A stretch of DNA of 64,000 bases from Acrocarpospora macrocephala (GTDB lineage Bacteria > Actinomycetota > Actinomycetes > Streptosporangiales > Streptosporangiaceae): positions 124,001 through 188,000 of the forward strand of contig NZ_BLAE01000006.1 of NCBI RefSeq assembly GCF_009687865.1, given 5' to 3'. The notes under the pieces are model-generated. The model worked only from the letters and a program-made list of their open reading frames with translations, did not search any database and was not told where the DNA came from. Of the stretch, positions 1-64,000 are shown piece after piece (the first letter of the stretch is position 1; each line of letters starts with the position of its first letter). The position numbers were made by a program, and so were the translations under genes.

Positions 1-64
1 TGCGGCGGTGCGCGCCATGATTGATCAGATCCTTTCTGCCTTGTTGTCCGGGGTGGGGACCTGA

Positions 65-904
65 TCAGGTCTCGGATGCGACCAGCGTGGCCAGCCCGTC
101 CGGGCGCATGACCTTGGCGCCGTACACGTACAGGCCACGCATCCGGTCGGCGAACCGCACCTCGCTGCGCAGAGCTTCGGTCCTGGTGATCTGCGACGCG
201 AACGTGATGGCCCGGTTGTTGCCCGCCAGGACGGCGTAGTCGTCGCCGGTCACCAGGGGCGCATTGTTCGACTCATAGAGGTCGAAACCGAGTGCCCGGC
301 CGATCCAGCCCTCGATGAGGTGCGCGCTGGAGTTGACGCCGGGGTTGGCGTTGTTGACGAACTTGCCGTTCTCCAGCAGCAGCGAGGCCATGAACGGCGG
401 GAGTACCGCCCAGCGGCCCGCCCGAGGCACGCTGGCCTTGGTGAGGCGCAGGCCGAGCAGGCGGATCTGGGTGTAGGCGATGTCGCCGGTGGTGACCGAG
501 ACGGTGCCGATCGCGTTGGCGGCGGCGGCCTGGGTGTAGAGGCCGGCGACGTAGGAGTCGACGACGTCGTTGACGGCGTATCCGGATTCCTCCATGGCCG
601 GGCCCATGACGTCGCCCTTGGCCTGAGCCTTGTCGACGTCGTCCAGCGAGAAGGCCCAGTACTTCTCCTGATCGACGACCAGGGTGCGCTGGGCGTCGGT
701 CAGCTCTTCGTAGGCGATGTCGGTGTTGCGGGAGTAGGTGTTGACGGTAGGGCGGGAGACGCTGGTGACGCGCACGGTGTCGCCTGCAGCCGTGATTTCG
801 CCCTCGTAGTCGCGGTTGCACAGCGCCGCGTAGATGTGGGCTTTCTTCAGGCTGGTGAGCAGGAGTGCGGACCAGATCTCGGGCCGGAACCGGGTGATGG
901 CCAC
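65..904 (-). CDS. Phage major capsid protein, P22 coat-like
   Basis: Forms the icosahedral head shell. The 279-residue product starts MAITRFRPEIWSALL and carries the features of P22 gp5-type coat proteins: a GDTVRV stretch near residues 51-56 followed by a polar N-arm, a DVVDSY helix near 123-128, and a RWAVLPP strand near 174-180. It is the last structural gene seen before the left edge and directly follows the scaffold gene, the usual order in such head modules. The family call rests on motif recognition and on the scaffold, minor head, portal and terminase neighbours. Tail genes should lie further left, outside the window. Confidence 0.85.
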   Translation of the reverse strand: MAITRFRPEIWSALLLTSLKKAHIYAALCNRDYEGEITAAGDTVRVTSVSRPTVNTYSRNTDIAYEELTDAQRTLVVDQEKYWAFSLDDVDKAQAKGDVMGPAMEESGYAVNDVVDSYVAGLYTQAAAANAIGTVSVTTGDIAYTQIRLLGLRLTKASVPRAGRWAVLPPFMASLLLENGKFVNNANPGVNSSAHLIEGWIGRALGFDLYESNNAPLVTGDDYAVLAGNNRAITFASQITRTEALRSEVRFADRMRGLYVYGAKVMRPDGLATLVASET

Positions 905-920
905 GGGTGCCTCTCAGTCC

Positions 921-1748
921 TTACATGAGGTGTTTGAGCTTCCCGGCCTTGAATGCCGCCGCGATCTGGTCGGGCGTCATGCGGGCGAGTTGCTCTTCGG
1001 TGATGGGGCCGCCTTCGCCGGAGCCGCCGGTGAACTCGCCACCGGAAACCGGGGCGGGCTTGGGCTTCTTCTCCTCGGCAGCGGCGGCAGCGGCGGCGAG
1101 CTTCGGGTTGTCCTTGACGGCCGTCTTGATCGCGTCGGCGACGGCAGCCTTAAAGCCCTTGTCGGCCGGGTCGAAGTCGGCGACCGCCCGCAGGAAGCCG
1201 CGCGAGTCGAGCAGCGCGCTGGCGTCTCCGCCGTGCTGGCCGGCGACGTCGCGGACGGCGTCGCGGATCTCCAGCTCGCGGATCCGGGAGTCCTTCTTGG
1301 CCGATTCGGCGGTGAGGGTCTCGATCTGCTTGGCCGGGTCGACTTCTTCGCCCTTCTTCAGGCCGAGGGCCTGGGCGATGGCGTCGAGGGTGGCCTGGTT
1401 TTTCGCGTTCGCCGCGTCGAGGTCCTTCTTGTTCTGCTTGGCGCGGGCCTCGTTCTGCTTCGCCAGCTCCCGCCATTTGGCCAGGTCGTCGCCGTCCTTC
1501 GCCTTGCCCGTTTCGGGCTTGCCGTCGGTGGTCGTGCCGCCCTGGTCGGTGGTGCCAGTGCCGGTGTCCGTGGTGGTGCTGATGTCGGCGTCGCCGGTTC
1601 CCGTTTCGGTTTCCGTGCCGCCGGTGTCGCCCCCACCTGCGTCGCCTTCGCCGGAGCCGCCCATGACGGGCCAGATCACTCGGCCGGACGGCAGTACGCC
1701 GATGGCCTGGAGTCCGGTGCGGGGGTGGATGGGCAGGGGGATGTGCAT
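921..1748 (-). CDS. Phage capsid scaffolding protein
   Basis: Probably directs shell assembly and is then removed. The 275 residues have the composition typical of scaffolds: a Gly/Thr/Asp-rich disordered segment (about 30-85), a long charged coiled coil (about 88-170, rich in Lys, Glu, Ala and Gln), an Ala-rich stretch, and a basic C-terminal helix ending FKAGKLKHLM, like the coat-binding helix of scaffold proteins. It lies 16 bases upstream of the capsid gene. A GGGAGAA ribosome site precedes the ATG. The function is inferred from composition and position, not from a specific catalytic motif. Confidence 0.75.
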   Translation of the reverse strand: MHIPLPIHPRTGLQAIGVLPSGRVIWPVMGGSGEGDAGGGDTGGTETETGTGDADISTTTDTGTGTTDQGGTTTDGKPETGKAKDGDDLAKWRELAKQNEARAKQNKKDLDAANAKNQATLDAIAQALGLKKGEEVDPAKQIETLTAESAKKDSRIRELEIRDAVRDVAGQHGGDASALLDSRGFLRAVADFDPADKGFKAAVADAIKTAVKDNPKLAAAAAAAEEKKPKPAPVSGGEFTGGSGEGGPITEEQLARMTPDQIAAAFKAGKLKHLM

Positions 1749-1848
1749 GTGTGTTCTCCCGTTTCGGGATCAGGGGGCGCCCGTTTCGGGCAAGGGGTCC
1801 GCCGCGTTGCGCGGCGAAGATGAGGGGGCACGCCGTCAGGGCATGCGA

Positions 1849-1884
1849 AAGGCCCGGACCACATGGGGGTGTGGGCCGGGCCTT
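1849..1884 (-). terminator. Intrinsic terminator-like hairpin upstream of the scaffold gene
   Basis: Arms AAGGCCCGG (1849-1857) and CCGGGCCTT (1876-1884) are perfect complements. Inside them CCACA and TGTGG can extend the stem. On the minus strand the hairpin is followed by TTTCGCAT. It separates the small gene at 1900 from the scaffold and capsid genes and could partly terminate late transcripts or reset expression. Confidence 0.6.
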
Positions 1885-1899
1885 AAGGGATGGCTGAGG

Positions 1900-2220
1900 T
1901 TATTCGGGCGCTGCGAGCCGGTACAACGGCGCGTACAAGGCGGGATCCATCACGTCCGAGGCGGGGCGGCCCGCGTCGAACAGCCGCTTATGGACCTGCC
2001 ACACGTACGTGCTCGCGCGCACAGCCGGAGGGCCGACACCGTCAGCGTCAAGGAAGCCGGCCGCGGCCTGGTCGTCGGTCCAGACGTGACCGAGGAGGAG
2101 CCCGTCCATGTCGTGGAGTGCCGCGCGCCGTACCTCGCCGACGACGTCACCGGAGTAGCTGATCGGGGTGGAGACGTCGAAGGGGGCGAAGGCGGCGTCG
2201 GTCCAGCGTGGATGAGTCAC
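1900..2220 (-). CDS. Small phage protein of unknown function
   Basis: 106 residues, acidic-neutral, beginning MTHPRWTDAAFAPFD, with no membrane segment or recognisable motif. It lies between the giant minor head protein and the scaffold, a slot often used for small head accessory proteins, and is followed by a terminator hairpin. I do not recognise the family. Coding status is supported by codon-position GC bias, tight spacing to the upstream gene (18 bases) and the absence of a better overlapping frame. Confidence 0.65.
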   Translation of the reverse strand: MTHPRWTDAAFAPFDVSTPISYSGDVVGEVRRAALHDMDGLLLGHVWTDDQAAAGFLDADGVGPPAVRASTYVWQVHKRLFDAGRPASDVMDPALYAPLYRLAAPE

Positions 2221-2238
2221 AGCCTCTCGCCTCCTTCT

Positions 2239-5200
2239 CTACGTATATCCGTCGAAAATGTCGCCGTATGGGTCCGGGGCCCAGTCGGCTGGTTTCACCC
2301 AGTCGTCGGGGACGACTTCCAGTTCCATGCCCCAGACCTTGTAGCCTTCCCGAGTCCCTTGATAAACGCCGTGAACCACATATCGAGTTCCCCGGCCGAG
2401 GAGGATCTCCCGCTCATCGGTGCCGTAGTCCGAGATGCTCATGACGTTGAGCGCCTTGTGGCCCTTCGGCAGCCGGATCATCAGGACGTGACCCGAGAAA
2501 TCGCTATTCTTGCCGATCGACGTGGACATGAACCCGTGCTCGGGGAAGTCCCGGCCGACGAGCGCTTTCATTGTCTCAGGCTTGTCAACGTCCGCGCCCA
2601 GGAACTCGGCGTAGGCGTCGGTGACGGCCCGGTGCACAATGACCGACTCCGGGAGTTCCGCCTTGGAAAAGGCGGCATCCATGTTGGCGATGATGTTGTC
2701 GTACCAGGCACGGCGCATGCTGTCGGTCGGCGGATGGCCGCGCAGCCCCTTGTTCAGCACCTCGTAGTTCTGCCCGGTGTACTTCTTGACCGCGTCGATC
2801 TCGTCGGGAGTGAGGTCGGGCAGCGGGTGATTCTCCTGCGCCCAGGTCAGGCCTTCGTGGTTGTCGTGGAAGCGCAGGCCGTGCCGCATGCCCGGCGAGC
2901 CGGAACGTGCTGCGCGCGCACGGAGCTCCTCGGCCAGTGCCCGTAGTGCGGCTGCCCGCAGCTCCGAAGACTTGACCTGCCCGAGCCGCCGCATGGCGAC
3001 GGCTTCCGGGTCGTCGGAGGTGGTGAGCGTGTCGAGCCACTTCTTGTGACCTGCCTGCGCTCCACCCTTGTCGGCGAGTTTGTCGAACGTCGTGAGCGCG
3101 CGCGCCCACGCCTCCCGCTCGGCCTCGGTGCCGCGCTTGTTGAGCAGGTCATCCCGCAGCTGCTCGGCGTTGAGGTCGTCCTTGTGGTCGAGCAGCCGGG
3201 CGAGCGTCGTCTCGGCGAGCCTTGCCGCCTCCCGCAGTCCCTCCAGCCGGCCCATCAGGTCCCGGCGGCGCGCGAGGAGACGATCGGCCACGTCGTCCGG
3301 CAGGCCGGACTCGGCGACGATGCGCCGGATCTCCTCGGGGCTGACCCGCTCGACCCGCTCCAGCGAGTCCTGAAGCTCAGCGGAGGTCATCCCCTCGAAC
3401 AGCTTGGCCGCCTGCGGTGCCGTGCCGGGATCGCGGAGGGTGTCCCATTCGGTGACGGTGTCGCCGAATGCGGAGCCCTTGGGGCTGCCCTGCGCTCGGT
3501 ACAGCAGCGCTCCGCCGGTGTCGATCCTGGCGACGTCGCCGCCCGGGGTGAGCAGCATGTTGTCGAAATCCAGGCCCGCCGCGTCCCAGTTGGCCAACCA
3601 GGCATCGGCCGCGAACCCCGCCCGTGCGGGCATCCGGAGCTCGCCGGGGGAAGCCTCGCGGCCCTCGATGACCCGGCTGGCGGTCTGCGGGCCGTCGGGC
3701 AGGCCCGGGGCTCCGCGGCCGGCGTGGATCTCGGGCGCGAGGATGCCGGCGGCCGTGTACAGGCGTGCGGCGGCGATCTCGTTCGCCGCGTGCTGCTCCG
3801 ACTTCTGGGTTTTGACGTACCAGCGGTTGCCGTCGGCGTCTTCGAACAAGCCGCCGGGGTTGCTGCCGCCTTGGGGGCCGATCTGGCGGAGGTTGCTGAA
3901 GTCGCCGTTCGGCACGGTGGCGCGCGCGGCGGCTTCGGCTTCGAGCCGGGCGCGTTCTTCCTCGGCTCGACGTTCAGCCTCCAGTCGTTCCCGCTCGGCG
4001 CGGGCTTCGGCTTCCAGGCGCTCCCGTTCCGCCTTCGCCTCAGCTTCGCGGCGCGCCTGCTCAGCCTCCTCCTCCAGGCGTCGCTGCCGTTCACGCTCTT
4101 CGGCCTCCAGCCGGACGCGCTCCGCCTCCGCTTCGAGCCGGAGCCGCTCTTCCTCGGCCTTGCGCTCCGCTTCCTCCCGCTCAGCCAGGGCGCGGGCCGC
4201 CGCTTCCGCTTCCCGCCGCGCCTTCTCCGCCTCGACCAGCAGGCGCTGACGCTCGGCCTCGTCGGCCTCCTCGGCCCTGCGCTGCTCCTCCGCCAGAGCG
4301 GCGGCCTGAGCCCGCGCCTGCTCCTCAAGCCGCCGCCGCTCTACCCGCTCCGCCTCCAGTTGCTCGCGGCGCGCCCGCGCCCGATCCACGTCCAAATCCA
4401 GGACCTGCTGCGGGATCACGTCGGCCACGGGTGCGACCTGGGCGTCACTGGCGACGCGTGGGATACTCCCGGCGCCGATGGCCTCTCGATGGGGCTGCCG
4501 CTTGAGTTTCGGGTGTGCGCGCAGGTGGTCGCGCATGATGCCCTGCCACTGCTTGACCTTCACCTTGGCGGCGGCCTTCGCCTCGGGGGTGAGCGCGCCG
4601 AGTTCGCGTTCCTTGTACTGGCGGATCTTGCGTTCGATCGCGCGCTGCCGCTGGCGGGCTTTGTCTCCGGCCGGGTCGGCCGTGTTCTTCGGCGTCTTCG
4701 TCACACCAGGCAAATAGGACGAAATGGAATGACGGCACATCGGGTGGAAAAGGCCCCGCAGTTGAGCCTCTTCCAGCGTGGCTTCGACGTGGACGGTGAT
4801 CATCTCGTCGTCGTTGATCGCGTGCTCAACCTGCACATCGCCGGTCGGCCCGGACAGGGAAAGCACGGCCGACTCGAAACGACGACACAAAGCGCACTCG
4901 CCGCCATGGTCGGAGACGATCACCAGGTCCTGGTCAATCGCCGTCAGCCGATCCACCTGCGCCTGGATCGCGGCCCGCGCCGCGTTCGTCCGCGCGACCA
5001 TCTCCACGTACGTGGACAGCTTCCACTTCCGCCCCGCCGAGTCGGTGAAACCGACGATGCCCTGGTCGGTGAGCCGCTGCCACATCGCCTGCGACGCCTG
5101 ACGCCGCGTAGACGTCCCCGCGAGGATGCGGGCGGCACCAGCGGCCTGCACGGCCCGGTAGGCGTCCACGCTGCTGCGCAAGATGTTGGCCTCGACGCGG

Positions 5201-5568
5201 CCGAGGTCGGCTGACACCGAACTGGCGACCCGCTCGATCGCGGCCGCGTTCGGGATCGCCTCCACGGCCTTGGCGACCAGGGCCTTATTGCCGTGCAGGT
5301 CCGCCAGGGCGGAAGTCCAGCCCGCGTTGTACGCCTCGGCCACCATGACGCGGGCAGCTGGCCCCTTCTGGCCGGCCAGTCGCTTGATCAGGATCTGGAC
5401 GGCCTTACTGAGCTGCTGGACGCCGCCCAGTTTGGCTGCTTGCCGCTCGGTGGGCAGGTCGCGGCCGAGGCGGTAGGCGATGACCTTGATGAGGCTGGCC
5501 TCGACGTCGCGGTAGAGGTCGGCCAGCGATCCGGCGATGGCGTCGAGGAGGTCCGGGTCGGCGGGCAC
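2239..5568 (-). CDS. Giant minor head protein with kinase-like and ADP-ribosyltransferase domains
   Basis: The 1109-residue protein has four parts. Residues 1 to about 300 are a minor capsid/SPP1 gp7-type region ending in a Cys/His cluster (CALCRRF, then FHPMCRHS). Residues about 390-550 are a long Arg/Glu/Ala coiled coil. Residues about 557-700 look like an atypical kinase fold: a glycine-rich start, WYVK (Lys about 586), GLDFDN (about 670) and an IDTGG metal site (Asp about 683). The C-terminus is an R-S-E class ADP-ribosyltransferase: Arg about 980 in VIVHRAV, Ser-Thr-Ser about 1015-1017 in FMSTSIG, and Glu-x-Glu about 1052-1054 in DEREILLGRG, all intact. Minor head proteins can enter the host with the DNA, so this may be an injected effector that modifies host targets; that role is inference. 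Confidence 0.85.
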   Translation of the reverse strand: MPADPDLLDAIAGSLADLYRDVEASLIKVIAYRLGRDLPTERQAAKLGGVQQLSKAVQILIKRLAGQKGPAARVMVAEAYNAGWTSALADLHGNKALVAKAVEAIPNAAAIERVASSVSADLGRVEANILRSSVDAYRAVQAAGAARILAGTSTRRQASQAMWQRLTDQGIVGFTDSAGRKWKLSTYVEMVARTNAARAAIQAQVDRLTAIDQDLVIVSDHGGECALCRRFESAVLSLSGPTGDVQVEHAINDDEMITVHVEATLEEAQLRGLFHPMCRHSISSYLPGVTKTPKNTADPAGDKARQRQRAIERKIRQYKERELGALTPEAKAAAKVKVKQWQGIMRDHLRAHPKLKRQPHREAIGAGSIPRVASDAQVAPVADVIPQQVLDLDVDRARARREQLEAERVERRRLEEQARAQAAALAEEQRRAEEADEAERQRLLVEAEKARREAEAAARALAEREEAERKAEEERLRLEAEAERVRLEAEERERQRRLEEEAEQARREAEAKAERERLEAEARAERERLEAERRAEEERARLEAEAAARATVPNGDFSNLRQIGPQGGSNPGGLFEDADGNRWYVKTQKSEQHAANEIAAARLYTAAGILAPEIHAGRGAPGLPDGPQTASRVIEGREASPGELRMPARAGFAADAWLANWDAAGLDFDNMLLTPGGDVARIDTGGALLYRAQGSPKGSAFGDTVTEWDTLRDPGTAPQAAKLFEGMTSAELQDSLERVERVSPEEIRRIVAESGLPDDVADRLLARRRDLMGRLEGLREAARLAETTLARLLDHKDDLNAEQLRDDLLNKRGTEAEREAWARALTTFDKLADKGGAQAGHKKWLDTLTTSDDPEAVAMRRLGQVKSSELRAAALRALAEELRARAARSGSPGMRHGLRFHDNHEGLTWAQENHPLPDLTPDEIDAVKKYTGQNYEVLNKGLRGHPPTDSMRRAWYDNIIANMDAAFSKAELPESVIVHRAVTDAYAEFLGADVDKPETMKALVGRDFPEHGFMSTSIGKNSDFSGHVLMIRLPKGHKALNVMSISDYGTDEREILLGRGTRYVVHGVYQGTREGYKVWGMELEVVPDDWVKPADWAPDPYGDIFDGYT

Positions 5569-5586
5569 GACGACCTCCCCGCCGGG

Positions 5587-7140
5587 CTATTCCTCGTCCG
5601 AGGCTCCCGGGTATCCGCCGTCCTCGGTGGTGGCGGGCTCGTCTGGCTGGTCGGCCTCGGGTGGCCGGATGGTGTACGGGTCGTCGACCAGTGACCCGCC
5701 CGCGTCCAGCTCGGCCTGGATCTTCTCGACCTCGGCCATGACGTCGGCGTCCTCCCAGTCGGGGTGGAGCATCCGCACCATGACCTCGGTGCTCGCTGCT
5801 CCGGCTTGCCGATAGAGGGCAAGGGTTTCGGCGAGGGCTTTCGGGTCGGTGGCGACACCGTCAGGCCATTCGATCTTCGGCCGTTCGACCTCCACCGTCG
5901 TGCCGAAGACCACCCGGTCGATCGCCAGCAGCGCCCGCAGAATGTTGGAAGTCCGAGGGCGCCGGTAGCCGATCTTCTTGCCGCGCGTCGTGAACGACCG
6001 TTCCTGGCGGGCGATGACCTCGGTCGCCGTCACCGCCGCGACATCACCCTTCCCGCCGAAAGACTGGATGCTGTAGCCAGCGCCGCGGACGATGACTTCG
6101 GTCCAAGCGGCTGTGGTGTCCATGTGCTCCTGGACACGGATCTTGAACTGCTGGGCGCTGATCTCCAGTCCTTCGCCCTTGGTCATCGCGCCGACGGATT
6201 CGTACAGCTCCTGGTCGGGGTCGAACAGGCCGCCCTTGCCGGGGCCCTGCGACTGGATGTAGCTGTGCGGGACGATGAGCCGGGCCTTCGCGAGGCGGAT
6301 GTCCCGGTCCCAGCTGCTGTAGACCTCGTCGAGGCGGTCGAGCATCGGCTCGACGCCTTCAATGTCGGCGCGGCCGAGGTAGGCGGCGGCGGGCTGGTTC
6401 CGCCAGATCTTGGCGGGCCGCATGTTGGGGAAGTATTCGGCGGTCAGGTACGGGATCCGGGTGGGGATGCGGGTTCCGTCTTCGACGTGCTGGGCGAGGT
6501 AGGCGGTGGCTTCGTGTTCGGTGAGCGGCACCATGTGGCCGAGGTCGTCGAAGGTGCCCTCGTAGAGCCCGTGCAGGATGGCGCCGATTTCGTGGCGTTC
6601 GAGGTGCCGGATGACGGTGTTGTCGTCTTCGGCGAGGACGCGCCAGAAGGTGACGGCGACCAGGGCGCCGTACCGGAATTCGGGGATGGCAGCGTCGGCG
6701 TGGACGGGGGCCAACCACGGGCCGTCGGGGCGGACGTCTTTGTCCCAGCAGACGCGCAAGTAGTCGCCGCCGAGGGCTCCGCCGAGTTCGGCGGCCTCAT
6801 GGAAGGTGGACTGGAAGCCGTACTCGTCGGCGAGGGTTTCGAGGCGGGCGTTGGTGGCCTTGTCGCTGGCGGTGATCTTGACGGGTTCGGCGAAGAGCAT
6901 GTTGGCGCCGGTGACGGCGATGTCGCTGGCGAGGGGGACGTGGAGTTTGGTGCGGGTTTCGTTGCCGCGCGGTCGGGTGCCCCAGAAGAAGCGTCCGAGT
7001 TTGCGGCCGACTGTGGCGCGCCATCCTCCGCGTTCGCTGGCGAAGAAGCCGGTGGTGTCGCCGTTTTGGGCTCCGCCGCCGTAGATGGCGGAGAGCTGGT
7101 CGGGGTCGCCCGAGTCAATACCACGCCGACCACTCGGCAA
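5587..7140 (-). CDS. Phage portal protein, SPP1 gp6-like, with displaced N-terminus
   Basis: Forms the dodecameric DNA gate at one head vertex. The main frame encodes up to 517 residues. It contains a wing/stem-like organisation with LVRVxWD-type and RADIEGVEPMLDRLDE segments (about 265-280), a QGPGKGGLFDPDQE loop and a long C-terminal acidic tail, as in actinophage SPP1 gp6-type portals. It sits between minor head and terminase genes as expected. No ATG or ribosome site precedes this frame; a TTG at 7140 is the most upstream possible start and a stop lies 9 bases above it. The natural N-terminus appears to be in another frame (7115-7198), so the gene is probably frameshifted or depends on a frameshift. 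Confidence 0.85.
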   Translation of the reverse strand: MPSGRRGIDSGDPDQLSAIYGGGAQNGDTTGFFASERGGWRATVGRKLGRFFWGTRPRGNETRTKLHVPLASDIAVTGANMLFAEPVKITASDKATNARLETLADEYGFQSTFHEAAELGGALGGDYLRVCWDKDVRPDGPWLAPVHADAAIPEFRYGALVAVTFWRVLAEDDNTVIRHLERHEIGAILHGLYEGTFDDLGHMVPLTEHEATAYLAQHVEDGTRIPTRIPYLTAEYFPNMRPAKIWRNQPAAAYLGRADIEGVEPMLDRLDEVYSSWDRDIRLAKARLIVPHSYIQSQGPGKGGLFDPDQELYESVGAMTKGEGLEISAQQFKIRVQEHMDTTAAWTEVIVRGAGYSIQSFGGKGDVAAVTATEVIARQERSFTTRGKKIGYRRPRTSNILRALLAIDRVVFGTTVEVERPKIEWPDGVATDPKALAETLALYRQAGAASTEVMVRMLHPDWEDADVMAEVEKIQAELDAGGSLVDDPYTIRPPEADQPDEPATTEDGGYPGASDEE

Positions 7141-7198
7141 GCTTGGCGCTTACCGGGGCGAGGTGGCGAGGTGGCCAGGGCCCGGAGGTGGGAAGCAT
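7115..7198 (-). other. Out-of-frame 5-prime end of the portal gene (frameshift)
   Basis: An ATG at 7198 sits 9 bases below a perfect AGGAGG ribosome site. It opens a 27-codon frame ending LAEWSAWY and a TGA stop (7115-7117). One base further along, the portal frame continues DSGDPDQLSAIYGG. Together they read as a normal actinophage portal start (Trp-rich, then SGDPDxL). The junction is TAT TGA C, so either a single base has been gained or ribosomes shift +1 at UGA C. Which applies cannot be decided from the sequence. Confidence 0.7.
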
Positions 7199-7251
7199 GA
7201 GGCATCACCTCCTCTTACGGTCAGCGCTGCCGTGGATGGTGCGTACGCCGC

Positions 7252-7500
7252 TTAGGCGACCGGCTCGTAGATGGCCGCGAAGTCGGCGGCCGGGCAGACC
7301 TGGCCGGGCTGGCCGTCGCCGTGCTTGACGATCCAGTCGTTCTTGCGGAGCCAGAGGCTTCCGGCGGCGGTCATGACCATGAGTCCGCCGTCGGGTTGGG
7401 GGTCGGCCCGGCAGTGGGTGAAGGCGATGACGTCGGTGAGGTTGTCGCCGGTCCACTGGATGGCGTCGATCTCGGTGGGCTTGGTGCGGTAGCGGGCCAC
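7252..7500 (-). CDS. Small phage protein, paralogue of the protein at 13400-13702
   Basis: 82 residues from a GTG start at 7500 preceded by GGAGAA. The pattern is YRTKPTEIDAIQWTGDN, then V..F, then KNDWIVKHGDG and DFAAIYEPV at the C-terminus. The same layout (Y-x-T-x-P, DNL, DW, G, DF, EP) recurs in the protein at 13400-13702. The family is common in phages and looks like a small beta-rich domain. No function is known to me. It starts a group of small genes between portal and terminase. Confidence 0.7.
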   Translation of the reverse strand: MARYRTKPTEIDAIQWTGDNLTDVIAFTHCRADPQPDGGLMVMTAAGSLWLRKNDWIVKHGDGQPGQVCPAADFAAIYEPVA

Positions 7501-7511
7501 GTGGTTCTCCG

Positions 7512-7718
7512 TTAGGGCAGGTCGCGGGTGTCGTTTACCCCGAGCGCGTCGTAGGCGGCGTGCATGGCGTCCCAGAGCGCCCGGCCCTCCGGGTCGGATT
7601 CGGCGGGGCGTTGCGATCCGCCGTAGGTGAAGGCGAGCGCGCGGGCGCACTTGACCAGCGCGGCGCGTTCGCGTTCCCACTGGGCCCCGACGGCCTGCGG
7701 GTTCGGGGCTGGGGACAT
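7512..7718 (-). CDS. Small phage protein of unknown function
   Basis: 68-69 residues starting MSPAPNPQAVGAQWERERAAL; GTG at 7721 and ATG at 7718 are alternative starts behind a G-rich ribosome site. The body is a predicted helical protein with an aromatic centre (LAFTYGG) and a C-terminal helix (LWDAMHAAYDALGV). No motif is recognised. It lies 11 bases upstream of the gene ending at 7252 and is probably co-translated with it. Confidence 0.6.
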   Translation of the reverse strand: MSPAPNPQAVGAQWERERAALVKCARALAFTYGGSQRPAESDPEGRALWDAMHAAYDALGVNDTRDLP

Positions 7719-7733
7719 CACGCGGTCCCCCCT

Positions 7734-7937
7734 TCACGACGGGCGGTTCCGGTCGTACGGCTGGAAGCCGAAGCGGAGCTCCTGGGGCTCGTCTTGGTAG
7801 GCGAGTTGGGTGTCCGCGATGGTGAGGCTCACGCTGACGTCTCCACCGGCGTCGGCGGGCGGGTCGAGTTCGGCGCGGATGTCTCGGACCAGGGCGGCGA
7901 GTTCGCGGACGAGGTGGCGGCGGAGGCGGCCGATCAC
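7734..7937 (-). CDS. Small phage protein of unknown function
   Basis: 67 residues: a basic amphipathic N-terminal helix (MIGRLRRHLVRELAALV) followed by a short strand-rich part (VSVSLTIADTQLAYQD). The start overlaps the stop of the upstream gene (7934-7937), a sign of translational coupling. The family is not recognised. Confidence 0.55.
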   Translation of the reverse strand: MIGRLRRHLVRELAALVRDIRAELDPPADAGGDVSVSLTIADTQLAYQDEPQELRFGFQPYDRNRPS

Positions 7938-8158
7938 CGGCTCTGCTCAGGGCGTGTTCGGTGGGCGGCGGCGAGGATCAGGTGCGGGAACTCGATCGGG
8001 ACGTCGCCCGGGGAGGTGGGCGGGCCGAAGACGAGGCGCGGCCCCGGGCGGACTGGGGCGGGCTCCGGTCGTAGCTGCGCGGTCGCGGTGTGGATGCTGT
8101 AGCGGATCACGTCGAGCCCGCGATCGAAGTCGTCGGACTTGGCCGGGCGTTCGGCCAT
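7934..8158 (-). CDS. Small phage protein of unknown function
   Basis: 74 residues starting MAERPAKSDDFDRGLDVIRYS. Four-base overlap with the next gene and direct abutment with the 33-residue gene upstream (TGA then ATG) support translation. Pro-rich C-terminus, no motif recognised. Confidence 0.55.
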   Translation of the reverse strand: MAERPAKSDDFDRGLDVIRYSIHTATAQLRPEPAPVRPGPRLVFGPPTSPGDVPIEFPHLILAAAHRTRPEQSR

Positions 8159-8260
8159 TCAGTCCTCCGGGTTTTCCAGGGCGTCGAGGGTGCCGAGGTC
8201 GAGGACGGCGGAGCCGCCGATGTGGAGCTGGACGGGGAGTGGGGCTGTACCGGCGTTCAT
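8159..8260 (-). CDS. 33-residue phage peptide
   Basis: Reads MNAGTAPLPVQLHIGG and ends LENPED. It fills exactly the gap between its neighbours: its ATG overlaps the TGA of the gene above (8260-8262) and its own TGA abuts the ATG of the gene below. That packing is the main evidence that it is translated. Function unknown. Confidence 0.5.
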   Translation of the reverse strand: MNAGTAPLPVQLHIGGSAVLDLGTLDALENPED

Positions 8261-8709
8261 CAGGTCGCCTCGGGGATCTGGACCAGTTCGAGGTGCACAT
8301 CCAGGTGCTTCGCGTACCTGCCCTCGGGATTCGGGAGCGTGGCGACCGATCGGCGGCGGATCTGGAATTGCTCGCCGTCTATCTCGAAGACCGAACCCAT
8401 GTCCAGGCGAAGCGGCCGGACATCGCTCTGCTCAACCTCACCGAGGAAGACGCCTTCGGGCCAGTGCCACGAGCCGCCCACCTGGTGCTCCGCGAACACG
8501 TGCGAGCACTCCCTGAGGAAGAACAGGCCCTCGGGGTTGACCGCCATGAGGGAGACGATGCCGCCGCCCGCCTGCCCGGCCGGGTCGAGGACTGCTGTGA
8601 CGATCGCAGCCCGACAGGCGGGCGGGTACGACTGGGTGCCATCGGCGCGGGGCGGCGTGCCGTGGCTGACGTAGTGGACGATGTCGCCGATGCCGGGGTT
8701 GCGGTCCAT
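8260..8709 (-). CDS. Phage protein of unknown function (149 aa)
   Basis: 149 residues starting MDRNPGIGDIVHYVSHG. The layout (GDIVHY near residue 8, AAIVTAV, then GGIVSLMAVNPEGLFF) resembles small SH3-like barrel proteins found in many phages, in which a GD-x-V-x-Y strand opens the fold. This is a fold-level impression only. It heads the small-gene group between terminase and portal. Confidence 0.6.
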   Translation of the reverse strand: MDRNPGIGDIVHYVSHGTPPRADGTQSYPPACRAAIVTAVLDPAGQAGGGIVSLMAVNPEGLFFLRECSHVFAEHQVGGSWHWPEGVFLGEVEQSDVRPLRLDMGSVFEIDGEQFQIRRRSVATLPNPEGRYAKHLDVHLELVQIPEAT

Positions 8710-8765
8710 CTCGGGAGCTCCAGGGTGCGGTTGAGAGGGTTTTCCATGGCCGGGACAATGGGCCG

Positions 8766-9008
8766 ATGAGCAGCCAGCCGCGCTACCGGGTGACCCTCGA
8801 CGGCAAAGACGGCCAGGTGGCCGAATTCCCGTTCAACGAACTACCGACGCCGGGACTCCAGTTCACGGTGAAACGCGCCCGGTGGCGGGTGGTAGCGGTG
8901 GCGGTGGCGATCAACTCGACGAGGGACGCGCCGAACCTCGTCGAGTGCGATGTTGTCCTCGCGGCGCGGTGGAGCGACGAGACGGAAGGCTGGGAGAAGG
9001 TCAGCTGA
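8766..9008 (+). CDS. Small opposite-strand gene inside the head module (moron-like)
   Basis: 80 residues, MSSQPRYRVTLDGKDGQ, with two strand-like halves (FTVKRARWRVVAVAVAI and CDVVLAARWSD). It lies on the plus strand and fills the only gap between the terminase and the small-gene group, with its stop one base short of the terminase stop. Opposite orientation and its own leader suggest independent expression, possibly during lysogeny. Function unknown. Confidence 0.6.
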   Translation: MSSQPRYRVTLDGKDGQVAEFPFNELPTPGLQFTVKRARWRVVAVAVAINSTRDAPNLVECDVVLAARWSDETEGWEKVS

Positions 9009-9009
9009 C

Positions 9010-10284
9010 CTAGGCGGCCACGAGAAGTTGCGGCTCGCACAGCTGGTATTGCCAGGTCGCCCGTGTCGTATGGGCTGCGTAGCGGGCCATGTCGAGCCCG
9101 TGGTCCGCGATCTTGATCGGCGCATCCTCGCCCTTCGCGGACTTCTTGTCGTCCCAGCTGTAGCCCGGGAACTCCTCGATCAGGTCCTTGCACGACGAGT
9201 GCACCTTCAACCGCTGCGTCGCCAGCAGCGACGACACCGTCATAATCCCGGGCAGCACCTCGTTGTCGCCCAGCACTGACGCGATGCCATCCTCGTGCAG
9301 CTGCACCCTGAAACTCGCCGCGCTCGGGTCCACCACGGTGAACATCGGGCGGACACCCTTCGCGTCCGAACCCGGAATCGGCACCTGGTCCAGCCATGTA
9401 CGCAGCCGCTTCGAGTATTCGACGTCCGTGAGTTGCCGATGCTTCAGCTTCGAGTCGTAGCGCCAATCCCGGACGATGTACAACCGGCGATCGATGCCCA
9501 AACCCAGCAAACCGGCATGAAACGGATTAGTCGTGCCATGGTCTACACCGAGCGCGATCCACTGTGTGATCTGCGGAACGATGTCGACGACATGGACGTC
9601 CTCGTCCCACATGTCGTAGACGGCACCCTCCGCCGCGACCCACTCGCCCTTGATGAACCGCCGGTACCACAGGCCGACGTACTCCATCTTGAGCGAGGCC
9701 ACGTAGCCCGGGTCGAGCGCGTGATTGTCGTCGATCACGAACTTGAAGCTGCGCAGATTGAGCTCGCCCTTGCGGAGTAGGAACCTCTTCCGCAGCCAGT
9801 GCGCCGGCGAGTCGGGGTTGGTCGTGGCGAACAACTGCGCGCCCCGAACGCTGAGACGGGACAGGAGCATGTCCCAGAAGCCCTCCGGGATCAGCGTCGC
9901 CTCGTCGACGTAGGCGCCCGCGAAAGTGCCGCCACGCAGGCGGCCCACCGCGGCCTTGTCGTTGGCGGTGATGATCTCGATGCTGCGGCCCAGGATCTTC
10001 GCGGTCGGAGCGCCTCGCGTGTAGGAGATCAGCCGCGCGGCCGGGCCGGTGATCGCCGGGTCCATCAACGGGCCGAAGACGTTCCTCCACACGGTGTCGA
10101 ACGTCTTGCCAATGACGACCAGCTGGCCACCGCGCGGGGCCGACGCGACGTAGACGAGCCAGCGCAGCAGGGAGGCGACGGTTTTACCCGACCTCACCGA
10201 CCCTTCCCATATGCAAATTCGGGCTGTGGCGTGGGCTATCGACTCTTCCTGCTTCTCCGAGAGCCGCAGGTCGACGCCCTGCAT
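9010..10284 (-). CDS. terL: Terminase large subunit
   Basis: Packaging motor and nuclease. The 424-residue protein starts MQGVDLRLSEKQEESI. It has the terminase ATPase pattern WEGSVRSGKTVASL (Walker A variant, about residues 27-40), AYVDEATL (Walker B, about 125) and ATTNPDSP (coupling motif, about 150). Nuclease-domain acidic sites are in VDHGTTNP and VVDPSAASF. It lies downstream of the small terminase with two bases between genes. The ATG at 10284 is chosen because the upstream frame is the shadow of the small terminase. Confidence 0.95.
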   Translation of the reverse strand: MQGVDLRLSEKQEESIAHATARICIWEGSVRSGKTVASLLRWLVYVASAPRGGQLVVIGKTFDTVWRNVFGPLMDPAITGPAARLISYTRGAPTAKILGRSIEIITANDKAAVGRLRGGTFAGAYVDEATLIPEGFWDMLLSRLSVRGAQLFATTNPDSPAHWLRKRFLLRKGELNLRSFKFVIDDNHALDPGYVASLKMEYVGLWYRRFIKGEWVAAEGAVYDMWDEDVHVVDIVPQITQWIALGVDHGTTNPFHAGLLGLGIDRRLYIVRDWRYDSKLKHRQLTDVEYSKRLRTWLDQVPIPGSDAKGVRPMFTVVDPSAASFRVQLHEDGIASVLGDNEVLPGIMTVSSLLATQRLKVHSSCKDLIEEFPGYSWDDKKSAKGEDAPIKIADHGLDMARYAAHTTRATWQYQLCEPQLLVAA

Positions 10285-10286
10285 GG

Positions 10287-10781
10287 TCAGTCGCCCGTCC
10301 CGTGCTTGTCCTGGAAGCTCGCGAACAGGCTGCCGAGCAGGGACCCAACCTTCGCGGCGTCGTCGCCGGTGTCGTAGTCGGTCAACCGCAGGCTCTTCTC
10401 GACCGCGATGGCCATGCCGCGCAGGATCTTCTCCTGGCCGGCGAAGTCGGGCCGCTCCAGCTGGTGTTCCGCGTAGGTGTTGTCGCGGCCGCCGAAGTTG
10501 AACGCCATGCACGGTTCCCACAGCTGGGCGCGGATGCGGGCGGCGTCGTCGAGGAGGTCGAGGGCGAGCTGGGCGCGTTTGGCCGCGGCGTCGGCGACGC
10601 GCGCCTCGGTGGCGGCTTTGGTTTGCGATCGGTCCCAGGCGAGGCCCATTTTGGCGGCGGCGCGGGAGACGGCGGCGCGGGAGCGGCCGATCGTGTCGGC
10701 GACGGCGCTGCAGGAGAGGCCTTGGGCGTGCAGGTCGCGGATCTGCTGGAGTTCGTCGTCGGAGAGGGGGATGCCCGACAT
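10287..10781 (-). CDS. terS: Terminase small subunit
   Basis: DNA-recognition subunit of the packaging complex. The 164-residue protein starts with a clear helix-turn-helix (DDELQQIRDLHAQGLSC, then VADTIGRSRAAVSRAAAKMG, residues about 8-46). A helical oligomerisation region follows, with GRDNTYAEH and a C-terminal LLGSLFASFQDK segment. The gene sits immediately upstream of the large subunit, the standard order. Confidence 0.85.
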   Translation of the reverse strand: MSGIPLSDDELQQIRDLHAQGLSCSAVADTIGRSRAAVSRAAAKMGLAWDRSQTKAATEARVADAAAKRAQLALDLLDDAARIRAQLWEPCMAFNFGGRDNTYAEHQLERPDFAGQEKILRGMAIAVEKSLRLTDYDTGDDAAKVGSLLGSLFASFQDKHGTGD

Positions 10782-10798
10782 CGCTCACCCCCTCGCGG

Positions 10799-11146
10799 CT
10801 AGTTGATGTACAGCCCTGCCGGTGTCCGCTGCGGCTGCCTCTTGGGTGCGTCGGGCGCGCCGGTGGCGAGTTTCTGCTTGGCTGCCTTGATCTGCCGGAT
10901 GGCGTTGAGGACGTGCGGTTTCAGCTGCTCCTCGGTCGCGTCAGGCTTGTCGATGGTGATGAGCGGTCCGGCGATGGCCTCGTCGAGCGCGAGCGACCGG
11001 CCGACGACCATCACGACCCAGACGGGCTTGGGTCCGCCCGGGGTGGGCAGCATCGTGGGGATGACCTCGTAGGTGAGCGGCTCGCCGACCGCGTTCACGG
11101 TGATGAGGTTCTCGACGTGGCGGGCGATGGCGTCGCTGATGCGCAT
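10799..11146 (-). CDS. Phage protein of unknown function next to terminase
   Basis: 115 residues, MRISDAIARHVENLI, with a central strand-rich part (VWVVMVVGRSLALDE), then PLITIDKPDATEEQL and a Lys-rich helix near the C-terminus. Small proteins of this shape are common just upstream of actinophage terminases. I do not recognise a function. Confidence 0.6.
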   Translation of the reverse strand: MRISDAIARHVENLITVNAVGEPLTYEVIPTMLPTPGGPKPVWVVMVVGRSLALDEAIAGPLITIDKPDATEEQLKPHVLNAIRQIKAAKQKLATGAPDAPKRQPQRTPAGLYIN

Positions 11147-11155
11147 CGGGGTCCT

Positions 11156-11428
11156 TCAGGTGTGGGCGAGGGTGTCGGCGTGCACGCGGGCGCGCTCGGC
11201 CGGGGTGGCGGGGATCTGTTCGCCGGTCTGGCCGTACCAGTCGATGCGGATGAACCATTCGATGATCGCCAGGTCGTCGTAGTCGTAGACCATGACGTCG
11301 TCGCGGTTCTTTCGCTTGCGGACGCCGTAGCGGGTGATCCAGGAGGCGATGGTGCCGCGTGCCTTGCCGAGCCGTTGGGCCGCGTCGGCGCGGGTTGCCC
11401 ATTGGGTCGTTTGGAGGGCTGGGGGCAT
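11156..11428 (-). CDS. Helix-turn-helix phage protein
   Basis: 90 residues from ATG 11428, which follows a GGGGGTGAAC ribosome site; a longer in-frame start would run through the terminator hairpin and is rejected. RADAAQRLGKARGTIASWI (about residues 12-30) is a helix-turn-helix, followed by DVMVYDYDDLAIIEWFI, a layout like the small HTH proteins often found just upstream of actinophage small terminases. It may help DNA recognition or regulate late genes. Confidence 0.65.
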   Translation of the reverse strand: MPPALQTTQWATRADAAQRLGKARGTIASWITRYGVRKRKNRDDVMVYDYDDLAIIEWFIRIDWYGQTGEQIPATPAERARVHADTLAHT

Positions 11429-11451
11429 GTTCACCCCCGGATATGCGAAAA

Positions 11452-11474
11452 CCCTCGGCTTTTGGTTCCGAGGG
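11452..11474 (-). terminator. Intrinsic terminator
   Basis: CCCTCGG (11452-11458) and CCGAGGG (11468-11474) form a 7-bp stem. On the minus strand it is followed by TTTTCGCAT, the same tail as at 1849-1884. It marks the boundary between the small-gene region and the terminase/structural genes. A TTGACT box lies about 55 bases above it on the minus strand, so a promoter may also be present in this 134-base gap. Confidence 0.7.
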
Positions 11475-11562
11475 CCTAGATCACACACCTTACTTTCGAG
11501 AGTTTGCGTGCACTTGGGTCGCCTAGTCAAGTCCGGGGAGGATCTTCGGCGTGTCGCCGCGA

Positions 11563-12009
11563 TTACGACACGTCAAGTCGCTGCACCTGCCCGCCGTAGC
11601 CGAGCGCCACGCCGACCTCGCCCGGGCTGATCCACATGACCGTCTTCGCGGGCAGCAGGCCGAGGCTCCTGCCGTCCAGCCCTGCGGCTTCCAGTGCGTT
11701 GCCGAGGGTCTCGTCAGGCCCCCAGTCGGTGCCGATGTCGCGCAGTCCGGAGCCCCATTTCGGATCATCGCGCTCGATCGCTGTCTGCCAGGAGGGGTGG
11801 CTGACCGGTCCGTCGAGGATGGCTTCTTCGAGGGCCTGCCGAAAGGCTTCTGCCTGCTCCAGCGTGGGTCTTTGGGCGAGTTTCCGTGCTGTCCAGATCG
11901 CTGCGTCGGTGGCGTCTTCGCCGGTGTCTGGGTCGGCTTCTTCGATGAGGCGGTCGGCCCACCAGCGTGCTGCGGTGCGGGCTTCGGCGGTGCCGTCGCT
12001 GGCATTCAT
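11563..12009 (-). CDS. Phage protein of unknown function (148 aa)
   Basis: 148 residues starting MNASDGTAEARTAARWWADR; acidic and helical, ending KTVMWISPGEVGVALGYGG and LDVS. No motif recognised. It overlaps the upstream 51-residue gene by four bases (ATGA) and is the last gene before the terminator at 11452-11474. Confidence 0.65.
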   Translation of the reverse strand: MNASDGTAEARTAARWWADRLIEEADPDTGEDATDAAIWTARKLAQRPTLEQAEAFRQALEEAILDGPVSHPSWQTAIERDDPKWGSGLRDIGTDWGPDETLGNALEAAGLDGRSLGLLPAKTVMWISPGEVGVALGYGGQVQRLDVS

Positions 12010-12161
12010 GCGCTGGCCTCCGGGTGGGTGCGGTCGAACTCGGCGAGGCGGCGGATGAGCTCCCGCCGTTCGTCGGCGGTCATTCGGGTGGACACAGTGC
12101 CGACCGGGACGAGGATGACGTCACCCGTGATGGGGCACGGGAGGAGGGCGGGGAGGGCCAT
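12006..12161 (-). CDS. 51-residue phage protein homologous to a host protein at 61920-62087
   Basis: Reads MALPALLPCPITGDVILVP, then VSTRMTADERRELIRRLAEF. The host gene at 61920 encodes MAFPLDLLPCPASGDVILVP, then VHARLTPADRRALIEQL, so the two align without gaps over about 45 residues and share the CP-x(2)-GDVILVP core. Both appear to be read from a leaderless promoter of the same sequence. The protein may be a small beta-hairpin plus helix. Function unknown. Confidence 0.7.
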   Translation of the reverse strand: MALPALLPCPITGDVILVPVGTVSTRMTADERRELIRRLAEFDRTHPEASA

Positions 12162-12198
12162 GCCCCGATTCTTCCAGGCTGGACTGACGTTTTGGCCT
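12162..12198 (-). promoter_or_regulatory. Leaderless promoter-like element
   Basis: On the minus strand TGGAAGAAT (extended -10 type; -10 hexamer at 12168-12173) is followed by six bases and then the ATG of the 51-residue gene. AAACGTCAG lies upstream. The same arrangement recurs at 12403-12432 and, in the host, before 61920. An inverted repeat, GGACTGA and TCAGTCC, also lies here. Confidence 0.5.
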
Positions 12199-12402
12199 TC
12201 AGTCCGGCCCGCTCGGGTCGATGTAGAAAATGCCGTCCGCGTCCGGGATGTAGAGCAGGCCGGTGATGGTGCCGTCCGTCTGGGTGTAGTCGGTGCCCCA
12301 GTCCATCTCGCCGATCACCTCGGGGGCGGGTGAGGTGTCGAGTGCGAACATCAGGTCGTCGATGATGTTCCACTCGTCGCGGTTGATCCGGTGAACGGCC
12401 AT
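12199..12402 (-). CDS. Small acidic phage protein
   Basis: 67 residues, MAVHRINRDEWNIIDDLMFA, rich in Asp, with WGTDYTQTDGTITGLL and IFYIDPSGPD. This aromatic/acidic layout resembles the small protein at 39803-40138, which has EIDWSDGCYQFDY. Translation appears to begin at the 5-prime end of the transcript, given the promoter directly upstream. Function unknown. Confidence 0.6.
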   Translation of the reverse strand: MAVHRINRDEWNIIDDLMFALDTSPAPEVIGEMDWGTDYTQTDGTITGLLYIPDADGIFYIDPSGPD

Positions 12403-12432
12403 ACCCCCGATTCTGGCAGGCCCGGCTGACGT
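12403..12432 (-). promoter_or_regulatory. Leaderless promoter-like element
   Basis: TGCCAGAAT on the minus strand (-10 hexamer CAGAAT at 12410-12415) lies seven bases before the ATG at 12402, with AAACGTCAG further upstream. It shares about 26 positions with the element at 12162. The spacing would start the RNA at the initiation codon. Confidence 0.5.
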
Positions 12433-12438
12433 TTCGGA

Positions 12439-12510
12439 TCACCGTTCGTGGGGATCTTTGCCGTGATGCCACGCCCGCAGGAACGCGGCCAGGTCATCCA
12501 CTACAGCCAT
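12439..12510 (-). CDS. Possible 23-residue peptide
   Basis: Reads MAVVDDLAAFLRAWHHGKDP then HER. It fills the gap between two genes and overlaps the upstream gene by 17 bases. No ribosome site stands out. It is listed because the tight packing of this region leaves few non-coding gaps. Confidence 0.3.
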   Translation of the reverse strand: MAVVDDLAAFLRAWHHGKDPHER

Positions 12511-12712
12511 CCCCTTCTGCACTCACGAAGAGCCTAATCCTCAGGTCTTCGGGCCAGTCGTTGCTGCTCTCCCAGCGTTGTTTGCCGCATCGGCAGGTGC
12601 GGATGGTCGCCGTGGCCCGGTTGGGGAGGGTGAGGGTGAAGGGTTCCCAGCGGTGGCGGTGAAGCAGGGCGCGCGCGAGGGCGACCAGGTCGGTCACGGC
12701 CGGATTTCCCAT
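12494..12712 (-). CDS. Small zinc-ribbon-like phage protein
   Basis: 72 residues from ATG 12712, chosen because the longer frame is the shadow of the next gene. Contains RTCRCGKQRW near the middle, a CxC motif typical of small single-ribbon phage proteins, flanked by a helix (VALARALLHRHRW) and strands. Function unknown. Confidence 0.55.
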   Translation of the reverse strand: MGNPAVTDLVALARALLHRHRWEPFTLTLPNRATATIRTCRCGKQRWESSNDWPEDLRIRLFVSAEGDGCSG

Positions 12713-12987
12713 CGCCCTCGCACCTCCTCCAGTTCGCCGCGCTCGTTGAGCACCTGAACGGTGACCTCTGCGCCATCGGCGATGATCTGCCCTGGGACGA
12801 TCTTCCCGGTGATCGCGTCCGGGAACTTCGCCTTCACCTGCTCCTCGGTGCACATGCCCTCGTCAATGAGTTCGCGCCACGTCGGGGCGTTCTTGAGCAG
12901 CTCGGCGATCCAGGTGTCCCGGCCGTCGTCCATGATGTCTCTGGTGGCAGCGTTGATGCCAGCGAGGATGTCGTCGGTCGCGCTCAT
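12694..12987 (-). CDS. Phage protein of unknown function (97 aa)
   Basis: 97 residues, MSATDDILAGINAATRDIMD, helical N-terminal half, then strand-rich IIADGAEVTVQVLNERGE and a C-terminal GRWEIRP. The start overlaps the upstream stop by four bases (12984-12987). Function not recognised. Confidence 0.6.
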   Translation of the reverse strand: MSATDDILAGINAATRDIMDDGRDTWIAELLKNAPTWRELIDEGMCTEEQVKAKFPDAITGKIVPGQIIADGAEVTVQVLNERGELEEVRGRWEIRP

Positions 12988-13409
12988 GCTCCCTTGCTCC
13001 ATTCGCGCACGGCATCGGCCGCGATCCGCGCGATGTCCTCCACGGTGAGTCTGATGATCGCTTCGCCGCTGGTCCCGGTGGCGAGCCCGGCGGTTGCGTC
13101 CGGTGCGCTGATGAAGTCTTCCGCGACGTCGGCGAGGGCGGCGTGGAGTCCTTTGCTGATGACCTGGTTGAGCGTCATCGAGTTGAGTCGTTCGGCGAGG
13201 TTGGCGGGGCGGGCGGGCGGGCGGGTTTCGCGGATGGCGGTGAAGGCGATTCGGCCGCAGGCGACGCACAGGTCGAACCGGCCGGATGGCATGCCGCCGC
13301 CACCGACGTTCCCGACTCTCGTGCCGGTGAGGGCGTGGCCGGTGTCTTTGCCGTGGCTCATCTCGTCGACTTCGGTGCCGCACCCGTTGCAGCGCACGAT
13401 CAGCGACAT
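12984..13409 (-). CDS. Phage protein with N-terminal zinc-binding motif
   Basis: 141 residues. MSLIVRCNGCGTEVDE and later FDLCVACGRIAF give a CxxC pair before and after a glycine-rich linker, consistent with a zinc ribbon (residues about 7-57). The remaining helical part ends ADAVREWSKGA. The motif suggests nucleic-acid or protein binding. Start chosen at 13409; the longer frame overlaps the neighbour. Confidence 0.6.
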   Translation of the reverse strand: MSLIVRCNGCGTEVDEMSHGKDTGHALTGTRVGNVGGGGMPSGRFDLCVACGRIAFTAIRETRPPARPANLAERLNSMTLNQVISKGLHAALADVAEDFISAPDATAGLATGTSGEAIIRLTVEDIARIAADAVREWSKGA

Positions 13410-13702
13410 TCGACCCCTTCCTCGGACGTAGGCGCGGCGGGCTCGAACGCGGTGTTGAAGTCGTCCGGGTTGAGCCCCCACAGGCGTTTGCCGTCGTTGA
13501 TGAGCCAGTCGTCCGGCCTGAACACCTGGTAGCCCAGGCCGACCAGCACGTTGATCTGGCCGTGCGCGCGCTGAGCGTTGTACCCGCACCGCTTCAGCCA
13601 GTCTCTGACTGCGTCGAGGTTGTCGTCGGTGAGAAGGACGGCTTCTACCTGTCGGGGTTCGGCGGGTCGGGTCTGGTAGCGGCGGGCGGGGGTGGTCGTC
13701 AT
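13400..13702 (-). CDS. Small phage protein, paralogue of the protein at 7252-7500
   Basis: 100 residues. YQTRPAEPRQVEAVLLTDDN, then VFRPDDWLINDGKR and DDFNTAFEPA repeat the order of motifs seen in the protein at 7252-7500. Overlaps both neighbours by four to ten bases. Function unknown. Confidence 0.65.
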   Translation of the reverse strand: MTTTPARRYQTRPAEPRQVEAVLLTDDNLDAVRDWLKRCGYNAQRAHGQINVLVGLGYQVFRPDDWLINDGKRLWGLNPDDFNTAFEPAAPTSEEGVECR

Positions 13703-14058
13703 AGCATTCCCCTCTCGACGTCTCCGAGCCGTTGCGGCCCTCGCATGTCGATCGCGTCCAGCACTTCGTCCGCCCGATGCACCAGGTCGAGGCCGCACGC
13801 CTTGCAGTCGCGGTCCCACACCAGCACGCCGTCGTCGTCGGGCGTGCCCGTGAGGCCGGGCGAGACGCACGTGCAGTCGATCGTGTTGATGGTCTCGATG
13901 ATCGCGGCGGCGGTTTCGGCGAAGCGCCGTCGCCGTCGCGGGCTCATGTGCTCCAGTACGTATCGGGCTGCCGTGAGGTTGCCGTCGACGGCGGACTCCA
14001 GGGCTTCCCTCATCTGGATGGCGTGCAGGTGGTCGCCTGGCGAGTTCTGGCGCGTCAT
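13699..14058 (-). CDS. Phage protein with paired Cys motifs (119 aa)
   Basis: 119 residues, MTRQNSPGDHLHAIQMREAL, with an Arg run (MSPRRRRRF) and TIDCTCVSPGL plus WDRDCKACGLDLVH. The CxC and CxxC could bind zinc. Four-base overlap on both sides. Confidence 0.55.
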   Translation of the reverse strand: MTRQNSPGDHLHAIQMREALESAVDGNLTAARYVLEHMSPRRRRRFAETAAAIIETINTIDCTCVSPGLTGTPDDDGVLVWDRDCKACGLDLVHRADEVLDAIDMRGPQRLGDVERGML

Positions 14059-14378
14059 GACCTCTCCGTCTCGAACTCGGCCACCAGCATGCCGATCACA
14101 GCGGTGGCCTCGTCGATCTTCTGGCGTTGTTCGGGGGTCATCTTGGCTATGAGCTGGCGAGCCTCGTCGAGGCGGCCGTGGTAGGCACTGCCCATGGCGG
14201 CCATGACGTCGAGGTCGTGGAGGAGTCGGCGGCCGTGCCCGTACTGGGCGAACACCTCAGCCAGGACCGGGTCTGTGAGCGTGCTGGCGGGCGGCTTCCA
14301 GTGGAGGTCTTGGATTTCGTCGATGAGGTCCGACGCCTCGGGGTGGATGTGCATTTTGCCGGTGTCCTGCTCGTTCAC
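14055..14378 (-). CDS. Helical phage protein (107 aa)
   Basis: 107 residues from GTG 14378, which follows GAAGAGG. All-helical appearance: LIDEIQDLHWKPP, RRLLHDLDVMAAMGSAYHGR, RQLIAKMTPEQRQKIDEA. No motif recognised. The long in-frame extension upstream lacks a ribosome site. Confidence 0.55.
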   Translation of the reverse strand: MNEQDTGKMHIHPEASDLIDEIQDLHWKPPASTLTDPVLAEVFAQYGHGRRLLHDLDVMAAMGSAYHGRLDEARQLIAKMTPEQRQKIDEATAVIGMLVAEFETERS

Positions 14379-14653
14379 GGTTGCCTCTTCAGGTGTCGTT
14401 CGATGTCGGCGATGCCGTCTTGCGCCTCTTCGGTGATGGATTCGTCGATCGCTTCCCATAGCGGCCGGAGCGCGGCGAGCATGCCGTTCACCCACGCGAC
14501 CACGTACGGCAGCACGGTGCCGAAGTGGGTGCTGGCCGGGCCGTACGCGCACACCTCTTGGACCATCTGGTGGGCTTTCGGGATGCCGAGGTGTTCGGCG
14601 TCGTCGAGTTGGACGGCCAAGGCGAGACGGGCCTGGCTGGTGAGGATGCTCAT
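14375..14653 (-). CDS. Phage protein of unknown function (92 aa)
   Basis: 92 residues, MSILTSQARLALAVQLDDAE, helical, with VVAWVNGMLAALRPLWEAID near the centre. Four-base overlaps with both neighbours. Function unknown. Confidence 0.55.
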   Translation of the reverse strand: MSILTSQARLALAVQLDDAEHLGIPKAHQMVQEVCAYGPASTHFGTVLPYVVAWVNGMLAALRPLWEAIDESITEEAQDGIADIERHLKRQP

Positions 14654-14832
14654 CCCTTGATCTCCAGTCGTTTGATGCCGCTGCTCCAGTTGACCCGGAT
14701 CTTGACCGGGGTGTCGCCCGGGACTTCGGCGCGCATCGCTTCCTGCACGAATGCGGCCATCTCGTCGAGGGTCATGCCGCGTTTCGGGTCGGTGGCGTCG
14801 GCTTCGACTTCGACAGTTCGCCTCGTGGGCAT
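14650..14832 (-). CDS. Small phage protein (60 aa)
   Basis: 60 residues, MPTRRTVEVEADATD, then MTLDEMAAFVQEAMRA and KIRVNWSSGIKRLEIKG, a beta-alpha-beta pattern. Very short gap to the upstream gene. Function unknown. Confidence 0.55.
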   Translation of the reverse strand: MPTRRTVEVEADATDPKRGMTLDEMAAFVQEAMRAEVPGDTPVKIRVNWSSGIKRLEIKG

Positions 14833-14834
14833 GG

Positions 14835-15815
14835 TCAGTTCCCCTCGTTGACAGGCTCGCTGGCCATTCGGGCCACCGCGTACGCCGCGTGGGCGACGCG
14901 CTCCCGTTGCGCCGCCGACAAACCCCCCAGCACGCTCCGCACCCCATCGCTGTCCGCCCGGCACGCGTGATGAACCGCCTGCTCAGCCGCACGCGACACG
15001 ATCAGGGCTTCCTGCCGCGCCCGATGAGCCGCAACCTGCGCAGCCACACGAGCACGCGCATCCGCAGACGCACCCAACGTCAGATCGTCAAGCTCCTGCT
15101 GGCTGTACTCGGCCCGGCACGACCGGCACTTCGCACCATCCGGCCGACCCTCCCAATCCACCACCTCCACCAACTGACGCAACCCGCACGCGCACGGCGT
15201 CGACAACGGCCGCGCCGGCGCGTCGCCGTCGGTGAGCGCGGCCCGGCACCGCCAGTGCAGGTGGAAGAGCTCCAGCGCGGCGTCGGCACCGCCCATCTCG
15301 ACCACCTCGCCGTCCCGCATCATCGGCTCGGCCTGGAGGGCGATGAGCGCGTCGACACGCGGCGTGAGGATTTTCACGGCCTGGTCGACGGCGACACTGT
15401 CGCGGCGGCGGCGCGAGTTCTCGGTGTCCAGTGGGGAGAGCCTCGCGACGTCCCGGACGCGCTCCTCCCACGAGACGAGGGTGGCGACCAGGAGCCGCAG
15501 CAGCTCATCCGCTGAGGTGTTGAGCGGGATCGGCGCCGACTTCGACGTGGACACCTTCGGCCCGCCGGCCGAGCCCGCGCCGGTGACGAGCAACTGCTGG
15601 TGGAGGCGGACGTACATGCGCGGGAACTGGGTGATGACGAACTGGAGCGCGTCGCGGTCGGTGTCGCAGAGCGGCCGCGGCGACCATGCGGGTTCCCGCT
15701 TCCCGGTGTCGGGGTCGATGGTTGCGGCGCTGCATCGCTGGTCGCGGGCGCAGGGGCGGGTGCCGTCGTTCGTGTGTGCGCGGGGTTCGGTTGTTGCCGC
15801 GCGAGGTTGGGTCAC
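14835..15815 (-). CDS. Phage protein with central zinc ribbon (326 aa)
   Basis: 326 residues. An N-terminal CARDQRC motif, an extended helical region with FVITQFPRMYVRLHQQLL (about 58-75), and a zinc-ribbon segment (TPCACGLRQLVEVVDWEG, then KCRSCRAEYSQQEL; about 205-243) before a long helical tail. Proteins of this type recur in actinophage early operons and look like DNA-binding accessory proteins. The exact function is not known to me. Confidence 0.65.
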   Translation of the reverse strand: MTQPRAATTEPRAHTNDGTRPCARDQRCSAATIDPDTGKREPAWSPRPLCDTDRDALQFVITQFPRMYVRLHQQLLVTGAGSAGGPKVSTSKSAPIPLNTSADELLRLLVATLVSWEERVRDVARLSPLDTENSRRRRDSVAVDQAVKILTPRVDALIALQAEPMMRDGEVVEMGGADAALELFHLHWRCRAALTDGDAPARPLSTPCACGLRQLVEVVDWEGRPDGAKCRSCRAEYSQQELDDLTLGASADARARVAAQVAAHRARQEALIVSRAAEQAVHHACRADSDGVRSVLGGLSAAQRERVAHAAYAVARMASEPVNEGN

Positions 15816-15847
15816 GTTGGGTCCTTCCGGGGGCGGTGGCGGGCGTT

Positions 15848-16216
15848 TCAGGCGCGGCGCGAGGGATTGGGTTCTGGTCCGGCAGATTCGCCCTCAGGGC
15901 CTTGTGGTGGCCCGTCGAGGGCGCGACTGGTGGGGCAGGGCCAGACGATCCCGCATTGGACGCACCCTGACCCGGGCCGGTCGGTACGTGGGCCTTTGTG
16001 CAGGGCGCGGACGCGGGCGAGCCGGACTTCCAGGCGGCGGTTGATGGCGGTGAGCCGTTGGGCGACGTTGGTCTCGGTTTCCAGGTCTTCGCGGAGCTGT
16101 CGCAGCTCGGGTAGGGCCAGCACGTCGGCGGCGATCTGCTCTACCGGCCTGCGGAGGATCATGTTCTGGCCGATGGTGTCGGCGATGCGCTGGCGGAGGT
16201 CTTCGGTGGTGGTCAT
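15848..16216 (-). CDS. Phage protein with C-terminal Cys motif (122 aa)
   Basis: 122 residues; N-terminal helices (MTTTEDLRQRIADTIGQN), a coiled-coil segment (LREDLETETNVAQRLTAINR) and a C-terminal GCVQCGIVWPCP with three cysteines. Four-base overlap with the gene above. Function unknown. Confidence 0.55.
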   Translation of the reverse strand: MTTTEDLRQRIADTIGQNMILRRPVEQIAADVLALPELRQLREDLETETNVAQRLTAINRRLEVRLARVRALHKGPRTDRPGSGCVQCGIVWPCPTSRALDGPPQGPEGESAGPEPNPSRRA

Positions 16217-16608
16217 CGCTGTTCGCCTGCCTGGCCGGTCACGGGCGGGTTGATGGTTCGGGCGAGGTCGCGTAGCTGGGTGACGATGCGGCAGGCGTGG
16301 TCCTCGCACGGCTCGCCGTCGACATGCGGGCGGCCGAGGGCGGGATAGTCCGTGAGGAAGGCGGCGGCCGTGTCGAAGAGGTCGGCGAGCGGGGTGCGGG
16401 CGTCGAGCAGGCGGGTGAGGTGGCGGGTGGTCCCGCTGTAGCGGGCTTCCAAGATTCGGCAGTCGGGGCACGGCCCGAAGTGGTGGTGGGTCTCCTCGCA
16501 CAGGAAGAGGGCGACGATGGTGCCGCGCCTGCCGTCGAGGAGTGGGGCGTGGGCGGTGCTGGCGGCGCGCAGGCGTTCGGCGGCTGTGGTGAAGTCGTCG
16601 GGGGTCAT
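16213..16608 (-). CDS. Cys/His-containing phage protein (131 aa)
   Basis: 131 residues. Contains CEETHHHFGPCPDCRIL (about 37-53) and CEDHAC near the C-terminus, both plausible metal sites, in a mostly helical protein. Four-base overlaps with both neighbours. Function unknown. Confidence 0.55.
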   Translation of the reverse strand: MTPDDFTTAAERLRAASTAHAPLLDGRRGTIVALFLCEETHHHFGPCPDCRILEARYSGTTRHLTRLLDARTPLADLFDTAAAFLTDYPALGRPHVDGEPCEDHACRIVTQLRDLARTINPPVTGQAGEQR

Positions 16609-17132
16609 CGGTGTTCGCCTGCCGTCCCTGAGTTCTCCATGCGGGGGAACGCCTCTGGGTGAGTGCTTTTCCACTCGACCCAGCGCTTCATCGGCTCGTC
16701 GCTGACCGTGTGGGTGCGGTCCATCACCTCGACCAGCGTCATCGGCCCCGCCCAGTTCGGCCGGTCGTCGAGGTCGGTGCCGCGCAGGCGGGGGAAGACG
16801 GGCACCCAGACAGGCCCCCTGGTCCACGACACAACCCGGTAGGACCAGTCGTCGTCGGCCCACTTGTGGAAGATCTTCGTCGGGGTGCCGCTGTCGATGT
16901 CGAATGGACGCTCCGCGAGCTTCGCCTTCCAGGTCTCGTTGAACCATTGCTCGCGGTACTCGTCGATGAAGCTGGCGAGTTGGCGTGCTTCCAGGTCGGT
17001 GGGGCGGGCTTCGGATTCGCGGTCGAAGGTGGCCGTGTACTTCCAGTTCGGGCTGAAGGAGGTGACGGGGATGCGGAGTTCGGTGAGCGGGTCGTCGCGG
17101 TCGGCGTCGTACGGCCAGTCGGTGGTGGTCAC
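16605..17132 (-). CDS. Phage protein of unknown function (175 aa)
   Basis: 175 residues from GTG 17132, which overlaps the upstream stop. Aromatic-rich: SFSPNWKYTATFD, WKAKLAERPFDID, DDDWSYRVVSWTRGPVWVPV. It probably folds as a compact alpha/beta domain. Not recognised. Confidence 0.55.
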   Translation of the reverse strand: MTTTDWPYDADRDDPLTELRIPVTSFSPNWKYTATFDRESEARPTDLEARQLASFIDEYREQWFNETWKAKLAERPFDIDSGTPTKIFHKWADDDWSYRVVSWTRGPVWVPVFPRLRGTDLDDRPNWAGPMTLVEVMDRTHTVSDEPMKRWVEWKSTHPEAFPRMENSGTAGEHR

Positions 17133-17515
17133 GGCGTGATCCCTTCGTATTCGCACCACGCCCGCGCTTGAGCGAGCAGCCCGGCGAGGTTGCAGCCGTA
17201 AAGCGTGATCGGCCCGTCGAGGTTGAGGGCGACCCGGATCACGGCGGTGCCCTGGTGTTGCGCGGCGCCGATGGTGATGTCGACTCCGGCGGCGATGAGC
17301 CAGTGCAGGAGGGCGGTCGACCGGTCGATCATGACGTCGCCGAGTGCCGCGACCGGGTCGACGAGTTGGACGAGCCCGTGCTTGATGAGCCCTTCCAGCA
17401 GTCGGGCGACCTGGTCGTCGGGGACGCGACTCCACCTTCGGCCTGGCGGTCGGCCGTTGCGGTCGTGTTCGGTGGCGGCGTGGATGGCTGCCAGGAGCTG
17501 GTCGGGGATGGTCAT
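17129..17515 (-). CDS. Phage protein of unknown function (128 aa)
   Basis: 128 residues, MTIPDQLLAAIHAATEHD, with DDQVARLLEGLIKHGLVQLV, a winged-helix-like opening, and a C-terminal hydrophobic region (TLYGCNLAGLLAQARAW). Translationally coupled to its neighbours by four-base overlaps. Function unknown. Confidence 0.55.
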   Translation of the reverse strand: MTIPDQLLAAIHAATEHDRNGRPPGRRWSRVPDDQVARLLEGLIKHGLVQLVDPVAALGDVMIDRSTALLHWLIAAGVDITIGAAQHQGTAVIRVALNLDGPITLYGCNLAGLLAQARAWCEYEGITP

Positions 17516-18009
17516 CGCTCTTCTCCGGCGGCGGTGATCTTGGGTCGTGCGAGGTGGACGACGTAGCAGGCCCCGCACGGTCCTGTGCGGATGTGGACGC
17601 CGGGTGTGGCTCCGTGCCAGTGCCGTTTGCCGCATTCGGGGCAGGTGATGACGGCGAGCCGGGGCGCCGGGTAGATCACGCTGCGGACGCCGTACACGAG
17701 CTCTGCGGTGACGCGGGCCGTGATGATGCACACTTCGGCGCGTGCTGGTTGCCGGGTGTGGACGCACACGACCGCACACCGGTTGGGGGCGTGGCAGAGT
17801 CCGCGGCCTTCCGCTTTCCCGCAGACGAGGCAGGCCGGGGCGCAGGGTTCGGCGTTCCAGGCTTTGTCGCGCTTGAGGCGTTCGAAGCCGAGGAGGTGAC
17901 GGCGGCGGGGGCGAACTATGTCGGATTTGGAAACTGTTGGCGCGGGCTTCGGCTCCTGCTCGGGGAGGTCCCAGAGGCCGGGCTGGTCGAGGGTCGCGGC
18001 GCGGCTCAC
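17512..18009 (-). CDS. Zinc-binding phage protein, paralogue of 19999-20451
   Basis: 165 residues from GTG 18009. Two cysteine groups: CAPACLVCGKAEGRGLC (about 69-85) and ITCPECGKRHWHG (about 130-142), then GPCGACYVVH at the C-terminus. The gene at 19999 has the same order (CLPTCLVCERPEGFGIC, VICPGCGQLHWHGG, GPCGTPYVVH), so the two are paralogues 2 kb apart. Probably a double zinc-ribbon protein. Confidence 0.65.
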   Translation of the reverse strand: MSRAATLDQPGLWDLPEQEPKPAPTVSKSDIVRPRRRHLLGFERLKRDKAWNAEPCAPACLVCGKAEGRGLCHAPNRCAVVCVHTRQPARAEVCIITARVTAELVYGVRSVIYPAPRLAVITCPECGKRHWHGATPGVHIRTGPCGACYVVHLARPKITAAGEER

Positions 18010-18344
18010 GGCTCCCGCCCTTCCGCGACGGTGACCAGGGTCCGGGCGGCGACGTGCGCGAGATGCGCGGCCTGCAACTGGAAGTAGCCGTCCTTGACGC
18101 CGATGGCGGGCATGTTGGGCGGCGTCCACCCGCACGCGCAGACGAGGGTCCACCAGGTGTGTTCCTTACGGCCCCGGCCGGAGAGCTTCCCGTCGAGATC
18201 GGCCCGATGGGCGCGGATCTCCTCGGCATGCTCAGGACAGCCGTGGGTGTAGATCGCGTCCGCCCAGCCGGGGGTCAGCTTCGGCGCGGTGGTGCAGCAG
18301 CCCGCGTGGTCGCACCGCCAGATGGTGATCGTGGTCGTCGTCAT
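18006..18344 (-). CDS. Cys-rich phage protein (112 aa)
   Basis: 112 residues, MTTTTITIWRCDHAGCCTT, then THGCPEHAEEIRAH and VCACGWTPPN: an N-terminal metal-binding module followed by a helical C-terminal part with LQAAHLAHVAARTLV. Overlaps GTG 18009 by four bases. Function unknown. Confidence 0.55.
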   Translation of the reverse strand: MTTTTITIWRCDHAGCCTTAPKLTPGWADAIYTHGCPEHAEEIRAHRADLDGKLSGRGRKEHTWWTLVCACGWTPPNMPAIGVKDGYFQLQAAHLAHVAARTLVTVAEGREP

Positions 18345-19045
18345 GAGCCGTCTCCCGGGGGGTCGGGCTGGGTGGTTGGGACCGGCGCGCTCGAACCGGT
18401 CTGCGCGGCGCTGAGATCGCCCGTGCCGGTTCCGGAGCCCGCCACGTCCGTCAGGTCGTCTCGGGGCGCGCTTGTGGCTGAGGCGGCCTGTGAGGGCCGC
18501 GTGGCGGGTGTTGCGGGCTTCCCCTCAGCGAGGGCGGCGAGGAGCCTGGCGACCAGCAGGCACTCGGCGCTGGCGCAGCCGCAGGTGCCGTGCGCCTCGA
18601 CATAGGCCCCGGCCGCGCTCTGGACCGCAGCGCGCAGCTGGTCCCGTTCGGCCTCGGCCCGTTCCGCCCGCTCCTCGGCCGCGCGGCACTGGCCGAGCAG
18701 GCGCGCGCAGCCGGTGCAGGTGGTCTCCCAGCAGATCGCCGACTCGTAGGCGGCCACCTTGGCGCGCAGCTGCTCGGTCTCGGCCTGCTCGTCGCGCTGC
18801 CGCCGATACACGCTCGTCGGCGCGACCCGGTCATCACCCAGCAGCCAGCCGACCGTGACGCCGTGCGCCTCAGCGATGAGCGCCAGGTCGAGAGACGTGA
18901 AAGACCGCGTCCCGCTCAGACCGCCCTCGATCACGCCCGGGTCCAGATCGGCCAGCACCGCGAACTCGGCCGCAGTGAGGCCGCGTTCCTCGAAGAGCTG
19001 GCGGACCCGGGCGGCCGGCGCGACTTCGGCCCGCTCGGCGCTCAT
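18341..19045 (-). CDS. XRE-type DNA-binding protein with Cys-containing coiled coil
   Basis: 234 residues. N-terminal XRE-like helix-turn-helix (VRQLFEERGLTAAEFAVLAD, then LDLALIAEAHGVTVGWLLGD, residues about 14-72), a coiled coil (about 80-165) interrupted by CWETTCTGCARLLGQC and CGCASAEC, and a disordered Ser/Thr/Pro tail. Likely an early-region regulator. Start at 19045; the longer in-frame extension overlaps other genes. Confidence 0.7.
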   Translation of the reverse strand: MSAERAEVAPAARVRQLFEERGLTAAEFAVLADLDPGVIEGGLSGTRSFTSLDLALIAEAHGVTVGWLLGDDRVAPTSVYRRQRDEQAETEQLRAKVAAYESAICWETTCTGCARLLGQCRAAEERAERAEAERDQLRAAVQSAAGAYVEAHGTCGCASAECLLVARLLAALAEGKPATPATRPSQAASATSAPRDDLTDVAGSGTGTGDLSAAQTGSSAPVPTTQPDPPGDGS

Positions 19046-19263
19046 CGGCTGCCGTCCGAGTGCACCGGGCAAAAGCTGTCGGCGATCACGATCGGCTCGA
19101 CCCAGTCGGCGTCGGCCTGGTCGCCGATGACCATGCAGGTGCATCGCGGATCCCGCGACCGCCGCGGCGGCGGGCGCTCGTCGGCGAACACCCGTCGGCC
19201 GAGCGCGATGATCCCGGCCACGGCGAGGGCGGCTATCGCGAGCAGGGCGAGGGTCTCGGTCAC
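19042..19263 (-). CDS. Single-pass membrane protein
   Basis: 73 residues: one N-terminal transmembrane segment (LALLAIAALAVAGIIALG, residues about 5-22) followed by a basic stop-transfer region and a soluble tail with CTC and FCPVH. Probably N-out or a signal anchor with a small cytoplasmic metal-binding tail. Function unknown. Confidence 0.6.
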   Translation of the reverse strand: MTETLALLAIAALAVAGIIALGRRVFADERPPPRRSRDPRCTCMVIGDQADADWVEPIVIADSFCPVHSDGSR

Positions 19264-19676
19264 GGCGTCTCACCCGCCTCGTCGTGGCGGGCCAGCACTC
19301 GCCCACACGCCTCCACGTCCCTGCGCAACCGCGCCCGGGCCGCGTCGAGCTCACGCGTGGCTTGGCGGGCGGACTCGATCAGCCGCACCTGCACCTCGTC
19401 GCCGGCCTCGGCCGCGGCCTCGATGAGGGTGCCGGGCGCGGCCAGGAGAACGGCGGGCGTCGTCGCCAGCGCCGCGGCGAGCGCCTCCAAAGTCGCGACG
19501 GTGATGTTCTGGCGGCCCGTCTCCAGGTTCGCGATGGAGGAGCGGGTGAGGCCGACCTGGGCGGTGAGCCCGGCCTGGGTGAGACCGAGGGCGGTGAGCC
19601 CGGCCTGGGTGAGACCGAGGGCGGTGCGCAGGGCCAGGACGTTACGGCCGAGGATGGCCTGGATGGCCTCGGTCAC
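19260..19676 (-). CDS. XRE-family regulator with duplicated recognition segment
   Basis: 138 residues. The N-terminal helix-turn-helix reads LRTALGLTQAGLTALGLTQ, AGLTAQVGLTRSSIANLETG: the ALGLTQAGLT unit appears twice because of a perfect 30-base tandem duplication. A normal XRE domain has one copy. The rest is a helical, charged C-terminal region. The duplication adds ten residues between helices 1 and 2 and may alter or abolish DNA binding. Confidence 0.7.
   Translation of the reverse strand: MTEAIQAILGRNVLALRTALGLTQAGLTALGLTQAGLTAQVGLTRSSIANLETGRQNITVATLEALAAALATTPAVLLAAPGTLIEAAAEAGDEVQVRLIESARQATRELDAARARLRRDVEACGRVLARHDEAGETP
19561..19620. repeat. Perfect 30-base tandem duplication inside an XRE gene
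   Basis: Bases 19561-19590 and 19591-19620 are identical. The unit is in frame and encodes LTALGLTQAG. Absence of any mismatch suggests a recent event. Confidence 0.98.
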
Positions 19677-20002
19677 GGCGCCACGTCCTCGACCGGCACC
19701 AGCTCGACCCGCACGCCGTAAATGCTGAGCAGGTCTTCCAGGCGGCGAGGCAGCAGCCGGATCGTGCCGTTCTCGATCTGGTGGATGCCGCTGACAGCGC
19801 AGCCGAACTTCTCGGCGGCCTGCCCCTGGGTGAGGCCAGCTTCTTCGCGGGCCTGCCGGAGCCGGACGTGCAGCGGGACCGGCTGTGCGCGCGAGCTTTC
19901 GGCCGGAACGTTGTCCGTGGTGGCGGCGTCCTTGCGGGCGAGCGCGTCCGCGTGGGCGTTGGCGGCTTGGGTGATGCGCTGGCGGAAGTTGGTGGCGTTC
20001 AT
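19673..20002 (-). CDS. XRE-family DNA-binding protein
   Basis: 109 residues from ATG 20002. The C-terminal half is a textbook XRE helix-turn-helix: HVRLRQAREEAGLTQGQAAE, KFGCAVSGIHQIENGT (about 44-80), followed by LEDLLSIYGVRVELV. The N-terminal 40 residues are polar. It lies beside a second XRE gene and is probably an early regulator. Confidence 0.75.
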   Translation of the reverse strand: MNATNFRQRITQAANAHADALARKDAATTDNVPAESSRAQPVPLHVRLRQAREEAGLTQGQAAEKFGCAVSGIHQIENGTIRLLPRRLEDLLSIYGVRVELVPVEDVAP

Positions 20003-20451
20003 CGTTCTTCTCTCGGGTGGTGGACGACGTACGGCGTCCCGCACGGTCCGACGCGGATTTGTGTGGTGGTCCCGCCGTGCCAGTGGAGCTGGCCGCAGCC
20101 TGGGCAGATGACGTAGGCGAGGTAGCCGCCGCCGGGTGCGGGTGTGGCGGTGACGTGGTCGGTCATTTGGAGGAGGCAGACGTCGACGGGCGCTTTGCCG
20201 TCTTTGCGTCGGGGTCGCGGCGTGCCACAGACGACGGCGCACTCGCCTTTGGGGCAGATGCCGAAGCCTTCGGGGCGCTCGCATACGAGGCATGTCGGGA
20301 GGCAGTCGACGGGGTGCCAGTGCTCTTGGGCGGGGTGCCGGGGGGTGCGCCTCGGCTTCTCGGGCGCCTTCGGCTTGGCCCGGGTCCGGGACTTGGGCGC
20401 GGGCGGAACGTCCGGGCCCCACAGCGTCTCCTGCTCGATGGTGGCGGTCAT
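19999..20451 (-). CDS. Zinc-binding phage protein, paralogue of 17512-18009
   Basis: 150 residues with CLPTCLVCERPEGFGIC, a second CPKGECAVVC, VICPGCGQLHWHGG and GPCGTPYVVHHP. The same three landmarks occur in the same order in the protein at 17512-18009, while the N-terminus is basic and Pro-rich. Likely a zinc-ribbon nucleic-acid or protein adaptor. Four-base overlaps with both neighbours. Confidence 0.65.
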   Translation of the reverse strand: MTATIEQETLWGPDVPPAPKSRTRAKPKAPEKPRRTPRHPAQEHWHPVDCLPTCLVCERPEGFGICPKGECAVVCGTPRPRRKDGKAPVDVCLLQMTDHVTATPAPGGGYLAYVICPGCGQLHWHGGTTTQIRVGPCGTPYVVHHPREER

Positions 20452-20813
20452 CGCGTCCGGCTCTTCGCTCCGGCCAGTGGCAGGACGAGCTGGTGGTCGA
20501 GGTATTCGCCGTCGGGGTCGTCGGCGTACGGGTGGTCGAAGTTGTGGACGAGGTTGCTCAGGAAGAACTGGATTTCCTCCCAGGAGTGATGCCAGCCGTC
20601 TGCCTCGGGGTAGGCGGTGCCGAGCCACTTGGTGAGGGCCCGGTCACAAGCGCCCTTGTGGGCGACGAAGACGGGGCTGGTCTGGCGGGGGTCGGTGCGG
20701 CGGGCGTAGAGGAGGTTGCCGCTTGCGGTGACTTGCTTGCGGCAGGTGTCGCAGATGAACTCGGGGCAGATGAGCGCTTGGGGTGGGCCGTTTCGGATGA
20801 CGAATTCGATCAT
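20448..20813 (-). CDS. Phage protein with Cys4-like motif (121 aa)
   Basis: 121 residues from ATG 20813, preceded by GGGAGGGGAG. ICPEFICDTCRKQV supplies three cysteines; a later KGACDRAL gives a fourth. The C-terminus has WHHSWEEIQFFLSNLV. First gene after the candidate origin, so it heads the left operon of small genes. Function unknown. Confidence 0.6.
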   Translation of the reverse strand: MIEFVIRNGPPQALICPEFICDTCRKQVTASGNLLYARRTDPRQTSPVFVAHKGACDRALTKWLGTAYPEADGWHHSWEEIQFFLSNLVHNFDHPYADDPDGEYLDHQLVLPLAGAKSRTR

Positions 20814-20841
20814 TGGTTGGGTGCTCCCCTCCCGGGTCTCG

Positions 20842-21022
20842 AAAAGGTGGACAAAGGTGGACGGTGGACATGCCGGGCGGAAGAAAAAAAGTTTCTGCAA
20901 AACTGCTAAAACCCCTGAACAGGGAAAATGAGTTTGAAAATATGTCCGCGTGTTAAGGGGCTTCTGAGGCGTCGGTGGACATGTCCACTTGTCCACCTCT
21001 GGGGTCGTGTCCACCTGTCCAC
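20842..21022. other. Candidate phage replication origin with GTGGAC repeats
   Basis: Seven or more GTGGAC/GTCCAC hexamers lie here: 20847, 20857 and 20864 in one direction, then a perfect palindrome at 20975-20988 (GTGGACATGTCCAC), and inverted copies at 20991, 21009 and 21017. Between the two groups, about 20880-20950 is the most AT-rich stretch nearby, with AAAAAAAGTTT. Iterons around an AT-rich core beside a replicase gene are typical of an origin. The repeats could instead be operators of the leftward operon. Confidence 0.6.
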
Positions 21023-23569
21023 TCATGCCGGCATCGAGTCCCCGGGAGTGAGGGCGTCACCCTCGACAGCAAGCCAGCCGCGCGCCTCCGCGAGCGTGAC
21101 CGCCATCGCGAGACAGCCGCGGTCGCGTGAGGCTGTGTCCTTGTTGAGGGCGCCTCGGGTCATCGACCCGGCATCCCGGACGCGCTTGGCGACGCGACGA
21201 GCAACGCGTTCGACGTCGTGCTCGGTGGCCGCCTTGGCGGTGTGCGCCCGCACCTCACGCTCGATGTGCGCCCGGGTCTTCTTCTCGGCGTCCTCGGCGA
21301 TCTGGCGGGCGCCGTACTCCAAGAGGTAGTCGCGGAGTTCGCAGGAGGTGCGCCACATGATGGTGGCGAGCTCCCAGTCGTCTTCTGTGACGTTGAGCCG
21401 GTTCTCCAGGATCGCCAGCAGGACGGAGAGCTTGACGAGCATCAGCGGCCTGTGGGAGTCCAGAGGCGGCAGCTTCACGGCGCCGGTGGCGCGCGCCCGG
21501 TCCTCTTCGCGGATCGCCTTGACGAGGGTGGGGGCGAATCGTACGCGCGGATTGGTGCCGAACCCGTGGCGGACGAGCGTGAGGTTGAGCGGGCCTGGGT
21601 CTTCGACGATCTCCTCGGGGATGGAGGGGTCGGTGCTGCTGACCCAGAGGAAGCGCTGCGGGGTGCCGGCGGCGACGTCCTCCAGGAGCGGCAGCGCGGT
21701 TTCGGGCTGGAAGCCGACGACGAGGCCGAGGCTGTAGCTGCCGGATTCAATGACCCGTGTGTTGATCTTGTTGCCGTTGAACTGGCCGATGGTGCCGCCG
21801 GTCCAGGCGCGGCGGATCGACTCGCCGACGGTGGTGCCGTTGCGGCCGAACAGCTGCTTGGTGAAGCTCTCGCCCTCGTCGGCGTAGAAGAGGGCGTTGT
21901 GGCGCACCTGCATGCGGACGCGTTCGGTCTTCTGGGTGCCGCGCCGCGGGCCACTGATGAACATCTCGCCGGTGGCCTGCTCTCGCTCCCCCATGTACGC
22001 CTCGGCGATGCCTTCGCCGGAGCCGAGCGGGAGTTCGTCGAGGAAGTCCAGCAGCAGGGGCGGCGGGAGTAGCTGACGCGGGATCCACGCGGCCGACGAC
22101 TTCCCGGACCCGGAGGGGCCGAGCAGGATCACGAACAGGTTCGCGGACGCGGGCGAGCCCACGCCGGTGTCCGCCTTCAGTTCGGGCGGGAGCAGGCTAG
22201 ATAGGCGGGCTAACAGGCCGCCGAGGACGATGTCTCCGGATCGGGATCGGGCGTGGGCTGCCTGCCTGATGTGTTGCAGGACGGGCCGGGCCGCCCAGAA
22301 GTCTTCGGGCAGCATGCCGCGGCGGCGGACGGGGCCTTTCTCCCAGTCGGCGTCGTCGGGCTCATCGTCCTCATCGCCCTCGTCGGGTTCGTAGGCCTGG
22401 TCGTCGGCGGGGTGGGGTGGCAGGTCGGCGTGGCTGCTGGCCACCGGGCGGGGGCTGCGCTGGGTCCCGTACCCCTGGGCGTAGAGCTGCTTAGCGGCGG
22501 CGCTGAGCGTGGCGGGGGTGACGGTGCCTTCGGTGAGGAGGGTGTGGGCGGCGAACTTGCTGTACGGGACCTCCGCCTCGAAGACGGTGGAGGTGGAGAA
22601 GACGTAGAGGTTGTCGGCGCCGTTGCGGCCGGTGGTGGCGGAGACGCCACGGTCCTTCCCCGCCCGTCGCCAGTAGGTGACAGAGCCTCGCGTGCAGGTC
22701 TTGGTCCAGCCGATCGAGATCAGGATCTCGTCCCAGGTGGTCCGGTTGTTGAAGTCGTCGCCGGGCCGTAGCCCATCCCGGGCCGCCCCTTCAGCGCGAG
22801 CGGTCCGGGTGTATGCCTGTGTGGGCTCTTCGCGGGCCGCGGGCATCTGGTCGAGCGCGGCGGCGAGGCGGTGGAGGGCGTCGCGCTCCTCAGGGGTGAT
22901 GGTGGGGATGGTGTCGAAGCCGCCGGCGGTGAGCGCCCAGCCGCGACCGCTGGCGTGAGTGCGTCCGGCGGAGGGGGCGATGACGACGAAGCCGCCTTCA
23001 CCGCGGGTTTCGATGAGGACCTGGGGGACCTGCTCGCCGCGTATGACCTGGTCGAGTTTCTCCTGGCGCTTGGCCTTGCGCTTCCGATCGCGTTCCTTGT
23101 CGATGTCGGCCTGCTGCTGCGCCTTCCATGCGGCGAGTTCTTCGGGGGTGGAGGGGCGGCGGGCCAGTTTGGTGTTCTTGGAGACGGGTCCGCCCACCCG
23201 GTAGAGGAGGTGGACGCCTCCGGAGGGGGTGGTCTCGCGGTAGCCGTTGGCGACGCGTGCCCACAGGTCGTCGAGTCCGGAGTCGTTGGCGATGATGCCG
23301 ATCTCTTTGACGAGTCCTTCGGTGATGGCGCGGCCTTCGAACTCCAGCATTTCCAGGTTGCCCGATATCCGGCCGCAGACGACGCCGAGGCCGTCGTATC
23401 GGCCGTTGGCGAACCAGCGGTCGAGCTGGTCGGGGGTTGGGCGTGCGGTTTCGTACCGCTTCCAGGAGGCACCGTCGGGCCATGGCTGTTTGGTGCCGTT
23501 GGTGGCGGCGGGGATCAGGCACAGGCCGTTGGCGTGTGCTTGGCGCGCGGTGTCGCGCAGGGGTGTCAC
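21023..23569 (-). CDS. Prim-Pol primase/helicase replicase
   Basis: 848 residues. The N-terminus (about 1-230) has the bifunctional primase-polymerase pattern: LIPAATNGTKQPWPDG, a DGLGVVCG...LEMLEFEG acidic site (about 58-80), TTPSGGVHLLYRV (about 113-125) and GEGGFVVIAPSAG. After a variable acidic linker (about 385-410) comes a helicase ATPase with GPSGSGKSSA (about 480-489) and a FYADEGESF Walker B-like site (about 556-564), similar to DUF3987-type primase-helicases. The start is GTG at 23569. It probably initiates prophage replication at the adjacent repeat array. Confidence 0.85.
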   Translation of the reverse strand: MTPLRDTARQAHANGLCLIPAATNGTKQPWPDGASWKRYETARPTPDQLDRWFANGRYDGLGVVCGRISGNLEMLEFEGRAITEGLVKEIGIIANDSGLDDLWARVANGYRETTPSGGVHLLYRVGGPVSKNTKLARRPSTPEELAAWKAQQQADIDKERDRKRKAKRQEKLDQVIRGEQVPQVLIETRGEGGFVVIAPSAGRTHASGRGWALTAGGFDTIPTITPEERDALHRLAAALDQMPAAREEPTQAYTRTARAEGAARDGLRPGDDFNNRTTWDEILISIGWTKTCTRGSVTYWRRAGKDRGVSATTGRNGADNLYVFSTSTVFEAEVPYSKFAAHTLLTEGTVTPATLSAAAKQLYAQGYGTQRSPRPVASSHADLPPHPADDQAYEPDEGDEDDEPDDADWEKGPVRRRGMLPEDFWAARPVLQHIRQAAHARSRSGDIVLGGLLARLSSLLPPELKADTGVGSPASANLFVILLGPSGSGKSSAAWIPRQLLPPPLLLDFLDELPLGSGEGIAEAYMGEREQATGEMFISGPRRGTQKTERVRMQVRHNALFYADEGESFTKQLFGRNGTTVGESIRRAWTGGTIGQFNGNKINTRVIESGSYSLGLVVGFQPETALPLLEDVAAGTPQRFLWVSSTDPSIPEEIVEDPGPLNLTLVRHGFGTNPRVRFAPTLVKAIREEDRARATGAVKLPPLDSHRPLMLVKLSVLLAILENRLNVTEDDWELATIMWRTSCELRDYLLEYGARQIAEDAEKKTRAHIEREVRAHTAKAATEHDVERVARRVAKRVRDAGSMTRGALNKDTASRDRGCLAMAVTLAEARGWLAVEGDALTPGDSMPA

Positions 23570-23676
23570 GGCTCGCCTCGCGTGCCCGCGGGTTCTGCGC
23601 CGCTGGACTCCCGCCGGCGGTGCTGCTGGTGGTTCAAGTGCCCCCCTGTTGTGGTGCTGGCTGGTGTGACCGCGGG

Positions 23677-23696
23677 CCCCTGACGGCGGTCAGGGG
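23677..23696. terminator. Stem-loop across the stop codon of the XRE gene
   Basis: CCCCTGAC (23677-23684) and GTCAGGGG (23689-23696) form an 8-bp stem with a GGCG loop. It covers the TGA of the gene at 23690. No T-run follows on either strand, so termination may be weak. Confidence 0.4.
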
Positions 23697-23968
23697 GTGG
23701 GGGCGGTTCTTCGAGGGGGCTGGTCCTGGTCGGCGATGTAGGGGGCGAGTGCGTTGCGCAGCTGGCGGAGGTAGAGGACGCCGGCGAGCCGGTAGAGCAC
23801 GTCGACGCTGGGCATGGCCTGGCCGCGTTCGACGCGGGATAGGTGGGCCATGTCGATTCCGGCGAGGGAGGCGGTGCGGCGGAGGCTGAGGCCTTGCTGG
23901 AGCCTGGCTTCGCGGAGACGGGAGTGTTCCTGGGTATTACCAGTTTCTGCCCTGGTGGACACAGACAT
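23690..23968 (-). CDS. XRE-family regulator (Cro/repressor-like)
   Basis: 92 residues. LREARLQQGLSLRRTASLAG, IDMAHLSRVERGQAMPSVD form a complete XRE helix-turn-helix (about 18-58), then LYRLAGVLYLRQLRNALAPY. Divergent from the plus-strand XRE gene at 24061, so together they look like a lysis/lysogeny switch. It lies just upstream of the replicase and may control it. Confidence 0.75.
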   Translation of the reverse strand: MSVSTRAETGNTQEHSRLREARLQQGLSLRRTASLAGIDMAHLSRVERGQAMPSVDVLYRLAGVLYLRQLRNALAPYIADQDQPPRRTAPTP

Positions 23969-24060
23969 GAGATCACCCTAGTGGTAGCGATGAGTTCAGG
24001 GCAACGTCAAAGCCTGGATCTGGTTGTGTAAACCCAGGCTCGCCGCTTAGGCTCCGCGTT
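23969..24060. promoter_or_regulatory. Divergent promoter/operator region
   Basis: For the rightward gene, TTGTGT, 18 bases, TAGGCT and 7 bases lead straight to the GTG at 24061, so a leaderless transcript is likely. On the minus strand TTGACG is followed after 18 bases by TACCAC. AGCCTGG and CCAGGCT form an inverted repeat (about 24010-24038) overlapping both promoters and could be the operator. Confidence 0.5.
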
Positions 24061-24669
24061 GTGTCTGAATCATCAACGTGGACGGTCAACGAGGTTGTGT
24101 CGTATCGATTGGCGTTGGCCCGGCGGCGCGCGGGCTTGACGCAGGAGGAGGCCGCGGCCCGCTTCAGTGAGGCGACCGGGCGGAAGTGGACGAAGAACAG
24201 CGTCGGCGCCGCGGAACGCGCCCGCGAGGTCGGCCGGCTGAGGGAGTTCAACGCGGAGGAGCTGGTGGCCTTTGGCCGCGTCTTCGGTGTGCCGGTGGCC
24301 TTCTTCCTCCTGCCGCCGGACGACACCGGGAAGGATCAGGAGTTCCACCTGGGCCCGGACGGCCAGACGGTGACGCGCCTGAGCCTGCTCTCCTCGGTGC
24401 TGCTGTTCCGCCCGTCGAGCCTGTTCGTGGACGATGCGAACGCTGCAACGCGTGTGCATGGCCTGTCGTGGTCGCCTGCGCATCCGTCCTGGTACCGCCC
24501 GGAGGACGACTTCGTCCCGGAGGAGCCGGGCGTCGAGTACGAGCCGCCGCGCCCGACGCCGGCCGCTGATGACGCGGGTGTGATCGATGGGGCGCAGCGC
24601 CTGGAGGTGTTGCGGTTGCTTGACAGAATCCGCCGGGTTGTGTCGCCGCAGGATGAACCGCCGTTTTGA
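24061..24669 (+). CDS. XRE-family transcriptional regulator
   Basis: 202 residues from GTG. Helix-turn-helix at about 13-70: VVSYRLALARRRAGLTQEEA, AARFSEATGRKWTKNSVGAA, and FGRVFGVPVAFFLLPPD, the pattern of Streptomyces-type XRE regulators with a C-terminal extension. The C-terminal part has no known motif. Plus-strand orientation against an otherwise minus-strand prophage and its own promoter suggest expression in the lysogen. Confidence 0.8.
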   Translation: MSESSTWTVNEVVSYRLALARRRAGLTQEEAAARFSEATGRKWTKNSVGAAERAREVGRLREFNAEELVAFGRVFGVPVAFFLLPPDDTGKDQEFHLGPDGQTVTRLSLLSSVLLFRPSSLFVDDANAATRVHGLSWSPAHPSWYRPEDDFVPEEPGVEYEPPRPTPAADDAGVIDGAQRLEVLRLLDRIRRVVSPQDEPPF

Positions 24670-24725
24670 CCGCCCCTCCCCGTCCTCCTTCTGCCGGCTA
24701 TCCCGGCCTGCCCGGCTACGCCCGC

Positions 24726-25100
24726 TCATCGCCCGCCTCCGATGCCGACCAGGCTGGGATCCCACCGGCGAACCTTGATGATCGACTTGACGACGCCCTT
24801 TGCGATCAGGTGGTCGACGAAGAACTCCGGCTCGCCGCGGTCCTCGTACGGGCCGATTTCGAGTTCGTCGCCTGGTGGTGCGCAGGCGAGGATGCGGATT
24901 TTGCCTCGGTCGTCGAGCATCCAGCGGCAGGGGATCCACCAGGCGTAGAGGGCGGGCTGGCTGGAGTGGAGGGCGCACTCTTGGAGCCAGGCGCACCACA
25001 GGGGCGCGGGCTTCTTGGGCCGCGGCGGCTTGGGTTTGAAGAGGGCGAGTTGTCCGGCGCCTGCCCGGCCGCGGCGGGCGTTGAGGGCTGTGTCACCCAT
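24726..25100 (-). CDS. Phage protein of unknown function (124 aa)
   Basis: 124 residues from ATG 25100 (MGDTALNARRGRAGAGQLAL), aromatic- and Cys-containing: LWCAWLQECALHSSQPALYAWWIPCRWMLDD, written in parts here, is a hydrophobic core. Strands IRILACAPPGDE and LEIGPYE follow. Downstream end converges with the XRE gene at 24061. Function unknown. Confidence 0.55.
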   Translation of the reverse strand: MGDTALNARRGRAGAGQLALFKPKPPRPKKPAPLWCAWLQECALHSSQPALYAWWIPCRWMLDDRGKIRILACAPPGDELEIGPYEDRGEPEFFVDHLIAKGVVKSIIKVRRWDPSLVGIGGGR

Positions 25101-25995
25101 CGGCCCGGCCTCCCACTGGTCCGGCCGCGGACCCGCACGCCGTGCAGGTGAACCCGGCAGGCGGCGCCCCTTCGCACACACCGCATTCGAGCGCGGCCAA
25201 CTTCGCCACCGGCACCGCGAACACCTCGGCCAGGGCGACCAGCAGATCGGCGGGGATCTTGGAGTGGAGTGTCTCCACGTTGGCGAGCGTGCTGCGGTTC
25301 GTCAGCCGTCCCGCCCGGGTTAGGGCTGAGGCGAGCTGCTCAGCCGACCAGCCGCGCGCCCGGCGGAGCCGTACTATCCGCTCGGCCAGGATCCGGTTGA
25401 GGTTCGCGTACTTGGGCGGGCTGTCGGGCATGCAAGCTTTCCTCTCGCCGACGGGGGAATCCACGCCGTGCCAGAGCGCCTGGCACTTGTGGCGGGCGCG
25501 GCGTAGCAGCGAGGCGTAGGAGTGGTAGCCGAGGCCGAGCGCGGCCGCCGCGGCGGTGTAGGTATGGTGCTCGGCCAGGGCCGCCAGAACGCGTTGTTCG
25601 CCGGGGGTGAGGCGCGGCCAGATCTGGGCGAGCGCGACGCGTTCCGCGGCGGCGTCTGGCTCTTGCGGGTGCCAGCCGGCGCCTTCCCAGTAGCGCATGA
25701 AGCCGCGCCGTTTGCCTCCGTCGGGGTGGGCGCCGTGGCGGTGGCGCTCGTCGGCCACGGCCCGGTTGACGGCCTTCCACCCGGCTGCCGTGAGGTCGCC
25801 CCCAGTCGGGCGTTCGGCAGCGGCGACGAGGGCTTCGGCGATGGCGTGCCAGGCGGCGTCGGCCCGGTCTTGGTAGTTGGTGCCGGTGCCGCGTGCGGTG
25901 CGTACTGCGGCGTGGGCGAGGCGGTCGAGGTCGCGCATGGTGTAGCCGTGCCGGGCTTCCAGGTCGGCTGGGCTGGTGGTGGTGGGCTCACGCAT
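25093..25995 (-). CDS. Sigma-like protein fused in frame to an XRE domain
   Basis: 300 residues. Part 1 (1 to about 190) is sigma-factor-like: an N-terminal helical region, then ERVALAQIWPRLTPGEQRVL and TAAAAALGLGYHSYASLLRR, which match sigma-70 region 4 (recognition helix about 165-185). Part 2 (about 190-300) is an XRE domain, RIVRLRRARGWSAEQLASAL ... NRSTLANVETL, ending in CGVCEGAPPAGFTCTAC. A GAGAGGAAAG ribosome site and an ATG lie at the boundary (ATG at 25430), so the XRE part could also be made alone. The sigma part may activate late genes. Confidence 0.7.
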   Translation of the reverse strand: MREPTTTSPADLEARHGYTMRDLDRLAHAAVRTARGTGTNYQDRADAAWHAIAEALVAAAERPTGGDLTAAGWKAVNRAVADERHRHGAHPDGGKRRGFMRYWEGAGWHPQEPDAAAERVALAQIWPRLTPGEQRVLAALAEHHTYTAAAAALGLGYHSYASLLRRARHKCQALWHGVDSPVGERKACMPDSPPKYANLNRILAERIVRLRRARGWSAEQLASALTRAGRLTNRSTLANVETLHSKIPADLLVALAEVFAVPVAKLAALECGVCEGAPPAGFTCTACGSAAGPVGGRADG

Positions 25996-26329
25996 CGGCG
26001 GCCACCACCTGGCAGCACTTGGCCTCATCCACGCTGGGGCATCCGTGGATGCACCATGTGCACCGCCGGTCGTGGCAGTGTTCGCCTTCCTCGTCGGCGC
26101 ACTGTTCGGGGTCGCAGCGGCAGTCGGCGCACCGGAAGGGCTTGCGCAGCTGGTCGAGGCACGCCCGCTCGTATTCGGCCTTGTACCGCTCGCGCGCCTG
26201 CTCATCGGTGAGGCCACTGCCGTGGGGGGCGGGTTGGGTGAGGTGGAAGTAGCGGTCGATGACCGTGTTCCAGCACTGCCCGGTCATCTCGTGGTGGGTG
26301 CGGTGCAAAAGGCAGTCGCCGAGGCTCAT
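25988..26329 (-). CDS. Cys-rich phage protein (113 aa)
   Basis: 113 residues, MSLGDCLLHRTHHEMTGQCW, with a dense metal-binding C-terminus (RCADCRCDPEQC, HCHDRRCTWCIHGCP). At least ten cysteines could hold two or more zinc ions. It precedes the sigma-like gene with a short overlap. Function unknown. Confidence 0.6.
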   Translation of the reverse strand: MSLGDCLLHRTHHEMTGQCWNTVIDRYFHLTQPAPHGSGLTDEQARERYKAEYERACLDQLRKPFRCADCRCDPEQCADEEGEHCHDRRCTWCIHGCPSVDEAKCCQVVAADA

Positions 26330-26571
26330 CCGCGTGCCTTGGGGTTCTCGCTGCGGCCGTACCCGGCTTCCAGTTCGTGGAGGCGGCGCAGGAGGCTGCG
26401 CAGGAGGCGCTGGTTCTTCTGGTACTGGGCGCGGTTTCCGAGTAGGAGTCCGCCGATCGTGGCGCTGAGGACGGCTTCGTCGGTGTCGCCGGTCAGGAGG
26501 TGGAAGAGGGAGAGGGCGAAGAGGATGGCGGCGATGATGGCGAGGACTTTGGCGGGGTTCTTGTGTGGCAT
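26326..26571 (-). CDS. Two-segment membrane protein
   Basis: 81 residues. Two hydrophobic segments (VLAIIAAILFALSLFHLL, about 9-26; AVLSATIGGLLLG, about 33-45) and a basic, coiled C-terminus (RLLRSLLRRLHELEAGYG). The size and topology are those of a small holin, but the early-region position argues for an exclusion or membrane-anchoring role instead. A ribosome site AGAAAGG precedes the ATG. Confidence 0.55.
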   Translation of the reverse strand: MPHKNPAKVLAIIAAILFALSLFHLLTGDTDEAVLSATIGGLLLGNRAQYQKNQRLLRSLLRRLHELEAGYGRSENPKARG

Positions 26572-26608
26572 GACGGGCCTTTCTGGTCAGGGTGTGGGGT
26601 TGGGTGCC

Positions 26609-26628
26609 GTGCCGCCCCCGAGCGGCAC
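26609..26628. other. Stem-loop between membrane-protein genes
   Basis: GTGCCGC (26609-26615) pairs with GCGGCAC (26622-26628) in the 72-base gap between the genes at 26571 and 26644. No T-run follows on the minus strand; it may be a processing or weak termination site. Confidence 0.4.
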
Positions 26629-26643
26629 GACACCGGAGAAGGG

Positions 26644-26775
26644 CTAGACAGAGAGCTGGGCGAGAACGGCCACGGTGGTCACCACGGCGAACACCACCAG
26701 GACCAGAGCGGCCGACTGCCACCAGGGCCGTCGAGGGAACCGCATGTTGCGCCGCGGCGGCCCACCGAAGGCCAT
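26644..26775 (-). CDS. 43-residue membrane peptide
   Basis: Reads MAFGGPPRRNMRFPRRPWWQ, then SAALVLVVFAVVTTVAVLAQ and LSV. A basic N-terminus followed by one hydrophobic segment of about 20 residues predicts an N-in single-pass peptide. Its ATG overlaps the stop of the lipoprotein gene above (TGATG), so the two are probably co-translated. Too short for many gene callers. Confidence 0.6.
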   Translation of the reverse strand: MAFGGPPRRNMRFPRRPWWQSAALVLVVFAVVTTVAVLAQLSV

Positions 26776-27293
26776 CAGTTCGCGTCCGCGACGAGCGAGA
26801 TCGGCGTGTTGACCTTCATCGGCCGGTCGAACTGCAGGTAGTCGAGCGTCGTGGTGACGAGCATCCCTTCAGGGGTGAAGAAGAAGATCCCCGGCTCGCG
26901 ATCGCCATAGGTGGCGTCGTCTCCGGCGGCGGTGACCATCTGGTAGTCCACGCAGCCGTCGCCGCACATGTCCCGATACTCCTGCTCGGGGAGGAGCTGG
27001 GAGTCGGAGGAGGACACCTTGCCCTTGGCCACGTAGTGGGCGACGACCAGGCCGTGGTCGATGATGTAGATGTAGCTGAGCCGGTTCGCGTCGCTATCGC
27101 GCTTAAGCTTCTCCGCCACGTTGATGCGCTCAGTCGGGGACTTGGCCACCAGTCCGGACGGGAACGGGACCGCGTTCTCGGCGGCCTCGTAGTTGGCGCG
27201 CTTCTGCTTGATGTCGTCCGGGATGCCGCTGCAACTGGTCACGACGAGCGCGGCGACAGCGAGGGCGAGAGCGAACCGCTTGGTGGTGAACAT
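26775..27293 (-). CDS. Phage-encoded lipoprotein
   Basis: 172 residues from the second ATG (27293), which sits eight bases from a GGAG ribosome site; the first ATG at 27299 is too close. Signal peptide MFTTKRFALALAVAALVVTS with Cys 21 in a VTSC lipobox. The mature part has no known motif, includes SYIYIIDHGLVVAHYVAKGK and a Cys pair (MCGDGCVDY). A prophage-encoded lipoprotein is a good candidate for superinfection exclusion or surface alteration; that role is inference. Confidence 0.7.
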   Translation of the reverse strand: MFTTKRFALALAVAALVVTSCSGIPDDIKQKRANYEAAENAVPFPSGLVAKSPTERINVAEKLKRDSDANRLSYIYIIDHGLVVAHYVAKGKVSSSDSQLLPEQEYRDMCGDGCVDYQMVTAAGDDATYGDREPGIFFFTPEGMLVTTTLDYLQFDRPMKVNTPISLVADAN

Positions 27294-27323
27294 GGTCATT
27301 TCTCCAGGGGGCTGGGGACGCGG

Positions 27324-28203
27324 TCAGGCGTCGCAGTTGGGGGTGGACTCGTCGATGCGGGAGGGCAGTGGCCTGGGTGTAGCCGGTGCGGTTGCCCAGT
27401 TCGGTCTGCGTCCAGCCGAGCTGCTCGCGGGCGGCGCGGATTCGGGCGCCGACGCCCGGGCGGTCGCTGACGGTGAGGGCCAGGTCGTGGTCGAGGATCT
27501 GGGTGAGCGGCCCGTCGGGGTCGATTCCGCGCGCACGGGTGGCCTCGACCAGCTCGCCGAGCGCGGCCTGGTCTTCCTCGGTGAGCGGCTGATCGGCCAT
27601 GACGGCGACGTGGCCGCCGGGGGCATCCACGACTTCGCACGAGAGCGGCCGGTAGCCGCCGTGCTGTTCGCCTTCGTGGTCGAGCGCCAGGTCGATCAGG
27701 TCCCCGAGCGTGAGTACCTGGTCGCTGGGGCGCGGCTCGCTCTCGTGCACCTCCGGGGTCTCGCAGCCGTCGTGGGGGCAGGTGAGCCAGACGTCGCTGT
27801 GGGATGCGACCACGTAGCGGTCGAACTCGTTGGGGCCGACGGCCGCCGCGACGGGCTCTCCGTCGGCCGCGCCAGTCCGGCACCGATCAAAGGCCCAGGC
27901 GGCCCCACAGCAGCAGGCGTAGCCGCCGACGGCGCCGTTCTCCGTGAAGTGGTGGCGTCCGCAGCGTTCACGCGGGTCGTCAGCCCCGTTGCAGGGCTGC
28001 AACGCCTCCGGGGCCGGAGTGGGGGCATCCACGTTGAGCTCTCCTTCTGTACTGGTGATGCCGAGGTCCGCGTGCGCGCGGGCCAGAGAGATATCGACGC
28101 CGTGCACGGCGATCTGGCGGCTGGTGCGCCGGCAGTCGTCGCACGGCTTGGGGCAGACGGGGCCGACGCGGAACATGCGGCACCACGTGATGAGTTCAGC
28201 CAT
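27324..28203 (-). pseudogene. Zinc-binding/XRE protein with frameshift in its HTH
   Basis: From ATG 28203 the frame encodes a Cys-rich N-terminus (CPKPCDDC, CGRHHFTENG, CPHDGCETP) and, after about residue 260, an XRE domain RIRAAREQLGWTQTELGNRT. At about 27372 the open frame leaves the XRE pattern and would run 170 bases into the lipoprotein gene. One base over, the text continues PLPSRIDESTPNCDA and stops at 27324, just before the lipoprotein. A one-base shift in a sequence like GYTQ-PLPSRID is therefore likely. The intact protein would still have only a short C-terminus after the recognition helix. Confidence 0.6.
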
Positions 28204-28516
28204 CGTCGCCAACGCCCAGCGCCCCCAGCGCCACCTCGGCCAGCCGCGCCAGGTACACCGGGTCCTCGCCCAGCTCTGGCCACTCGGCAACAAGCGCGGC
28301 CTGAATCAGCTGCAGGCCGTCACGCGGCCCCACGACCGCACCGGCGAGGTACGCCCGATAGGCATTGACGGGCACCCGGTAGGTACGGCCGATGCGCAGG
28401 CAGGGCAGTTCGCCCGTGTGTATGAGCCGGTAGATGCTCATCTTGGACAGCCCGAGCTCGGTGGCGATCGTGGCCGCGTCCAGGTATTCGGCGGATGCGT
28501 TCTTCTTTGTGGTCAT
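28196..28516 (-). CDS. Excisionase-family (MerR-like HTH) protein
   Basis: 106 residues. YLDAATIATELGLSKMSIYR, LIHTGELPCLRIGRTYRVP (about 11-50) is the HTH_17/excisionase helix-turn-helix with its wing. The C-terminal part is helical. In other elements such proteins act with integrase in excision or regulate element genes; no integrase lies in this window. Overlaps both neighbours by four to eight bases. Confidence 0.75.
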   Translation of the reverse strand: MTTKKNASAEYLDAATIATELGLSKMSIYRLIHTGELPCLRIGRTYRVPVNAYRAYLAGAVVGPRDGLQLIQAALVAEWPELGEDPVYLARLAEVALGALGVGDDG

Positions 28517-28758
28517 GAGGTGGGCCTGCACTCGGTCTCGTCGTCGTCCAGCGGCCGGTCGTCGGGGAGGGTGTAGGTGGCGTTGCCGATGACGCCGATG
28601 CGGCCGCCTTCCGGCCAGCTCGCGATCGTGGGGTCCTCGCCCTCGACGACCATGGGCGTGCTGCCTGTGTAGTCCTGCAGCACGAAGCCGCACCGCTCAC
28701 AGGTCTGGTAGAGGCCGCCGAGCTGGGCGGGCCCGGCGATGTGGATGGTCGCGCTCAT
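28513..28758 (-). CDS. Small phage protein with CxxC motif (81 aa)
   Basis: 81 residues, MSATIHIAGPAQLGGLYQTC, with CERCGFVLQDYTGS giving a CxxC zinc-finger half and an acidic C-terminus (LPDDRPLDDDETEC). Likely a single zinc-ribbon protein. Overlaps the TAA of the membrane protein gene above (TAATG). Confidence 0.55.
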   Translation of the reverse strand: MSATIHIAGPAQLGGLYQTCERCGFVLQDYTGSTPMVVEGEDPTIASWPEGGRIGVIGNATYTLPDDRPLDDDETECRPTS

Positions 28759-28955
28759 TAGCGGCCCGCCCTTCTGATTCGGCGTGCCAGCCACCATTCC
28801 CGGACGCCCACGCAGGGCAGGATGAGCCACCAGAAGGTGGCGGTTACGAGCCATGCCGCCATGTCGAGGGCATCCTGAGGAGCCCGCCACCGACAGAGGC
28901 CGAGTCCGGCGGCTTGGATGGCGGCGAGGGTCAGCACGCCGAGGAGGAAGTTCAC
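28758..28955 (-). CDS. Two-segment membrane protein (65 aa)
   Basis: 65 residues. MNFLLGVLTLAAIQAAGLGL (first segment) and ALDMAAWLVTATFWWLILPC (second), ending in a basic WWLARRIRRAGR tail. Small membrane proteins recur in this prophage (19042, 26326, 26644, 33484). Function unknown. Confidence 0.55.
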   Translation of the reverse strand: MNFLLGVLTLAAIQAAGLGLCRWRAPQDALDMAAWLVTATFWWLILPCVGVREWWLARRIRRAGR

Positions 28956-29134
28956 CGGCTGCTCGCGATTTCCAGCGCCATGGCGCGCTCGTACTCAGCC
29001 GACCGGCCGATGGCCCGCCAGAAGTCGCGCTCTGCCTCCCGGCTCTGCCGCTCTTCGGCCGCGGCCCGCTTGTCCGCGCGCCGCTCGCGCATCGCACCGC
29101 GGTAGTAACGTCCGCACCAGATCGGTGGCCTCAC
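28952..29134 (-). CDS. Small basic coiled-coil protein
   Basis: 60 residues from a GTG overlapping the upstream stop: RPPIWCGRYYRGAM, then RERRADKRAAAEERQSREAE, a strongly charged helix. Four-base overlaps at both ends support translation. Function unknown. Confidence 0.5.
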   Translation of the reverse strand: MRPPIWCGRYYRGAMRERRADKRAAAEERQSREAERDFWRAIGRSAEYERAMALEIASSR

Positions 29135-30156
29135 TCGACACCAGCCCCGGCATCGCCCGAACCGGCGTCCTCCGCCAACTCGCCCGCTCGCACCCGCTCC
29201 AGCGCCTCAGCGAGCCCGTCCGGCTTGACCAGCACCTCGCGAGGCTTGCTCCCGTCGGGCTCGCCGACGACGCCGTACATCTGCAGCAGGTCCATCACCA
29301 TGGCCGCCGTGCCGTAGTCCACCTTGAGCTTGCGCTGCAGGAACGACGTCGAACCGAACTGCGTCGTCACCAACAGCTCGGCCGCCCGAACGACCATGTC
29401 CTCCTCCGGCGGCACCGGCGTCGCGTCCTGCACGACCAGCGAATCGCGCAGGTCCACGTGCTCTACGTCCTTCAGGTCGTCAAGCCACGCCGACTCCCGC
29501 AGCAGCGCCTCTGGCTCCGCGTCCGTCCACCGCATCCCCCAGAGGCCGATGAACGACCCACCAGCCGTGACGAGGATCGCGTCCCGCTCTTCGGGCAGGA
29601 AGAAGCGCGGCGAGTCGTAACGGGAAGCCTTGGCCCAGCGGGCGAGCGCCCAATCGGCCACGCTGAAGGTCGGCGGCGCGGGGACGAGCGGGCGGGCAGT
29701 AAGCCGGGCGAGGGTACCGCGCCAGGAGGTGTGGATCTTCGGTAGGTCCGTGGGGGTGCAGTCGGGGAATTCCAGCCGTTGCCCGGTTTCGGAGTCGATC
29801 CGCAGCATGAGGCCGCGGCCTTGGCCGCCGGGCAGCGAGGTCTCCTCGACGATCAAGCGCAACCTGGGGTCGGATTTCTTGGTCGGCTTGAAGACGCGCA
29901 GCAAGTTGGTGGCGTCGCCGCGGTCGATGCTGATGTCGAACTCGTCGACGGGCTCGTCGATGTGGTGGCGGGTGGCGGCGAGGGTGACGCGGTCGGTAGC
30001 CATGGCGGCGAGAACCCCGGTGCGGGCGTCCTTGCTGGGGCGGGCTTCGAGGCGGACGACGTTGTACTCCGGCCAGTCCTTGTCGGTGGATGCGTGCGGG
30101 AGGACGGGGACAAGGAGTTCGTGGAGCTCGCTGGTGGTGAGGTCGATGCGCGTCAT
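29131..30156 (-). CDS. Sliding-clamp-like protein with FtsK-gamma winged helix
   Basis: 341 residues. The N-terminal region resembles a DNA polymerase beta clamp: LHELLVPVLPHASTD, then LAAMATDRVTLAATRHH (about 48-64), the hallmark ATDxxxLA strand, and FDISIDRGDATNLLRVFK. The middle has PPTFSVADWALARWAK. The C-terminus (about 255-315) is an FtsK gamma-type winged helix: VRAAELLVTTQFGSTSFLQR, KLKVDYGTAAMVMDLLQMYG. A clamp would bind replicase and a gamma domain could give DNA-sequence orientation. The clamp part is a weak but specific match. Confidence 0.55.
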   Translation of the reverse strand: MTRIDLTTSELHELLVPVLPHASTDKDWPEYNVVRLEARPSKDARTGVLAAMATDRVTLAATRHHIDEPVDEFDISIDRGDATNLLRVFKPTKKSDPRLRLIVEETSLPGGQGRGLMLRIDSETGQRLEFPDCTPTDLPKIHTSWRGTLARLTARPLVPAPPTFSVADWALARWAKASRYDSPRFFLPEERDAILVTAGGSFIGLWGMRWTDAEPEALLRESAWLDDLKDVEHVDLRDSLVVQDATPVPPEEDMVVRAAELLVTTQFGSTSFLQRKLKVDYGTAAMVMDLLQMYGVVGEPDGSKPREVLVKPDGLAEALERVRAGELAEDAGSGDAGAGVE

Positions 30157-30710
30157 TCCGTTGGTCCTTCGGGGGTCCAGTCGGGCGGGGTGGGGACGGT
30201 GCGGGGGTGAACGGTGAGCAGCAGGGCGGTCGCCCGCGCGGTCTCATCGAGTGCCCAGGTGATGGCCGTGCCAGCCGGGGAGCGGATGGCCCAGGTGAGG
30301 CCGGTCGCGTAGGTGCGCCATGCCTGCCAGAGGTCGTCCATGACCGCGAGGGAGCAGTCGGGGGTGACGAGGTAGACGCGGCGGAATTCGCCGACGGTGT
30401 GCTCCCAGCCGTTGGGCATGGCCTGGTGTTCGCGCGGCAGGTCGAGGATCGGCAGCATCCTCTGCACGACGAGGGCGGCGCTGAAGCCTTCGCGTTCGGC
30501 GGGTGTCAGTGCGCCTTTGGTGGTGATGGTGTAGCGGCCGTCGGTGGCGGCCAGCTGCTGGCTGGTGGCGGTGGGGAGGAGGATGCAGCCGTAGGACCAG
30601 GCCGCGTATCGGTCTCCCGAGGTGGGGTGGGTGGCGAGGGTGAGGGCGGCGGGGTCGCCGGAGGCGGTCTTGGCCATCTTGGCGAGGGCGGGGACGGTGA
30701 GGCGCGTCAT
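30153..30710 (-). CDS. Phage protein of unknown function (185 aa)
   Basis: 185 residues, MTRLTVPALAKMAKTASGDP, mixed alpha/beta with YAAWSYGCILLPTATSQQLA, EFRRVYLVTPDCSLAVMDD and LLLTVHPRTVP. The strand pattern could be a further clamp-like domain (compare the gene immediately downstream) but no diagnostic motif is present. Four-base overlaps on both sides. Confidence 0.55.
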   Translation of the reverse strand: MTRLTVPALAKMAKTASGDPAALTLATHPTSGDRYAAWSYGCILLPTATSQQLAATDGRYTITTKGALTPAEREGFSAALVVQRMLPILDLPREHQAMPNGWEHTVGEFRRVYLVTPDCSLAVMDDLWQAWRTYATGLTWAIRSPAGTAITWALDETARATALLLTVHPRTVPTPPDWTPEGPTE

Positions 30711-30889
30711 CGAGCCTCCCGTAGTTGCGCCTCGTAGCGTTGGCGGGTCCGCTCGGAGATGCCGACGGTTTCGGCTGCGAGCTCGCGGTCGTTGCCTTTG
30801 GCGAGCAGGCGGGCGTAGTGGTTACGTCGCGCGTCCCGGGCGGCCGCGGTGGCGGCGGCGCCGAGCTGGGCCGGGGTCGGGGGCATCAT
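30707..30889 (-). CDS. Small helix-turn-helix protein
   Basis: 60 residues. RNHYARLLAKGNDRELAAET, VGISERTRQRYEAQLREAR is a homeodomain-like or sigma-region-4-like helix-turn-helix occupying the C-terminal 40 residues. Translationally coupled to the genes on both sides. Confidence 0.6.
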   Translation of the reverse strand: MMPPTPAQLGAAATAAARDARRNHYARLLAKGNDRELAAETVGISERTRQRYEAQLREAR

Positions 30890-31734
30890 GACGCCGCCTG
30901 CCCCTGCTTGAGCCGCCGGACATGCTCGCGTGCTCCGGCGGCGATGAGTGGCGACAGATCGCCCTGCTTGTAGCGGGCCGACCAGCAGCGCGAGCTTTCC
31001 TCGTCGTCCATGTCCGCAGCCCGGCGCTCCACCTCGGTCTTCAGGTCGGCGTCCGGAAGGTCGATCAGGTCGTCATCCCAGGCGAGCGGCGGCAGCCAGC
31101 CCTTCGTTTCGGCCATGCGTCGCGCCCTGGTCGCGGATCCGCCCACCGGGGCGGGGTGCATGGACAGCTGGTTGTAGAGGTCGCGGACGAGCCGGGCGGT
31201 CGCGGCTTGCACGGTGGTGGTGGCCGGGTGGGCCAGGGTCGGCATGTTGGTGGGGATCCACCCGATCCGGCGGGCGAGTTCGGACAATGACCAGCCGAGC
31301 GCGACGAGGGCTTGGACGCGGCGGCGGGTGCCGGTGGCGTCCACGGGCGTCTTGGCGCTGAGGACGTCGAGGCTGGGCTGTACGGCGAGGATCTTCGCCT
31401 CGGTTTCGGGGCGGATCCGTGCGGAGGGCGGCTGCTCGCCCAGGCCGTACAGGAGGCGGGAGACGGCGCCGTTGGCGACTCCGGAGAGCGCGGCGGCGCG
31501 TTTCCAGCCGATGCCGTGTTTGGCGAGCATCTTGAGGTGGGCGCGGGCTGGTGCCGCGTCCACGTAGGCGGGTGGGGCGGCTCCCCATGCTCGTTGCGCG
31601 GTCACCCGGTGGTATTGGGCTTGGGCTTCCGCGTTGGCGGCGCGGCAGGGGGTGCACCGGCAGGGTCCTGGCTGGTCGTGTTCGTCGGGGCCGTGGACGT
31701 ACCGGTTTCGGGTGCCGTGGGCGCGGGTGCTCAT
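30886..31734 (-). CDS. HTH phage protein with Cys motif (282 aa)
   Basis: 282 residues. N-terminal HGTRNRYVHGPDEHDQPGPC, CRCTPCR gives a GxxC-x-C-x2-C cluster (about 6-31). A helix-turn-helix follows (KHGIGWKRAAALSGVANGAV, SRLLYG; about 72-96) and a second one (LVALGWSLSELARRIGW; about 142-158). The layout is frequent in actinophage early regions. Likely DNA-binding; precise role unknown. Confidence 0.65.
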   Translation of the reverse strand: MSTRAHGTRNRYVHGPDEHDQPGPCRCTPCRAANAEAQAQYHRVTAQRAWGAAPPAYVDAAPARAHLKMLAKHGIGWKRAAALSGVANGAVSRLLYGLGEQPPSARIRPETEAKILAVQPSLDVLSAKTPVDATGTRRRVQALVALGWSLSELARRIGWIPTNMPTLAHPATTTVQAATARLVRDLYNQLSMHPAPVGGSATRARRMAETKGWLPPLAWDDDLIDLPDADLKTEVERRAADMDDEESSRCWSARYKQGDLSPLIAAGAREHVRRLKQGQAAS

Positions 31735-32138
31735 GCCGCCTCGCTCTGCTGGGTCAGCCGGTCGGCGAACTGCCGGGCGAGGGCGACCTCGTCATCCGGC
31801 ACGCCGAGCGCTTCGATCACGTCCGGCGCGCCGAGCAGGATCGCGGCGGCTGCCGCCTTGATCCGCTCGCGGCGCGCGATGGCGTGGCCCTGCGCGTCGG
31901 CGTAGGGGATGTACGTCAGGGCGGCCTCCCGGGTGACGCCGCCGGGAAGCCCTGCATCGGGGTTGGGGCGTGCCGGCTTCGTGAGTGCGGGCTTCGATGA
32001 GGCGGGGGCCTGCTTGCGCGGGCCTCCCCGCTCCGCCTCCAGGCACGCCTCACAGGCGTCCACCTTGCGGTAGAGGTGCTGCTTGTAGCCCGCCCGGGTG
32101 CCGTGCTTGATCCCCTCCTCCTGGCCGATGACGCTCAT
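31731..32138 (-). CDS. Phage protein related to the N-terminal Cys family (135 aa)
   Basis: 135 residues. KHGTRAGYKQHLYRKVDACE, ACLEAE repeats the HGT-x-Y-x-x-H and CxxC arrangement of the neighbouring 282-residue protein. C-terminal helices include KAAAAAILLGAPDVIEALGV. It may be a shortened relative of that family. Confidence 0.55.
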   Translation of the reverse strand: MSVIGQEEGIKHGTRAGYKQHLYRKVDACEACLEAERGGPRKQAPASSKPALTKPARPNPDAGLPGGVTREAALTYIPYADAQGHAIARRERIKAAAAAILLGAPDVIEALGVPDDEVALARQFADRLTQQSEAA

Positions 32139-32473
32139 GCGTCCTCGCCTTCTTGCTGGGCGGCGAGGATCCGGCGTCCAGCGGCGGCCAGCCGGTAGAC
32201 GTGCCGGTCACTGCAGTCGAGATGGCCGGCGATCCATTCGATGGAGTAGCGGCGGTCACTCAGCTGGGCGGCCTTGATAGCGGCGGCGATCACGGCGGGC
32301 GTGGTCGGCTCCCAGGGCGGCTGCGTCTCCCGGGGTGCGGGCGGGCGGGGCGGGATGGCGGGCTTTCCGGCGCGCCGCCATCTCTTGTGGCAGCCTGCGA
32401 GGAGGTGGTTGCCGTGGTTGTGTCCGGTGCGTTCGCAGCCGCACCGGCAGGTGATGATCGCGCCTTTACCCAT
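32135..32473 (-). CDS. Zinc-finger/HTH phage protein (112 aa)
   Basis: 112 residues. N-terminal ITCRCGCERTGHNHGNHLLA, GCHKRW is Cys/His-rich and probably binds zinc. The C-terminal part (SIEWIAGHLDCSDRHVYRLA, AAGRRIL) is a helix-turn-helix. Likely DNA-binding. Overlaps RusA by eight bases. Confidence 0.6.
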   Translation of the reverse strand: MGKGAIITCRCGCERTGHNHGNHLLAGCHKRWRRAGKPAIPPRPPAPRETQPPWEPTTPAVIAAAIKAAQLSDRRYSIEWIAGHLDCSDRHVYRLAAAGRRILAAQQEGEDA

Positions 32474-33029
32474 GGGTCACCGCCTGCGGGGTGAGCGCCC
32501 AGATGCGGATCACCGCGCCGGGCACGTGCAGCGTGTCCGGCCCTTCGAGCGCGTACCTCTTGGCGACCGACACGTCCACCACGCGGCTGTCGTCTTCCCA
32601 CACCCCAGCCTCGGTAAGAGCGTCCTCGGTAGAGCGGAGAATTTTCGAGGCGTCCGGGTAGCCGATAGGGCGGACGGGGGCGGCGTCGCGCAGCAGATGA
32701 GCGTTGCGTCCCGTCCGGTAGTGACTCTTCGGCCTGGTGAAAGTGAAGGTGATGTCGAGGGCTACCGCGCCCGTCAGGCGGACGAGGGAGACCTGTCCGA
32801 TCCCGCCGTAGAGCACGGTGCTGCGGGCTTCCATGGCGGCCAGGGCGGCGGCTTTGACGTCTTGCCGCCATGGCTTGACCTTCTTGCTGGATTCGACCAT
32901 GACGCCGTTGCCGACGTGGCGTTTGCTGCCTTGCGGGGCTGGGGTGCCGTGGACGGTGATGGTGATGTCGGGTGCCGCCTCGGCCGGGGAAGCGGCCGAG
33001 GCGGAGATTGCGGCGGTCAGGTCGATCAC
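32466..33029 (-). CDS. rusA: RusA-family Holliday junction resolvase
   Basis: 187 residues. VHGTPAPQGSKRHV opens the RusA fold; KVKPWRQDVKAAAL, FTFTRPKSHYRTGRN, PIGYPDASKILRSTEDALTE and VWEDDSRVVDV contain the conserved acidic residues (D in YPD, D in TEDAL, DD in WEDD). RusA cleaves four-way junctions and here probably resolves replication or recombination intermediates produced with the RecT-like annealase and exonuclease nearby. Confidence 0.9.
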   Translation of the reverse strand: MIDLTAAISASAASPAEAAPDITITVHGTPAPQGSKRHVGNGVMVESSKKVKPWRQDVKAAALAAMEARSTVLYGGIGQVSLVRLTGAVALDITFTFTRPKSHYRTGRNAHLLRDAAPVRPIGYPDASKILRSTEDALTEAGVWEDDSRVVDVSVAKRYALEGPDTLHVPGAVIRIWALTPQAVTHG

Positions 33030-33487
33030 GCGGACCGTCCCTCGATCTGGGCGGCGATCCGCTCCTCAGCGGCGAGCGCGGTGTCGATCGCAGCGGTCAC
33101 GTCGGGCGGGTAGATCACCTTGCGCAGGTCGCGGGCGGCTTCGATGGAGCCAGTCGTGCCCTTGTCCTCCCACGCCTGGAGCTGGAGGGCGAGCTGGTCG
33201 AGCAGGTGCTGGTGTCCGGCCTTCAGGTAGGCGTGGTCGGCACGCTCGAGGTTGAGGTCGGCTAGGTGACGCCCGGCGCGCTGTTCGGCCGCGTCCAGCT
33301 GTTCGCGGGCGCTGCGGACACCCTCCTGGGCCTGGTCCCGCTCGATGATGAGGTCGTCGACTTGGGTTTCGGCGTCGTTGGCGAGGGCGTTGACGTCGTC
33401 GAGGTCGCCTTTGCCTGCCTTGTAGCCGCTCCAGCCGCCGATCATGAAGGCGGCCCCGAGGGCGAGGATGATGAGCGTGGCGGTCAT
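33026..33487 (-). CDS. Membrane-anchored coiled-coil protein (153 aa)
   Basis: 153 residues: one N-terminal transmembrane segment (TLIILALGAAFMIGGWSGY, about 4-22) and a long coiled coil (about 27-110) with QAQEGVRSAREQLDAAEQRA. The topology resembles inner-membrane spanins, but actinobacterial phages lack an outer membrane and the position is early, so a membrane scaffold role is as likely. Confidence 0.6.
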   Translation of the reverse strand: MTATLIILALGAAFMIGGWSGYKAGKGDLDDVNALANDAETQVDDLIIERDQAQEGVRSAREQLDAAEQRAGRHLADLNLERADHAYLKAGHQHLLDQLALQLQAWEDKGTTGSIEAARDLRKVIYPPDVTAAIDTALAAEERIAAQIEGRSA

Positions 33488-33690
33488 GGCTTCTCCGGCG
33501 GGTCTTTGACGAGGAGGTCGGTGGGGAGGACGTGGTCGAGGTCGACGAGGCGCTTGAGGGACGGTCGCGGACGCTTCCGGACGTTCCCGGACGGTTTCGG
33601 ACGTGTGCGGATGGGGCGGCGTAGGCCGTAGGCGAGTCCGCCGACGACGAGCAGCCACCACGCGAGCTGCGGGATGAGGTCGGGAGTCAC
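33484..33690 (-). CDS. Small membrane protein (68 aa)
   Basis: 68 residues from GTG 33690. One hydrophobic segment (LIPQLAWWLLVVGGLAYGL, about 5-23), then a strongly basic linker (RRPIRTRPKP, VRKRPRPSLKR) and VLPTDLLVKDPP. Overlaps neighbours by four bases. Function unknown. Confidence 0.55.
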   Translation of the reverse strand: MTPDLIPQLAWWLLVVGGLAYGLRRPIRTRPKPSGNVRKRPRPSLKRLVDLDHVLPTDLLVKDPPEKP

Positions 33691-34157
33691 CGGGCCACCT
33701 CCCCGGCGGGCGCTTGAGCGTCGTTGAGCCGCCCTTGGGCTTCGAGCAGCGCGGCCTCCAGGCGGGTGTTCTCCCGCTCCAGACGCTCGTTCTCGGCCCG
33801 GAGGTCGTCCCACTCGATGACGTGCGGTGGTGTCCGCCCGGCCTCCCGCCAGGTTTCGTCGCGGTAGTTGTCGCAGGGGTGGCAGGAGCCGCACGGGCCG
33901 TCAAGCAGAGCGCGAAGCCGAACCACCTCGGCGACCAGTTGGGGCATGGATGCGCGGGCGTCCGCGATGAACTGGGCCAGCTGCTCGCCGTAGTCCGGGA
34001 CGGTGGCAATGAGGACCTCGCCGGAGTGGGAGGCGACGAGCCAGACGAGGTAGCCGTTGGCGTCCTCGCCGGGCTGGTAGGTCCACGGCGGGTCGTAGGA
34101 CTCGGGGATGGTCGTCTGGATTTCGGCGAGGCGGTCGTCGGGCAGGGACTCGTTCAC
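33687..34157 (-). CDS. Phage protein, paralogue of 34154-34588
   Basis: 156 residues from GTG 34157. AQFIADARASMPQLVAEVVR, LRALLDGPCGSCHPC (about 85-110) matches the same region of the next gene (GEFISHAKDDIPDLLAEVAR and WDGPCETC). The C-terminus is a coiled coil with ENERLERENTRLEAALL. It may be a two-component small complex with its paralogue. Confidence 0.6.
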   Translation of the reverse strand: MNESLPDDRLAEIQTTIPESYDPPWTYQPGEDANGYLVWLVASHSGEVLIATVPDYGEQLAQFIADARASMPQLVAEVVRLRALLDGPCGSCHPCDNYRDETWREAGRTPPHVIEWDDLRAENERLERENTRLEAALLEAQGRLNDAQAPAGEVAR

Positions 34158-34588
34158 TGACCGTTCACCTCCGCAAGGGCGGTGCACGTCTCGCACGGCC
34201 CGTCCCAGATCGGCGCGGTCTTCTCGGTCGGACTGAGCCCGGCTTGGAGTTCGGCCCGGCGGAGGCAGGCGCTGGATGTGAGGTCGTGCCCGACGCGCGC
34301 GGCGAGCACGTCGATCACGGCCTTCTGCCGGGCGACCTCGGCCAGCAGGTCGGGGATGTCGTCCTTGGCGTGGGAGATAAACTCGCCCAGCGCCGACTCC
34401 TCCTCAGATCCGGCTTCGCCCCAGACGGTGATCGACGCGACGTTCTCGGCCATGCCGCCGTCGTCGGGGAAGACGAGCACGCAGTCATCGCCCAGGTAGC
34501 GCCATTCGCCTGCGGTGGCGTGCAGGTCGAGGGCTTCGCGGCGCTGCTGGATCTCGGCGCGGCGGTCGTCTGTCATCGGCTCAGTCAC
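34154..34588 (-). CDS. Phage protein, paralogue of 33687-34157
   Basis: 144 residues. AEIQQRREALDLHATAGEWR at the start; ISHAKDDIPDLLAEVARQKA, then C-terminal IWDGPCETCTALAEV. Shares the F-I-x2-A-x3-P-x-L-x2-EV pattern and a DGPC-x2-C motif with the gene downstream. Function unknown. Confidence 0.6.
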   Translation of the reverse strand: MTEPMTDDRRAEIQQRREALDLHATAGEWRYLGDDCVLVFPDDGGMAENVASITVWGEAGSEEESALGEFISHAKDDIPDLLAEVARQKAVIDVLAARVGHDLTSSACLRRAELQAGLSPTEKTAPIWDGPCETCTALAEVNGQ

Positions 34589-35072
34589 GGTCGCCCCCGT
34601 TCAACGCGCGGGCGACGTTCACCGTTGCGCAGCCGTCGCCATGGCAGATCTCGGTGTGGATCTCCAACAGCCGGGCGATCGGCTCGCGGGCGTTGAACAG
34701 CGCGGCGATCAGCGCGGCCAGCTGGACGCTGTGCACCTCCACCGTGTGGCAGTGGTCGCACGTGTCGTACGGCTCGTGGGCGGGCTGGTCGCAGAACGCG
34801 ACCGCGTCCATGTTCTCGCTGTCGGACTGCACCACCCGGGCGACGACATCGGCCGGTTGGCCCGGGATGGTGGCACGGAGGAGATCGGCGGCGGCGCGGA
34901 TCTCGTCGGCGGGCGTCAGCTCAGGCGCGGCTGCTCGGGGCGTCCAGCCGCACGGCAGCGGCTCCGACTTGCCGGGGATCAGGTGGCCGTGCTCGATCAT
35001 CAGAGCGCGGTAGCGGTCGGGATCGCCGCCCGCCTGCTCGTACAACTCGTTCGGGGAGGGGCGACTAGTCAT
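34581..35072 (-). CDS. Phage protein with Cys/His motifs (163 aa)
   Basis: 163 residues from ATG 35072 (MTSRPSPNELYEQAGGDPDR). An acidic helical part (DEIRAAADLLRATIPGQPAD) is followed by YDTCDHCHTVEVHSVQLAAL and ICHGDGC. The CxxCH could bind zinc or haem; zinc is more likely in this context. Function unknown. Confidence 0.55.
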   Translation of the reverse strand: MTSRPSPNELYEQAGGDPDRYRALMIEHGHLIPGKSEPLPCGWTPRAAAPELTPADEIRAAADLLRATIPGQPADVVARVVQSDSENMDAVAFCDQPAHEPYDTCDHCHTVEVHSVQLAALIAALFNAREPIARLLEIHTEICHGDGCATVNVARALNGGDRD

Positions 35073-35310
35073 CTCCGCCCTCCCGAAGCTTCGCGTCATG
35101 CGCCTCGCCGATCCGCGTCAGATTCCGCAGGGCATGGGCGATCACTGACACCTCGCGCCGGGCGTCGGCCAGATCGCACGCGTCCAGGTCCTCCGCCAGG
35201 TCGGTCACGATGTCGTCGGCCTCGACGTTGAGGGTCTGCATCTGGGCGACGCGGATGAGCAGCTCGTCCAGGTGGCCTTCGGCGGGGCTGGTGATCTCCG
35301 GCAGGGCCAT
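35065..35310 (-). CDS. Helical phage protein (81 aa)
   Basis: 81 residues from ATG 35310 (a GTG lies just before). MALPEITSPAEGHLDELLIR, then ADDIVTDLAEDLDACDLADA and ALRNLTRIGEAHDAKL: an acidic helical protein. Overlaps both neighbours. Function unknown. Confidence 0.55.
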   Translation of the reverse strand: MALPEITSPAEGHLDELLIRVAQMQTLNVEADDIVTDLAEDLDACDLADARREVSVIAHALRNLTRIGEAHDAKLREGGDD

Positions 35311-35933
35311 CACGAGCCACCGCCCTGGTGGCAGCCGTGCTCGCACGGGCCGCCCACGCACGACCCGCACTTGCCGTCCCGGCAGTCCGGATCGATCAGC
35401 AGATCCGGGGCCGGGGCAGGCGGCTTGACCCACTCGACCGTCCGGACGACCTTCGCCCGGGGCGCGACCGGCGTGAACTTCGCGACCTGCTCGTCCTCCC
35501 ACGGCTGGGTCTCCTGCATCTCGGTCAGGCCCCGCCGGAACGTGGCCGCGAAGTGCTCGCCCGTCTCGTTGCGGATGACCAGCCGGTGATGGGACGTCCA
35601 CCGGCTCCTGCCGGTCTCGACCTGCGCGACGACGGTCCAGCCGTCGATGGTGGCCCCGTGGCCGTCGTAGGTCAGTTCCCGGGCCGTCTCGGCGTCCAGC
35701 TCGACCGGCGCGGAGGCGACCGGCGGCGCGGGCTCGACGGCGAAGACGTGAGCCTCGAAACGCTCGACCGGTAGTTCCTCGTGCGCCACGTCGTGCGGCG
35801 TGACCTCGATCGAGACCACGTTCCCGGCCGCCGAGATCCCCAGGTGCCAGTCGTTCCCGTCGTGGTAGTCGTTGTCGCTGTCGGTCAGCATCGCGGCGAT
35901 GTTGTCCGGCGTGGGCGGGGTGATCGCGCTCAT
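35310..35933 (-). CDS. Phage protein of unknown function (207 aa)
   Basis: 207 residues from ATG 35933 (MSAITPPTPDNIAAMLTDSD). Strand-rich with DWHLGISAAGNVVSIEVTP, TIDGWTVVAQVE and RWTSHHRLVIRNETGEHF, ending in a Cys-rich tail (CRDGKCGSCVGGPCEHGC). Function unknown. Confidence 0.6.
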   Translation of the reverse strand: MSAITPPTPDNIAAMLTDSDNDYHDGNDWHLGISAAGNVVSIEVTPHDVAHEELPVERFEAHVFAVEPAPPVASAPVELDAETARELTYDGHGATIDGWTVVAQVETGRSRWTSHHRLVIRNETGEHFAATFRRGLTEMQETQPWEDEQVAKFTPVAPRAKVVRTVEWVKPPAPAPDLLIDPDCRDGKCGSCVGGPCEHGCHQGGGS

Positions 35934-36151
35934 GCTGCGCTCCGGATCTCGTAGGGGTGGACATACCGCCGCGTCTCGGCGGCCTCGGGGTGGCAGGCGC
36001 ACTCAGGCGCGCACGACACCGGCGGCACCAGCCGCAGCGGCGGACGACCAGCAGCCAGCCACGCCCGGAACACCGCCTCAACGGTGTGGCGAGGGCGCGA
36101 CGGCAGCAGCCGGTAACGTCGCCGCCCCTCGTGACGGCCCCGGCGGCTCAC
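35930..36151 (-). CDS. Small basic phage protein (73 aa)
   Basis: 73 residues, MSRRGRHEGRRRYRLLPSRP, very Arg-rich, with a CAPECACHPE motif and YVHPYEIRSAA at the end. Likely nucleic-acid binding. Overlaps neighbours by four bases. Confidence 0.5.
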   Translation of the reverse strand: MSRRGRHEGRRRYRLLPSRPRHTVEAVFRAWLAAGRPPLRLVPPVSCAPECACHPEAAETRRYVHPYEIRSAA

Positions 36152-36477
36152 GACCGCACCCCCGCCGCCTGCGCCCGACGAGCCAACTCGACACCCAGCG
36201 CGTGCACGCGAGCCACATCCGCGTCCACCCCCGAACGGACCCGCTCCGCCTCGGCCGCCAACTCCGCGATCCGCCGATCCGCATCGGCCCGAACCGCCGC
36301 CGCCTGCTCCTCCAGCTGGCGGATCAACTCCCCGCCACTGCCCTGCATGTGCGCAATCTCCGCGTCGAGGTGGGCGTTCATGCGGTCGATCAGGTGTAGG
36401 GGCAGGGTCAGCGGGTCATCGCCGGACGGGATCGGCTCGATGGCGCCGCTGCCGGTAGGCTGAATGTTGTTGGTCAT
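36148..36477 (-). CDS. Coiled-coil phage protein (109 aa)
   Basis: 109 residues, MTNNIQPTGSGAIEPIPSGD, then a long charged helix (RQLEEQAAAVRADADRRIAE, LAAEAERVRSGVDADVARVH). The ATG follows GAAGGAG. First gene below the stem-loop at 36503. Function unknown. Confidence 0.6.
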   Translation of the reverse strand: MTNNIQPTGSGAIEPIPSGDDPLTLPLHLIDRMNAHLDAEIAHMQGSGGELIRQLEEQAAAVRADADRRIAELAAEAERVRSGVDADVARVHALGVELARRAQAAGVRS

Positions 36478-36502
36478 TTACTTGCTCCTTCGGGAGGTAG
36501 GG

Positions 36503-36529
36503 CCCCTGCCGCGTGAAGGGCGGCAGGGG
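36503..36529. other. Stem-loop in the gap upstream of 36477
   Basis: CCCCTGCCGC (36503-36512) and GCGGCAGGGG (36520-36529) form a perfect 10-bp stem with a 7-base loop. On the minus strand it lies just before the ribosome site of the gene at 36148 and lacks a T-run; on the plus strand TTT follows. It may attenuate or stabilise the mRNA between operon parts. Confidence 0.5.
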
Positions 36530-36539
36530 TTTCTGCTTG

Positions 36540-37382
36540 TCAGGGGGTGAGGGCTTCCTGGCGGGCCGCCGGCGCGTACTGGATCGGCCACTCGCCACAG
36601 ATCACGGCCTCGGGGTCCTGCTTCTCCTTGGCCTTCGGCGACCGCAGGTACTCCTGGTAAGAGGCCGCCTTCTCCGCCGCCCACCGCTTCTGCGCGACGT
36701 GCAAGGCGGGAAGGTCCACGGCGAGGTCGTCGAACAGATGCCGGTCATCGCCGTAACCCGACTGGATCCGCGGCCGCGACTCGCGCGGCAGATGCGCGAT
36801 CTCGCCCATCCGCCGCGCCACCCGATGCGAGATCAGCGCGTCATAGCGGGCGCCGTGCGCCTTCTCGTCCACCCACCCGGCGCCGAACACCTGCGCGCAC
36901 GTCTTCAACGTGTGCGCGCCCTGCTTCTCGCTGACCCGCTTCCGCCAGGGATCCACGTGGACCGACAGGACGCGGGTGTCGACGACCAGCCCGATCCGGC
37001 CGCCCGCCCACTCCGCCAGCGGCGGAAGCCCATGCCGGGCCAGCTCGCGCTCGAGAACGGTGAGGTCGTAAACGACGTTATGCCCGACCAGGGCCAGGCC
37101 TTCCCGCCAGGCGTCGCCGACGAGCGAGGCGACCGTCTGCACGCCGGCGTCGGCTGGGTCGCCGTGCTCGGCCAGGTACTCGTTGGTGTAGCCGTGGATC
37201 TCGATGTTGTCGGGAGCGAGCTCCACGCCTGGGTTCACCAGGATCGGCGGGTGGTCGATCGGCGCCATACCGCCACCGACCCAGCCGAGATACGCCTCGA
37301 CGATCCGGGCTTCTTCCGGGTTCGCGGAGGAGGTCTCGAGGTCGAAGGCCGCCATCCGGCAGGACCCCAGGCGCGGCGTCAC
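36540..37382 (-). CDS. DnaQ-like 3-prime to 5-prime exonuclease
   Basis: 280 residues (GTG 37382, overlapping the RecT stop). MAAFDLETSSANPEEARIVE gives exonuclease motif I (D-x-E, about 14-16), GHNVVYDLTVLERELARHG motif II (about 99-117), and GARYDALISHRVAR (about 177-190) motif III with His/Asp, the DEDDh pattern. Probably supplies proofreading or end processing for phage DNA synthesis. Adjacent to the RecT-like annealase and YqaJ nuclease. Confidence 0.85.
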   Translation of the reverse strand: MTPRLGSCRMAAFDLETSSANPEEARIVEAYLGWVGGGMAPIDHPPILVNPGVELAPDNIEIHGYTNEYLAEHGDPADAGVQTVASLVGDAWREGLALVGHNVVYDLTVLERELARHGLPPLAEWAGGRIGLVVDTRVLSVHVDPWRKRVSEKQGAHTLKTCAQVFGAGWVDEKAHGARYDALISHRVARRMGEIAHLPRESRPRIQSGYGDDRHLFDDLAVDLPALHVAQKRWAAEKAASYQEYLRSPKAKEKQDPEAVICGEWPIQYAPAARQEALTP

Positions 37383-38434
37383 AGGACCGGCTCGGTCGGC
37401 TGGTACTGGCCGGCGCGCAGCTGGTCGAGGAACTGCTGCAGCTGCGCCTCGCTGGCCTCCCGGTGGCCTACGCCCACCGCCGCCCGGAACACGGTGGTCA
37501 GCTCGGCGGTGACACCTCCGGCGGTCTCCCAGTCGGCGACGATCAGGGCCAGGAGGCGTTCGGCCTCGTCGTCGTCGACAACCTCGGCGTCCACCGGCTC
37601 CTCGGCAGCCTCGGCGGGCGGGTTCTCCAGGTGGTCGATCACCCGTCCGGCCTCGGCCTTCGTCAGCTCGTTACGGCTGGCGACCTCGCGGCCGATCACG
37701 TCGGCGACGAACGCGAGCGCGGTGTCGCGGTCGGTGATGCCGCGCTCCCTCATGAGGGCGCCCATCTTCTTCTGCTGCGGACCGGTGATCTTCTCCTCGA
37801 TGTCCTCCGGCACCGGCGGCGGCTCGGCCGGGGCGACGGCTTCGCGGACCGTCTGGCCGGGCCGGTTCTCCCGCGCCACCGCGGTCGTCACCACCACGGA
37901 CCCGTCCGAGTTGACCTCGGCGCCCAACTCCTCCGGGGTGTAGCCGACGCCGGACAGCTCCTCCTCGCACGCCTCCCGCGCGACTTCGGAGATGGCGCGG
38001 GCCTTGAGCATGGCTTCGGGGTAGGACTTCCACACCTGCTTGCCGGTCAGCCCGGCGGCTTGCGCCCGGGCGAGCGTCCACGTGGCGCGGAACTCGAACT
38101 CGGGGTCGTCCTTGCGGATGACCGTGGCGACGGCGGCCAGGACGCGGCCCGCCTGGTCGCGCTCCACCCACACCCGCAGCCGGTGCCCGGCCCGCCGCAC
38201 CAGTGCGGAGATGAGGCCGGAGGACGCCGACGGGCGGCCTTCAATAATGTGTACGCCGGTGATGGCTGCGATCGGCTCGATGCCGAGCGACCGCCCGAAC
38301 TCGATGGCGTACAGGACGTTCTCCGGCTTGCCCTGGTACTGCTTGGGTAGCAGGTTGGAGACCGCGAGGGCGCGGGAGTATTCGATCCGCTCGGGCAGGG
38401 AGTCCTGCCGGACGGCGATGGTGTCGATGGTCAT
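37379..38434 (-). CDS. RecT-like single-strand annealing protein
   Basis: 351 residues. YAIEFGRSLGIEPIAAITGV, HIIEGRPSASSGLISALVRR, AGHRLRVWV (about 42-90) is the core of RecT-family annealases, followed by WTLARAQAAGLTGKQVWKSY and MLKARAISEVAREAC. The C-terminal third is acidic and less conserved. With the YqaJ exonuclease two genes upstream it forms a phage homologous recombination pair. Confidence 0.85.
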   Translation of the reverse strand: MTIDTIAVRQDSLPERIEYSRALAVSNLLPKQYQGKPENVLYAIEFGRSLGIEPIAAITGVHIIEGRPSASSGLISALVRRAGHRLRVWVERDQAGRVLAAVATVIRKDDPEFEFRATWTLARAQAAGLTGKQVWKSYPEAMLKARAISEVAREACEEELSGVGYTPEELGAEVNSDGSVVVTTAVARENRPGQTVREAVAPAEPPPVPEDIEEKITGPQQKKMGALMRERGITDRDTALAFVADVIGREVASRNELTKAEAGRVIDHLENPPAEAAEEPVDAEVVDDDEAERLLALIVADWETAGGVTAELTTVFRAAVGVGHREASEAQLQQFLDQLRAGQYQPTEPVL

Positions 38435-38847
38435 CGGGACCTCTTCTTGGTCAGGTAGCGCTTGCGGTCGTAGGCCTTGCGGCAGGTCTTGCAGTAGCGG
38501 CGACCATCGGCGCCGCTGGCGGGCAGTTCGTGGCCGTGCGGGCAGTGGGTGCGGGCCTGTCCAGCGCGCCGGTTGTTCTCCTCCTGCGTGACCGCTTCCA
38601 GGTGGGCGGGATTCACGCAGGGGCGGTTACGGCACAGGTGGTCGAGGTGCAGGCCCTCGGGGATCGGACCGACGAGGAGTTCGTACGCCACGCGGTGCAC
38701 GCGGAGCGTCGGGGCTCCACGGCCGCCCTCGCCGATGACTCCGTAGCCGTTTGTCTTCGGCCCGGACCAGACCCAGCACTCGGCTTCGCCGCCGCGCTGG
38801 ACCTTCTCCCATAGCCGCTCAGCCAGCGGCCTTCTCTCCAGCGTCAT
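38431..38847 (-). CDS. HNH endonuclease inserted in the recombination operon
   Basis: 138 residues from ATG 38847. GLHLDHLCRNRPCVNPAHLE (about 67-86) is the HNH core (H-D-H, then N, then H), with a preceding RVHRVAYELLVGPIP and a C-terminal HCPHGHELP zinc knuckle, RRYCKTCRKAYDRKRYL. Free-standing HNH genes of this type often behave as homing elements. It sits between the YqaJ exonuclease and RecT-like genes. Confidence 0.85.
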   Translation of the reverse strand: MTLERRPLAERLWEKVQRGGEAECWVWSGPKTNGYGVIGEGGRGAPTLRVHRVAYELLVGPIPEGLHLDHLCRNRPCVNPAHLEAVTQEENNRRAGQARTHCPHGHELPASGADGRRYCKTCRKAYDRKRYLTKKRSR

Positions 38848-39803
38848 ACGGCGACTCCGATGAGTTCGGCAGGGTCGGGGAGGTTGCGTCCGGCCACCAG
38901 GAACGGCGCTCCGCCGTTGCGGGTCTGCCGGGTGGCGAGGGTGTGCTTGCGCCAGCGGGCGCGGCGGGCCTTGCCCATGGCGTTGAGCAGGCGGGTGCGG
39001 GCGGCCTGGTCGGCCGCGGCGGCTTGCTCGGCGTCGGCGAGCGCGGTGAGGAACTCGGCCGCTTGGTTGTCGTCGAGGTCGAGGTCGAGCTTGGGTTCGA
39101 TGTCGGGGTGGACTCGGCGCACGGCCTCGTAGGTGGCGACGTGCGCGTCCAGCTCCGGCATCTCGCCCCACAGCAGCGAGTCGAGGAACTCGACCGCGGC
39201 CTCCCGCATCACCTGGGCGTCGGCGGGGTCGTAGTCGACGACGTACTCCCGGAACTCCAGGCGGCCGGTGAGGACGGCGAAGTGGGCGCGGGGCAGGCCG
39301 AGGACGTCCATGTACCACTGGGCCTGGCACCTGTAATAGAGGGGCACCTGGTCGGTTCCGGGTTCGCCCCAGCCGCTGCCGTCGGCGTCGGTTTTGATCT
39401 CCAGGAGGGCGCCGACTTCGATGTCGTACCAGCCGACCGGCCAGCCGCCTTCGGGCCGGTGGTGGCGGATGAGCCGGTCGGGGTTGGCGAGTTGCCAGTC
39501 CCGCTCTTGATGCGTCCAGGTGCCGGTCTCCCACACGTGCCAGTCGGGGTGCTGGTCGGCGAACCAGTTGGCGATGGACGGCTCCAGGTAGTGGCCGCGC
39601 GCCTGCTCGTTCGTCTCCGGCTCGGGGGTGACGATGCCGGCCATCTGGCACCACAGGCTGTACGGCGACTCCCAGGGGGAGAGGCTGAGGACGGCGGCGA
39701 TGCTGGACCCGCCGAGCCGGGCGGCGCGGGCGGCGTGCCACTCCGGCGAACCGTTGGGCCAGGTGCCGAGGTAGCGGCCGGTGGGCGTGTAGAGGCCTTC
39801 CAT
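38844..39803 (-). CDS. YqaJ-type recombination exonuclease
   Basis: 319 residues. PEWHAARAARLGGSSIAAVL, SLSPWESPYSLWCQMAG (about 22-58), then NEQARGHYLEPSIANWF (about 68-84), NPDRLI (about 111) and GALLEIKTDADGSGW (about 134-148) contain the conserved G-S-S, E, D and E-x-K catalytic residues of lambda exonuclease/YqaJ. It degrades 5-prime strands to feed the RecT-like annealase. Confidence 0.9.
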   Translation of the reverse strand: MEGLYTPTGRYLGTWPNGSPEWHAARAARLGGSSIAAVLSLSPWESPYSLWCQMAGIVTPEPETNEQARGHYLEPSIANWFADQHPDWHVWETGTWTHQERDWQLANPDRLIRHHRPEGGWPVGWYDIEVGALLEIKTDADGSGWGEPGTDQVPLYYRCQAQWYMDVLGLPRAHFAVLTGRLEFREYVVDYDPADAQVMREAAVEFLDSLLWGEMPELDAHVATYEAVRRVHPDIEPKLDLDLDDNQAAEFLTALADAEQAAAADQAARTRLLNAMGKARRARWRKHTLATRQTRNGGAPFLVAGRNLPDPAELIGVAV

Positions 39804-40138
39804 CAGCCACGCGCCCGGCTGATCAGGTCGACGATCACAGCGGCCCGGGTGTTCCGCTTCTCGGCGTACCGCTCGTCGGTCTCCGACGCCGGGAACTCCT
39901 CGTCGAGCCGCTTCTCCAGGTGGGCCTGGAGTTCGGGCAGCGTGCACGCGGTCAGGTCGTCGAGGCCGGTGTCCTCGAACGGGGACGGGCAGGAGCAGCC
40001 GGTGTCTTCGCCGTAGAGGAGCTGGCCGTCCTGGTTGCGCCAGATGACGGTGTAGTCGAACTGGTAGCAGCCGTCGGACCAGTCGATTTCGCCGATGGTG
40101 GTGAGCCCGTAGTTTTCGGGGCTGTAGTAGAGGCTCAT
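39803..40138 (-). CDS. Acidic aromatic phage protein (111 aa)
   Basis: 111 residues from ATG 40138, MSLYYSPENYGLTTIGEIDW, with YQFDYTVIWRNQDGQLLYGE, a CSCPSPFED motif and DDLTACTLPELQAHLEKR. Strand-rich first half and helical second half. Function unknown; a CSCP motif may bind metal. Confidence 0.6.
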   Translation of the reverse strand: MSLYYSPENYGLTTIGEIDWSDGCYQFDYTVIWRNQDGQLLYGEDTGCSCPSPFEDTGLDDLTACTLPELQAHLEKRLDEEFPASETDERYAEKRNTRAAVIVDLISRARG

Positions 40139-40239
40139 TCGTCGTCGTCCTGGTCGTCGTCGTTGAGGTGGTCGAGGGCGTCGTCGGCCCATTCGCGGTA
40201 GCGGTCGTCCTCGATGTCGGGGTCGGCGTGCCAGCTCAT
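40135..40239 (-). CDS. 34-residue acidic peptide
   Basis: Reads MSWHADPDIEDDRYREWADD, then ALDHLNDDDQDDDE. Very acidic (over one third Asp/Glu). Four-base overlaps with both neighbours support translation. Small acidic phage proteins can mimic DNA; that is only a possibility here. Confidence 0.5.
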   Translation of the reverse strand: MSWHADPDIEDDRYREWADDALDHLNDDDQDDDE

Positions 40240-40388
40240 CGGCCCGCCTCCAGCGCTTCGTTGATCTGCTCGTGCCATGCCGCGTGCGCGTACGTGTTGA
40301 CGGCCAGGACGAGGGCGCAGCATTCGGCGCACTGCCTGATGTCGTCGGGCCAGTCGGATTGGCCGATGTCGTAGAAGCGGATGGCCAT
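40236..40388 (-). CDS. 50-residue Cys-containing phage peptide
   Basis: Reads MAIRFYDIGQSDWPDDIRQC, then AECCALVLAVNTYAHAAWHE. The C-x2-CC and two His residues form a possible zinc knuckle. Coupled on both sides by overlaps. Function unknown. Confidence 0.5.
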   Translation of the reverse strand: MAIRFYDIGQSDWPDDIRQCAECCALVLAVNTYAHAAWHEQINEALEAGR

Positions 40389-41008
40389 CACGCGCCTCCG
40401 GCCAGGCGGATCGCCGTGGTGGCCGGGACGGTGACCGAGGACGCCGGGTAGAGCGCCCGGAGGTCCTGCCAGCGGACGTGGACGATGTCGTCGCCCTCGT
40501 CGCGGTTGGCGTGGACGATCCGGATGGGCTGGTCGCGGTGGACGCCGGGGATGATGACGCGGGCGTCGTTCATGCCGGGCAGGTCGGCGGCCGTCAGTTG
40601 CTGCTCCGGCTCGGCGGGCTGCTCGCGGTAGGCCAGGACCAGCGGGCCGTGCGCGCGGTTGACGCCCTGCAAGCTGTAGTCGCTGCCCCGGGCCCGCTTG
40701 CGGGTGCTCTCGGGCCGGAGCTCGATGTACGGGGTGTCGCTGGCGTCGTCGGTTTCGACGAGCTGGGCGAACCACAGGCCGCCGTCCCGGTCCCGCCACA
40801 GGTCGCCCTCTTGTGCGTCGCCGTCGGCGGGCAGGACCCGCTCGACCGTGAGTTCCGGGTGGGCGAGGTCGAGCTGCGTGAGGTAGTCGTCGGCGTCCTG
40901 GCCGGGGATGTGGACGGTCACGTAGGTGGGCAGCCGGTCGTGGAGGTCCTCGACCTTGACGTTGAAGGTGACTCGGAGGGTTTCGCCGCGCTGGTAGTTG
41001 TGGCTCAT
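40388..41008 (-). CDS. Phage protein of unknown function (206 aa)
   Basis: 206 residues, MSHNYQRGETLRVTFNVKVE, strand-rich, with PTYVTVHIPGQDADDYLTQL, DLWRDRDGGLWFAQLVETDD and IIPGVHRDQPIRIVHANRDE. Looks like two beta domains. No known motif. Confidence 0.6.
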   Translation of the reverse strand: MSHNYQRGETLRVTFNVKVEDLHDRLPTYVTVHIPGQDADDYLTQLDLAHPELTVERVLPADGDAQEGDLWRDRDGGLWFAQLVETDDASDTPYIELRPESTRKRARGSDYSLQGVNRAHGPLVLAYREQPAEPEQQLTAADLPGMNDARVIIPGVHRDQPIRIVHANRDEGDDIVHVRWQDLRALYPASSVTVPATTAIRLAGGA

Positions 41009-41367
41009 CGCGAGCCTCCTTCGCTGGGCTCGCTGGTGGTGGGTCGTGGGATGGCGGGAGAGCAAGCCCGGCAGCTGCTCGTGAAGCCGCCACGCGCCTT
41101 CAGGTCGGTCGGGCACGTGCACTCGGGTCCGCTGTCTTCGCCGGGGAACGGGTAGCCGTCCATCTCGGCGGCGGGCAGCTCGCCGACGCTGATCCGGCAC
41201 GCGGTCTCGGCGGCGCTGATCAGCGGCAGCGGGTCCTCCTCGGACCGCAGCGCGTACAGGGCGGCCTCAAGCAGCCGTTCGGTCCGGACGTTCCAGTCGG
41301 GCTCGGCGCCGGTGAGCTTCGTCTTGTGGCGGTCGCAGGGGTCGGCGACAGGGCAGCAGAGCGGCAT
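41005..41367 (-). CDS. Cys-rich phage protein (120 aa)
   Basis: 120 residues, MPLCCPVADPCDRHKTKLTG, with C-terminal PECTCPTDLKARGGFTSSCR, ACSP. Helical centre (ERLLEAALYALRSEEDPLPL). A GTG at 41370 is an alternative start. Function unknown. Confidence 0.55.
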   Translation of the reverse strand: MPLCCPVADPCDRHKTKLTGAEPDWNVRTERLLEAALYALRSEEDPLPLISAAETACRISVGELPAAEMDGYPFPGEDSGPECTCPTDLKARGGFTSSCRACSPAIPRPTTSEPSEGGSR

Positions 41368-41813
41368 CACGCACCACCCCCGGCGGCGCGCTCGTCCAGC
41401 ACCTGCGCCATCGCGGCCAGCTGGGCGGCGATCTCGCGGGCGGTGGTCGCGCCCATGGTCCATTCGTCCGCGCCGTCGGGGAACAGGACGATCTCCGGCC
41501 CGCGCAGGGCCAGCAGGTCGCCGCCGTCCGTCCAGGGAAGGCCGAGTTCGGCGGGCTCCGGGAGGACGATCACGCCGTCCGGCAGGGCGGCGCGGGCGCG
41601 CTGGAGCCAGGAGCAGATCACCGCGACCGTGGAGCCGTCCTGGCCCGCGAGTGCGGCGACGATCCGCCGGTCGTAGCTGCCGAGCTCGATCCCGGCCAAG
41701 GCCTCGCTCAGGGCGGCCCTGTTGGCGTCGCTCTGCCGCTCGCGGCCGACGGGGCGGATCGCGTCGTACGGCTCGTCGCCGATCGGCCCCGGGGGGATGC
41801 TGATGTCAGCCAC
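41367..41813 (-). CDS. Phage protein of unknown function (148 aa)
   Basis: 148 residues, MADISIPPGPIGDEPYDAIR, with a helical middle (YDRRIVAALAGQDGSTVAVI, CSWLQRARAALPDG) and a C-terminal helix (TAREIAAQLAAMAQVLDERA). Four-base overlap above and eight-base overlap with the tandem pair below. Function unknown. Confidence 0.55.
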   Translation of the reverse strand: MADISIPPGPIGDEPYDAIRPVGRERQSDANRAALSEALAGIELGSYDRRIVAALAGQDGSTVAVICSWLQRARAALPDGVIVLPEPAELGLPWTDGGDLLALRGPEIVLFPDGADEWTMGATTAREIAAQLAAMAQVLDERAAGGGA

Positions 41814-42411
41814 GGTCGGCCTCCCTCTTCGCGGCGCGGAAGGCGGCCCGCGCCCGATCGGCGCAGTCGCGGCAGTCGCAGTACTGGTCGTGAGGCTCGT
41901 CGGGCTCGTCGGCCGTCACCTCAGCGGCGTGACGGTCCAGCACCCGCTGGATGTCGGTCATCGGCACGGGCCTGATGTCGTGGCCGCACTCGCCGCAGTA
42001 GGTCGGGTGGTGTAGCACCGGCAGCGGCCCCGCCGTACGGCGCGCCTCCACCGCCTCGGTCAGCGCGGGCGGGATCACCCACTCGGTGACCTCGTGCTGC
42101 ACGCCCTGCGAGTCCCGGTAGGCGGCGTTGATTCGCTTCTCGCAGACTTCGCGAGGCTTCAGGCAGATCTCGACGCGGAGCCCGTGAACACGTCCGTCGA
42201 TCTTCAGGAAGTTGCTCTCGATGACGGGCTTGGCCGGTTCGTTCATAGCGGCGATGAGCGCCAGTGCCGACGTGGTCGCAGTGTCGCCGTCCAGGTAGAT
42301 CGACATCGGCACGGCGCGGCCGTCGAACGGCAGGCCCATGTCGGGGTTGGCGTCGAGGAGGTCGGCCAGGCGGCGCAGCCCTGCCGTGAACGCAGCGCGG
42401 TCAGTGCTCAT
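41806..42411 (-). CDS. Phage protein, paralogue of 42401-42838
   Basis: 201 residues from ATG 42411. LRRLADLLDANPDMGLPFDG, SNFLKIDGRVHGLRVEICLK, EWVIPPALTEAVEARR match the same blocks in the next gene (LDRLAALLRAEPGLSKP, GRLAGLPVEMTLWAEGLCE, RWVIPAELVDAVAERN). It adds a C-terminal YCGECGHDIRPVPM zinc ribbon and a CDCRDCADRARAAF tail. Tandem duplication with divergence. Confidence 0.65.
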   Translation of the reverse strand: MSTDRAAFTAGLRRLADLLDANPDMGLPFDGRAVPMSIYLDGDTATTSALALIAAMNEPAKPVIESNFLKIDGRVHGLRVEICLKPREVCEKRINAAYRDSQGVQHEVTEWVIPPALTEAVEARRTAGPLPVLHHPTYCGECGHDIRPVPMTDIQRVLDRHAAEVTADEPDEPHDQYCDCRDCADRARAAFRAAKREADRG

Positions 42412-42838
42412 CGACGCCACCGCCGATCCGGTTACGCTCGGCCACCGCGTCCACCAGCTCAGCGGGGATGACCCACCGGTCCCGCTTCCGCTTCTCGTTC
42501 GGCCGGTGCTCGCACAGCCCCTCGGCCCACAGGGTCATCTCGACAGGCAGCCCCGCGAGACGGCCCCGGATCATCACCTTCGCGTACGGGGTGCCGTTAA
42601 CGACTTCCAGCGCGATGGACGAGTCGGCCAGTTCGCCGATGAGGACCAACGCCTGTGCGATCTGCTCAGCGGCAGGCCGGTGCCGCGACGAGTAGCGGTC
42701 AAACTCGACCCTCACCGAAGGCTTGGAGAGGCCGGGCTCGGCGCGGAGGAGGGCGGCGAGGCGGTCCAGGCCGGTGATCAGCTCCGCCCGCCGCTCGTCG
42801 GAGGTGAGGCTGTACAGGTAGTCCCAGTGGTCAGCCAT
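42401..42838 (-). CDS. Phage protein, paralogue of 41806-42411
   Basis: 145 residues from ATG 42838. The paralogous core spans about residues 20-140 and ends shortly after WVIPAELVDAVAERN. It lacks the zinc ribbon of its neighbour. Shared blocks include the glycine-Arg strand (IRGRLAGLPVEMTLW). Function unknown. Confidence 0.65.
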   Translation of the reverse strand: MADHWDYLYSLTSDERRAELITGLDRLAALLRAEPGLSKPSVRVEFDRYSSRHRPAAEQIAQALVLIGELADSSIALEVVNGTPYAKVMIRGRLAGLPVEMTLWAEGLCEHRPNEKRKRDRWVIPAELVDAVAERNRIGGGVDEH

Positions 42839-43190
42839 CGAGCCCACCCCGCTCCAGCCGCCGCGTCTCCGCGTCGTGCTCGTCACACAGCTGCTGCACG
42901 ACGGCGTGGTCACCGGCGATCTCGGCGAGGAGGCGGCGTACCTCGCGGAGGCTGCGGTTGGCGGCCCAGTCGTCGACGATCTTGGCGGGGTCGCGCTTGA
43001 TGCCGATGCGCAGGTGGGCGACGACCGCCGCCAGCGAGTCGGCGACAGCCACCTCACAAGCGAGGCCAGGAGCCTTGATCGCACCGACGACCCGGGTGAT
43101 CACCTCGGAGAGAGGCACGCCGGGGGCGACGATCGGGAGCACGTGGCAGGCGATCAGGAGGACGCGGCGGACGGTGGGGGACGTGCTCAT
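42831..43190 (-). CDS. Phage protein of unknown function (119 aa)
   Basis: 119 residues. A hydrophobic N-terminal stretch (RVLLIACHVLPIVAPGVPLS) is followed by an acidic-basic helical body (VVAHLRIGIKRDPAKIVDDW, then AVVQQLCDEHDAETRRLERG). Could be a membrane-associated peptide. Overlaps neighbours by four to eight bases. Confidence 0.55.
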   Translation of the reverse strand: MSTSPTVRRVLLIACHVLPIVAPGVPLSEVITRVVGAIKAPGLACEVAVADSLAAVVAHLRIGIKRDPAKIVDDWAANRSLREVRRLLAEIAGDHAVVQQLCDEHDAETRRLERGGLDG

Positions 43191-44134
43191 CGGGCCGACA
43201 CCTCCGCCTCGCGGGCCGCGAACATCTCGTCCAGCCGCACGAGAGCCGCCTGCTGGCGGGGGTGCAGGTGGGAGCGGTCACGCACGGCCGGAACCGTCTG
43301 GTCCCCCAGGTCGGCATCGGCCTCGCGTGCGTCGTCGATCGCCGTCAGCGCCGCGCGCCGTGACCGCTCGATCAGGTCGTCGGCCAGGTCCCGCGCCTCG
43401 CTCACACACGCGTCGTGGTCGCACAGCACGTCCGCCTCAGCGAGGGCGTCGTAGCCACGCTCGGCCAGATCAGCCGCCTCGCTCGCGGTGTGGCCCTGCC
43501 CGACGTGCAGAGCCGCGACCAGTGCGCCCCGGGCGTCAGACGTCGACGAGTTGGTCTGGGCCGCGTACTCGACGAGAGCGTCCACGATCGACTGCGCCTC
43601 GCTCGAGCGGCCCTCCGCCAGAGCGGCCAAGAAGCCCGGCACCGACGGGATGTCGCGGGCCAGCTCCACCAGCGCGGCGTGCTTGGTGACCCCCTCAGCC
43701 AGGCGTCCGCCCTGGCCCTCGGAGATGGAGATGATCCAGTGCTGGCGGTGCGCGCTCGGCCCCTGGATGAGGAGCGCGAAACCGGCCGCCTCGATGGCGT
43801 CCTGCAGGTCGCTCCAGTGCGCGGCGGCGATCAGGTCGAGCGCGGGCTCGACGCCCGGGACCGGGATGGACTGGCCGTGCAGCTCGCCGACCCGCTCCCG
43901 CAGTCCGGCCTCCAAGCGCTGGCGCTCGGCCGCGTCCGTCTCCAGCATGCGCCGACCGGCGTGGTAGCGGACCAGCCGGTCGCGGGTGCACGCGGAGCAC
44001 GTCGTGACGTGCGCCCAGATCTGGGCGGGCGTCGCGGAGGCGATGAGGACGGGCGGGGTGGCCGTGGCCTCCGCGTCAGGAAGAATGGTCATTGGTTCTG
44101 CTCTCTCTGCTTGGCGTGGGGAGGGCGGGGTCAT
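43187..44134 (-). CDS. Helical phage protein of unknown function (315 aa)
   Basis: 315 residues from ATG 44134, which follows GGAG at eight bases; a second ATG at 44092 is possible. Mostly helical with THVTTCSACTRDRLVRYHAG (a CxxC), an aliphatic strand part (FALLIQGPSAHRQHWIISIS) and LDLIAAAHWSDLQDAIEAAG. Function unknown. Confidence 0.6.
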   Translation of the reverse strand: MTPPSPRQAERAEPMTILPDAEATATPPVLIASATPAQIWAHVTTCSACTRDRLVRYHAGRRMLETDAAERQRLEAGLRERVGELHGQSIPVPGVEPALDLIAAAHWSDLQDAIEAAGFALLIQGPSAHRQHWIISISEGQGGRLAEGVTKHAALVELARDIPSVPGFLAALAEGRSSEAQSIVDALVEYAAQTNSSTSDARGALVAALHVGQGHTASEAADLAERGYDALAEADVLCDHDACVSEARDLADDLIERSRRAALTAIDDAREADADLGDQTVPAVRDRSHLHPRQQAALVRLDEMFAAREAEVSAR

Positions 44135-44171
44135 CGCGAGCTCCGGCCCGGCATGGTCGGGGCTCGCGGCA

Positions 44172-45020
44172 TTACGGGGTGAGAAAGAGCGCGTCGTCCG
44201 GGGCCGGCGTGTACTTCGCGGCGTACCAGCGGTCCCAGACCTCTTCGAAGATCGGGAGATCCCGCTGCGTCCACGCGAGCGTCGTCCGCACGCTGCCGTC
44301 AGGGATGTCGGTGGCCCGCAGGCCCGGCTTGTTGCCGTGCTCGGCCTCGTACAGCGAGGCGGCGCGCTTGCCGAACCAGGACTGCTCGGACGAGACGTCC
44401 TTCTTCCGCAGCCCCTTGGACTTCAGGAAGTCGGGCACGTAGAGCGGCATGTCCAGCGGGTCGAGTTCGGGCTGCCCACCCAGGCCGATGGCGACCTGGA
44501 TCCGCATCTTCGCCTTGATCCACTGGTCGTCGAGGTAGCCGAACGCCGCAGCGAGCATCTGCACGCGCGCCTTGGACAGCTCGACCATGTCGACGGCCTG
44601 AGAGCGCTGCTCGCGGGTCGCGACCTCCTCGACGTTCAGGAGGTAGGCGCGGACGTCGGCGGCGACTTGGGACTCGGTGAGGAGTTGGCCAATGTTCAGA
44701 ACAACCCGGCGGGTGAACAGCGTCAGCGCATTGAGGTTTGCTGGCAGAGGGACACCGAGTCCCTCTGTGGAGCGCTTGAACTCGCGGAGGTCGCTACCCC
44801 TCAAGACCACTAGGCCATTCGCCGCGAGCTCGACCCGATTGCGCTGGACGACCTTTCGGATCGTCTCCGCCTCGACCTCGTAATAGGCGGCGACCATCTC
44901 GGTCGTCGTGTGCACGCCGTCGGGGAGAAGGCTGATCGCCTTCACCTTGTCGAGGACGTCCACCCGGTCGGCGAACTGGGCGCGAAGGGACGGGGACTCC
45001 GTCAGTGCGAGCTCGTTCAT
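44172..45020 (-). CDS. Antirepressor-like / HTH phage protein (282 aa)
   Basis: 282 residues from ATG 45020. N-terminal HTH-like region (HTTTEMVAAYYEVEAETIRK, VVQRNRVELAANG; about 37-70), then a conserved RLFTRRVVLNIGQLLTES-type block (about 98-120) and AADVRAYLLNVEEVATREQ. This pattern is shared by a family of phage regulators distantly like Rha/antirepressor proteins, also found in bacterial chromosomes. Adjacent to a repressor switch, so control of lysogeny is plausible. Confidence 0.65.
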   Translation of the reverse strand: MNELALTESPSLRAQFADRVDVLDKVKAISLLPDGVHTTTEMVAAYYEVEAETIRKVVQRNRVELAANGLVVLRGSDLREFKRSTEGLGVPLPANLNALTLFTRRVVLNIGQLLTESQVAADVRAYLLNVEEVATREQRSQAVDMVELSKARVQMLAAAFGYLDDQWIKAKMRIQVAIGLGGQPELDPLDMPLYVPDFLKSKGLRKKDVSSEQSWFGKRAASLYEAEHGNKPGLRATDIPDGSVRTTLAWTQRDLPIFEEVWDRWYAAKYTPAPDDALFLTP

Positions 45021-45298
45021 CGGCCGGCAGCCTTCGCGGCCTTTGTCCTGCGGGCGGCGGAAGCCTTCAGCGACAGCTGGGTCATGTAGGCGCGGTGGTA
45101 GTTCTTGGCGGCCTTGAGGATGTCGGCCTCGCTCTTGACGAGCCCCTCTTCGCGGACCTTCTTCACCCAGTGGGCGAGGCTGACCGGGGACGCGTTGGTG
45201 GCGGGCTGAGTGCGCTCGGCACGGTCGGGTGTGCGCGCCCACGAGATGTCGACGGCGCGGCGACGGACGGCGGAGAGCTCGCTCTGGGGCCGGGCCAT
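45017..45298 (-). CDS. Phage protein of unknown function (93 aa)
   Basis: 93 residues, MARPQSELSAVRRRAVDISW, then WVKKVREEGLVKSEADILKA, a basic helical protein with C-terminal RRTKAAKAAGR. Follows the Cro-like gene with a one-base overlap and precedes the antirepressor-like gene. Possibly DNA-binding. Confidence 0.55.
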   Translation of the reverse strand: MARPQSELSAVRRRAVDISWARTPDRAERTQPATNASPVSLAHWVKKVREEGLVKSEADILKAAKNYHRAYMTQLSLKASAARRTKAAKAAGR

Positions 45299-45549
45299 CA
45301 GGACGACTCCTCGACGACCTCAAAGAGCTCCTCAAACTTCATGTCGGGGCGGGCCAGCAGGACGGCGGCGATGAAGTGCTCGCCCGGCCGCATCTCGCCC
45401 GACTCGATTCGCCCGACCGTCCACCTGCTGACGCCGATCGCCTCGGCGCGGGCCAGGGCCGTCGTCAGACCCTTCTCGTTCATGCGCCGGTCCCACTGGC
45501 TACGGCGGAGCCGGATGGCGGGCCGCGTCGTTGCGGTTGTGGTGTGCAT
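45298..45549 (-). CDS. Cro-like XRE regulator
   Basis: 83 residues. RAEAIGVSRWTVGRIESGEM, RPGEHFIAAVLLARPDM (about 35-70) is an XRE helix-turn-helix in which the second helix lies at ARAEAIGVSRWT. It is divergent from the repressor at 45718 and its ATG lies inside operator copy O1, so repressor binding would block both transcription and translation start. Probably the first gene of the early leftward operon. Confidence 0.75.
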   Translation of the reverse strand: MHTTTATTRPAIRLRRSQWDRRMNEKGLTTALARAEAIGVSRWTVGRIESGEMRPGEHFIAAVLLARPDMKFEELFEVVEESS

Positions 45550-45725
45550 GCACGCACTCTCTCATGGTGGTGTGCATGCACGCAACACCTCCCACCTGAC
45601 TCCTCCGTAACGGAAGCATCACGAGGTGCGCATGTCACGTGCACGCACACTTACCCACCAGGTAGCAACGCCGTCACCTGCGATAGGACCTGTCAACCTG
45701 CGTGTTATGGTGCGTGCGTGCACAC
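45541..45725. promoter_or_regulatory. Divergent promoter with four operator copies
   Basis: GGTGTGCATGCACGCA occurs twice and identically (45541-45556 and 45569-45584). A third relative, GTGCACGCACAC, lies at 45639-45650 and a fourth, GTGCGTGCGTGCACAC, at 45710-45725; the reverse complement of the latter matches the consensus at 14 of 15 positions. The first copy covers the ATG at 45549 and the fourth covers the GTG at 45718. For the repressor TATGGT and six bases precede the GTG, so its transcript is probably leaderless. Confidence 0.75.
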
Positions 45726-46269
45726 GACAGAGTGGGACCGCGACCTACTTCGCGATGCGCTAACGGAGATCATGAAAGCGGCCAACCTCAACCCGACCGG
45801 GGTGGGGGAACTGGCCGGCCGCGACAGGACCACAGCCCATCGCTGGCTCAAAGGGAAGAATCAGCCCAACGTGGACGCTGCAACTCGATTTGCCCGCGCA
45901 ATCGTTGTGCGCCACCCGGAATTGGCCGACCTTGTGAGCCGATTCCTGGCCGCCGCCGGGTACCCCGAGGGCAATCCCCCACCCGAACGCGCGAGTGCTT
46001 TGATGACCGAGGGAGACGCTGAGCGCGAAGCAATCGAGCGCCTCCGAGTGTCCGCCACAGCCGGAGGGAAGTCCCTCGGTGAGATCCTCGTCGAGCGCGG
46101 CCTGGCCGAACCGAAAGAGCTGAAGATCAGCGATCAGGTGCGCGGGGATTCCGTCGTCAGGAAGATCGAGCAGTCACCCAACATTCCTGACGACGAGAAG
46201 AACGACATCCTCAAGGATCTGGCCGAGCTCCGCCGGCAGACCTTCCGCGAGTACGGGATCGACGACTAG
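45718..46269 (+). CDS. Prophage repressor, XRE family
   Basis: 183 residues from GTG. HTTEWDRDLLRDALTEIMKA, NLNPTGVGELAGRDRTTAHR, WLKGKNQPNVDAATRFARAI (about 2-65) is a clear DNA-binding helix-turn-helix. The C-terminus (IERLRVSATAGGKSLGEILV, then NDILKDLAELRRQTFREYGI) has no peptidase motif, so it is not a LexA-type autocleaving repressor. Divergent from the Cro-like gene with shared operators. Candidate master repressor of the early operon. Confidence 0.75.
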   Translation: MHTTEWDRDLLRDALTEIMKAANLNPTGVGELAGRDRTTAHRWLKGKNQPNVDAATRFARAIVVRHPELADLVSRFLAAAGYPEGNPPPERASALMTEGDAEREAIERLRVSATAGGKSLGEILVERGLAEPKELKISDQVRGDSVVRKIEQSPNIPDDEKNDILKDLAELRRQTFREYGIDD

Positions 46270-46718
46270 TTTCCGAACGCCCTGAACGGACCCGTGTCAG
46301 CGATACCCAACGCCAGCTCGGCGTCCATGCGAGCTCGCGATGACGCCTGTGCCCCGATGCTGAGCCACTCGCGGCGGGTCAGGGTGTATTTGCGGGCTAC
46401 CGCCTCCATGTTCTCCCGGCTGGCCCGGCCGTCGGCTTCGATCAGCCCGCCCAGGTGGGCGTCGACCGCGGACACCTTCTCGCGGTTTGCCCGGCCCTGG
46501 CTCTCGATCGCGGCGATGATCCTCGCCACGCCGGTCCTGATGGCGATGAGGATGCGCAGCCCGATGCCGCAGAGCGCGAGGGTTCCGGCAGCCATCCCGG
46601 AGAGGAGTGCGAAGGTGGTGCCGAGGATGCCGAGGGTGAATTCGGCGATGGTGAGGGCCCCCGCCCCGATGGACAGGCGGACGAGGATTGTGGCGGTCGG
46701 GTGGCTGGCAACGTCCAC
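46266..46718 (-). CDS. Membrane protein, convergent with the repressor
   Basis: 150 residues. Two to three hydrophobic segments in the first half (VRLSIGAGALTIAEFTLGIL, TFALLSGMAAGTLALCGIGL, IAIRTGVARIIAAI) followed by a helical cytoplasmic part (NREKVSAVDAHLGGLIEADG, RASRENMEAVARKYTL). Its 3-prime end overlaps the repressor stop by four bases on the opposite strand. Could act in superinfection immunity; function unknown. Confidence 0.6.
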   Translation of the reverse strand: MDVASHPTATILVRLSIGAGALTIAEFTLGILGTTFALLSGMAAGTLALCGIGLRILIAIRTGVARIIAAIESQGRANREKVSAVDAHLGGLIEADGRASRENMEAVARKYTLTRREWLSIGAQASSRARMDAELALGIADTGPFRAFGN

Positions 46719-47202
46719 TGGTGGTGCCTTTCCGGTCCGGCGTCCCCGTGTGCCGGGCCCATAATCCGCGATCTACTTCCCAGGGTGAGATGGCGAGAAA
46801 TGTCCACTGTAGGTGCCCGTGTGCTCGATGTGAACCCGGTGTTGGACCGTTTCATAAGAGAAGCCAAGCGCTCTCACCTGCGTGTTCATCGGACATGCAC
46901 AGGGCGTAGTTGGGGTCCCAGGCTATTGCGTGGGTATGTCCGGATCTGCGTTTCGGAGCGCCACTATCCAGGTAAGGGAAATGTAACCGGTAGGTTAGCC
47001 TAAGTCAGATTGCGCAATTCGGCGAGCCTGCGACCATGCTAATAGGCCACTGAATAGAGGCTGACTAACGGTCCATAAACGAACGCTCGAATTGAAATCA
47101 AACGCGTCGAGGAAACGCCGGAACAAGCCAATCACGAGGGCGCCGAATGCTCTCGCGCGGAGATCTTCCGCAGCCGCCGGAGGAACTCCGGACATGACAA
47201 AA
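46719..47202. other. Gene-free region at the prophage right end
   Basis: No convincing open frame. The stretch about 46980-47100 is relatively AT-rich and may contain the promoter of the membrane protein at 46266 (minus strand). Frames that cross it have poor codon bias. Confidence 0.4.
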
Positions 47203-47230
47203 CCCCCGCCATCCGAGGATGGAACGGGGG
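47203..47230 (-). terminator. Strong terminator reading leftward from the tRNA-Arg fragment
   Basis: CCCCCG-CCATCC and GGATGG-CGGGGG form a stem of 12 pairs with two interior mismatches (47203-47230). On the minus strand TTTTGTC follows the stem. It stands about 120 bases below the tRNA-Arg 5-prime half, on the prophage side. Confidence 0.75.
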
Positions 47231-47286
47231 TCAACCTGCGGTGATGCGGCTCTGTGGAAGATCAAAGATTGAGCGTCTAATTCCAG

Positions 47287-47335
47287 TTGTACGTTGGTTG
47301 TGCCAGTCCCTGCGCACATGCTGTTTGTACGTTGG
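47287..47335. repeat. Paired 11-base repeats, candidate integrase arm sites
   Basis: TTGTACGTTGG occurs at 47287-47297 and again at 47325-47335, same direction, 38 bases apart. Short direct repeats a few helical turns from a tRNA break are typical of arm-type binding sites of tyrosine recombinases. Confidence 0.55.
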
Positions 47336-47348
47336 AAGTTATGATTTA

Positions 47349-47387
47349 ATCCGTAGTCAGATGCTCTATCCATTGAGCTACGGCCGC
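47349..47387 (-). pseudogene. tRNA-Arg(ACG) 5-prime half: prophage attachment junction
   Basis: Read on the minus strand from 47387: GCGGCCG, TA, a D arm (GCTC, AATGGATA, GAGC), A, TCTGA, CTACGGA. This is a normal tRNA-Arg with anticodon ACG down to the anticodon loop. The next bases do not resemble the TCAGA stem strand, variable loop, T arm or acceptor strand. The break at the anticodon loop is a favoured tyrosine-integrase site, so this is probably one junction (attR as drawn) of the prophage. A complete gene should exist at the other junction. Confidence 0.75.
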
Positions 47388-47845
47388 CTGCTTGCTGCCT
47401 CTGAGCGGCTTGTCGTCGGCAACGGATCCAACTGTACCAGTCGGGTGCGCCTGATCGAGCCAATTATCCCGTGGGCCGCGCCCTCTCGCGGCGAGGCTGT
47501 CGATCTTCTTGGGAGTCGTCGGCCAGGGGTGTGATCTGGGGAAGGGCAAGCACTTGGACGCGCCAGGGCGGGCGGGCGGTTGCGCGGCTTGGGGGCTGAT
47601 TGCGTCGCCGCGGTGGGGAGGGCGTCTCGGAGGGTGATGTACGACTCGTCCGAGTTGCGGAGGGGGCGGATGGCCAGGTCTTCGAAGGTGGATGGCGTGT
47701 TGACGTGCTGGTGGGCCTTGAGGGATGTGATCGTTTATCGGTTTTGGGGTTTGGGGGGCGGGTTGGGTGGGGGACGGGTTAGTTGCCCCTGCCAAGAAGG
47801 GTCAAAGATCTCAGCGGATGGGCGTGGAGTGCAATTGCTTGGGCA
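47388..47845. other. Gene-free region with a G-quadruplex motif
   Basis: No open frame with credible coding bias. On the plus strand 47746-47778 has six runs of three or more G separated by one to three bases, a strong quadruplex candidate just upstream of the histidine-kinase remnant at 47846. Confidence 0.45.
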
Positions 47846-48406
47846 ATGAAAAGGGACATAACCACCCAATCTCACCCGATGGGGCTGATGCTGATGAACC
47901 TGGGCATCGTCGTTACGGCTGCGTTTTTTCTTGTGGTGTTGTTCGTCGTGCAGGCTGTACGGCGGCGGCGGGTGGATATTGAGACGGAGCGGGTCCTGGC
48001 TGAGATGGTCGAGGGGACGCTGGGGGCCGATGGGCGAGGGCTCGGGGATGCGGTGATCTTGCTGGAGCGGTCTCGGCAGGCGGGGCTGGCGGCGCGGCTG
48101 CATGTGTCGGGGGCGCAGAGGCCGTTGCCGCGGAGTGTGGATCTGGCGGGGTATCGCATTGTTCAGGAGGCTTTGACGAATGCCCTCGAGCATGGGACGG
48201 ATACGGCCACGGTGATCATCGGGTATCAGCCGAGTGCGATCACGCTTACGGTTGACAGTCCGGTTGGCGGGAGGCCCACCCGGCATTCTGGGGTGAAGCG
48301 GATGCGGGAACGGGCTACGCCGGTGGGCGGGACGGTGCAGGTGGGACCGTATGCGGGGGGCTGGCGCGTGTACGCGTATCTGCCAACCGAGCTTACCCCG
48401 TCGTGA
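47846..48406 (+). pseudogene. Truncated histidine kinase lacking the H-box
   Basis: About 186 residues from ATG 47846. One membrane segment (LMNLGIVVTAAFFLVVLFVV) is followed by a short linker and an ATPase domain: SVDLAGYRIVQEALTNALEH (N-box) and a degenerate G region VKRMRERATPVGGTVQVGPY. The dimerisation/His domain that should stand before this is missing. The same ATPase segment occurs intact in the kinase at 49046. It may be a remnant of an internal deletion or a dominant-negative partner. Confidence 0.6.
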
Positions 48407-48944
48407 CCTGGTCCTTCTTTGGCCAGAGGGTGTAGCTGATCGGCCAGATCGCGGCGATGAGGGGGACTTTCAGCGCGCCGAGCATGAAGGCGGACAGGGC
48501 TTCTGTCCGTGCATCATCTCCAACCATCACGATCGCGGCGAAGAGGAGTCCGCAGGCGATGCCGTACGCGAGGACGATTCTCAGCCAGAAGCCCCATTCG
48601 TAGCGGATGCGCGCGGAGCCGCCCGACGGTGGCTTCCAGGGCGGCGGGCCGCCGGCGAAACGGTGGGCGACATGTGCGTCGACCCACTGGATTGTCCGGT
48701 GGCCGAACACCACGGAATACGCGAGGTACGTCGCCGCGAGCCCATGCTGCCAGGTCGCCACGGCTCCGGAACGCATGTCGATCACGCCTGCCACCAGCAG
48801 CACCACATCGATCAGCGGAACGCATAGCAGCACGATTGCGCTCACGCGGGACAACCGCAGGCCGTATCGGGCGATCAGGCCGAGGCCGAGGAACACCCAG
48901 AAGCCGATCTCGCACGCGATGATCAGTGCCAGCATGCCGGACAC
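48393..48944 (-). CDS. Integral membrane protein (183 aa)
   Basis: 183 residues with four to five membrane segments (LALIIACEIGFWVFLGLGLI, VSAIVLLCVPLIDVVLLVAG, GIACGLLFAAIVMVG among them). The region around WQHGLAATYLAYSVVFGHRT and IQWVDAHV is conserved in actinobacterial proteins of this size that are often found beside two-component or transporter genes. Function unknown. Its 3-prime end overlaps the kinase remnant by 14 bases. Confidence 0.65.
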   Translation of the reverse strand: MSGMLALIIACEIGFWVFLGLGLIARYGLRLSRVSAIVLLCVPLIDVVLLVAGVIDMRSGAVATWQHGLAATYLAYSVVFGHRTIQWVDAHVAHRFAGGPPPWKPPSGGSARIRYEWGFWLRIVLAYGIACGLLFAAIVMVGDDARTEALSAFMLGALKVPLIAAIWPISYTLWPKKDQVTTG

Positions 48945-49045
48945 CTCCTTGATTCCATCGTGGGTGCCCGGCCTCCTGTAGTCCTCGTCAACGTGAACGA
49001 ACCGGGATACATCCTTCGATGTACGCCTGATGATGAGATAGAGGC

Positions 49046-50179
49046 ATGGCTCCCCTCCGGCAGGACACCTGGATGGCCGGCGTGTTCTTCATCGCCGGTC
49101 TTGTCCTGCTCGCCGCGGGTGTGTTCATCCCGAGAGCGACGCCGCCGAGCCTGCTCATCGGACCGCTCGCGATCAGCTGCGCCGGCATCGCGCTACGCCG
49201 CCGGGCGCCGATCCTCACCCTCGTGCTGGGATTTGTCTCCCTATTGGGCGACATCCTCCTCGGCCCTTCCCTGGGCACAGTCCTGATATTTACCGACAAC
49301 ATCTATGCCGCCGCCCTGTACGGCCCTGCGCCGCTGTCCCGCGCGCTTCTCCGGATCACTCCGGTGATCACGCTCGTGATCGGCGCGGCCGCCGGATATG
49401 CCGCCCAGGATTGGCGGGCGATCGCGATCGTGGGCGTTCAGGCCGGCCTGATCGGAATCGGCCCGGTGATCACAGCGGTCATCGTTCGCCAGCATCGTGA
49501 CCAGGCTGAGGCCGAGCGGACCCGGGCGGAGCAGATCGCCCGGTTGGCCGAACTCGACCAGCAATTGGCGATCACCGCCGAGCGCACGCGAATGGCCCGG
49601 GAGCTCCACGACCTAGTCGCCAATCATTTCAGCGCGATCGCCATCCAGTCGTCGGGGGTGCTCTCCCGCTCGGACCTGGAACCCCGGGCCGTACAGGCGA
49701 TCTTGGAGTCAATCAGGGAGAACAGCGTTCAGGGGATGGCGGAGATGCGCGCCATGATCGGCCTGCTTCGTGCGGAGACGCCAGATCAGGACGAACCGAC
49801 GCGGCGCAGGCTCGCCGACGCCGGGGACCTGATCGAACGATCGGGACTTCGGGCCACGCTCACGGTCAACGGTTCGGCTCGCGATCTGCCCGCCGCTGTC
49901 GATCTCGCCGCCTATCGGATCCTTCAGGAATCCCTGACGAATGCCCTCAAGCACGGTACGGCTCCCGCCGACGTCACCCTCGATTATGGTCCGAACATGG
50001 TCATCGTGACCGTCGACAATCCGGTCGGCGATCATCACCCGATCCTGCCGGGGGCAGGGGCGGGGCTGGTCGGGATGCGGGAACGCGCCACGCTCATCGG
50101 GGGCGCGTTCGAGGCGGGGCCGTACCTGAACGGCTGGCGGGTCCGCGCCGAGCTGCCCCTTCCGGAGGAGACGCCATGA
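49046..50179 (+). CDS. NarL-family sensor histidine kinase
   Basis: 377 residues. Five hydrophobic segments in the first 155 residues form the membrane sensor. A coiled linker leads to the H-box ERTRMARELHDLVANHF with His 188, a HisKA_3-type dimerisation domain, and an ATPase with N-box ESLTNALKHG (Asn about 298) and MRERATLIGG. Overlaps the response regulator by four bases, so they form one operon and a cognate pair. Stimulus unknown; a membrane signal is likely. Confidence 0.9.
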   Translation: MAPLRQDTWMAGVFFIAGLVLLAAGVFIPRATPPSLLIGPLAISCAGIALRRRAPILTLVLGFVSLLGDILLGPSLGTVLIFTDNIYAAALYGPAPLSRALLRITPVITLVIGAAAGYAAQDWRAIAIVGVQAGLIGIGPVITAVIVRQHRDQAEAERTRAEQIARLAELDQQLAITAERTRMARELHDLVANHFSAIAIQSSGVLSRSDLEPRAVQAILESIRENSVQGMAEMRAMIGLLRAETPDQDEPTRRRLADAGDLIERSGLRATLTVNGSARDLPAAVDLAAYRILQESLTNALKHGTAPADVTLDYGPNMVIVTVDNPVGDHHPILPGAGAGLVGMRERATLIGGAFEAGPYLNGWRVRAELPLPEETP

Positions 50180-50793
50180 TCAGGGTGCTGGTCGCGGACG
50201 ATCACGCAGCCGTGCGCGCGGGGCTGCTGCTGATTCTGGGTGGAGCTTCCGACATTGAGGTGATCGGTGAGGCGGCGGATGGGCGTACCGCGGTGGACAT
50301 GGCCCTCGAAATGCGGCCAGATGTCGTGCTCATGGACATACGCATGCCGCGCTTGGACGGAATCGCGGCCACGGCGGAACTGAACGGCGTCGCGGACGTG
50401 ATCATCCTGACCACGTTCGACCAGGATGAGTATGTTTTCGGTGCCCTCCGTGCGGGAGCTGCGGGGTTTCTGCTCAAGAACGCCGACGCGGACACGCTCG
50501 TCCAGGCCGTGCGGCTGGTCGCGCGTGGCGACGGTCTCATCTCGCCGTCGATCACCCGGCGGCTTATCAGCGCTTTCGCCCAGACGCGTACGGCAGAGCG
50601 ACCCGAACCCGAAGGACTCACCGCCCGCGAACGGGAAGTCCTCGAATGCCTCGGCCGAGGGCTGTCGAACGCGGAGATAGCCCGCGAGCTGGACATCGCC
50701 GAGCCGACAGCGAAGACGCACGTCAGCCGGGTGCTCACGAAACTCGGCTTGCAAAGCCGGGCGCAGGCAGCGGCGTACTACGCGGGAATGTAG
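50176..50793 (+). CDS. NarL/LuxR-family response regulator
   Basis: 205 residues. Receiver domain with acidic pocket (VLVADDH), phospho-acceptor Asp 54 in LMDIRMP, Thr in ILTTFD and Lys in FLLKNAD. C-terminal LuxR helix-turn-helix (LTAREREVLECLGRGLSNAE, IARELDIAEPTAKTHVSRVL). Pairs with the kinase upstream. A terminator hairpin lies about 40 bases downstream. Confidence 0.92.
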   Translation: MIRVLVADDHAAVRAGLLLILGGASDIEVIGEAADGRTAVDMALEMRPDVVLMDIRMPRLDGIAATAELNGVADVIILTTFDQDEYVFGALRAGAAGFLLKNADADTLVQAVRLVARGDGLISPSITRRLISAFAQTRTAERPEPEGLTAREREVLECLGRGLSNAEIARELDIAEPTAKTHVSRVLTKLGLQSRAQAAAYYAGM

Positions 50794-50835
50794 TGTCCCG
50801 GCAACACGACGCCTTCGACCTCGTAGAGCGACGGC

Positions 50836-50867
50836 GACCCCCGGGACCTGCCCTGGGCCCGGGGGTC
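50836..50867 (+). terminator. Terminator of the two-component operon
   Basis: GACCCCCGGG (50836-50845) and CCCGGGGGTC (50858-50867) make a perfect 10-bp stem 43 bases after the response-regulator stop. The downstream T content is modest (TGAAGTTTCC). Confidence 0.65.
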
Positions 50868-50923
50868 TGAAGTTTCCGTCATATAGGACGTCAGCTCGTT
50901 TAAGAATGCTGGTCAGTCTAAAG

Positions 50924-50996
50924 AGATCGTGCTCTTCCTATTAAGCTAGGGGCGCATGTGGAGCACCCCGCGGGAATCGAACCCGCACCCCGACCT
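50924..50996 (-). tRNA. Candidate circularly permuted tRNA, second of two
   Basis: Minus strand. First come the anticodon-stem 3-prime strand AGGTCG (50996-50991), variable GGGT, T arm GCGGG-TTCGATT-CCCGC (50986-50970) and acceptor 3-prime strand GGGGTGC (50969-50963) followed by TCCA, a possible discriminator plus encoded CCA. After three further bases come acceptor 5-prime GCGCCCC (50955-50949), TA, D arm GCTT-AATAGGAA-GAGC, A, and anticodon-stem 5-prime strand CGATCT (50929-50924). Acceptor pairing is 7 of 7 with one G-U, anticodon pairing 6 of 6 with one G-U. The anticodon cannot be assigned because the loop is the break point. Confidence 0.65.
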
Positions 50997-51009
50997 GCTC
51001 TGTCAACAT

Positions 51010-51945
51010 TCAATTGTTCTGGCGCCCGACGGATAATGCTGAATCTGGAGCGAGAGCCTGAGATTGAACGGCTGCCTCTACCATTGGGCTACTCCGGCGT
51101 GAGTTCCGGAGTCGGGGATCGAACCCGAACTTTTCACCGTGGTTCAGTTTCAGCTTCATTTTCAGCTTGCGCTCCTCGCGCACCCGCTCTCGCGAACGGG
51201 GGTCCATGACGTGCCAGCCCAGCAGGTAGCCGAACAGCGCCTCGCCGACCCGCTGGTCGACGATCTCGGTGCCGTTGGCCTCCTCGCGGGCATACTTGAC
51301 GGCTTCCTGAAGTTTGACGACGCGGGCCAGTAACTCGTTCACCCGGCGCTGCGGAACCGCGCCGGAGAAGCCGACCTTGGTCCAGTAGCCGACGATGACG
51401 TCCTCGTTGTAGACCTGCACCTGCGCCGGGTGTTTCTCCGTCGCGGCGACCAGGACGTGGTTGCGCGGCACCTTCTTGGTCCGCGTCGTCTTCACCGGCT
51501 CGGTTCGCCAAGAATCGGTGTTCTCGTCGCGCGCCCAGCTCTCGGACGGATCCAGCGTCGGCAGCCGTGAAATGAAATTGTGCAGGTCGACGAGCTGCTT
51601 CTCCAGAAACAGCAGGTACGTCACCGGCACGTCGGGCACCAGCACGACCCCGTCGATCTTCACGTCGGCCTTCGCCGAGCAGTTCGCGACATCCTTGGTC
51701 GCGGTCACGTCGAAGAGCCGGGTCAGCGTCACCGTCACATCCGTGAGCACCTGCTCGGCCTGCACCTGCACCCGCGTCGACTCCGGCGGAAGCTGCTCGC
51801 CCTCATCGTCGATCGGCTGGTACGTCCGGGAGATGCCGGACAGCAGCGGAGGCTTGTTGATCAGGTTGTGCGCGTCGGCCACCTTACGCTGGACGTCGGA
51901 TTTGACGCCCTTCTCCACGGCGAGGATCTGGTTGAGCTTGGTCAC
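51010..51945 (-). CDS. Conserved actinobacterial protein of unknown function, upstream of permuted tRNAs
   Basis: 311 residues. The first 270 are well structured: MTKLNQILAVEKGVKSDVQR, LLSGISRTYQPIDDEGEQLP, LTRLFDVTATKDVANCSAKA, VPVTYLLFLEKQLVDLHNFI, VKTTRTKKVPRNHVLVAATE and GYWTKVGFSGAVPQRRVNEL. I recall proteins of this kind as hypothetical proteins in actinobacteria but no function. The last 40-50 residues coincide with the first permuted tRNA and look like incidental coding of RNA sequence. The natural C-terminus is probably near KLKMKLKLNHGE (about 51140). Whether it takes part in tRNA maturation is only a hypothesis from position. Confidence 0.75.
   Translation of the reverse strand: MTKLNQILAVEKGVKSDVQRKVADAHNLINKPPLLSGISRTYQPIDDEGEQLPPESTRVQVQAEQVLTDVTVTLTRLFDVTATKDVANCSAKADVKIDGVVLVPDVPVTYLLFLEKQLVDLHNFISRLPTLDPSESWARDENTDSWRTEPVKTTRTKKVPRNHVLVAATEKHPAQVQVYNEDVIVGYWTKVGFSGAVPQRRVNELLARVVKLQEAVKYAREEANGTEIVDQRVGEALFGYLLGWHVMDPRSRERVREERKLKMKLKLNHGEKFGFDPRLRNSRRSSPMVEAAVQSQALAPDSALSVGRQNN
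51068..51140 (-). tRNA. Candidate circularly permuted tRNA, first of two
   Basis: Minus strand. The upstream part has ACGGT (51140-51136), a 7-base variable region, T arm TCGGG-TTCGATC-CCCGA (51128-51112) and acceptor 3-prime strand CTCCGGA (51111-51105). After a 6-base linker come GCCGGAG (51098-51092), TA, a D arm with GCCC-AATGGTAGA-GGC, A and GCCGT (51072-51068). Six of seven acceptor pairs and all five anticodon-stem pairs form (one G-U). No CCA is encoded. It lies inside the reading frame of the gene at 51010. Confidence 0.65.
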
Positions 51946-52110
51946 GGCACGACCGTAGCGGTAAGAGACGACATTTCACACCTCAATATCTGTAGGGGGA
52001 CACCCGAGCCCCTCGGACTCCGCGCTGGGCTGCAGAGTAATTGCTATCAGCCGCGACCGACAGAACCACTTGGCCTCGCGTTCCAGGCTAAAGTGGCCCT
52101 CTCGGGCAAG

Positions 52111-52189
52111 TGCAGGAGGATGGATTCGAACCACCACAGCAATGCGTCCGGGTTACAACCGAATGAGCTCACCAGTGCTCAGCTCCTGC
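52111..52189 (-). tRNA. tRNA with apparent anticodon GTA
   Basis: Acceptor GCAGGAG and CTCCTGC pair fully; D arm GAGC-ACTGGTGA-GCTC; anticodon arm TTCGG-TTGTAAC-CCGGA (one G-U) gives GTA (Tyr); an 11-base variable region; T arm GGTGG-TTCGAAT-CCATC. Bases 8-9 are CT rather than the usual T-purine, and the variable region is shorter than in standard bacterial tRNA-Tyr. No CCA is encoded. Probably an accessory tRNA of a mobile cluster. Confidence 0.6.
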
Positions 52190-52201
52190 TGGAATACCAC
52201 G

Positions 52202-52276
52202 TCCAGGCGGCAGATTCGAACCTGCGATACTCCTGCTCCCAAAGCAGGCGGGCTGACCAAACTGCCCCACACCCGG
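52202..52276 (-). tRNA. tRNA-Pro(TGG) with shortened T arm
   Basis: Acceptor CCGGGTG and CGCCTGG pair with two wobbles; D arm GGGC..GCCC; anticodon arm CCTGC-TTTGGGA-GCAGG gives TGG (Pro). The T arm reads GCAG-GTTCGAAT-CTGC, four pairs and an eight-base loop, as if one C had been lost from a normal GCAGG...CCTGC stem. No CCA is encoded. It may be functional but atypical. Confidence 0.7.
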
Positions 52277-52627
52277 TTTACCGTTCCGGCATAAGAACGG
52301 TAACAAGGATGCTTTCCAGCATTCATCTGATTTTCGGGAATTACGCTGCCGGACGGCGGGCTCAGGATTCTGTCGGTGGCGGGTGTTGAGCGTCACTGGT
52401 CATGAGCACGGTGCGTCGCTCCCGGTGAGCATCATCACTGCAATATGTCCTGACCCATAATCGCCAGTCATGCTCATGCCGACGCTATGATGCTCGTCGT
52501 GGCGGTAGCCAGCGCCCAATTGCACGGCGTGTGCTGTCGTCGACGCTGCGCTCTTCGCGGCAGATTAGTGCGCGTTATATGTGGGGTGCAACAGTTCCCG
52601 ACTTGTTGGGGTAGAGCTGATGGATTG
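52277..52627. other. Gene-free region upstream of the tRNA pair
   Basis: No credible coding frame. The segment 52277-52320 is the leader of the leftward tRNAs. The rest shows no repeat, hairpin or motif that I can support. Confidence 0.4.
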
Positions 52628-53302
52628 TCATGAAGTAGGTTGCTCAGTGATCCACGGTAGGACGTTACGACTACCGATTGCCATGTAAGCGGCAATATTC
52701 TCTCGAACCGCCACATGTTCCGAGACGACGAATGCGAAGACAGGGCAATCGGCAAGCGAGAACCTTTCCCGCAATTCCTGAAGCGAGCGTCCACTGCTGA
52801 CATTCCCTTGAATGATCCAGCAGCGGTTGCCGTCTAGTTGATAGCTTTCCGGCCAAAGAGCGCCGATCCGGGGGTTTTTTCCACGAGTCTCGTACCGCAT
52901 GTCAAAGACAAGGACGGACGGTGGCTCGTATCCCAGGTCTCGAATCGCCTTCGCCACCATCCCAACCGCGATCGCCCCTCCGGGGCCAATCCCGACTAGG
53001 ACCTTCTCCGCAGTCAGCTCACGAAGGAGGCGGGTATGAACGTAGTCCCGCACGGCCCGAAACAGAATAAACCATCTAAGAGGGCCCGCCACAGCGGAAA
53101 CTAGTACGACTCCTAGCCCGGAAAACAAGATAAGGAGGACGGCCAGGGGCACAGAACCCTTGACCCCCGCGGCCTCAGCAACAGTCCACACCAATCCGAC
53201 TAGCGATCCGGTCATTACCACCGCGCCCGCTGCTGTTACAGACCTACGTCGGTCGAAGATCCAAATGATTCTTTGAAGCCAGAAGACGCCAGGCGAAGGC
53301 AT
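52628..53302 (-). CDS. Membrane-anchored phosphoribosyltransferase-like protein
   Basis: 224 residues. Two N-terminal membrane segments (SVTAAGAVVMTGSLVGLVWT, then LAVLLILFSGLGVVLVSAVA) precede a basic linker and a cytoplasmic domain with the PRTase order: KVLVGIGPGGAIAVGMVAKA (about 112-131), VLVFDMR (about 146) and CWIIQGNVSSGRSLQELRER (about 174-193). The last block replaces the normal DD of the PRPP loop with QG but keeps the SSGRS phosphate loop. Lower GC than its neighbours suggests acquisition. Membrane PRTases of this kind are not part of known nucleotide salvage; a signalling or defence role is speculative. Confidence 0.65.
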   Translation of the reverse strand: MPSPGVFWLQRIIWIFDRRRSVTAAGAVVMTGSLVGLVWTVAEAAGVKGSVPLAVLLILFSGLGVVLVSAVAGPLRWFILFRAVRDYVHTRLLRELTAEKVLVGIGPGGAIAVGMVAKAIRDLGYEPPSVLVFDMRYETRGKNPRIGALWPESYQLDGNRCWIIQGNVSSGRSLQELRERFSLADCPVFAFVVSEHVAVRENIAAYMAIGSRNVLPWITEQPTS

Positions 53303-53893
53303 AGCGAACTTTGTCCATACCCAGTCCTGAGGAGCAAGTAGAACGACGCTACTGTGGCCGTAGCGTAATCACAAGTTCAACTAGACTGGAACGAGGGTGA
53401 ACTTCACCAATCCTCGACTGGTGTCACTCATCTCGGCAGAAGAGGACGACGTCACGGTCCCGAGCCTGGGCGCGTCCGGGCCCAGGCAAGCACGAGCCAT
53501 GATGTCAACTCTTCGTCGTGCTCACGAGAGTGTCGCTGACCTTCGCAGGATTTCGGTCCCCAGCATGCTCATCTTCAATGACTTCTCGTGGTCATACCGA
53601 ATGACGGGTAACAGCGGGTGTCAGACTCATCGCCATGCGTGATGACGTGGTTGAGGGAACTCTTGGAAGCTGGCCCGGAGCTCCCGTAGGTGCCCAGGCT
53701 CTCGACAACGCACTGCTCGGCCGCCCTTGGATGCCCGCTCTCACAGCTGACGTGAATAGTCGCCTGTGGGGGGATGCTGCTCCAGCCGCCACACTGTCTT
53801 GTGCGCGGCTCAAGGACGCGCTGATCGAACGTTGGCCTAATGAGAGAGGTGCCCTGACGCGCGGTCCGCCCTGCCCGCCCTATCGTCGGACTC
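53303..53893. other. Region without a confident gene
   Basis: Short frames on both strands (for example 53397-53642 and 53635-53934 on plus) have weak codon bias and no recognised motif. Base composition is lower in GC around 53303-53600. It may hold the promoter of the dehydrogenase at 53894 and a decayed gene. Confidence 0.4.
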
Positions 53894-54916
53894 ATGGTGC
53901 GGATTCCGGACGAGATGAACGCTTGGGTCGTTGATCGGCCAGGGCCGATGTCGACTGAGCCGTTGAAGCGGGTGCGAATTCCGGTGCCCGAACCCCTTCC
54001 GGGCCAGGTGCTGATCAAGGTTGAGGTCTGCGCGGTGTGCCGTACCGACCTGCACCTCGCCGAAGGCGACCTTGAACCCCATCGGCCGCGCACGGTTCCG
54101 GGCCACGAGGCGGTCGGGCACATCGTGGCAGGGGCGACGAATGCGGACCTGACGGTCGGGTCTCGGGTCGGGGTGGCTTGGCTGCGGTCGACCTGTGGCA
54201 CATGCCGATATTGCCTGCGCGGGGCGGAGAACCTCTGCCCGTATTCCACGTATACCGGCTGGGATGCGGACGGCGGCTACGCCGAATACCTTCTCGCCCC
54301 CGAGGCCTATGTCTATCCGCTGCCGGAGGATCATCCTGCGGAGAAGCTGGCTCCGCTGCTGTGCGCCGGAATCATCGGATATCGTGCACTGCTCCAGGCC
54401 GACCTCCCGCCCGGTGGCCGGCTTGGCATCTACGGCTTCGGCGCGTCAGCGCATCTCACCGCTCAAGTGGCCATCGCCCAAGGCGCTGCTGTACATGTGC
54501 TGACAAGGTCGGAGAAAGCGCGCGAGCTTGCCCTCGACTTGGGGGCGGCGTCGGCACGGGGCGCCTATGACGCACCGCCCGAACCACTCGATTCGGCCAT
54601 CCTCTTCGCCCCCGTGGGTGATCTCGTTCCCGTGGCGCTGGAGGCGCTCGACCGCGGCGGCACGCTCGCCGTCGCGGGCATCCACCTCACCGACATCCCC
54701 AGCCTCACCTACGAACGACACCTCTTCCAGGAGCGCGTCCTGCGCAGCGTCACCGCCAACACCCGCGAGGACGGCCACGCGTTCCTGGCATTCGCCGCAC
54801 ACAACCCCCTCCAGGTCACCACCGTCCCGTACGACTTCGCCAACGCCGCGGACGCGCTCACCGATCTGGCCGCCGACCGCATGAACGGCGCAGCGGTCCT
54901 CCACATCGGCAACTGA
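53894..54916 (+). CDS. Zinc-dependent alcohol dehydrogenase
   Basis: 340 residues, MDR superfamily. [18 protein letters not shown] gives catalytic-zinc Cys; [11 protein letters not shown] gives the GHE motif; [16 protein letters not shown] carries the four structural-zinc cysteines; [20 protein letters not shown] is the Rossmann glycine motif (GxGxxG variant). Similar to AdhP-type enzymes that act on primary alcohols with NAD or NADP. Transcribed alone. Start chosen at ATG 53894; no strong ribosome site is visible. Confidence 0.9.
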
Positions 54917-55107
54917 TCAGCCCGAAGGTTCTTGGTCCAGAAAGCGAGATCGCCTCCGGGCGTGCCCACCATGTGCCCACCGGAGTGGTCTAGAGGTCAA
55001 GAATGGCCTTTCCCGGACTGAAAACAGACGCCAAGGCGGCCACTGCGCTCATCCCCCGGAAGCGACGGCTCCGCGATCTTGGCCTCACATCGGCATCACA
55101 TCGAGGA

Positions 55108-55129
55108 TTTGATCTTGATTAAGATCAAA
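55108..55129. repeat. Inverted repeat near the tRNA-Ser terminator
   Basis: TTTGATCTT (55108-55116) and AAGATCAAA (55121-55129) with a GATT loop. AT-rich arms suggest a protein-binding operator or a weak hairpin. It abuts the terminator at 55129-55162. Confidence 0.6.
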
Positions 55130-55162
55130 ATGGCCCTCTTCCCGGGCTGGGAGAGGGCCATT
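55129..55162 (-). terminator. Terminator of tRNA-Ser
   Basis: AATGGCCCTC (55129-55138) and GAGGGCCATT (55153-55162) are perfect complements, with TCCC and GGGA continuing inward. On the minus strand the stem is followed by TTGATC. It lies eight bases past the tRNA-Ser 3-prime end. Confidence 0.75.
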
Positions 55163-55169
55163 GAACTGC

Positions 55170-55258
55170 GGAGGTTCGGGGATTTGAACCCCGGATGGGC
55201 TTAAGACCCAAACCGCATTAGCAGTGCGGCGCCATAGACCGGACTAGGCGAAACCTCC
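55170..55258 (-). tRNA. tRNA-Ser(GCT)
   Basis: 89 bases from 55258. Acceptor GGAGGTT, D arm with CCTAG..CTATGG, anticodon arm CGCAC-TGCTAAT-GCGG-type stem giving GCT, a long class II variable arm (TTTGGGTCTTAAGCCCAT) and T arm CGGGG-TTCAAAT-CCCCG. Normal bacterial tRNA-Ser in all features. No CCA is encoded. Confidence 0.9.
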
Positions 55259-55361
55259 CGGTAGCCGATGTGGCTCAGGACAGAGTACCGGCGATCGTGC
55301 GAGGCGGCAAAGTGAATTGAGGTGTGGCGCAGGGCGGGCAGTCCAGTGTGGGGTCCGGGAA

Positions 55362-55404
55362 GCGCACAGCCCTTATCCACAGGCTGTGGATAAGGGCTGT
55401 GCGC
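55362..55404. repeat. 43-base perfect palindrome holding two DnaA boxes
   Basis: Bases 55362-55382 and 55384-55404 are exact reverse complements around a single central base. Each arm contains TTATCCACA or its complement TGTGGATAA, the canonical DnaA box, at 55373-55381 and 55385-55393. No T-run follows, so it does not look like a terminator. It may titrate DnaA or act as a regulatory site. No gene overlaps it. Confidence 0.75.
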
Positions 55405-55563
55405 AAGGTGTGGATGGCATGCGGGCCGTTCCACCTGAGGTCAGAGCGGCTTCGGGCTTGATCGGACGGGACCGTGCTGCGCGAGCTCGCCTCGATGTCA
55501 GGTCGCGGTCAGGATGGGCGAGTTCTGCGGCCCGGCTGCGCGCGCCTGTCCCTCGTAGGGGGT

Positions 55564-56127
55564 TCAGGCCTGCCGTACCGCTTCGCCTTCGATTTCGATC
55601 TTGATCTTCTTGCCGACGAGGAAGCCGCCGGCCTCCAGGGCCTGGTTCCAGGTCAGGCCGAAGACCTCGCGGTCGAGTTCGGCTTCGGCGGAGAAACCGA
55701 AGATCTCCTGGCCCCACGGGTTGGTGGCGGCGCCGCCGAACTCGGCCTTGAGCGCGACCTGCTTGGTGACGTCGCGGATGGTGAGGTCGCCGACCAGGGT
55801 GAACTCGTCTCCGCTGAAGTCCTGGACGGCCGTGCTGCGGAACGTCACCTCGGGGAACTTGTCGGCGGACAGGAAGTCGTCGCCGCGGAGGTGGGTGTCG
55901 CGGTCGCCAACGCCAGTGTTGATGCTCGCCGCCTGGATCGTGACGTCCACGGCTGATTCGGCCGGGTTCTCGGCGATGACAATCTTGCCGCTAAACTCGG
56001 CGAAGTTGCCACGGACCTTGCTGACCATCATGTGCTTGGCGACGAATCCGACCCGGGTGTGTGCCCCGTCGAGGGCGAACTCACCGGCGACCGGGATGGT
56101 GATGCCCTGCCACTCACGAACGCTCAT
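55564..56127 (-). CDS. YceI-family protein
   Basis: 187 residues from ATG 56127, preceded by GGAG at eight bases. GEFALDGAHTRVGFVAKHMM, VSKVRGNFAEFSGKIVIA, SINTGVGDRDTHLRGDDFL, FPEVTFRST and LTIRDVTKQVALKAEF are the landmarks of the YceI lipid-binding lipocalin-like barrel, which binds isoprenoids. There is no signal peptide, so it is probably cytoplasmic in this organism. Divergent from the MarR gene and likely controlled by it. Confidence 0.9.
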   Translation of the reverse strand: MSVREWQGITIPVAGEFALDGAHTRVGFVAKHMMVSKVRGNFAEFSGKIVIAENPAESAVDVTIQAASINTGVGDRDTHLRGDDFLSADKFPEVTFRSTAVQDFSGDEFTLVGDLTIRDVTKQVALKAEFGGAATNPWGQEIFGFSAEAELDREVFGLTWNQALEAGGFLVGKKIKIEIEGEAVRQA

Positions 56128-56183
56128 AGCTGATCTCCAGAGATTGTTGCCTTGCGGATGTTTGCAGCAACAAATGTCTACAC

Positions 56184-56197
56184 GAGGAATATTCCTC
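56184..56197. promoter_or_regulatory. Candidate MarR operator
   Basis: GAGGAATATTCCTC is a perfect 14-base palindrome in the middle of the 101-base gap between the divergent YceI and MarR genes, flanked by GTCTAC and GTAGAC, which are also complementary. This is the usual site of action of a MarR autorepressor. Confidence 0.65.
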
Positions 56198-56228
56198 ACG
56201 TCAACTACCGTCGCGTAGACTTCTGAGC

Positions 56229-56720
56229 ATGGACGCTTTTGAAGATCCTCGGCTGACAGCGATGGGGCTGTTCGCCGAGGTTTACACCGGGATAGCCGAC
56301 AAGGCCAATGCCGGAATCGCGAAGGCAGGGCTGTCGGATGTCGACTTCGAGACGCTGATCCGGCTCGCCCGGTCGCCCCGGCAGAGCCTGCGAATGAGTG
56401 ACCTCGCCGCCCAGACGTCATTGTCGACGAGCGGGATCACCCGGGTCGTGGACCGGCTGGAACGCGAAGGCTTGGTGGTGCGCGAGGCATGCGCGACCGA
56501 TCGGCGGGCGTCCTACGCGGTGATCACTGAGGCGGGCAACGCACGCCTTCAGCAAGTGCTCCCCCAGCACCTGGCGGACATCGAACTCTGGTTCACCGGC
56601 CTGCTGACCCCAGAACAACTCACGATATTTCTGGACATGCTCCGGACTATTCGTGATGTGGTACGCCCCTGCGCCACCGCCGGGGTGATCAACCCAAGGG
56701 TTGACGCTGGCCAGGGATGA
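56229..56720 (+). CDS. MarR-family transcriptional regulator
   Basis: 163 residues. Winged-helix core: ETLIRLARSPRQSLRMSDLA, AQTSLSTSGITRVVDRLERE, GLVVREACATDRRASYAVIT (about 41-100). The DRLEREGLV and DRR wing match the MarR consensus. Its 3-prime end overlaps the convergent sigma factor gene by 32 bases. Likely represses the adjacent YceI gene. Confidence 0.9.
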   Translation: MDAFEDPRLTAMGLFAEVYTGIADKANAGIAKAGLSDVDFETLIRLARSPRQSLRMSDLAAQTSLSTSGITRVVDRLEREGLVVREACATDRRASYAVITEAGNARLQQVLPQHLADIELWFTGLLTPEQLTIFLDMLRTIRDVVRPCATAGVINPRVDAGQG

Positions 56721-57189
56721 GCATGTCGCCGCGGAGCTTCGCCATGGCCCGGGAGACCGTGCTCTTCACGGTCCCGACGCTGATCCCCAGCGCTTTGGCG
56801 ATCTCGGGTTCCGTCATGTCCTCGTAGTACCGCAGAACGATCGCCGTCCGCTGCCGGGCCGGTAGCCGGCTCAGCGCGTTCTCCAGCTCGTCGTACCGAT
56901 GACCGGGATCCTGATAGACGGGAATGTCAGGAATTTCGTCGGAGGGGTACTCCTCCAGCTTTCGTCGGCGCCACCATGAGATATTGATATTGACCATCGC
57001 CCGGCGCACGTACCCATCCAGCGCGGCACGATCTTGAATCCGGTCCCACGCCACATATGTCTTGGCCAGCGCCGCCTGCAGCAGATCCTCGGCGTCGGCG
57101 GGGTTGCCCGTAAGCTGGTTCGCCGCGCGCAGCAGGGCCGACCCGCGAGTCACCACGTACTCCCGGAACTCCTCGTGGCTTGCGATCAT
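56689..57189 (-). CDS. SigE-family ECF RNA polymerase sigma factor
   Basis: 166 residues. Region 2: LLRAANQLTGNPADAEDLLQ, AALAKTYVAWDRIQD; linker; region 4: ALSRLPARQRTAIVLRYYED, MTEPEIAKALGISVGTVKST. This is the SigE (Actinobacteria ECF, with the WWRRRKLEE segment) subfamily. No anti-sigma gene is evident beside it. Directs RNA polymerase to stress promoters in relatives. Confidence 0.9.
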   Translation of the reverse strand: MIASHEEFREYVVTRGSALLRAANQLTGNPADAEDLLQAALAKTYVAWDRIQDRAALDGYVRRAMVNINISWWRRRKLEEYPSDEIPDIPVYQDPGHRYDELENALSRLPARQRTAIVLRYYEDMTEPEIAKALGISVGTVKSTVSRAMAKLRGDMLIPGQRQPLG

Positions 57190-57432
57190 GCGATCAGAAT
57201 CCCAGCCCGAGCCGTTCGTCCGGCTGAGCCGGAATCAAGGTTTCGCACTGCTGACCGCAAAGATCATTTAAGCCCGCTGACACGATCGACTTTGCTCTTT
57301 ATCGGGTACGGCACAGCCGATTAGGGTCGGGTTTGCCCCGACTCGGGGTCAACGGATTCCACCAGGAGTGGGAATTCTGCTACCACACACCGCCCAGCGC
57401 GGAAATTATCCCCCTATCAGGCTAGACATCAT

Positions 57433-58383
57433 GTGAGGCTGGTGGGTGTGGCGATGCATGTTGAACGTAGGCGCGCGCTGGCGGCAGCCGTACTCGGCCG
57501 GGATCCTGATCCGGCTCGGCTGGCGGCCGACGACGGCGTGATGCTGGACGCGGTCAGTGGCGTGATCCTCGATGTCAGCCCGCACCTGATCATCGTGGAG
57601 ACCGATGACGGTGACGAGGAGCGGCTCGTGATCGCGCCGTGGGCGACCGCGTGGCGGGGTGGGACCACCACGCCGGCAGATCTTCCGGTCGGGTCCCGGG
57701 TGATCATCAGGGCCCTGCGTTCCGGCAAGGTAGTGGACCGGATCTGGGCGGATATCACCAGGATGACCGGCATCATCCGCTCGGTCAGCGGCCGGACCGA
57801 CCTCGCCATCGAGCTTGACTGCGGCCCGCATCGCGGACACCGGTCGATCGTGATCCCCTATCGATCTTCCGGGCGAGTGCGGGTGCGGTATCCGAAGCTG
57901 GAGCCGGGTTATCTCTTCGACGCCATCGGCGTGCTCCGCGACGGCACTCCGCTCGCCCAGCTTCCGGCCACCTCGCAGCCCGCCTACCGGGCTGAATCCG
58001 TCCCGCCGCCGCCCCCGGCCTACGGCGGGGTCCAGTCGAAGATCTCCGGGACCGCGGTCTGGTCGGACTTCACCGATCGAGGCGCGGCTTATGCGATGTT
58101 GGAGCGGTCCGACTCGGAATGCGAGGATGCGGGCGTCTCGTGCGCCGGGCTGCCTTACCTAGCGCTCGGGTCGATGTTGTCTGTGCGGAATGTCTGTGCG
58201 GGGCGGGCGGCGGCGTTGCCGATCGTGGCGTGCGGCTGCCTGGCCGGACGCTTCTGCGATCGATGCGTGGAATGCGGGACCTCGCCGCGCGGCCGCATCG
58301 TGGAACTCTCGGCCACCTCGTACGTCGAGCTCGGCGGGGATCTGACCAAGGGGTGCTTCAACGCGCGGGTGGGGTTGACGTGA
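57433..58383 (+). CDS. Conserved protein upstream of MauE
   Basis: 316 residues from a GTG; an ATG at 57454 (MHVERRRALAAAVLGRD) is an alternative. N-terminal strand-rich half (HLIIVETDDGDEERLVIAPW, then GSRVIIRALRSGKVVDRIWA) and a C-terminal Cys-rich part (SDSECEDAGVSCAGLPYLAL, CGCLAGRFCDRCVECG). The Cys motifs and the neighbour suggest a role in disulphide or cofactor maturation together with MauE, but no enzyme is recognised. Confidence 0.65.
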   Translation: MRLVGVAMHVERRRALAAAVLGRDPDPARLAADDGVMLDAVSGVILDVSPHLIIVETDDGDEERLVIAPWATAWRGGTTTPADLPVGSRVIIRALRSGKVVDRIWADITRMTGIIRSVSGRTDLAIELDCGPHRGHRSIVIPYRSSGRVRVRYPKLEPGYLFDAIGVLRDGTPLAQLPATSQPAYRAESVPPPPPAYGGVQSKISGTAVWSDFTDRGAAYAMLERSDSECEDAGVSCAGLPYLALGSMLSVRNVCAGRAAALPIVACGCLAGRFCDRCVECGTSPRGRIVELSATSYVELGGDLTKGCFNARVGLT

Positions 58384-58417
58384 CGCGCGACGGCTCGGGG
58401 CAGAAGGAGGATGTTGG

Positions 58418-59224
58418 GTGAGCGAGACGATCGCGGCGGCGGCGGAGCCGATCCTGGTGTTCATGTTCGCGCTGGGCGGCGTGGCCAAGCTGGCCAGCGT
58501 CGGCAGTGACGCGGAGCCCGGCGCGCTGGCCAGGCTGGGCCCAGCGGTGCTGATGCCTGCACGGTTCCGCCGGCCAGCGATGATCTTCTGTGCCGTGGTC
58601 GAGTTCGGCCTCGCGATCGGCCTGGTCTTCTTCGACCACCCCGTCCCGCGCTGGATGACGGTCGCGTTCTTCGCCGTGTCCACATATGTCCTGTGGGACC
58701 TGCGAAGGCGCCGCCCTGACGTGGGCTGCGGCTGCTTCGGCGAGGTCAGCGCCAGACCGGTCGGTCTGCGATCCATCGGCCGCACGGTGGTGCTGACCAC
58801 GATGGCGATCATGATCGCGCTCCACAACACCAGTGGCCTGCCCCATCTGACGTGGACCTTCGCGGCCTGGCTCGGCGGCGGCATCATGCTGCTCCTGATC
58901 CTTTCCCCCGAGATCGAGGAATCCCTGGCCCGGCTCCGCTACCGGGCCCCCTGCGAACAGCGCCCCTTCCCCGCCGACCGCGCCTTCTCCCGGCTGCGGT
59001 CGAGCACGGCCTGGCGCGCCCATTACCCGATGCTGAAATCGGAGGAGCCCTCCGACAGCTGGCGTGAACTCTGCTGGCGCTTCTTCGCGTTCGACGCGGT
59101 GGATGGATCGGATGTCGTCTTCGCGGTCTACCTGAGCGGCCGTCGCCCGCCCGTCCGCGCGGCGATCGTGGGCGCGGACGGGCGGCAGGCGCCTCTGCAG
59201 GAATCTATCCCTGTATCGGCCTGA
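58418..59224 (+). CDS. MauE-type membrane protein
   Basis: 268 residues. Four hydrophobic segments in the first 165 residues; VGCGCFGEVSARPVGLRSIG (about 105-124) carries the CGCFG motif typical of MauE/DoxX-related disulphide proteins. The C-terminal part from about 175 is soluble. Starts 34 bases after the preceding gene and probably shares its transcript. In other organisms MauE helps mature periplasmic disulphide-containing proteins; the substrate here is unknown. Confidence 0.75.
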   Translation: MSETIAAAAEPILVFMFALGGVAKLASVGSDAEPGALARLGPAVLMPARFRRPAMIFCAVVEFGLAIGLVFFDHPVPRWMTVAFFAVSTYVLWDLRRRRPDVGCGCFGEVSARPVGLRSIGRTVVLTTMAIMIALHNTSGLPHLTWTFAAWLGGGIMLLLILSPEIEESLARLRYRAPCEQRPFPADRAFSRLRSSTAWRAHYPMLKSEEPSDSWRELCWRFFAFDAVDGSDVVFAVYLSGRRPPVRAAIVGADGRQAPLQESIPVSA

Positions 59225-59225
59225 C

Positions 59226-59311
59226 ACTAGAGAGCCGTAGATTCCTGAATCCAGGCGCGGCGATTGGACTCTCTACGGCTCTCTAGCTTCCCCGCTAGAA
59301 AGCCGTAGAGA
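59226..59311. repeat. Three-copy inverted repeat array with competing hairpins
   Basis: Copy A CTAGAGAGCCGTAGA (59226-59240), copy B CTCTCTACGGCTCTCTAG (59268-59285) and copy C CTAGAAAGCCGTAGAGAG (59294-59311). B can pair either with A (15 of 15) or with C (17 of 18). It lies between two convergent genes. There is no T-run, so it is not a standard terminator. Confidence 0.75.
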
Positions 59312-59329
59312 GGTCAATGGGCCCAGCGG

Positions 59330-60511
59330 TCAGATCGGCTGGGCACGTAAGAACCTCCCGAAGTGAGGGACGGTGAAGGCGATCTGCCCCCGTTCGGCGC
59401 TGTAGATCAGGCCCTTCTTGATCAGGCTGTCGCGCGCCGGGGAAAGGCTGGACGGCTTGCGGCCGAGCGCGTCGGCCACATCGGCGGTGGGCACGGGCTC
59501 GTCCCCGAGTTGCGCCATCGCGTGCATATAGTCGCGTTCTGCCGGGGTGGCACGCTCGTAACGGCTGCCGAAGAAGCCGACCGCGAGTTCCTCCTCGGCC
59601 TCCGGAGCGGACACCTTGATGTCCTCGGCGGTGATCGGGCTCCGAGGCGCGAGATCCCAGGCGACCTTGCCATACGCCTGGACGAAGTAGGGGTAGCCGT
59701 CGGCCGCCTCGTAGAGCGCGTCAAGCGCTTCCGGCGTGAACGCGACGCCCTCCTCCTGGGCGGGGGCGATCAGCGCCAGGTCGGCGGCCTCGCGGTCGAG
59801 GCGGTCGATTCGCGCATACCTGAACAACCGCTCGGAGTAGCTCTTGCTGGCCGACAGGACCGAGGGAAGGTGCGGGAGTCCCGCGCCGACCACGATCAAC
59901 CGGCCGCTGGTCTGGGAGAGTTCGTGGCAGGCCGCGCAGAGGGCGGAGACGTCCAAGGCCGGCACGTCCTGCATCTCGTCGATGAACAGGGCGATGCCGA
60001 CGCCGAGGTCGGTGGCCACGCTGGCCGCGTCCACGAACAGCTCGGTCAGGTCGATCTCCAGGTCGCCGGAGTCGGCGCGCCCCCGGCTGGCGGGGACGTC
60101 GATGCCGGGCGACCAGTGCGAGGTGCCCTTGGCCGCCCCGGGGTCGCGCATCGCGAACGCCTTGAGCACGCCGAGGAACTCATCGATACGCTCGGGGCCG
60201 CGATGCCGGGGGGCCAGCTCGCGGATCGCCATGTGCAGCGCGGCGGCGACCGGGCGGCGGATCGACTGGTCCGGCCGTGCCTCGATCTTGCCGGTGCCCC
60301 AGAGGCGCTGGATGGCCATCGACTTGAAGGTGTTGAGCAGCACGGTCTTACCGACGCCACGCAGCCCGGTCACGACCATGCTTCGCTCCGGGCGGCCGCG
60401 GGCCACCCGCTCAAGGACGACCTCGAACTGCTGGAGCTCACGATCACGGCCGGCGAGCTCGGGGGGACGCTGGCCGGCGCCGGGGGCGTAGGGGTTACGC
60501 ACAGGGTCCAC
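59330..60511 (-). CDS. AAA-family ATPase, ORC/MalT-like
   Basis: 393 residues from GTG 60511; a longer frame to 60637 is possible but its extra part has poor coding character and a promoter-like sequence. MVVTGLRGVGKTVLLNTFKS (Walker A, about 50) and VGIALFIDEMQDVPALDVSA (Walker B, about 180), with a C-terminal winged helix (LGDEPVPTADVADALGRKPS, SLSPARDSLIKKGLIYSA). The layout resembles standalone actinobacterial orc/cdc6-like ATPases. Function unknown; could be regulatory. Confidence 0.8.
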   Translation of the reverse strand: MDPVRNPYAPGAGQRPPELAGRDRELQQFEVVLERVARGRPERSMVVTGLRGVGKTVLLNTFKSMAIQRLWGTGKIEARPDQSIRRPVAAALHMAIRELAPRHRGPERIDEFLGVLKAFAMRDPGAAKGTSHWSPGIDVPASRGRADSGDLEIDLTELFVDAASVATDLGVGIALFIDEMQDVPALDVSALCAACHELSQTSGRLIVVGAGLPHLPSVLSASKSYSERLFRYARIDRLDREAADLALIAPAQEEGVAFTPEALDALYEAADGYPYFVQAYGKVAWDLAPRSPITAEDIKVSAPEAEEELAVGFFGSRYERATPAERDYMHAMAQLGDEPVPTADVADALGRKPSSLSPARDSLIKKGLIYSAERGQIAFTVPHFGRFLRAQPI

Positions 60512-61054
60512 GCTGTCGGACTTTATGACCGGATATAGCGGCCGTCGTAGATTTCCATAGAAAGCGCTACGGCGTGTCGCGGAACGGCGGGTGCCGGGGC
60601 ATCGGGTGGGCGGGATCGGAGCCGCGAGCAGTGCCATGCGCTCCTCCTCACCTGCGCGTATGGGCGACCGCCTCCCAAGGGAGCCCGGTACGAACCCATG
60701 TTCGATCCGATGCCGATGACTGTAGCGCGGGATCGAACATGTGCGCGAGCCTTTCCCGAGAAAAGCTCGTTCAAAGATCGTTTAGGCCCGGCTATGTCGG
60801 GATATAGCGCGACAGCGTCCGCGCGGCGCAGTCAGCAGGGGCGTACGACGAGACCAAGCGGCAGCTCGACCACGGCCCACAACCAAGACCCGCCCAAAGA
60901 GCGATGATATTTCCCCTAAAAGCCGCCCAAGGACCCGCAAGGGTTTCGTGTCACAACAAGGCTCGCACGAGCGCGGAAACACCGCCTGACCAGGCATTAC
61001 ATCCATCTTCTCGTTCCCGGGACCCCCGCGAGCGGTGTAGGTACCCTCAAACCC
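60512..61054. other. Intergenic region with an inverted repeat
   Basis: No confident gene. It holds the promoter side of the ATPase gene on the minus strand and the leader of the peptidase gene on the plus strand. An inverted repeat lies at 60697-60741. Confidence 0.4.
60697..60741. repeat. 12-base inverted repeat
   Basis: CATGTTCGATCC (60697-60708) and GGATCGAACATG (60730-60741) are exact complements separated by 21 bases. This length and spacing suits a protein operator more than a hairpin. It lies about 190 bases upstream of the ATPase start. Confidence 0.6.
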
Positions 61055-61786
61055 ATGTCCACCCGCAGGTCAGCCATCGTGATCGCCCTGGCGCTCCTAG
61101 GCGCGTCCGCATGCGGAGCCCAGACCGCCTCCCAGGCGCTCCTCACGCCAGAACCCCCCTCGACCCAGACGCCCCCGACCCCAGCAGCCTCACCCCCGGC
61201 CGCGACCCCCACCGCTCCCCCCGAATTCACCGCGAAGATCAGCCCAGTCACCCGCCAGCAGGTCAAATACTCCTGGCGCGAAGGCTGCCCCGTCGCCCTG
61301 AACGACCTGCGCCTGGTCACCATGACCTACTGGGGCTTCGACAAAAAGGCCCACACCGGCGAAATGGTCCTCAACGCCTCGGTCGCCAAGGACGTCGTCT
61401 CGGTCTTCCGCAAGCTGTACGACGACCGCTACCCCATCCGCCGTATGGAACTCGTCGACGTCTACAAAGGCGACGACTACGACTCGATCGACGTCGACAA
61501 CACCTCCGCCTTCAACTGCCGCGCCGCGACCGGCTCAACCCACTGGTCCCAGCACGCGTACGGCTTCGCGGTCGACCTCAACCCGCGCGAGAACCCCTAC
61601 CTCGAGGCCGACGGCTCCAACGCCCACAGGAACGCCGACGCGTACGTCAAGCGCCCGCTCGACAAGCCCGGAGTGATCAACCCAGGCGACAAGGTCGTCC
61701 GTGCCTTCGCGGCGATCGGCTGGGGCTGGGGCGGCGACTGGTCCGGCATCAAGGACTACCAGCACTTCTCCAAGAGCGGCCGCTAG
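61055..61786 (+). CDS. M15-family peptidase lipoprotein (VanY-like)
   Basis: 243 residues. Signal peptide with lipobox GASACG (Cys 20), a Thr/Pro-rich linker to about residue 60, and a D-Ala-D-Ala carboxypeptidase-like domain: THWSQHAYGFAVDLNP (His 167, Asp 174) and WGWGGDWSGIKDYQHF (His 237). These match the SxHxxGxAxD and H zinc ligands of the M15 fold. Likely anchored in the membrane and acting on peptidoglycan. Confidence 0.85.
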   Translation: MSTRRSAIVIALALLGASACGAQTASQALLTPEPPSTQTPPTPAASPPAATPTAPPEFTAKISPVTRQQVKYSWREGCPVALNDLRLVTMTYWGFDKKAHTGEMVLNASVAKDVVSVFRKLYDDRYPIRRMELVDVYKGDDYDSIDVDNTSAFNCRAATGSTHWSQHAYGFAVDLNPRENPYLEADGSNAHRNADAYVKRPLDKPGVINPGDKVVRAFAAIGWGWGGDWSGIKDYQHFSKSGR

Positions 61787-61875
61787 ACAGGATCCAGCCG
61801 GACATCATCGCCGTTCGTGCTGCAGATCCATCAGCGCCTGCGCGACGAACCCGCCTCGAACCAGCAGGTCAGCGA

Positions 61876-61919
61876 TGGGTAACCGCAGAACTGTCGGTGC
61901 CGTCTGCCAGGATCGGGCC
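61876..61919 (+). promoter_or_regulatory. Leaderless promoter-like element
   Basis: TGCCAGGAT (-10 hexamer CAGGAT at 61908-61913) followed by six bases and the ATG at 61920. Compare TGCCAGAAT before the prophage gene at 12199. Upstream ACTGTCGG parallels the prophage CGTCAG region. Confidence 0.45.
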
Positions 61920-62087
61920 ATGGCTTTCCCGCTCGACCTCCTCCCGTGCCCGGCCTCCGGCGACGTCATCCTCGTCCCCCGAGGTCTCGTCCACGCCAGG
62001 CTCACTCCCGCCGACCGGCGTGCGCTCATCGAGCAACTCCAGGCCCTCGACCTGCGCGAAGACGCCCTCACCTGCTTATCCGGATGA
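61920..62087 (+). CDS. Small conserved protein homologous to prophage gene 12006-12161
   Basis: 55 residues: MAFPLDLLPCPASGDVILVP, RGLVHARLTPADRRALIEQL, then QALDLREDAL. It shares the CP-x(2)-GDVILVP core and the following helix with the 51-residue prophage protein, including a similar promoter. Probably transcribed as a leaderless mRNA. Function unknown. Confidence 0.65.
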   Translation: MAFPLDLLPCPASGDVILVPRGLVHARLTPADRRALIEQLQALDLREDALTCLSG

Positions 62088-62219
62088 TCCCCATCCCGGG
62101 CAGATGGACGGGGACCGGATTACCTCGGAAGCGCGACCTTTCATCACCAAAGATCCCTTCATCACCAAGGGTCACTAAGGGACGACATCCACGCGCTGAC
62201 AGCTCGGCGGATGACCGCG

Positions 62220-62609
62220 TCACTCAGGGTTGCACCACATGCTGACCGCGGCCACGAAACCCTCTGCCTTGGGCAGGTCCACGGCCAGCTGGTCGGCCGC
62301 GAACTGGGAGAACGTCATGGGGTCGTCGGGCGAGGCGATGATCTTCTCGCACACCTGGATTCCGACCGAAAGAGCCTGGACCTCGTTGGTGGCCAACCCC
62401 GCGTCGACCTCTTTCAACGCCGTGAGGAACTCCTGCTTCTGGGCGTCGGAGAGTTCGGGAGCGGCGGCGATCGTGATGGCCGACTCCGTCGGGTTCGCCG
62501 CCGCCGAACTGGCGACGGTGCCGGGGTCCGCGGGAGCCGCGGTGTCCGTCCCGGAACACCCAGCAAGGGCAAAGACGGCAACAGCAAAAACTGGAACGAG
62601 TCGATTCAT
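62220..62609 (-). CDS. Secreted lipoprotein, DUF732-like
   Basis: 129 residues with lipobox LAGCSG (Cys 18) and a Thr/Ala/Pro-rich linker. The mature part, SDAQKQEFLTALKEVDAGLA, VGIQVCEKIIASPDDP, TFSQFAADQLAVDLPKAEGF, VAAVSMWC, has two cysteines and a helical pattern like the actinobacterial DUF732 domain. Function unknown. Confidence 0.65.
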   Translation of the reverse strand: MNRLVPVFAVAVFALAGCSGTDTAAPADPGTVASSAAANPTESAITIAAAPELSDAQKQEFLTALKEVDAGLATNEVQALSVGIQVCEKIIASPDDPMTFSQFAADQLAVDLPKAEGFVAAVSMWCNPE

Positions 62610-62876
62610 GAAAAATCACCCTAACGCCCACCCCACCACTAGGTGGGGCGGGCGAGGAATGTCGTGCTATCGGCAGCCCACTACTGCTGGAAGTGGCAGA
62701 TCGCAGGTGAGGGACCATACGTTAACCCTCGGATGAGGACAGATCAGGAAGGATGGCTTACCACTCCATAACGATCAGTCATCGGCCGCGTCACAACCTA
62801 GCGGTATCGGCGCTGGCACGGTCAACTGCTTGCGGCGACCGTGGTCAAGGGTGACGCGGCGCGACAGGAGACGACG

Positions 62877-63122
62877 ATGCAACAGTGGCTCCGTTCGAGC
62901 CCCCTACCGACGATCTGGCCCGCGGATCGGTACGAGGTGCGCTGCACCCGTCCGGCCCCCGATTTCACCACGGTGGACCGCTACCATTTCGCCGAGTTCG
63001 CCCACGAAGCGGCGGAAGGAGTCCAGGCAGCCGGCCTGGCGACTCAGATCGTGGTGGTCCGCCTCGAGGACGGCATCGTCCTGTTCGAGCAAGGGATGAC
63101 GGTTCCGTTAGAAGCCTGGTGA
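62877..63122 (+). CDS. Small conserved protein of unknown function (81 aa)
   Basis: 81 residues from ATG 62877, which follows AGGAGACGACG; a GTG at 62841 is less likely. MQQWLRSSPLPTIWPADRYE, then FAEFAHEAAEGVQAAGLATQ and IVVVRLEDGIVLFEQGMT. Overlaps the start of the next gene by four bases (GTGA). Function unknown. Confidence 0.6.
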   Translation: MQQWLRSSPLPTIWPADRYEVRCTRPAPDFTTVDRYHFAEFAHEAAEGVQAAGLATQIVVVRLEDGIVLFEQGMTVPLEAW

Positions 63123-64000
63123 GCGAAACTGGACTCATGGCGGAAAAGGATGGTGACGGCTGGGCCCGATGTGATCGGGGGCACCAACATTGGGGCGTGC
63201 ACGGCGCGGCCGGCTTGCTCGCCGTCCACCACACCCCCGAAGGTCCGTACGTGCTGATGCAAAAACGCTCCTGGTGGAGCCACCACGGCGGGACGTGGGG
63301 GCTGCCCGGCGGAGCGCGCGACAGCCACGAGGACGCGATCGCCAGCGCCCTGCGCGAGGCTCACGAGGAGGCCGCCCTCACCGGCGACCGGCTTCGCGTG
63401 CAGGGCGTCTATCTCGACGATCACGGCGGCTGGACGTTCCACACCGTGATCGCCGAGGCGTCCGAGCTGCTGTTCGCCGCGCCCGCCAACGGGGAGAGCA
63501 TCGCCTTGCGCTGGGTCTCCGCCGACCGGATCAACCGCAAGAAGCTCCACCCCGGCTTCGCCGAAACCTGGCCGCAGGTGCGGCCCACGCTGGACCCGCT
63601 CGTCCTCATCCTGGACATGGCCAACATCATCGGCGCCCGCGCCCAGCACGGCTGGTGGCGCGACCGGGCCGGCGCGACGACCCGGCTGCTGGAGGAGCTG
63701 AGCGCGCTCGCCGACCGAGGCCTCCAGCGCCCGATCGACGGCGTCCCCGACCTCGCCTGGCGTTACCCCCGCATGGTCGCCGTCGTCGAGGGCGCGGCCC
63801 GCGCCGCCACCCCGCCGCCGCTCAACCCCGCCCTGTCCGTCCTGCCCGCGCCCGGCAGCGGCGACGACACGATCGTCGAGGTGGTCGGCGCCGTACGCCC
63901 CTGGGAACGCGCCCTGGTCATCACCGCCGACCGCGGTCTACGCGAGCGGGTGACCGAACTGGGCGCCCTGGTCGTCGGCCCGAGCTGGTTGATCGCCCAA
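63119..64000 (+). CDS. NUDIX hydrolase with C-terminal NYN domain (partial)
   Basis: 294 residues visible; runs off the right edge. GTG at 63119 overlaps the upstream stop; ATG at 63137 is an alternative. A NUDIX box, GGARDSHEDAIASALREAHE, EAAL (about 62-86), with its flanking GTWGLPGG, is followed after about residue 165 by a NYN-like nuclease region (LILDMANIIGARAQHGWWRD and ALVITADRGLRERVTELGAL). Fusions of this kind are known in Actinobacteria. Probable nucleotide or RNA-linked hydrolase. Confidence 0.8.
   Translation, partial: MSETGLMAEKDGDGWARCDRGHQHWGVHGAAGLLAVHHTPEGPYVLMQKRSWWSHHGGTWGLPGGARDSHEDAIASALREAHEEAALTGDRLRVQGVYLDDHGGWTFHTVIAEASELLFAAPANGESIALRWVSADRINRKKLHPGFAETWPQVRPTLDPLVLILDMANIIGARAQHGWWRDRAGATTRLLEELSALADRGLQRPIDGVPDLAWRYPRMVAVVEGAARAATPPPLNPALSVLPAPGSGDDTIVEVVGAVRPWERALVITADRGLRERVTELGALVVGPSWLIAQ

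Follow-up and report, generated by a model that had tools for sequence, protein, structure and literature searches.

Directly behind a DUF7873 gene in Acrocarpospora macrocephala we find a predicted RNA that carries two tRNA mimics in circularly permuted order. We consider it probable (about 0.8) that the two form one cassette, DUF7873 plus a non-coding RNA of ~330-380 nt whose two Y-RNA-like arms are each capped by a permuted tRNA-mimic head, and that this cassette encodes a putative ribonucleoprotein (RNP). The RNA in the window (the whole stretch of 64,000 nucleotides that was analysed) is most likely a putative Ro60-independent component of such a tRNA-mimic RNP. The anatomy of the heads, a covariation that is strongest in arm 2, a tRNA core signature, the linkage to DUF7873 and the non-adjacency to Ro60 in 12 genomes all come directly out of the computations.

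The RNA region is predicted to fold into a pair of 5′ hairpins, two long arms, each capped by one tRNA-like unit, and a GC-rich hairpin at its end (Table 1). A terminator scan found no site on the minus strand within 50600-52500. The preliminary description of this DNA had taken the bases before unit 1 to be protein-coding, which is correct in this strain, where the DUF7873 frame runs on because the stop codon TAG of a same-genus relative reads TGG.

Table 1. Features of the DUF7873-RNA locus, in window positions.
Feature	Position	Strand	Basis or remark
DUF7873 protein (PF25283), conserved part of 243 aa	51945-51217	minus	Pfam E 4.4e-114
Open reading frame of DUF7873, extending through head 1	to 51010	minus	codon 51216-51214 is TGG; TAG in relative L010
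RNA-like region, directly 3′ of the DUF7873 gene	~51204-50836	minus	
Two 5′ hairpins of the RNA, one GC-rich, one GCGC-GAGGA-GCGC	51204-51169	minus	predicted fold; partial sequence conservation in 23 relatives
Arm 1: basal stem GCTGAA/TTCAGC (predicted) and stem TGAA/TTCA bearing head 1	51168-51038	minus	predicted fold; flank-pairing test
Conserved core CTCTCGCTCCAGATTCAGC	within 51168-51038 (arm 1)	minus	
tRNA-like head 1 (unit 1)	51140-51068	minus	circular ARAGORN call; T stem and acceptor rank with the top covarying pairs
Head 1, order of parts: anticodon-stem 3′ strand, T arm, acceptor 3′ strand, linker, acceptor 5′ strand, D arm, anticodon-stem 5′ strand		minus	
Unit 1, anticodon-stem 3′ strand	from 51140	minus	
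Unit 1, T arm	51128-51112	minus	
Unit 1, acceptor 3′ strand	from 51111	minus	
Unit 1, acceptor 5′ strand	from 51097	minus	six pairs; followed by T8-A9
Unit 1, D arm	51089-51074	minus	
Unit 1, anticodon-stem 5′ strand	from 51073	minus	
Arm 2: outer stem CCGTC/GACGG, inner 9-bp stem (from GAATG/CATTC), anticodon-like stem, head 2	51032-50876	minus	pair changes in 31 sequences
tRNA-like head 2 (unit 2)	50996-50924	minus	Rfam YrlA match, full-length model match, circular ARAGORN
Unit 2, T arm	50986-50970	minus	
Unit 2, acceptor hairpin	50969-50949	minus	seven pairs
Unit 2, D arm	50946-50931	minus	
Unit 2, anticodon-stem 5′ strand	from 50929	minus	
GC-rich terminal hairpin, possible terminator without T run	50867-50836	minus	predicted fold

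The permuted order of both units, including the numbers of acceptor pairs and T8-A9 in unit 1, is as the preliminary description had read it. When the circular permutation it had suggested was carried out with ARAGORN, both window units were called tRNA, while no ordinary tRNA was found at either of them in linear order. Rotation restores the cloverleaf, as in a circularly permuted tRNA gene, and it does so well beyond the window. We collected 160 homologous loci (L030-L189), taking the best 80 from 574 relatives in genomes and the best 80 from 364 viral ones, and 252 of the 254 units in these best 80+80 loci gave an ARAGORN tRNA once circularised (in at least one of 35 extents), against 0/254 in linear order and 0/254 for shuffled circles.

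A permuted-cloverleaf descriptor run over the 64-kb window placed unit 2 at the top with a score of 18 and gave unit 1 a score of 16. Another site, at 6593 on the plus strand, scored 17 and was rejected, as circular ARAGORN recognised it in 0/35 extents; since it outscores unit 1, unit 1 is not outstanding by that score alone and the homologues decide. With the cut set at 16.4 or above, the descriptor found a unit within 700 nt downstream of DUF7873 in 149/160 of the best 80+80 loci, compared with 4/160 upstream, 4/160 further downstream, 0/160 antisense, 0/160 in the gene and 0/160 in each of five dinucleotide shuffles. At a cut of 15.3 these controls rose to 11, 7, 1 and 1 of 160, with one match across the five shuffles. 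Two units were present in 104 of the 149 positives and one in 45: all 80 genome loci (best 80 of 574) were positive, 57 with two units and 23 with one, as were 69 of the 80 viral loci (best 80 of 364), with two units in 47, one in 22 and none in 11. T8 and the D-loop GG are rewarded by the descriptor and are thus not independent evidence; positions 14, 15 and 48 are independent of it. The first T arm lies 78-195 nt past the DUF7873 stop in the two-unit genome loci (from the best 80 of 574). The tRNA-like order of the window units is real and far beyond chance.

The association with DUF7873 was followed with a model (R1) of 31 sequences that includes the window and its relatives, so that positives of the same genera match partly by construction; the negatives are not in the model. 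The window RNA, itself part of the model, scores 144.5 bits over the full length. DUF7873 occurs in 12 of 60 relatives' genomes (A. macrocephala's own included), and matches over model positions 1-170 of at least 93 bits occur in exactly these 12/12 genomes; in the other 48 the highest score was 50.6 bits, for a partial match, and four weak alignments over 1-170 reached 19-22 bits. Thus the same order beside the same upstream gene, which had been proposed as something to look for in other actinobacteria, is indeed found there. Across the phylum (396 genomes, own included), DUF7873 is present in 7, full-length matches of at least 75.9 bits fall in the same 7, and the remaining 389 have no 1-170 match at E 1e-9. 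Weaker partial matches elsewhere were, where inspected, either Ro-linked YrlA or tandem ordinary tRNAs. The RNA and DUF7873 are therefore linked in both directions.

Y RNAs are partners of the Ro60 ring, which binds the Y RNA stem, and one could read the window RNA as a canonical pair of Ro60 Y RNAs, with the Ro60 gene at another site of the genome and DUF7873 as an accessory. The A. macrocephala genome does carry a TROVE (Ro60) gene, and TROVE, found in 19/60 relatives, is present in 9/12 DUF7873 genomes vs 10/48 others. We nevertheless regard this reading as unlikely. DUF7873 and TROVE are adjacent in 0/12 of the DUF7873 genomes checked; in the nine genomes that have both, they sit on different contigs or 346 kb apart (G031), and three genomes (G002, G004, G013) hold DUF7873 and the RNA with no TROVE match. 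The Ro-linked Y RNAs of A. macrocephala itself share a stem motif, GGTGCG...CTTC with GATCTCGG, which was found at 0/160 DUF7873 loci (best 80/574 genome and best 80/364 viral), for a motif that was derived by eye in this analysis and matches just 4/9 TROVE loci. Since a separate Ro-linked Y RNA is present on one contig of this genome (C63) and a Y RNA array on another (C144), two tRNA-mimic systems coexist in it. On the former (L017 1350-1620) the Ro-linked Y RNAs lie upstream of the TROVE gene and have the stem motif in common with the array; the latter, a 3.9-kb contig (L016 1400-2050), has two Rfam YrlA matches, more by eye, and an adjoining 450-aa frame. Among 14 control genomes, Deinobacterium chartae is the sole one with DUF7873 and also the sole one with TROVE.

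YrlA, for which the founding paper is reportedly that of Chen and others in 2014, is also the family that Rfam returns at the window. The match (RF02553) lies on unit 2 over 50903-51009 with 28.4 bits and E 0.0052, below the gathering score of 69 bits; over 48000-54000, at E up to 5, there was nothing for unit 1 and no tmRNA match. At least one sub-threshold YrlA match, of 27-41 bits, was present in 12/12 DUF7873 loci scanned (that of the window and those of 11 relatives). The matches at TROVE loci and in the C144 array were likewise below 69, at 35-48 bits, and 3/7 TROVE loci scanned gave none.

As for the protein, the structure model of DUF7873 is confident (pLDDT 91.9, pTM 0.65) and shows long helices as well as a long beta hairpin (151-190), which in the window protein contains TTRTKKVPR; among 17 members T153 never varies and K158 hardly does. 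The model had no match in the PDB at E 0.001 (best 0.055) and one among viral structures with a TM of about 0.2, so that no known fold stands out for the modelled protein as a convincing match. PHROGs (5 proteins), NCBIfam (3) and PADLOC (3) gave no match and no named domain, and a YicC-like_C identity was discarded because that weak match is restricted to 1/17 members. The protein has a pI of 5.9 and is not basic, which gives RNA binding no support. The plasmid collection holds DUF7873 in 4 records. At 80 genome loci (best 80 of 574) no third conserved gene stands out: beyond DUF7873-like clusters the next cluster reaches 28/80. Three single-linkage clusters, each spanning 79-80 loci, lie by their medians 247-1038 nt ahead of the DUF7873 stop, and because of this position we take them to be the DUF7873 gene in several frames. 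The literature searched had nothing on DUF7873 by name, and no publication on the DUF7873-RNA pair was found by title or abstract start among the matches listed, in a search that covered few subscription papers.

Covariation was examined in 82 sequences under 90% identity, drawn from 119 of the 149 unit-bearing loci (from the best 80/574 genome and 80/364 viral). The top 90 covarying column pairs include the T stems and acceptors of both units and, in unit 2, additionally the D stem, the anticodon-like stem, the 9-bp stem and the outer stem. Of these pairs 46 are at least 75% canonical; among the remaining 44 there are 30 that touch columns 23-27 or 214-222 and resemble a lineage effect. At 15-48, a tRNA tertiary pair unused by the descriptor, unit 2 has A-T in 73/82 and G-C in 9/82 sequences, and unit 1 has A-T in 60, G-C in 2 and other in 7 of 69. 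In arm 2, 96.9% of cells pair across 31 sequences, both-side changes occur in 27/31 pairs and 0/500 shuffles are as good; the structure was derived from the same alignment, in which slid versions drop to 41-47%. From 23 whole RNAs, RNAalifold predicted 68 pairs, with changes on both sides in 35. The stems and the 15-48 pair thus covary, and the units are neither rearranged wrecks of linear tRNAs nor structures whose pairing is lost in relatives, two outcomes that had been named as fatal to the original claim.

Unit 1 is less strongly marked outside its head. Single-sequence folding z-scores were unremarkable for it (-1.0 and -0.6) and reached -2.8 and -2.6 for unit 2, and the basal stem of arm 1 is missing from the top covarying pairs, RNAalifold having picked other pairs there. 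In 47 viral loci (from the best 80/364), the flanks of unit 1 pair better with their own than with swapped partners at P 3.5e-10, a value that includes the anticodon-like stem and is rough because the swaps are not independent; for all 104 two-unit loci the figures were 19.3 (own) vs 17.3 (swapped). There is strong evidence that in unit 2 the anticodon-like stem extends into a longer pairing without an anticodon loop. The same appears to hold, less so, for unit 1, on the basis of the predicted fold and the flank-pairing test.

This bears on the claim that the units are permuted tRNA genes, which is not supported: with the anticodon-like stem continuing into pairing and no anticodon loop, joining of the ends would not be expected to yield a decoding tRNA, and because the junction is a conserved helix we set that reading aside. 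In a broader form, as permuted tRNA genes or a tmRNA-like RNA from which RNase P and tRNase Z remove the acceptor linker to leave free, chargeable CCA ends, it seems to us quite unlikely. The linker does often begin with a base followed by CCA (35/104 unit 1, 28/104 unit 2 and 10/45 single units in the best 80+80 loci), and a two-piece tmRNA made from a permuted bacterial gene is described in PMC3985003. In Rhizobium and Vibrio phages (L204, L205, L207, L209, L026), where the linker starts in this way, it also seems, by eye, to contain its own small hairpin, like an excisable spacer. However, CCA is absent from the majority of units, many linkers are merely 4-8 nt long, the anticodon-like stem enters conserved helices (best seen in unit 2), and Rfam has no tmRNA match at the window locus. 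A variant that we hold to be very unlikely is that RNase P and tRNase Z would cut the acceptor linkers after DUF7873 has bound, so that a single long RNA lacking an anticodon would carry two CCA ends fit for charging; if true, it would be a new kind of aminoacylated RNP common to phages and actinobacteria. An origin by chance, or from neighbouring genes of an ordinary tRNA array (the 3′ half of one followed by the 5′ half of another), is practically negligible: tandem ordinary tRNAs elsewhere (L210-L214) do give partial model matches, but no linear tRNA lies over the units of the window or of the best 80+80 loci, the model matches are strong and full-length, the covarying outer stems refute it, and chance is ruled out by the descriptor controls, the shuffles, the linear and shuffled ARAGORN runs and the arm 2 shuffles. 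Such tandem genes, of which one locus (L213) has 18 in 1.5 kb, imitate a permuted unit and are a trap for permuted-tRNA searches.

DUF7873 and the modules are not confined to chromosomes. A tblastn search with DUF7873 returned 73 phage records, and 88 with a cyanophage query, from phages of Vibrio, Prevotella (Lak), Gordonia, Rhizobium, Klebsiella, Serratia, Arthrobacter, Pseudanabaena, Rhodococcus and Microcoleus. At least one module passing circular ARAGORN was present in 11/13 named-phage loci, among which two Rhizobium and two Vibrio phages are near-related; Lak phage L208 (Lak-B4) and Microcoleus L206 have DUF7873 without a module, the one weak match of the latter failing ARAGORN. The Arthrobacter, Gordonia Phendrix, Rhodococcus, cyanophage and Klebsiella loci have two modules and the Rhizobium and Vibrio loci one, while Gordonia Ronaldo has one by the descriptor and a second, partial model match. 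The full-length model scored 67-106 bits on L021-L024, gave partial matches on L025 (39.1) and L027 (28.6) and nothing of weight on L026. Phages of actinobacteria, too, bear the RNA. Outside actinobacterial hosts the full RNA model fails or is partial, yet tRNA-like modules still follow DUF7873.

Of the 11 viral loci without a descriptor match, nine were searched with R1 (L145 and L174 left out). Five had full-length matches of 80-131 bits (L112, L142, L159, L182, L185), L187 and L188 were weak at 36.8, and L144 and L173 had none over the model's length. As some DUF7873 loci (L144, L173, L208, L206) are without the RNA, the protein may act alone. In viral L185 (4935-5102, minus), L182 (2765-2932) and L112 (4485-4652) the RNA lies on the other strand, upstream or ~750 nt from DUF7873. 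By eye, head 1 is apparently a plain hairpin in seven single-unit Streptomyces loci (L055, L056, L067, L078, L101, L104, L107) that retain the core and arm 2, a natural loss of one tRNA mimic.

Cyanophage PA-SR01 (L025 5763-5942) has a sub-threshold permuted tmRNA match near the cassette (31.9 bits vs a threshold of 47), and Gordonia phage Phendrix (L022 1072-1600) a clear tmRNA match of 89 bits that is missing from the record's feature table. In Rhodococcus phage NiceHouse (L023 4374-5246) a Band-7-like membrane protein comes right after the RNA and a tRNA-Lys.

How the putative RNP might work can be sketched by analogy. The RNA and the DUF7873 mRNA would come from one transcript unit, being on the same strand with a T arm close past the stop, and DUF7873 may bind the stems and core much as Ro60 binds the Y RNA stem. 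The tRNA-like heads could then serve as docking sites for proteins that normally hold tRNA, for instance modification enzymes or, among exonucleases, PNPase, and would guide these proteins or compete for them. In phages, where the cassette is often near tRNA genes (an ordinary tRNA is within the fetched stretch at 44/80 viral and 17/80 genome loci, best 80/364 and best 80/574), the RNA might be a decoy or scaffold that protects or manages tRNA during infection, an idea that follows proposals made for YrlA in PMC7790460 and PMC8394870, namely competitive inhibition of an anticodon nuclease or PNPase tethering. That the heads are a scaffold for a nuclease or modification enzyme is a tentative suggestion, and that they are a pure decoy is less probable still.

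If our preferred reading of a DUF7873-bound RNP is right, a Y-RNA-like tRNA mimic is tied to a protein family other than Ro60, in actinobacterial chromosomes and phages, with modules also behind the DUF7873 gene in phages of proteobacteria and of a cyanobacterium. The permuted tRNA mimic would then be a module that can be reused with different kinds of protein, and DUF7873 would gain a concrete, testable role. A structured RNA would also be added to phage tRNA regions that the annotation leaves blank or, for one Klebsiella phage, fills with a tRNA-Stop call.

Among known systems, the permuted two-piece tmRNA, the product of a permuted gene in bacteria (PMC3985003), resembles the window RNA in having a permuted tRNA-like domain in bacteria and differs in that Rfam finds no tmRNA at the window locus. 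The circularly permuted tRNA genes of algae and an archaeon share the order of halves; however, according to PMC3978253, their junction lies in a bulge-helix-bulge and is spliced to a circular intermediate, whereas here it is a conserved helix without an anticodon. The closest relative is YrlA, in which, according to PMC8394870, Rsr is bound by a basal stem and a further domain resembles the D, T and acceptor arms of tRNA; Y RNA structure 6CU1 is given in PMC11472068 as a circular permutation of tRNA. YrlA is thus an established bacterial tRNA mimic of this kind, and the earlier impression that bacteria offer no precedent does not stand. Phage Y RNAs are already known as well, from a Listeria phage in which candidate Y RNAs occur together with a Ro-like protein (PMC12282133). 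Like YrlA, the window RNA presents T, D and acceptor arms in permuted order on a stem of the flanking strands, clearly so for unit 2 and, for unit 1, with a clear head and a less clear stem. Unlike YrlA, whose family threshold it scores below, and without the stem motif of the Ro-linked Y RNAs in its own genome, it stands behind DUF7873, away from Ro60 in the 12 genomes checked, with tandem arms that bear two heads and, in addition, 5′ hairpins and a conserved core.
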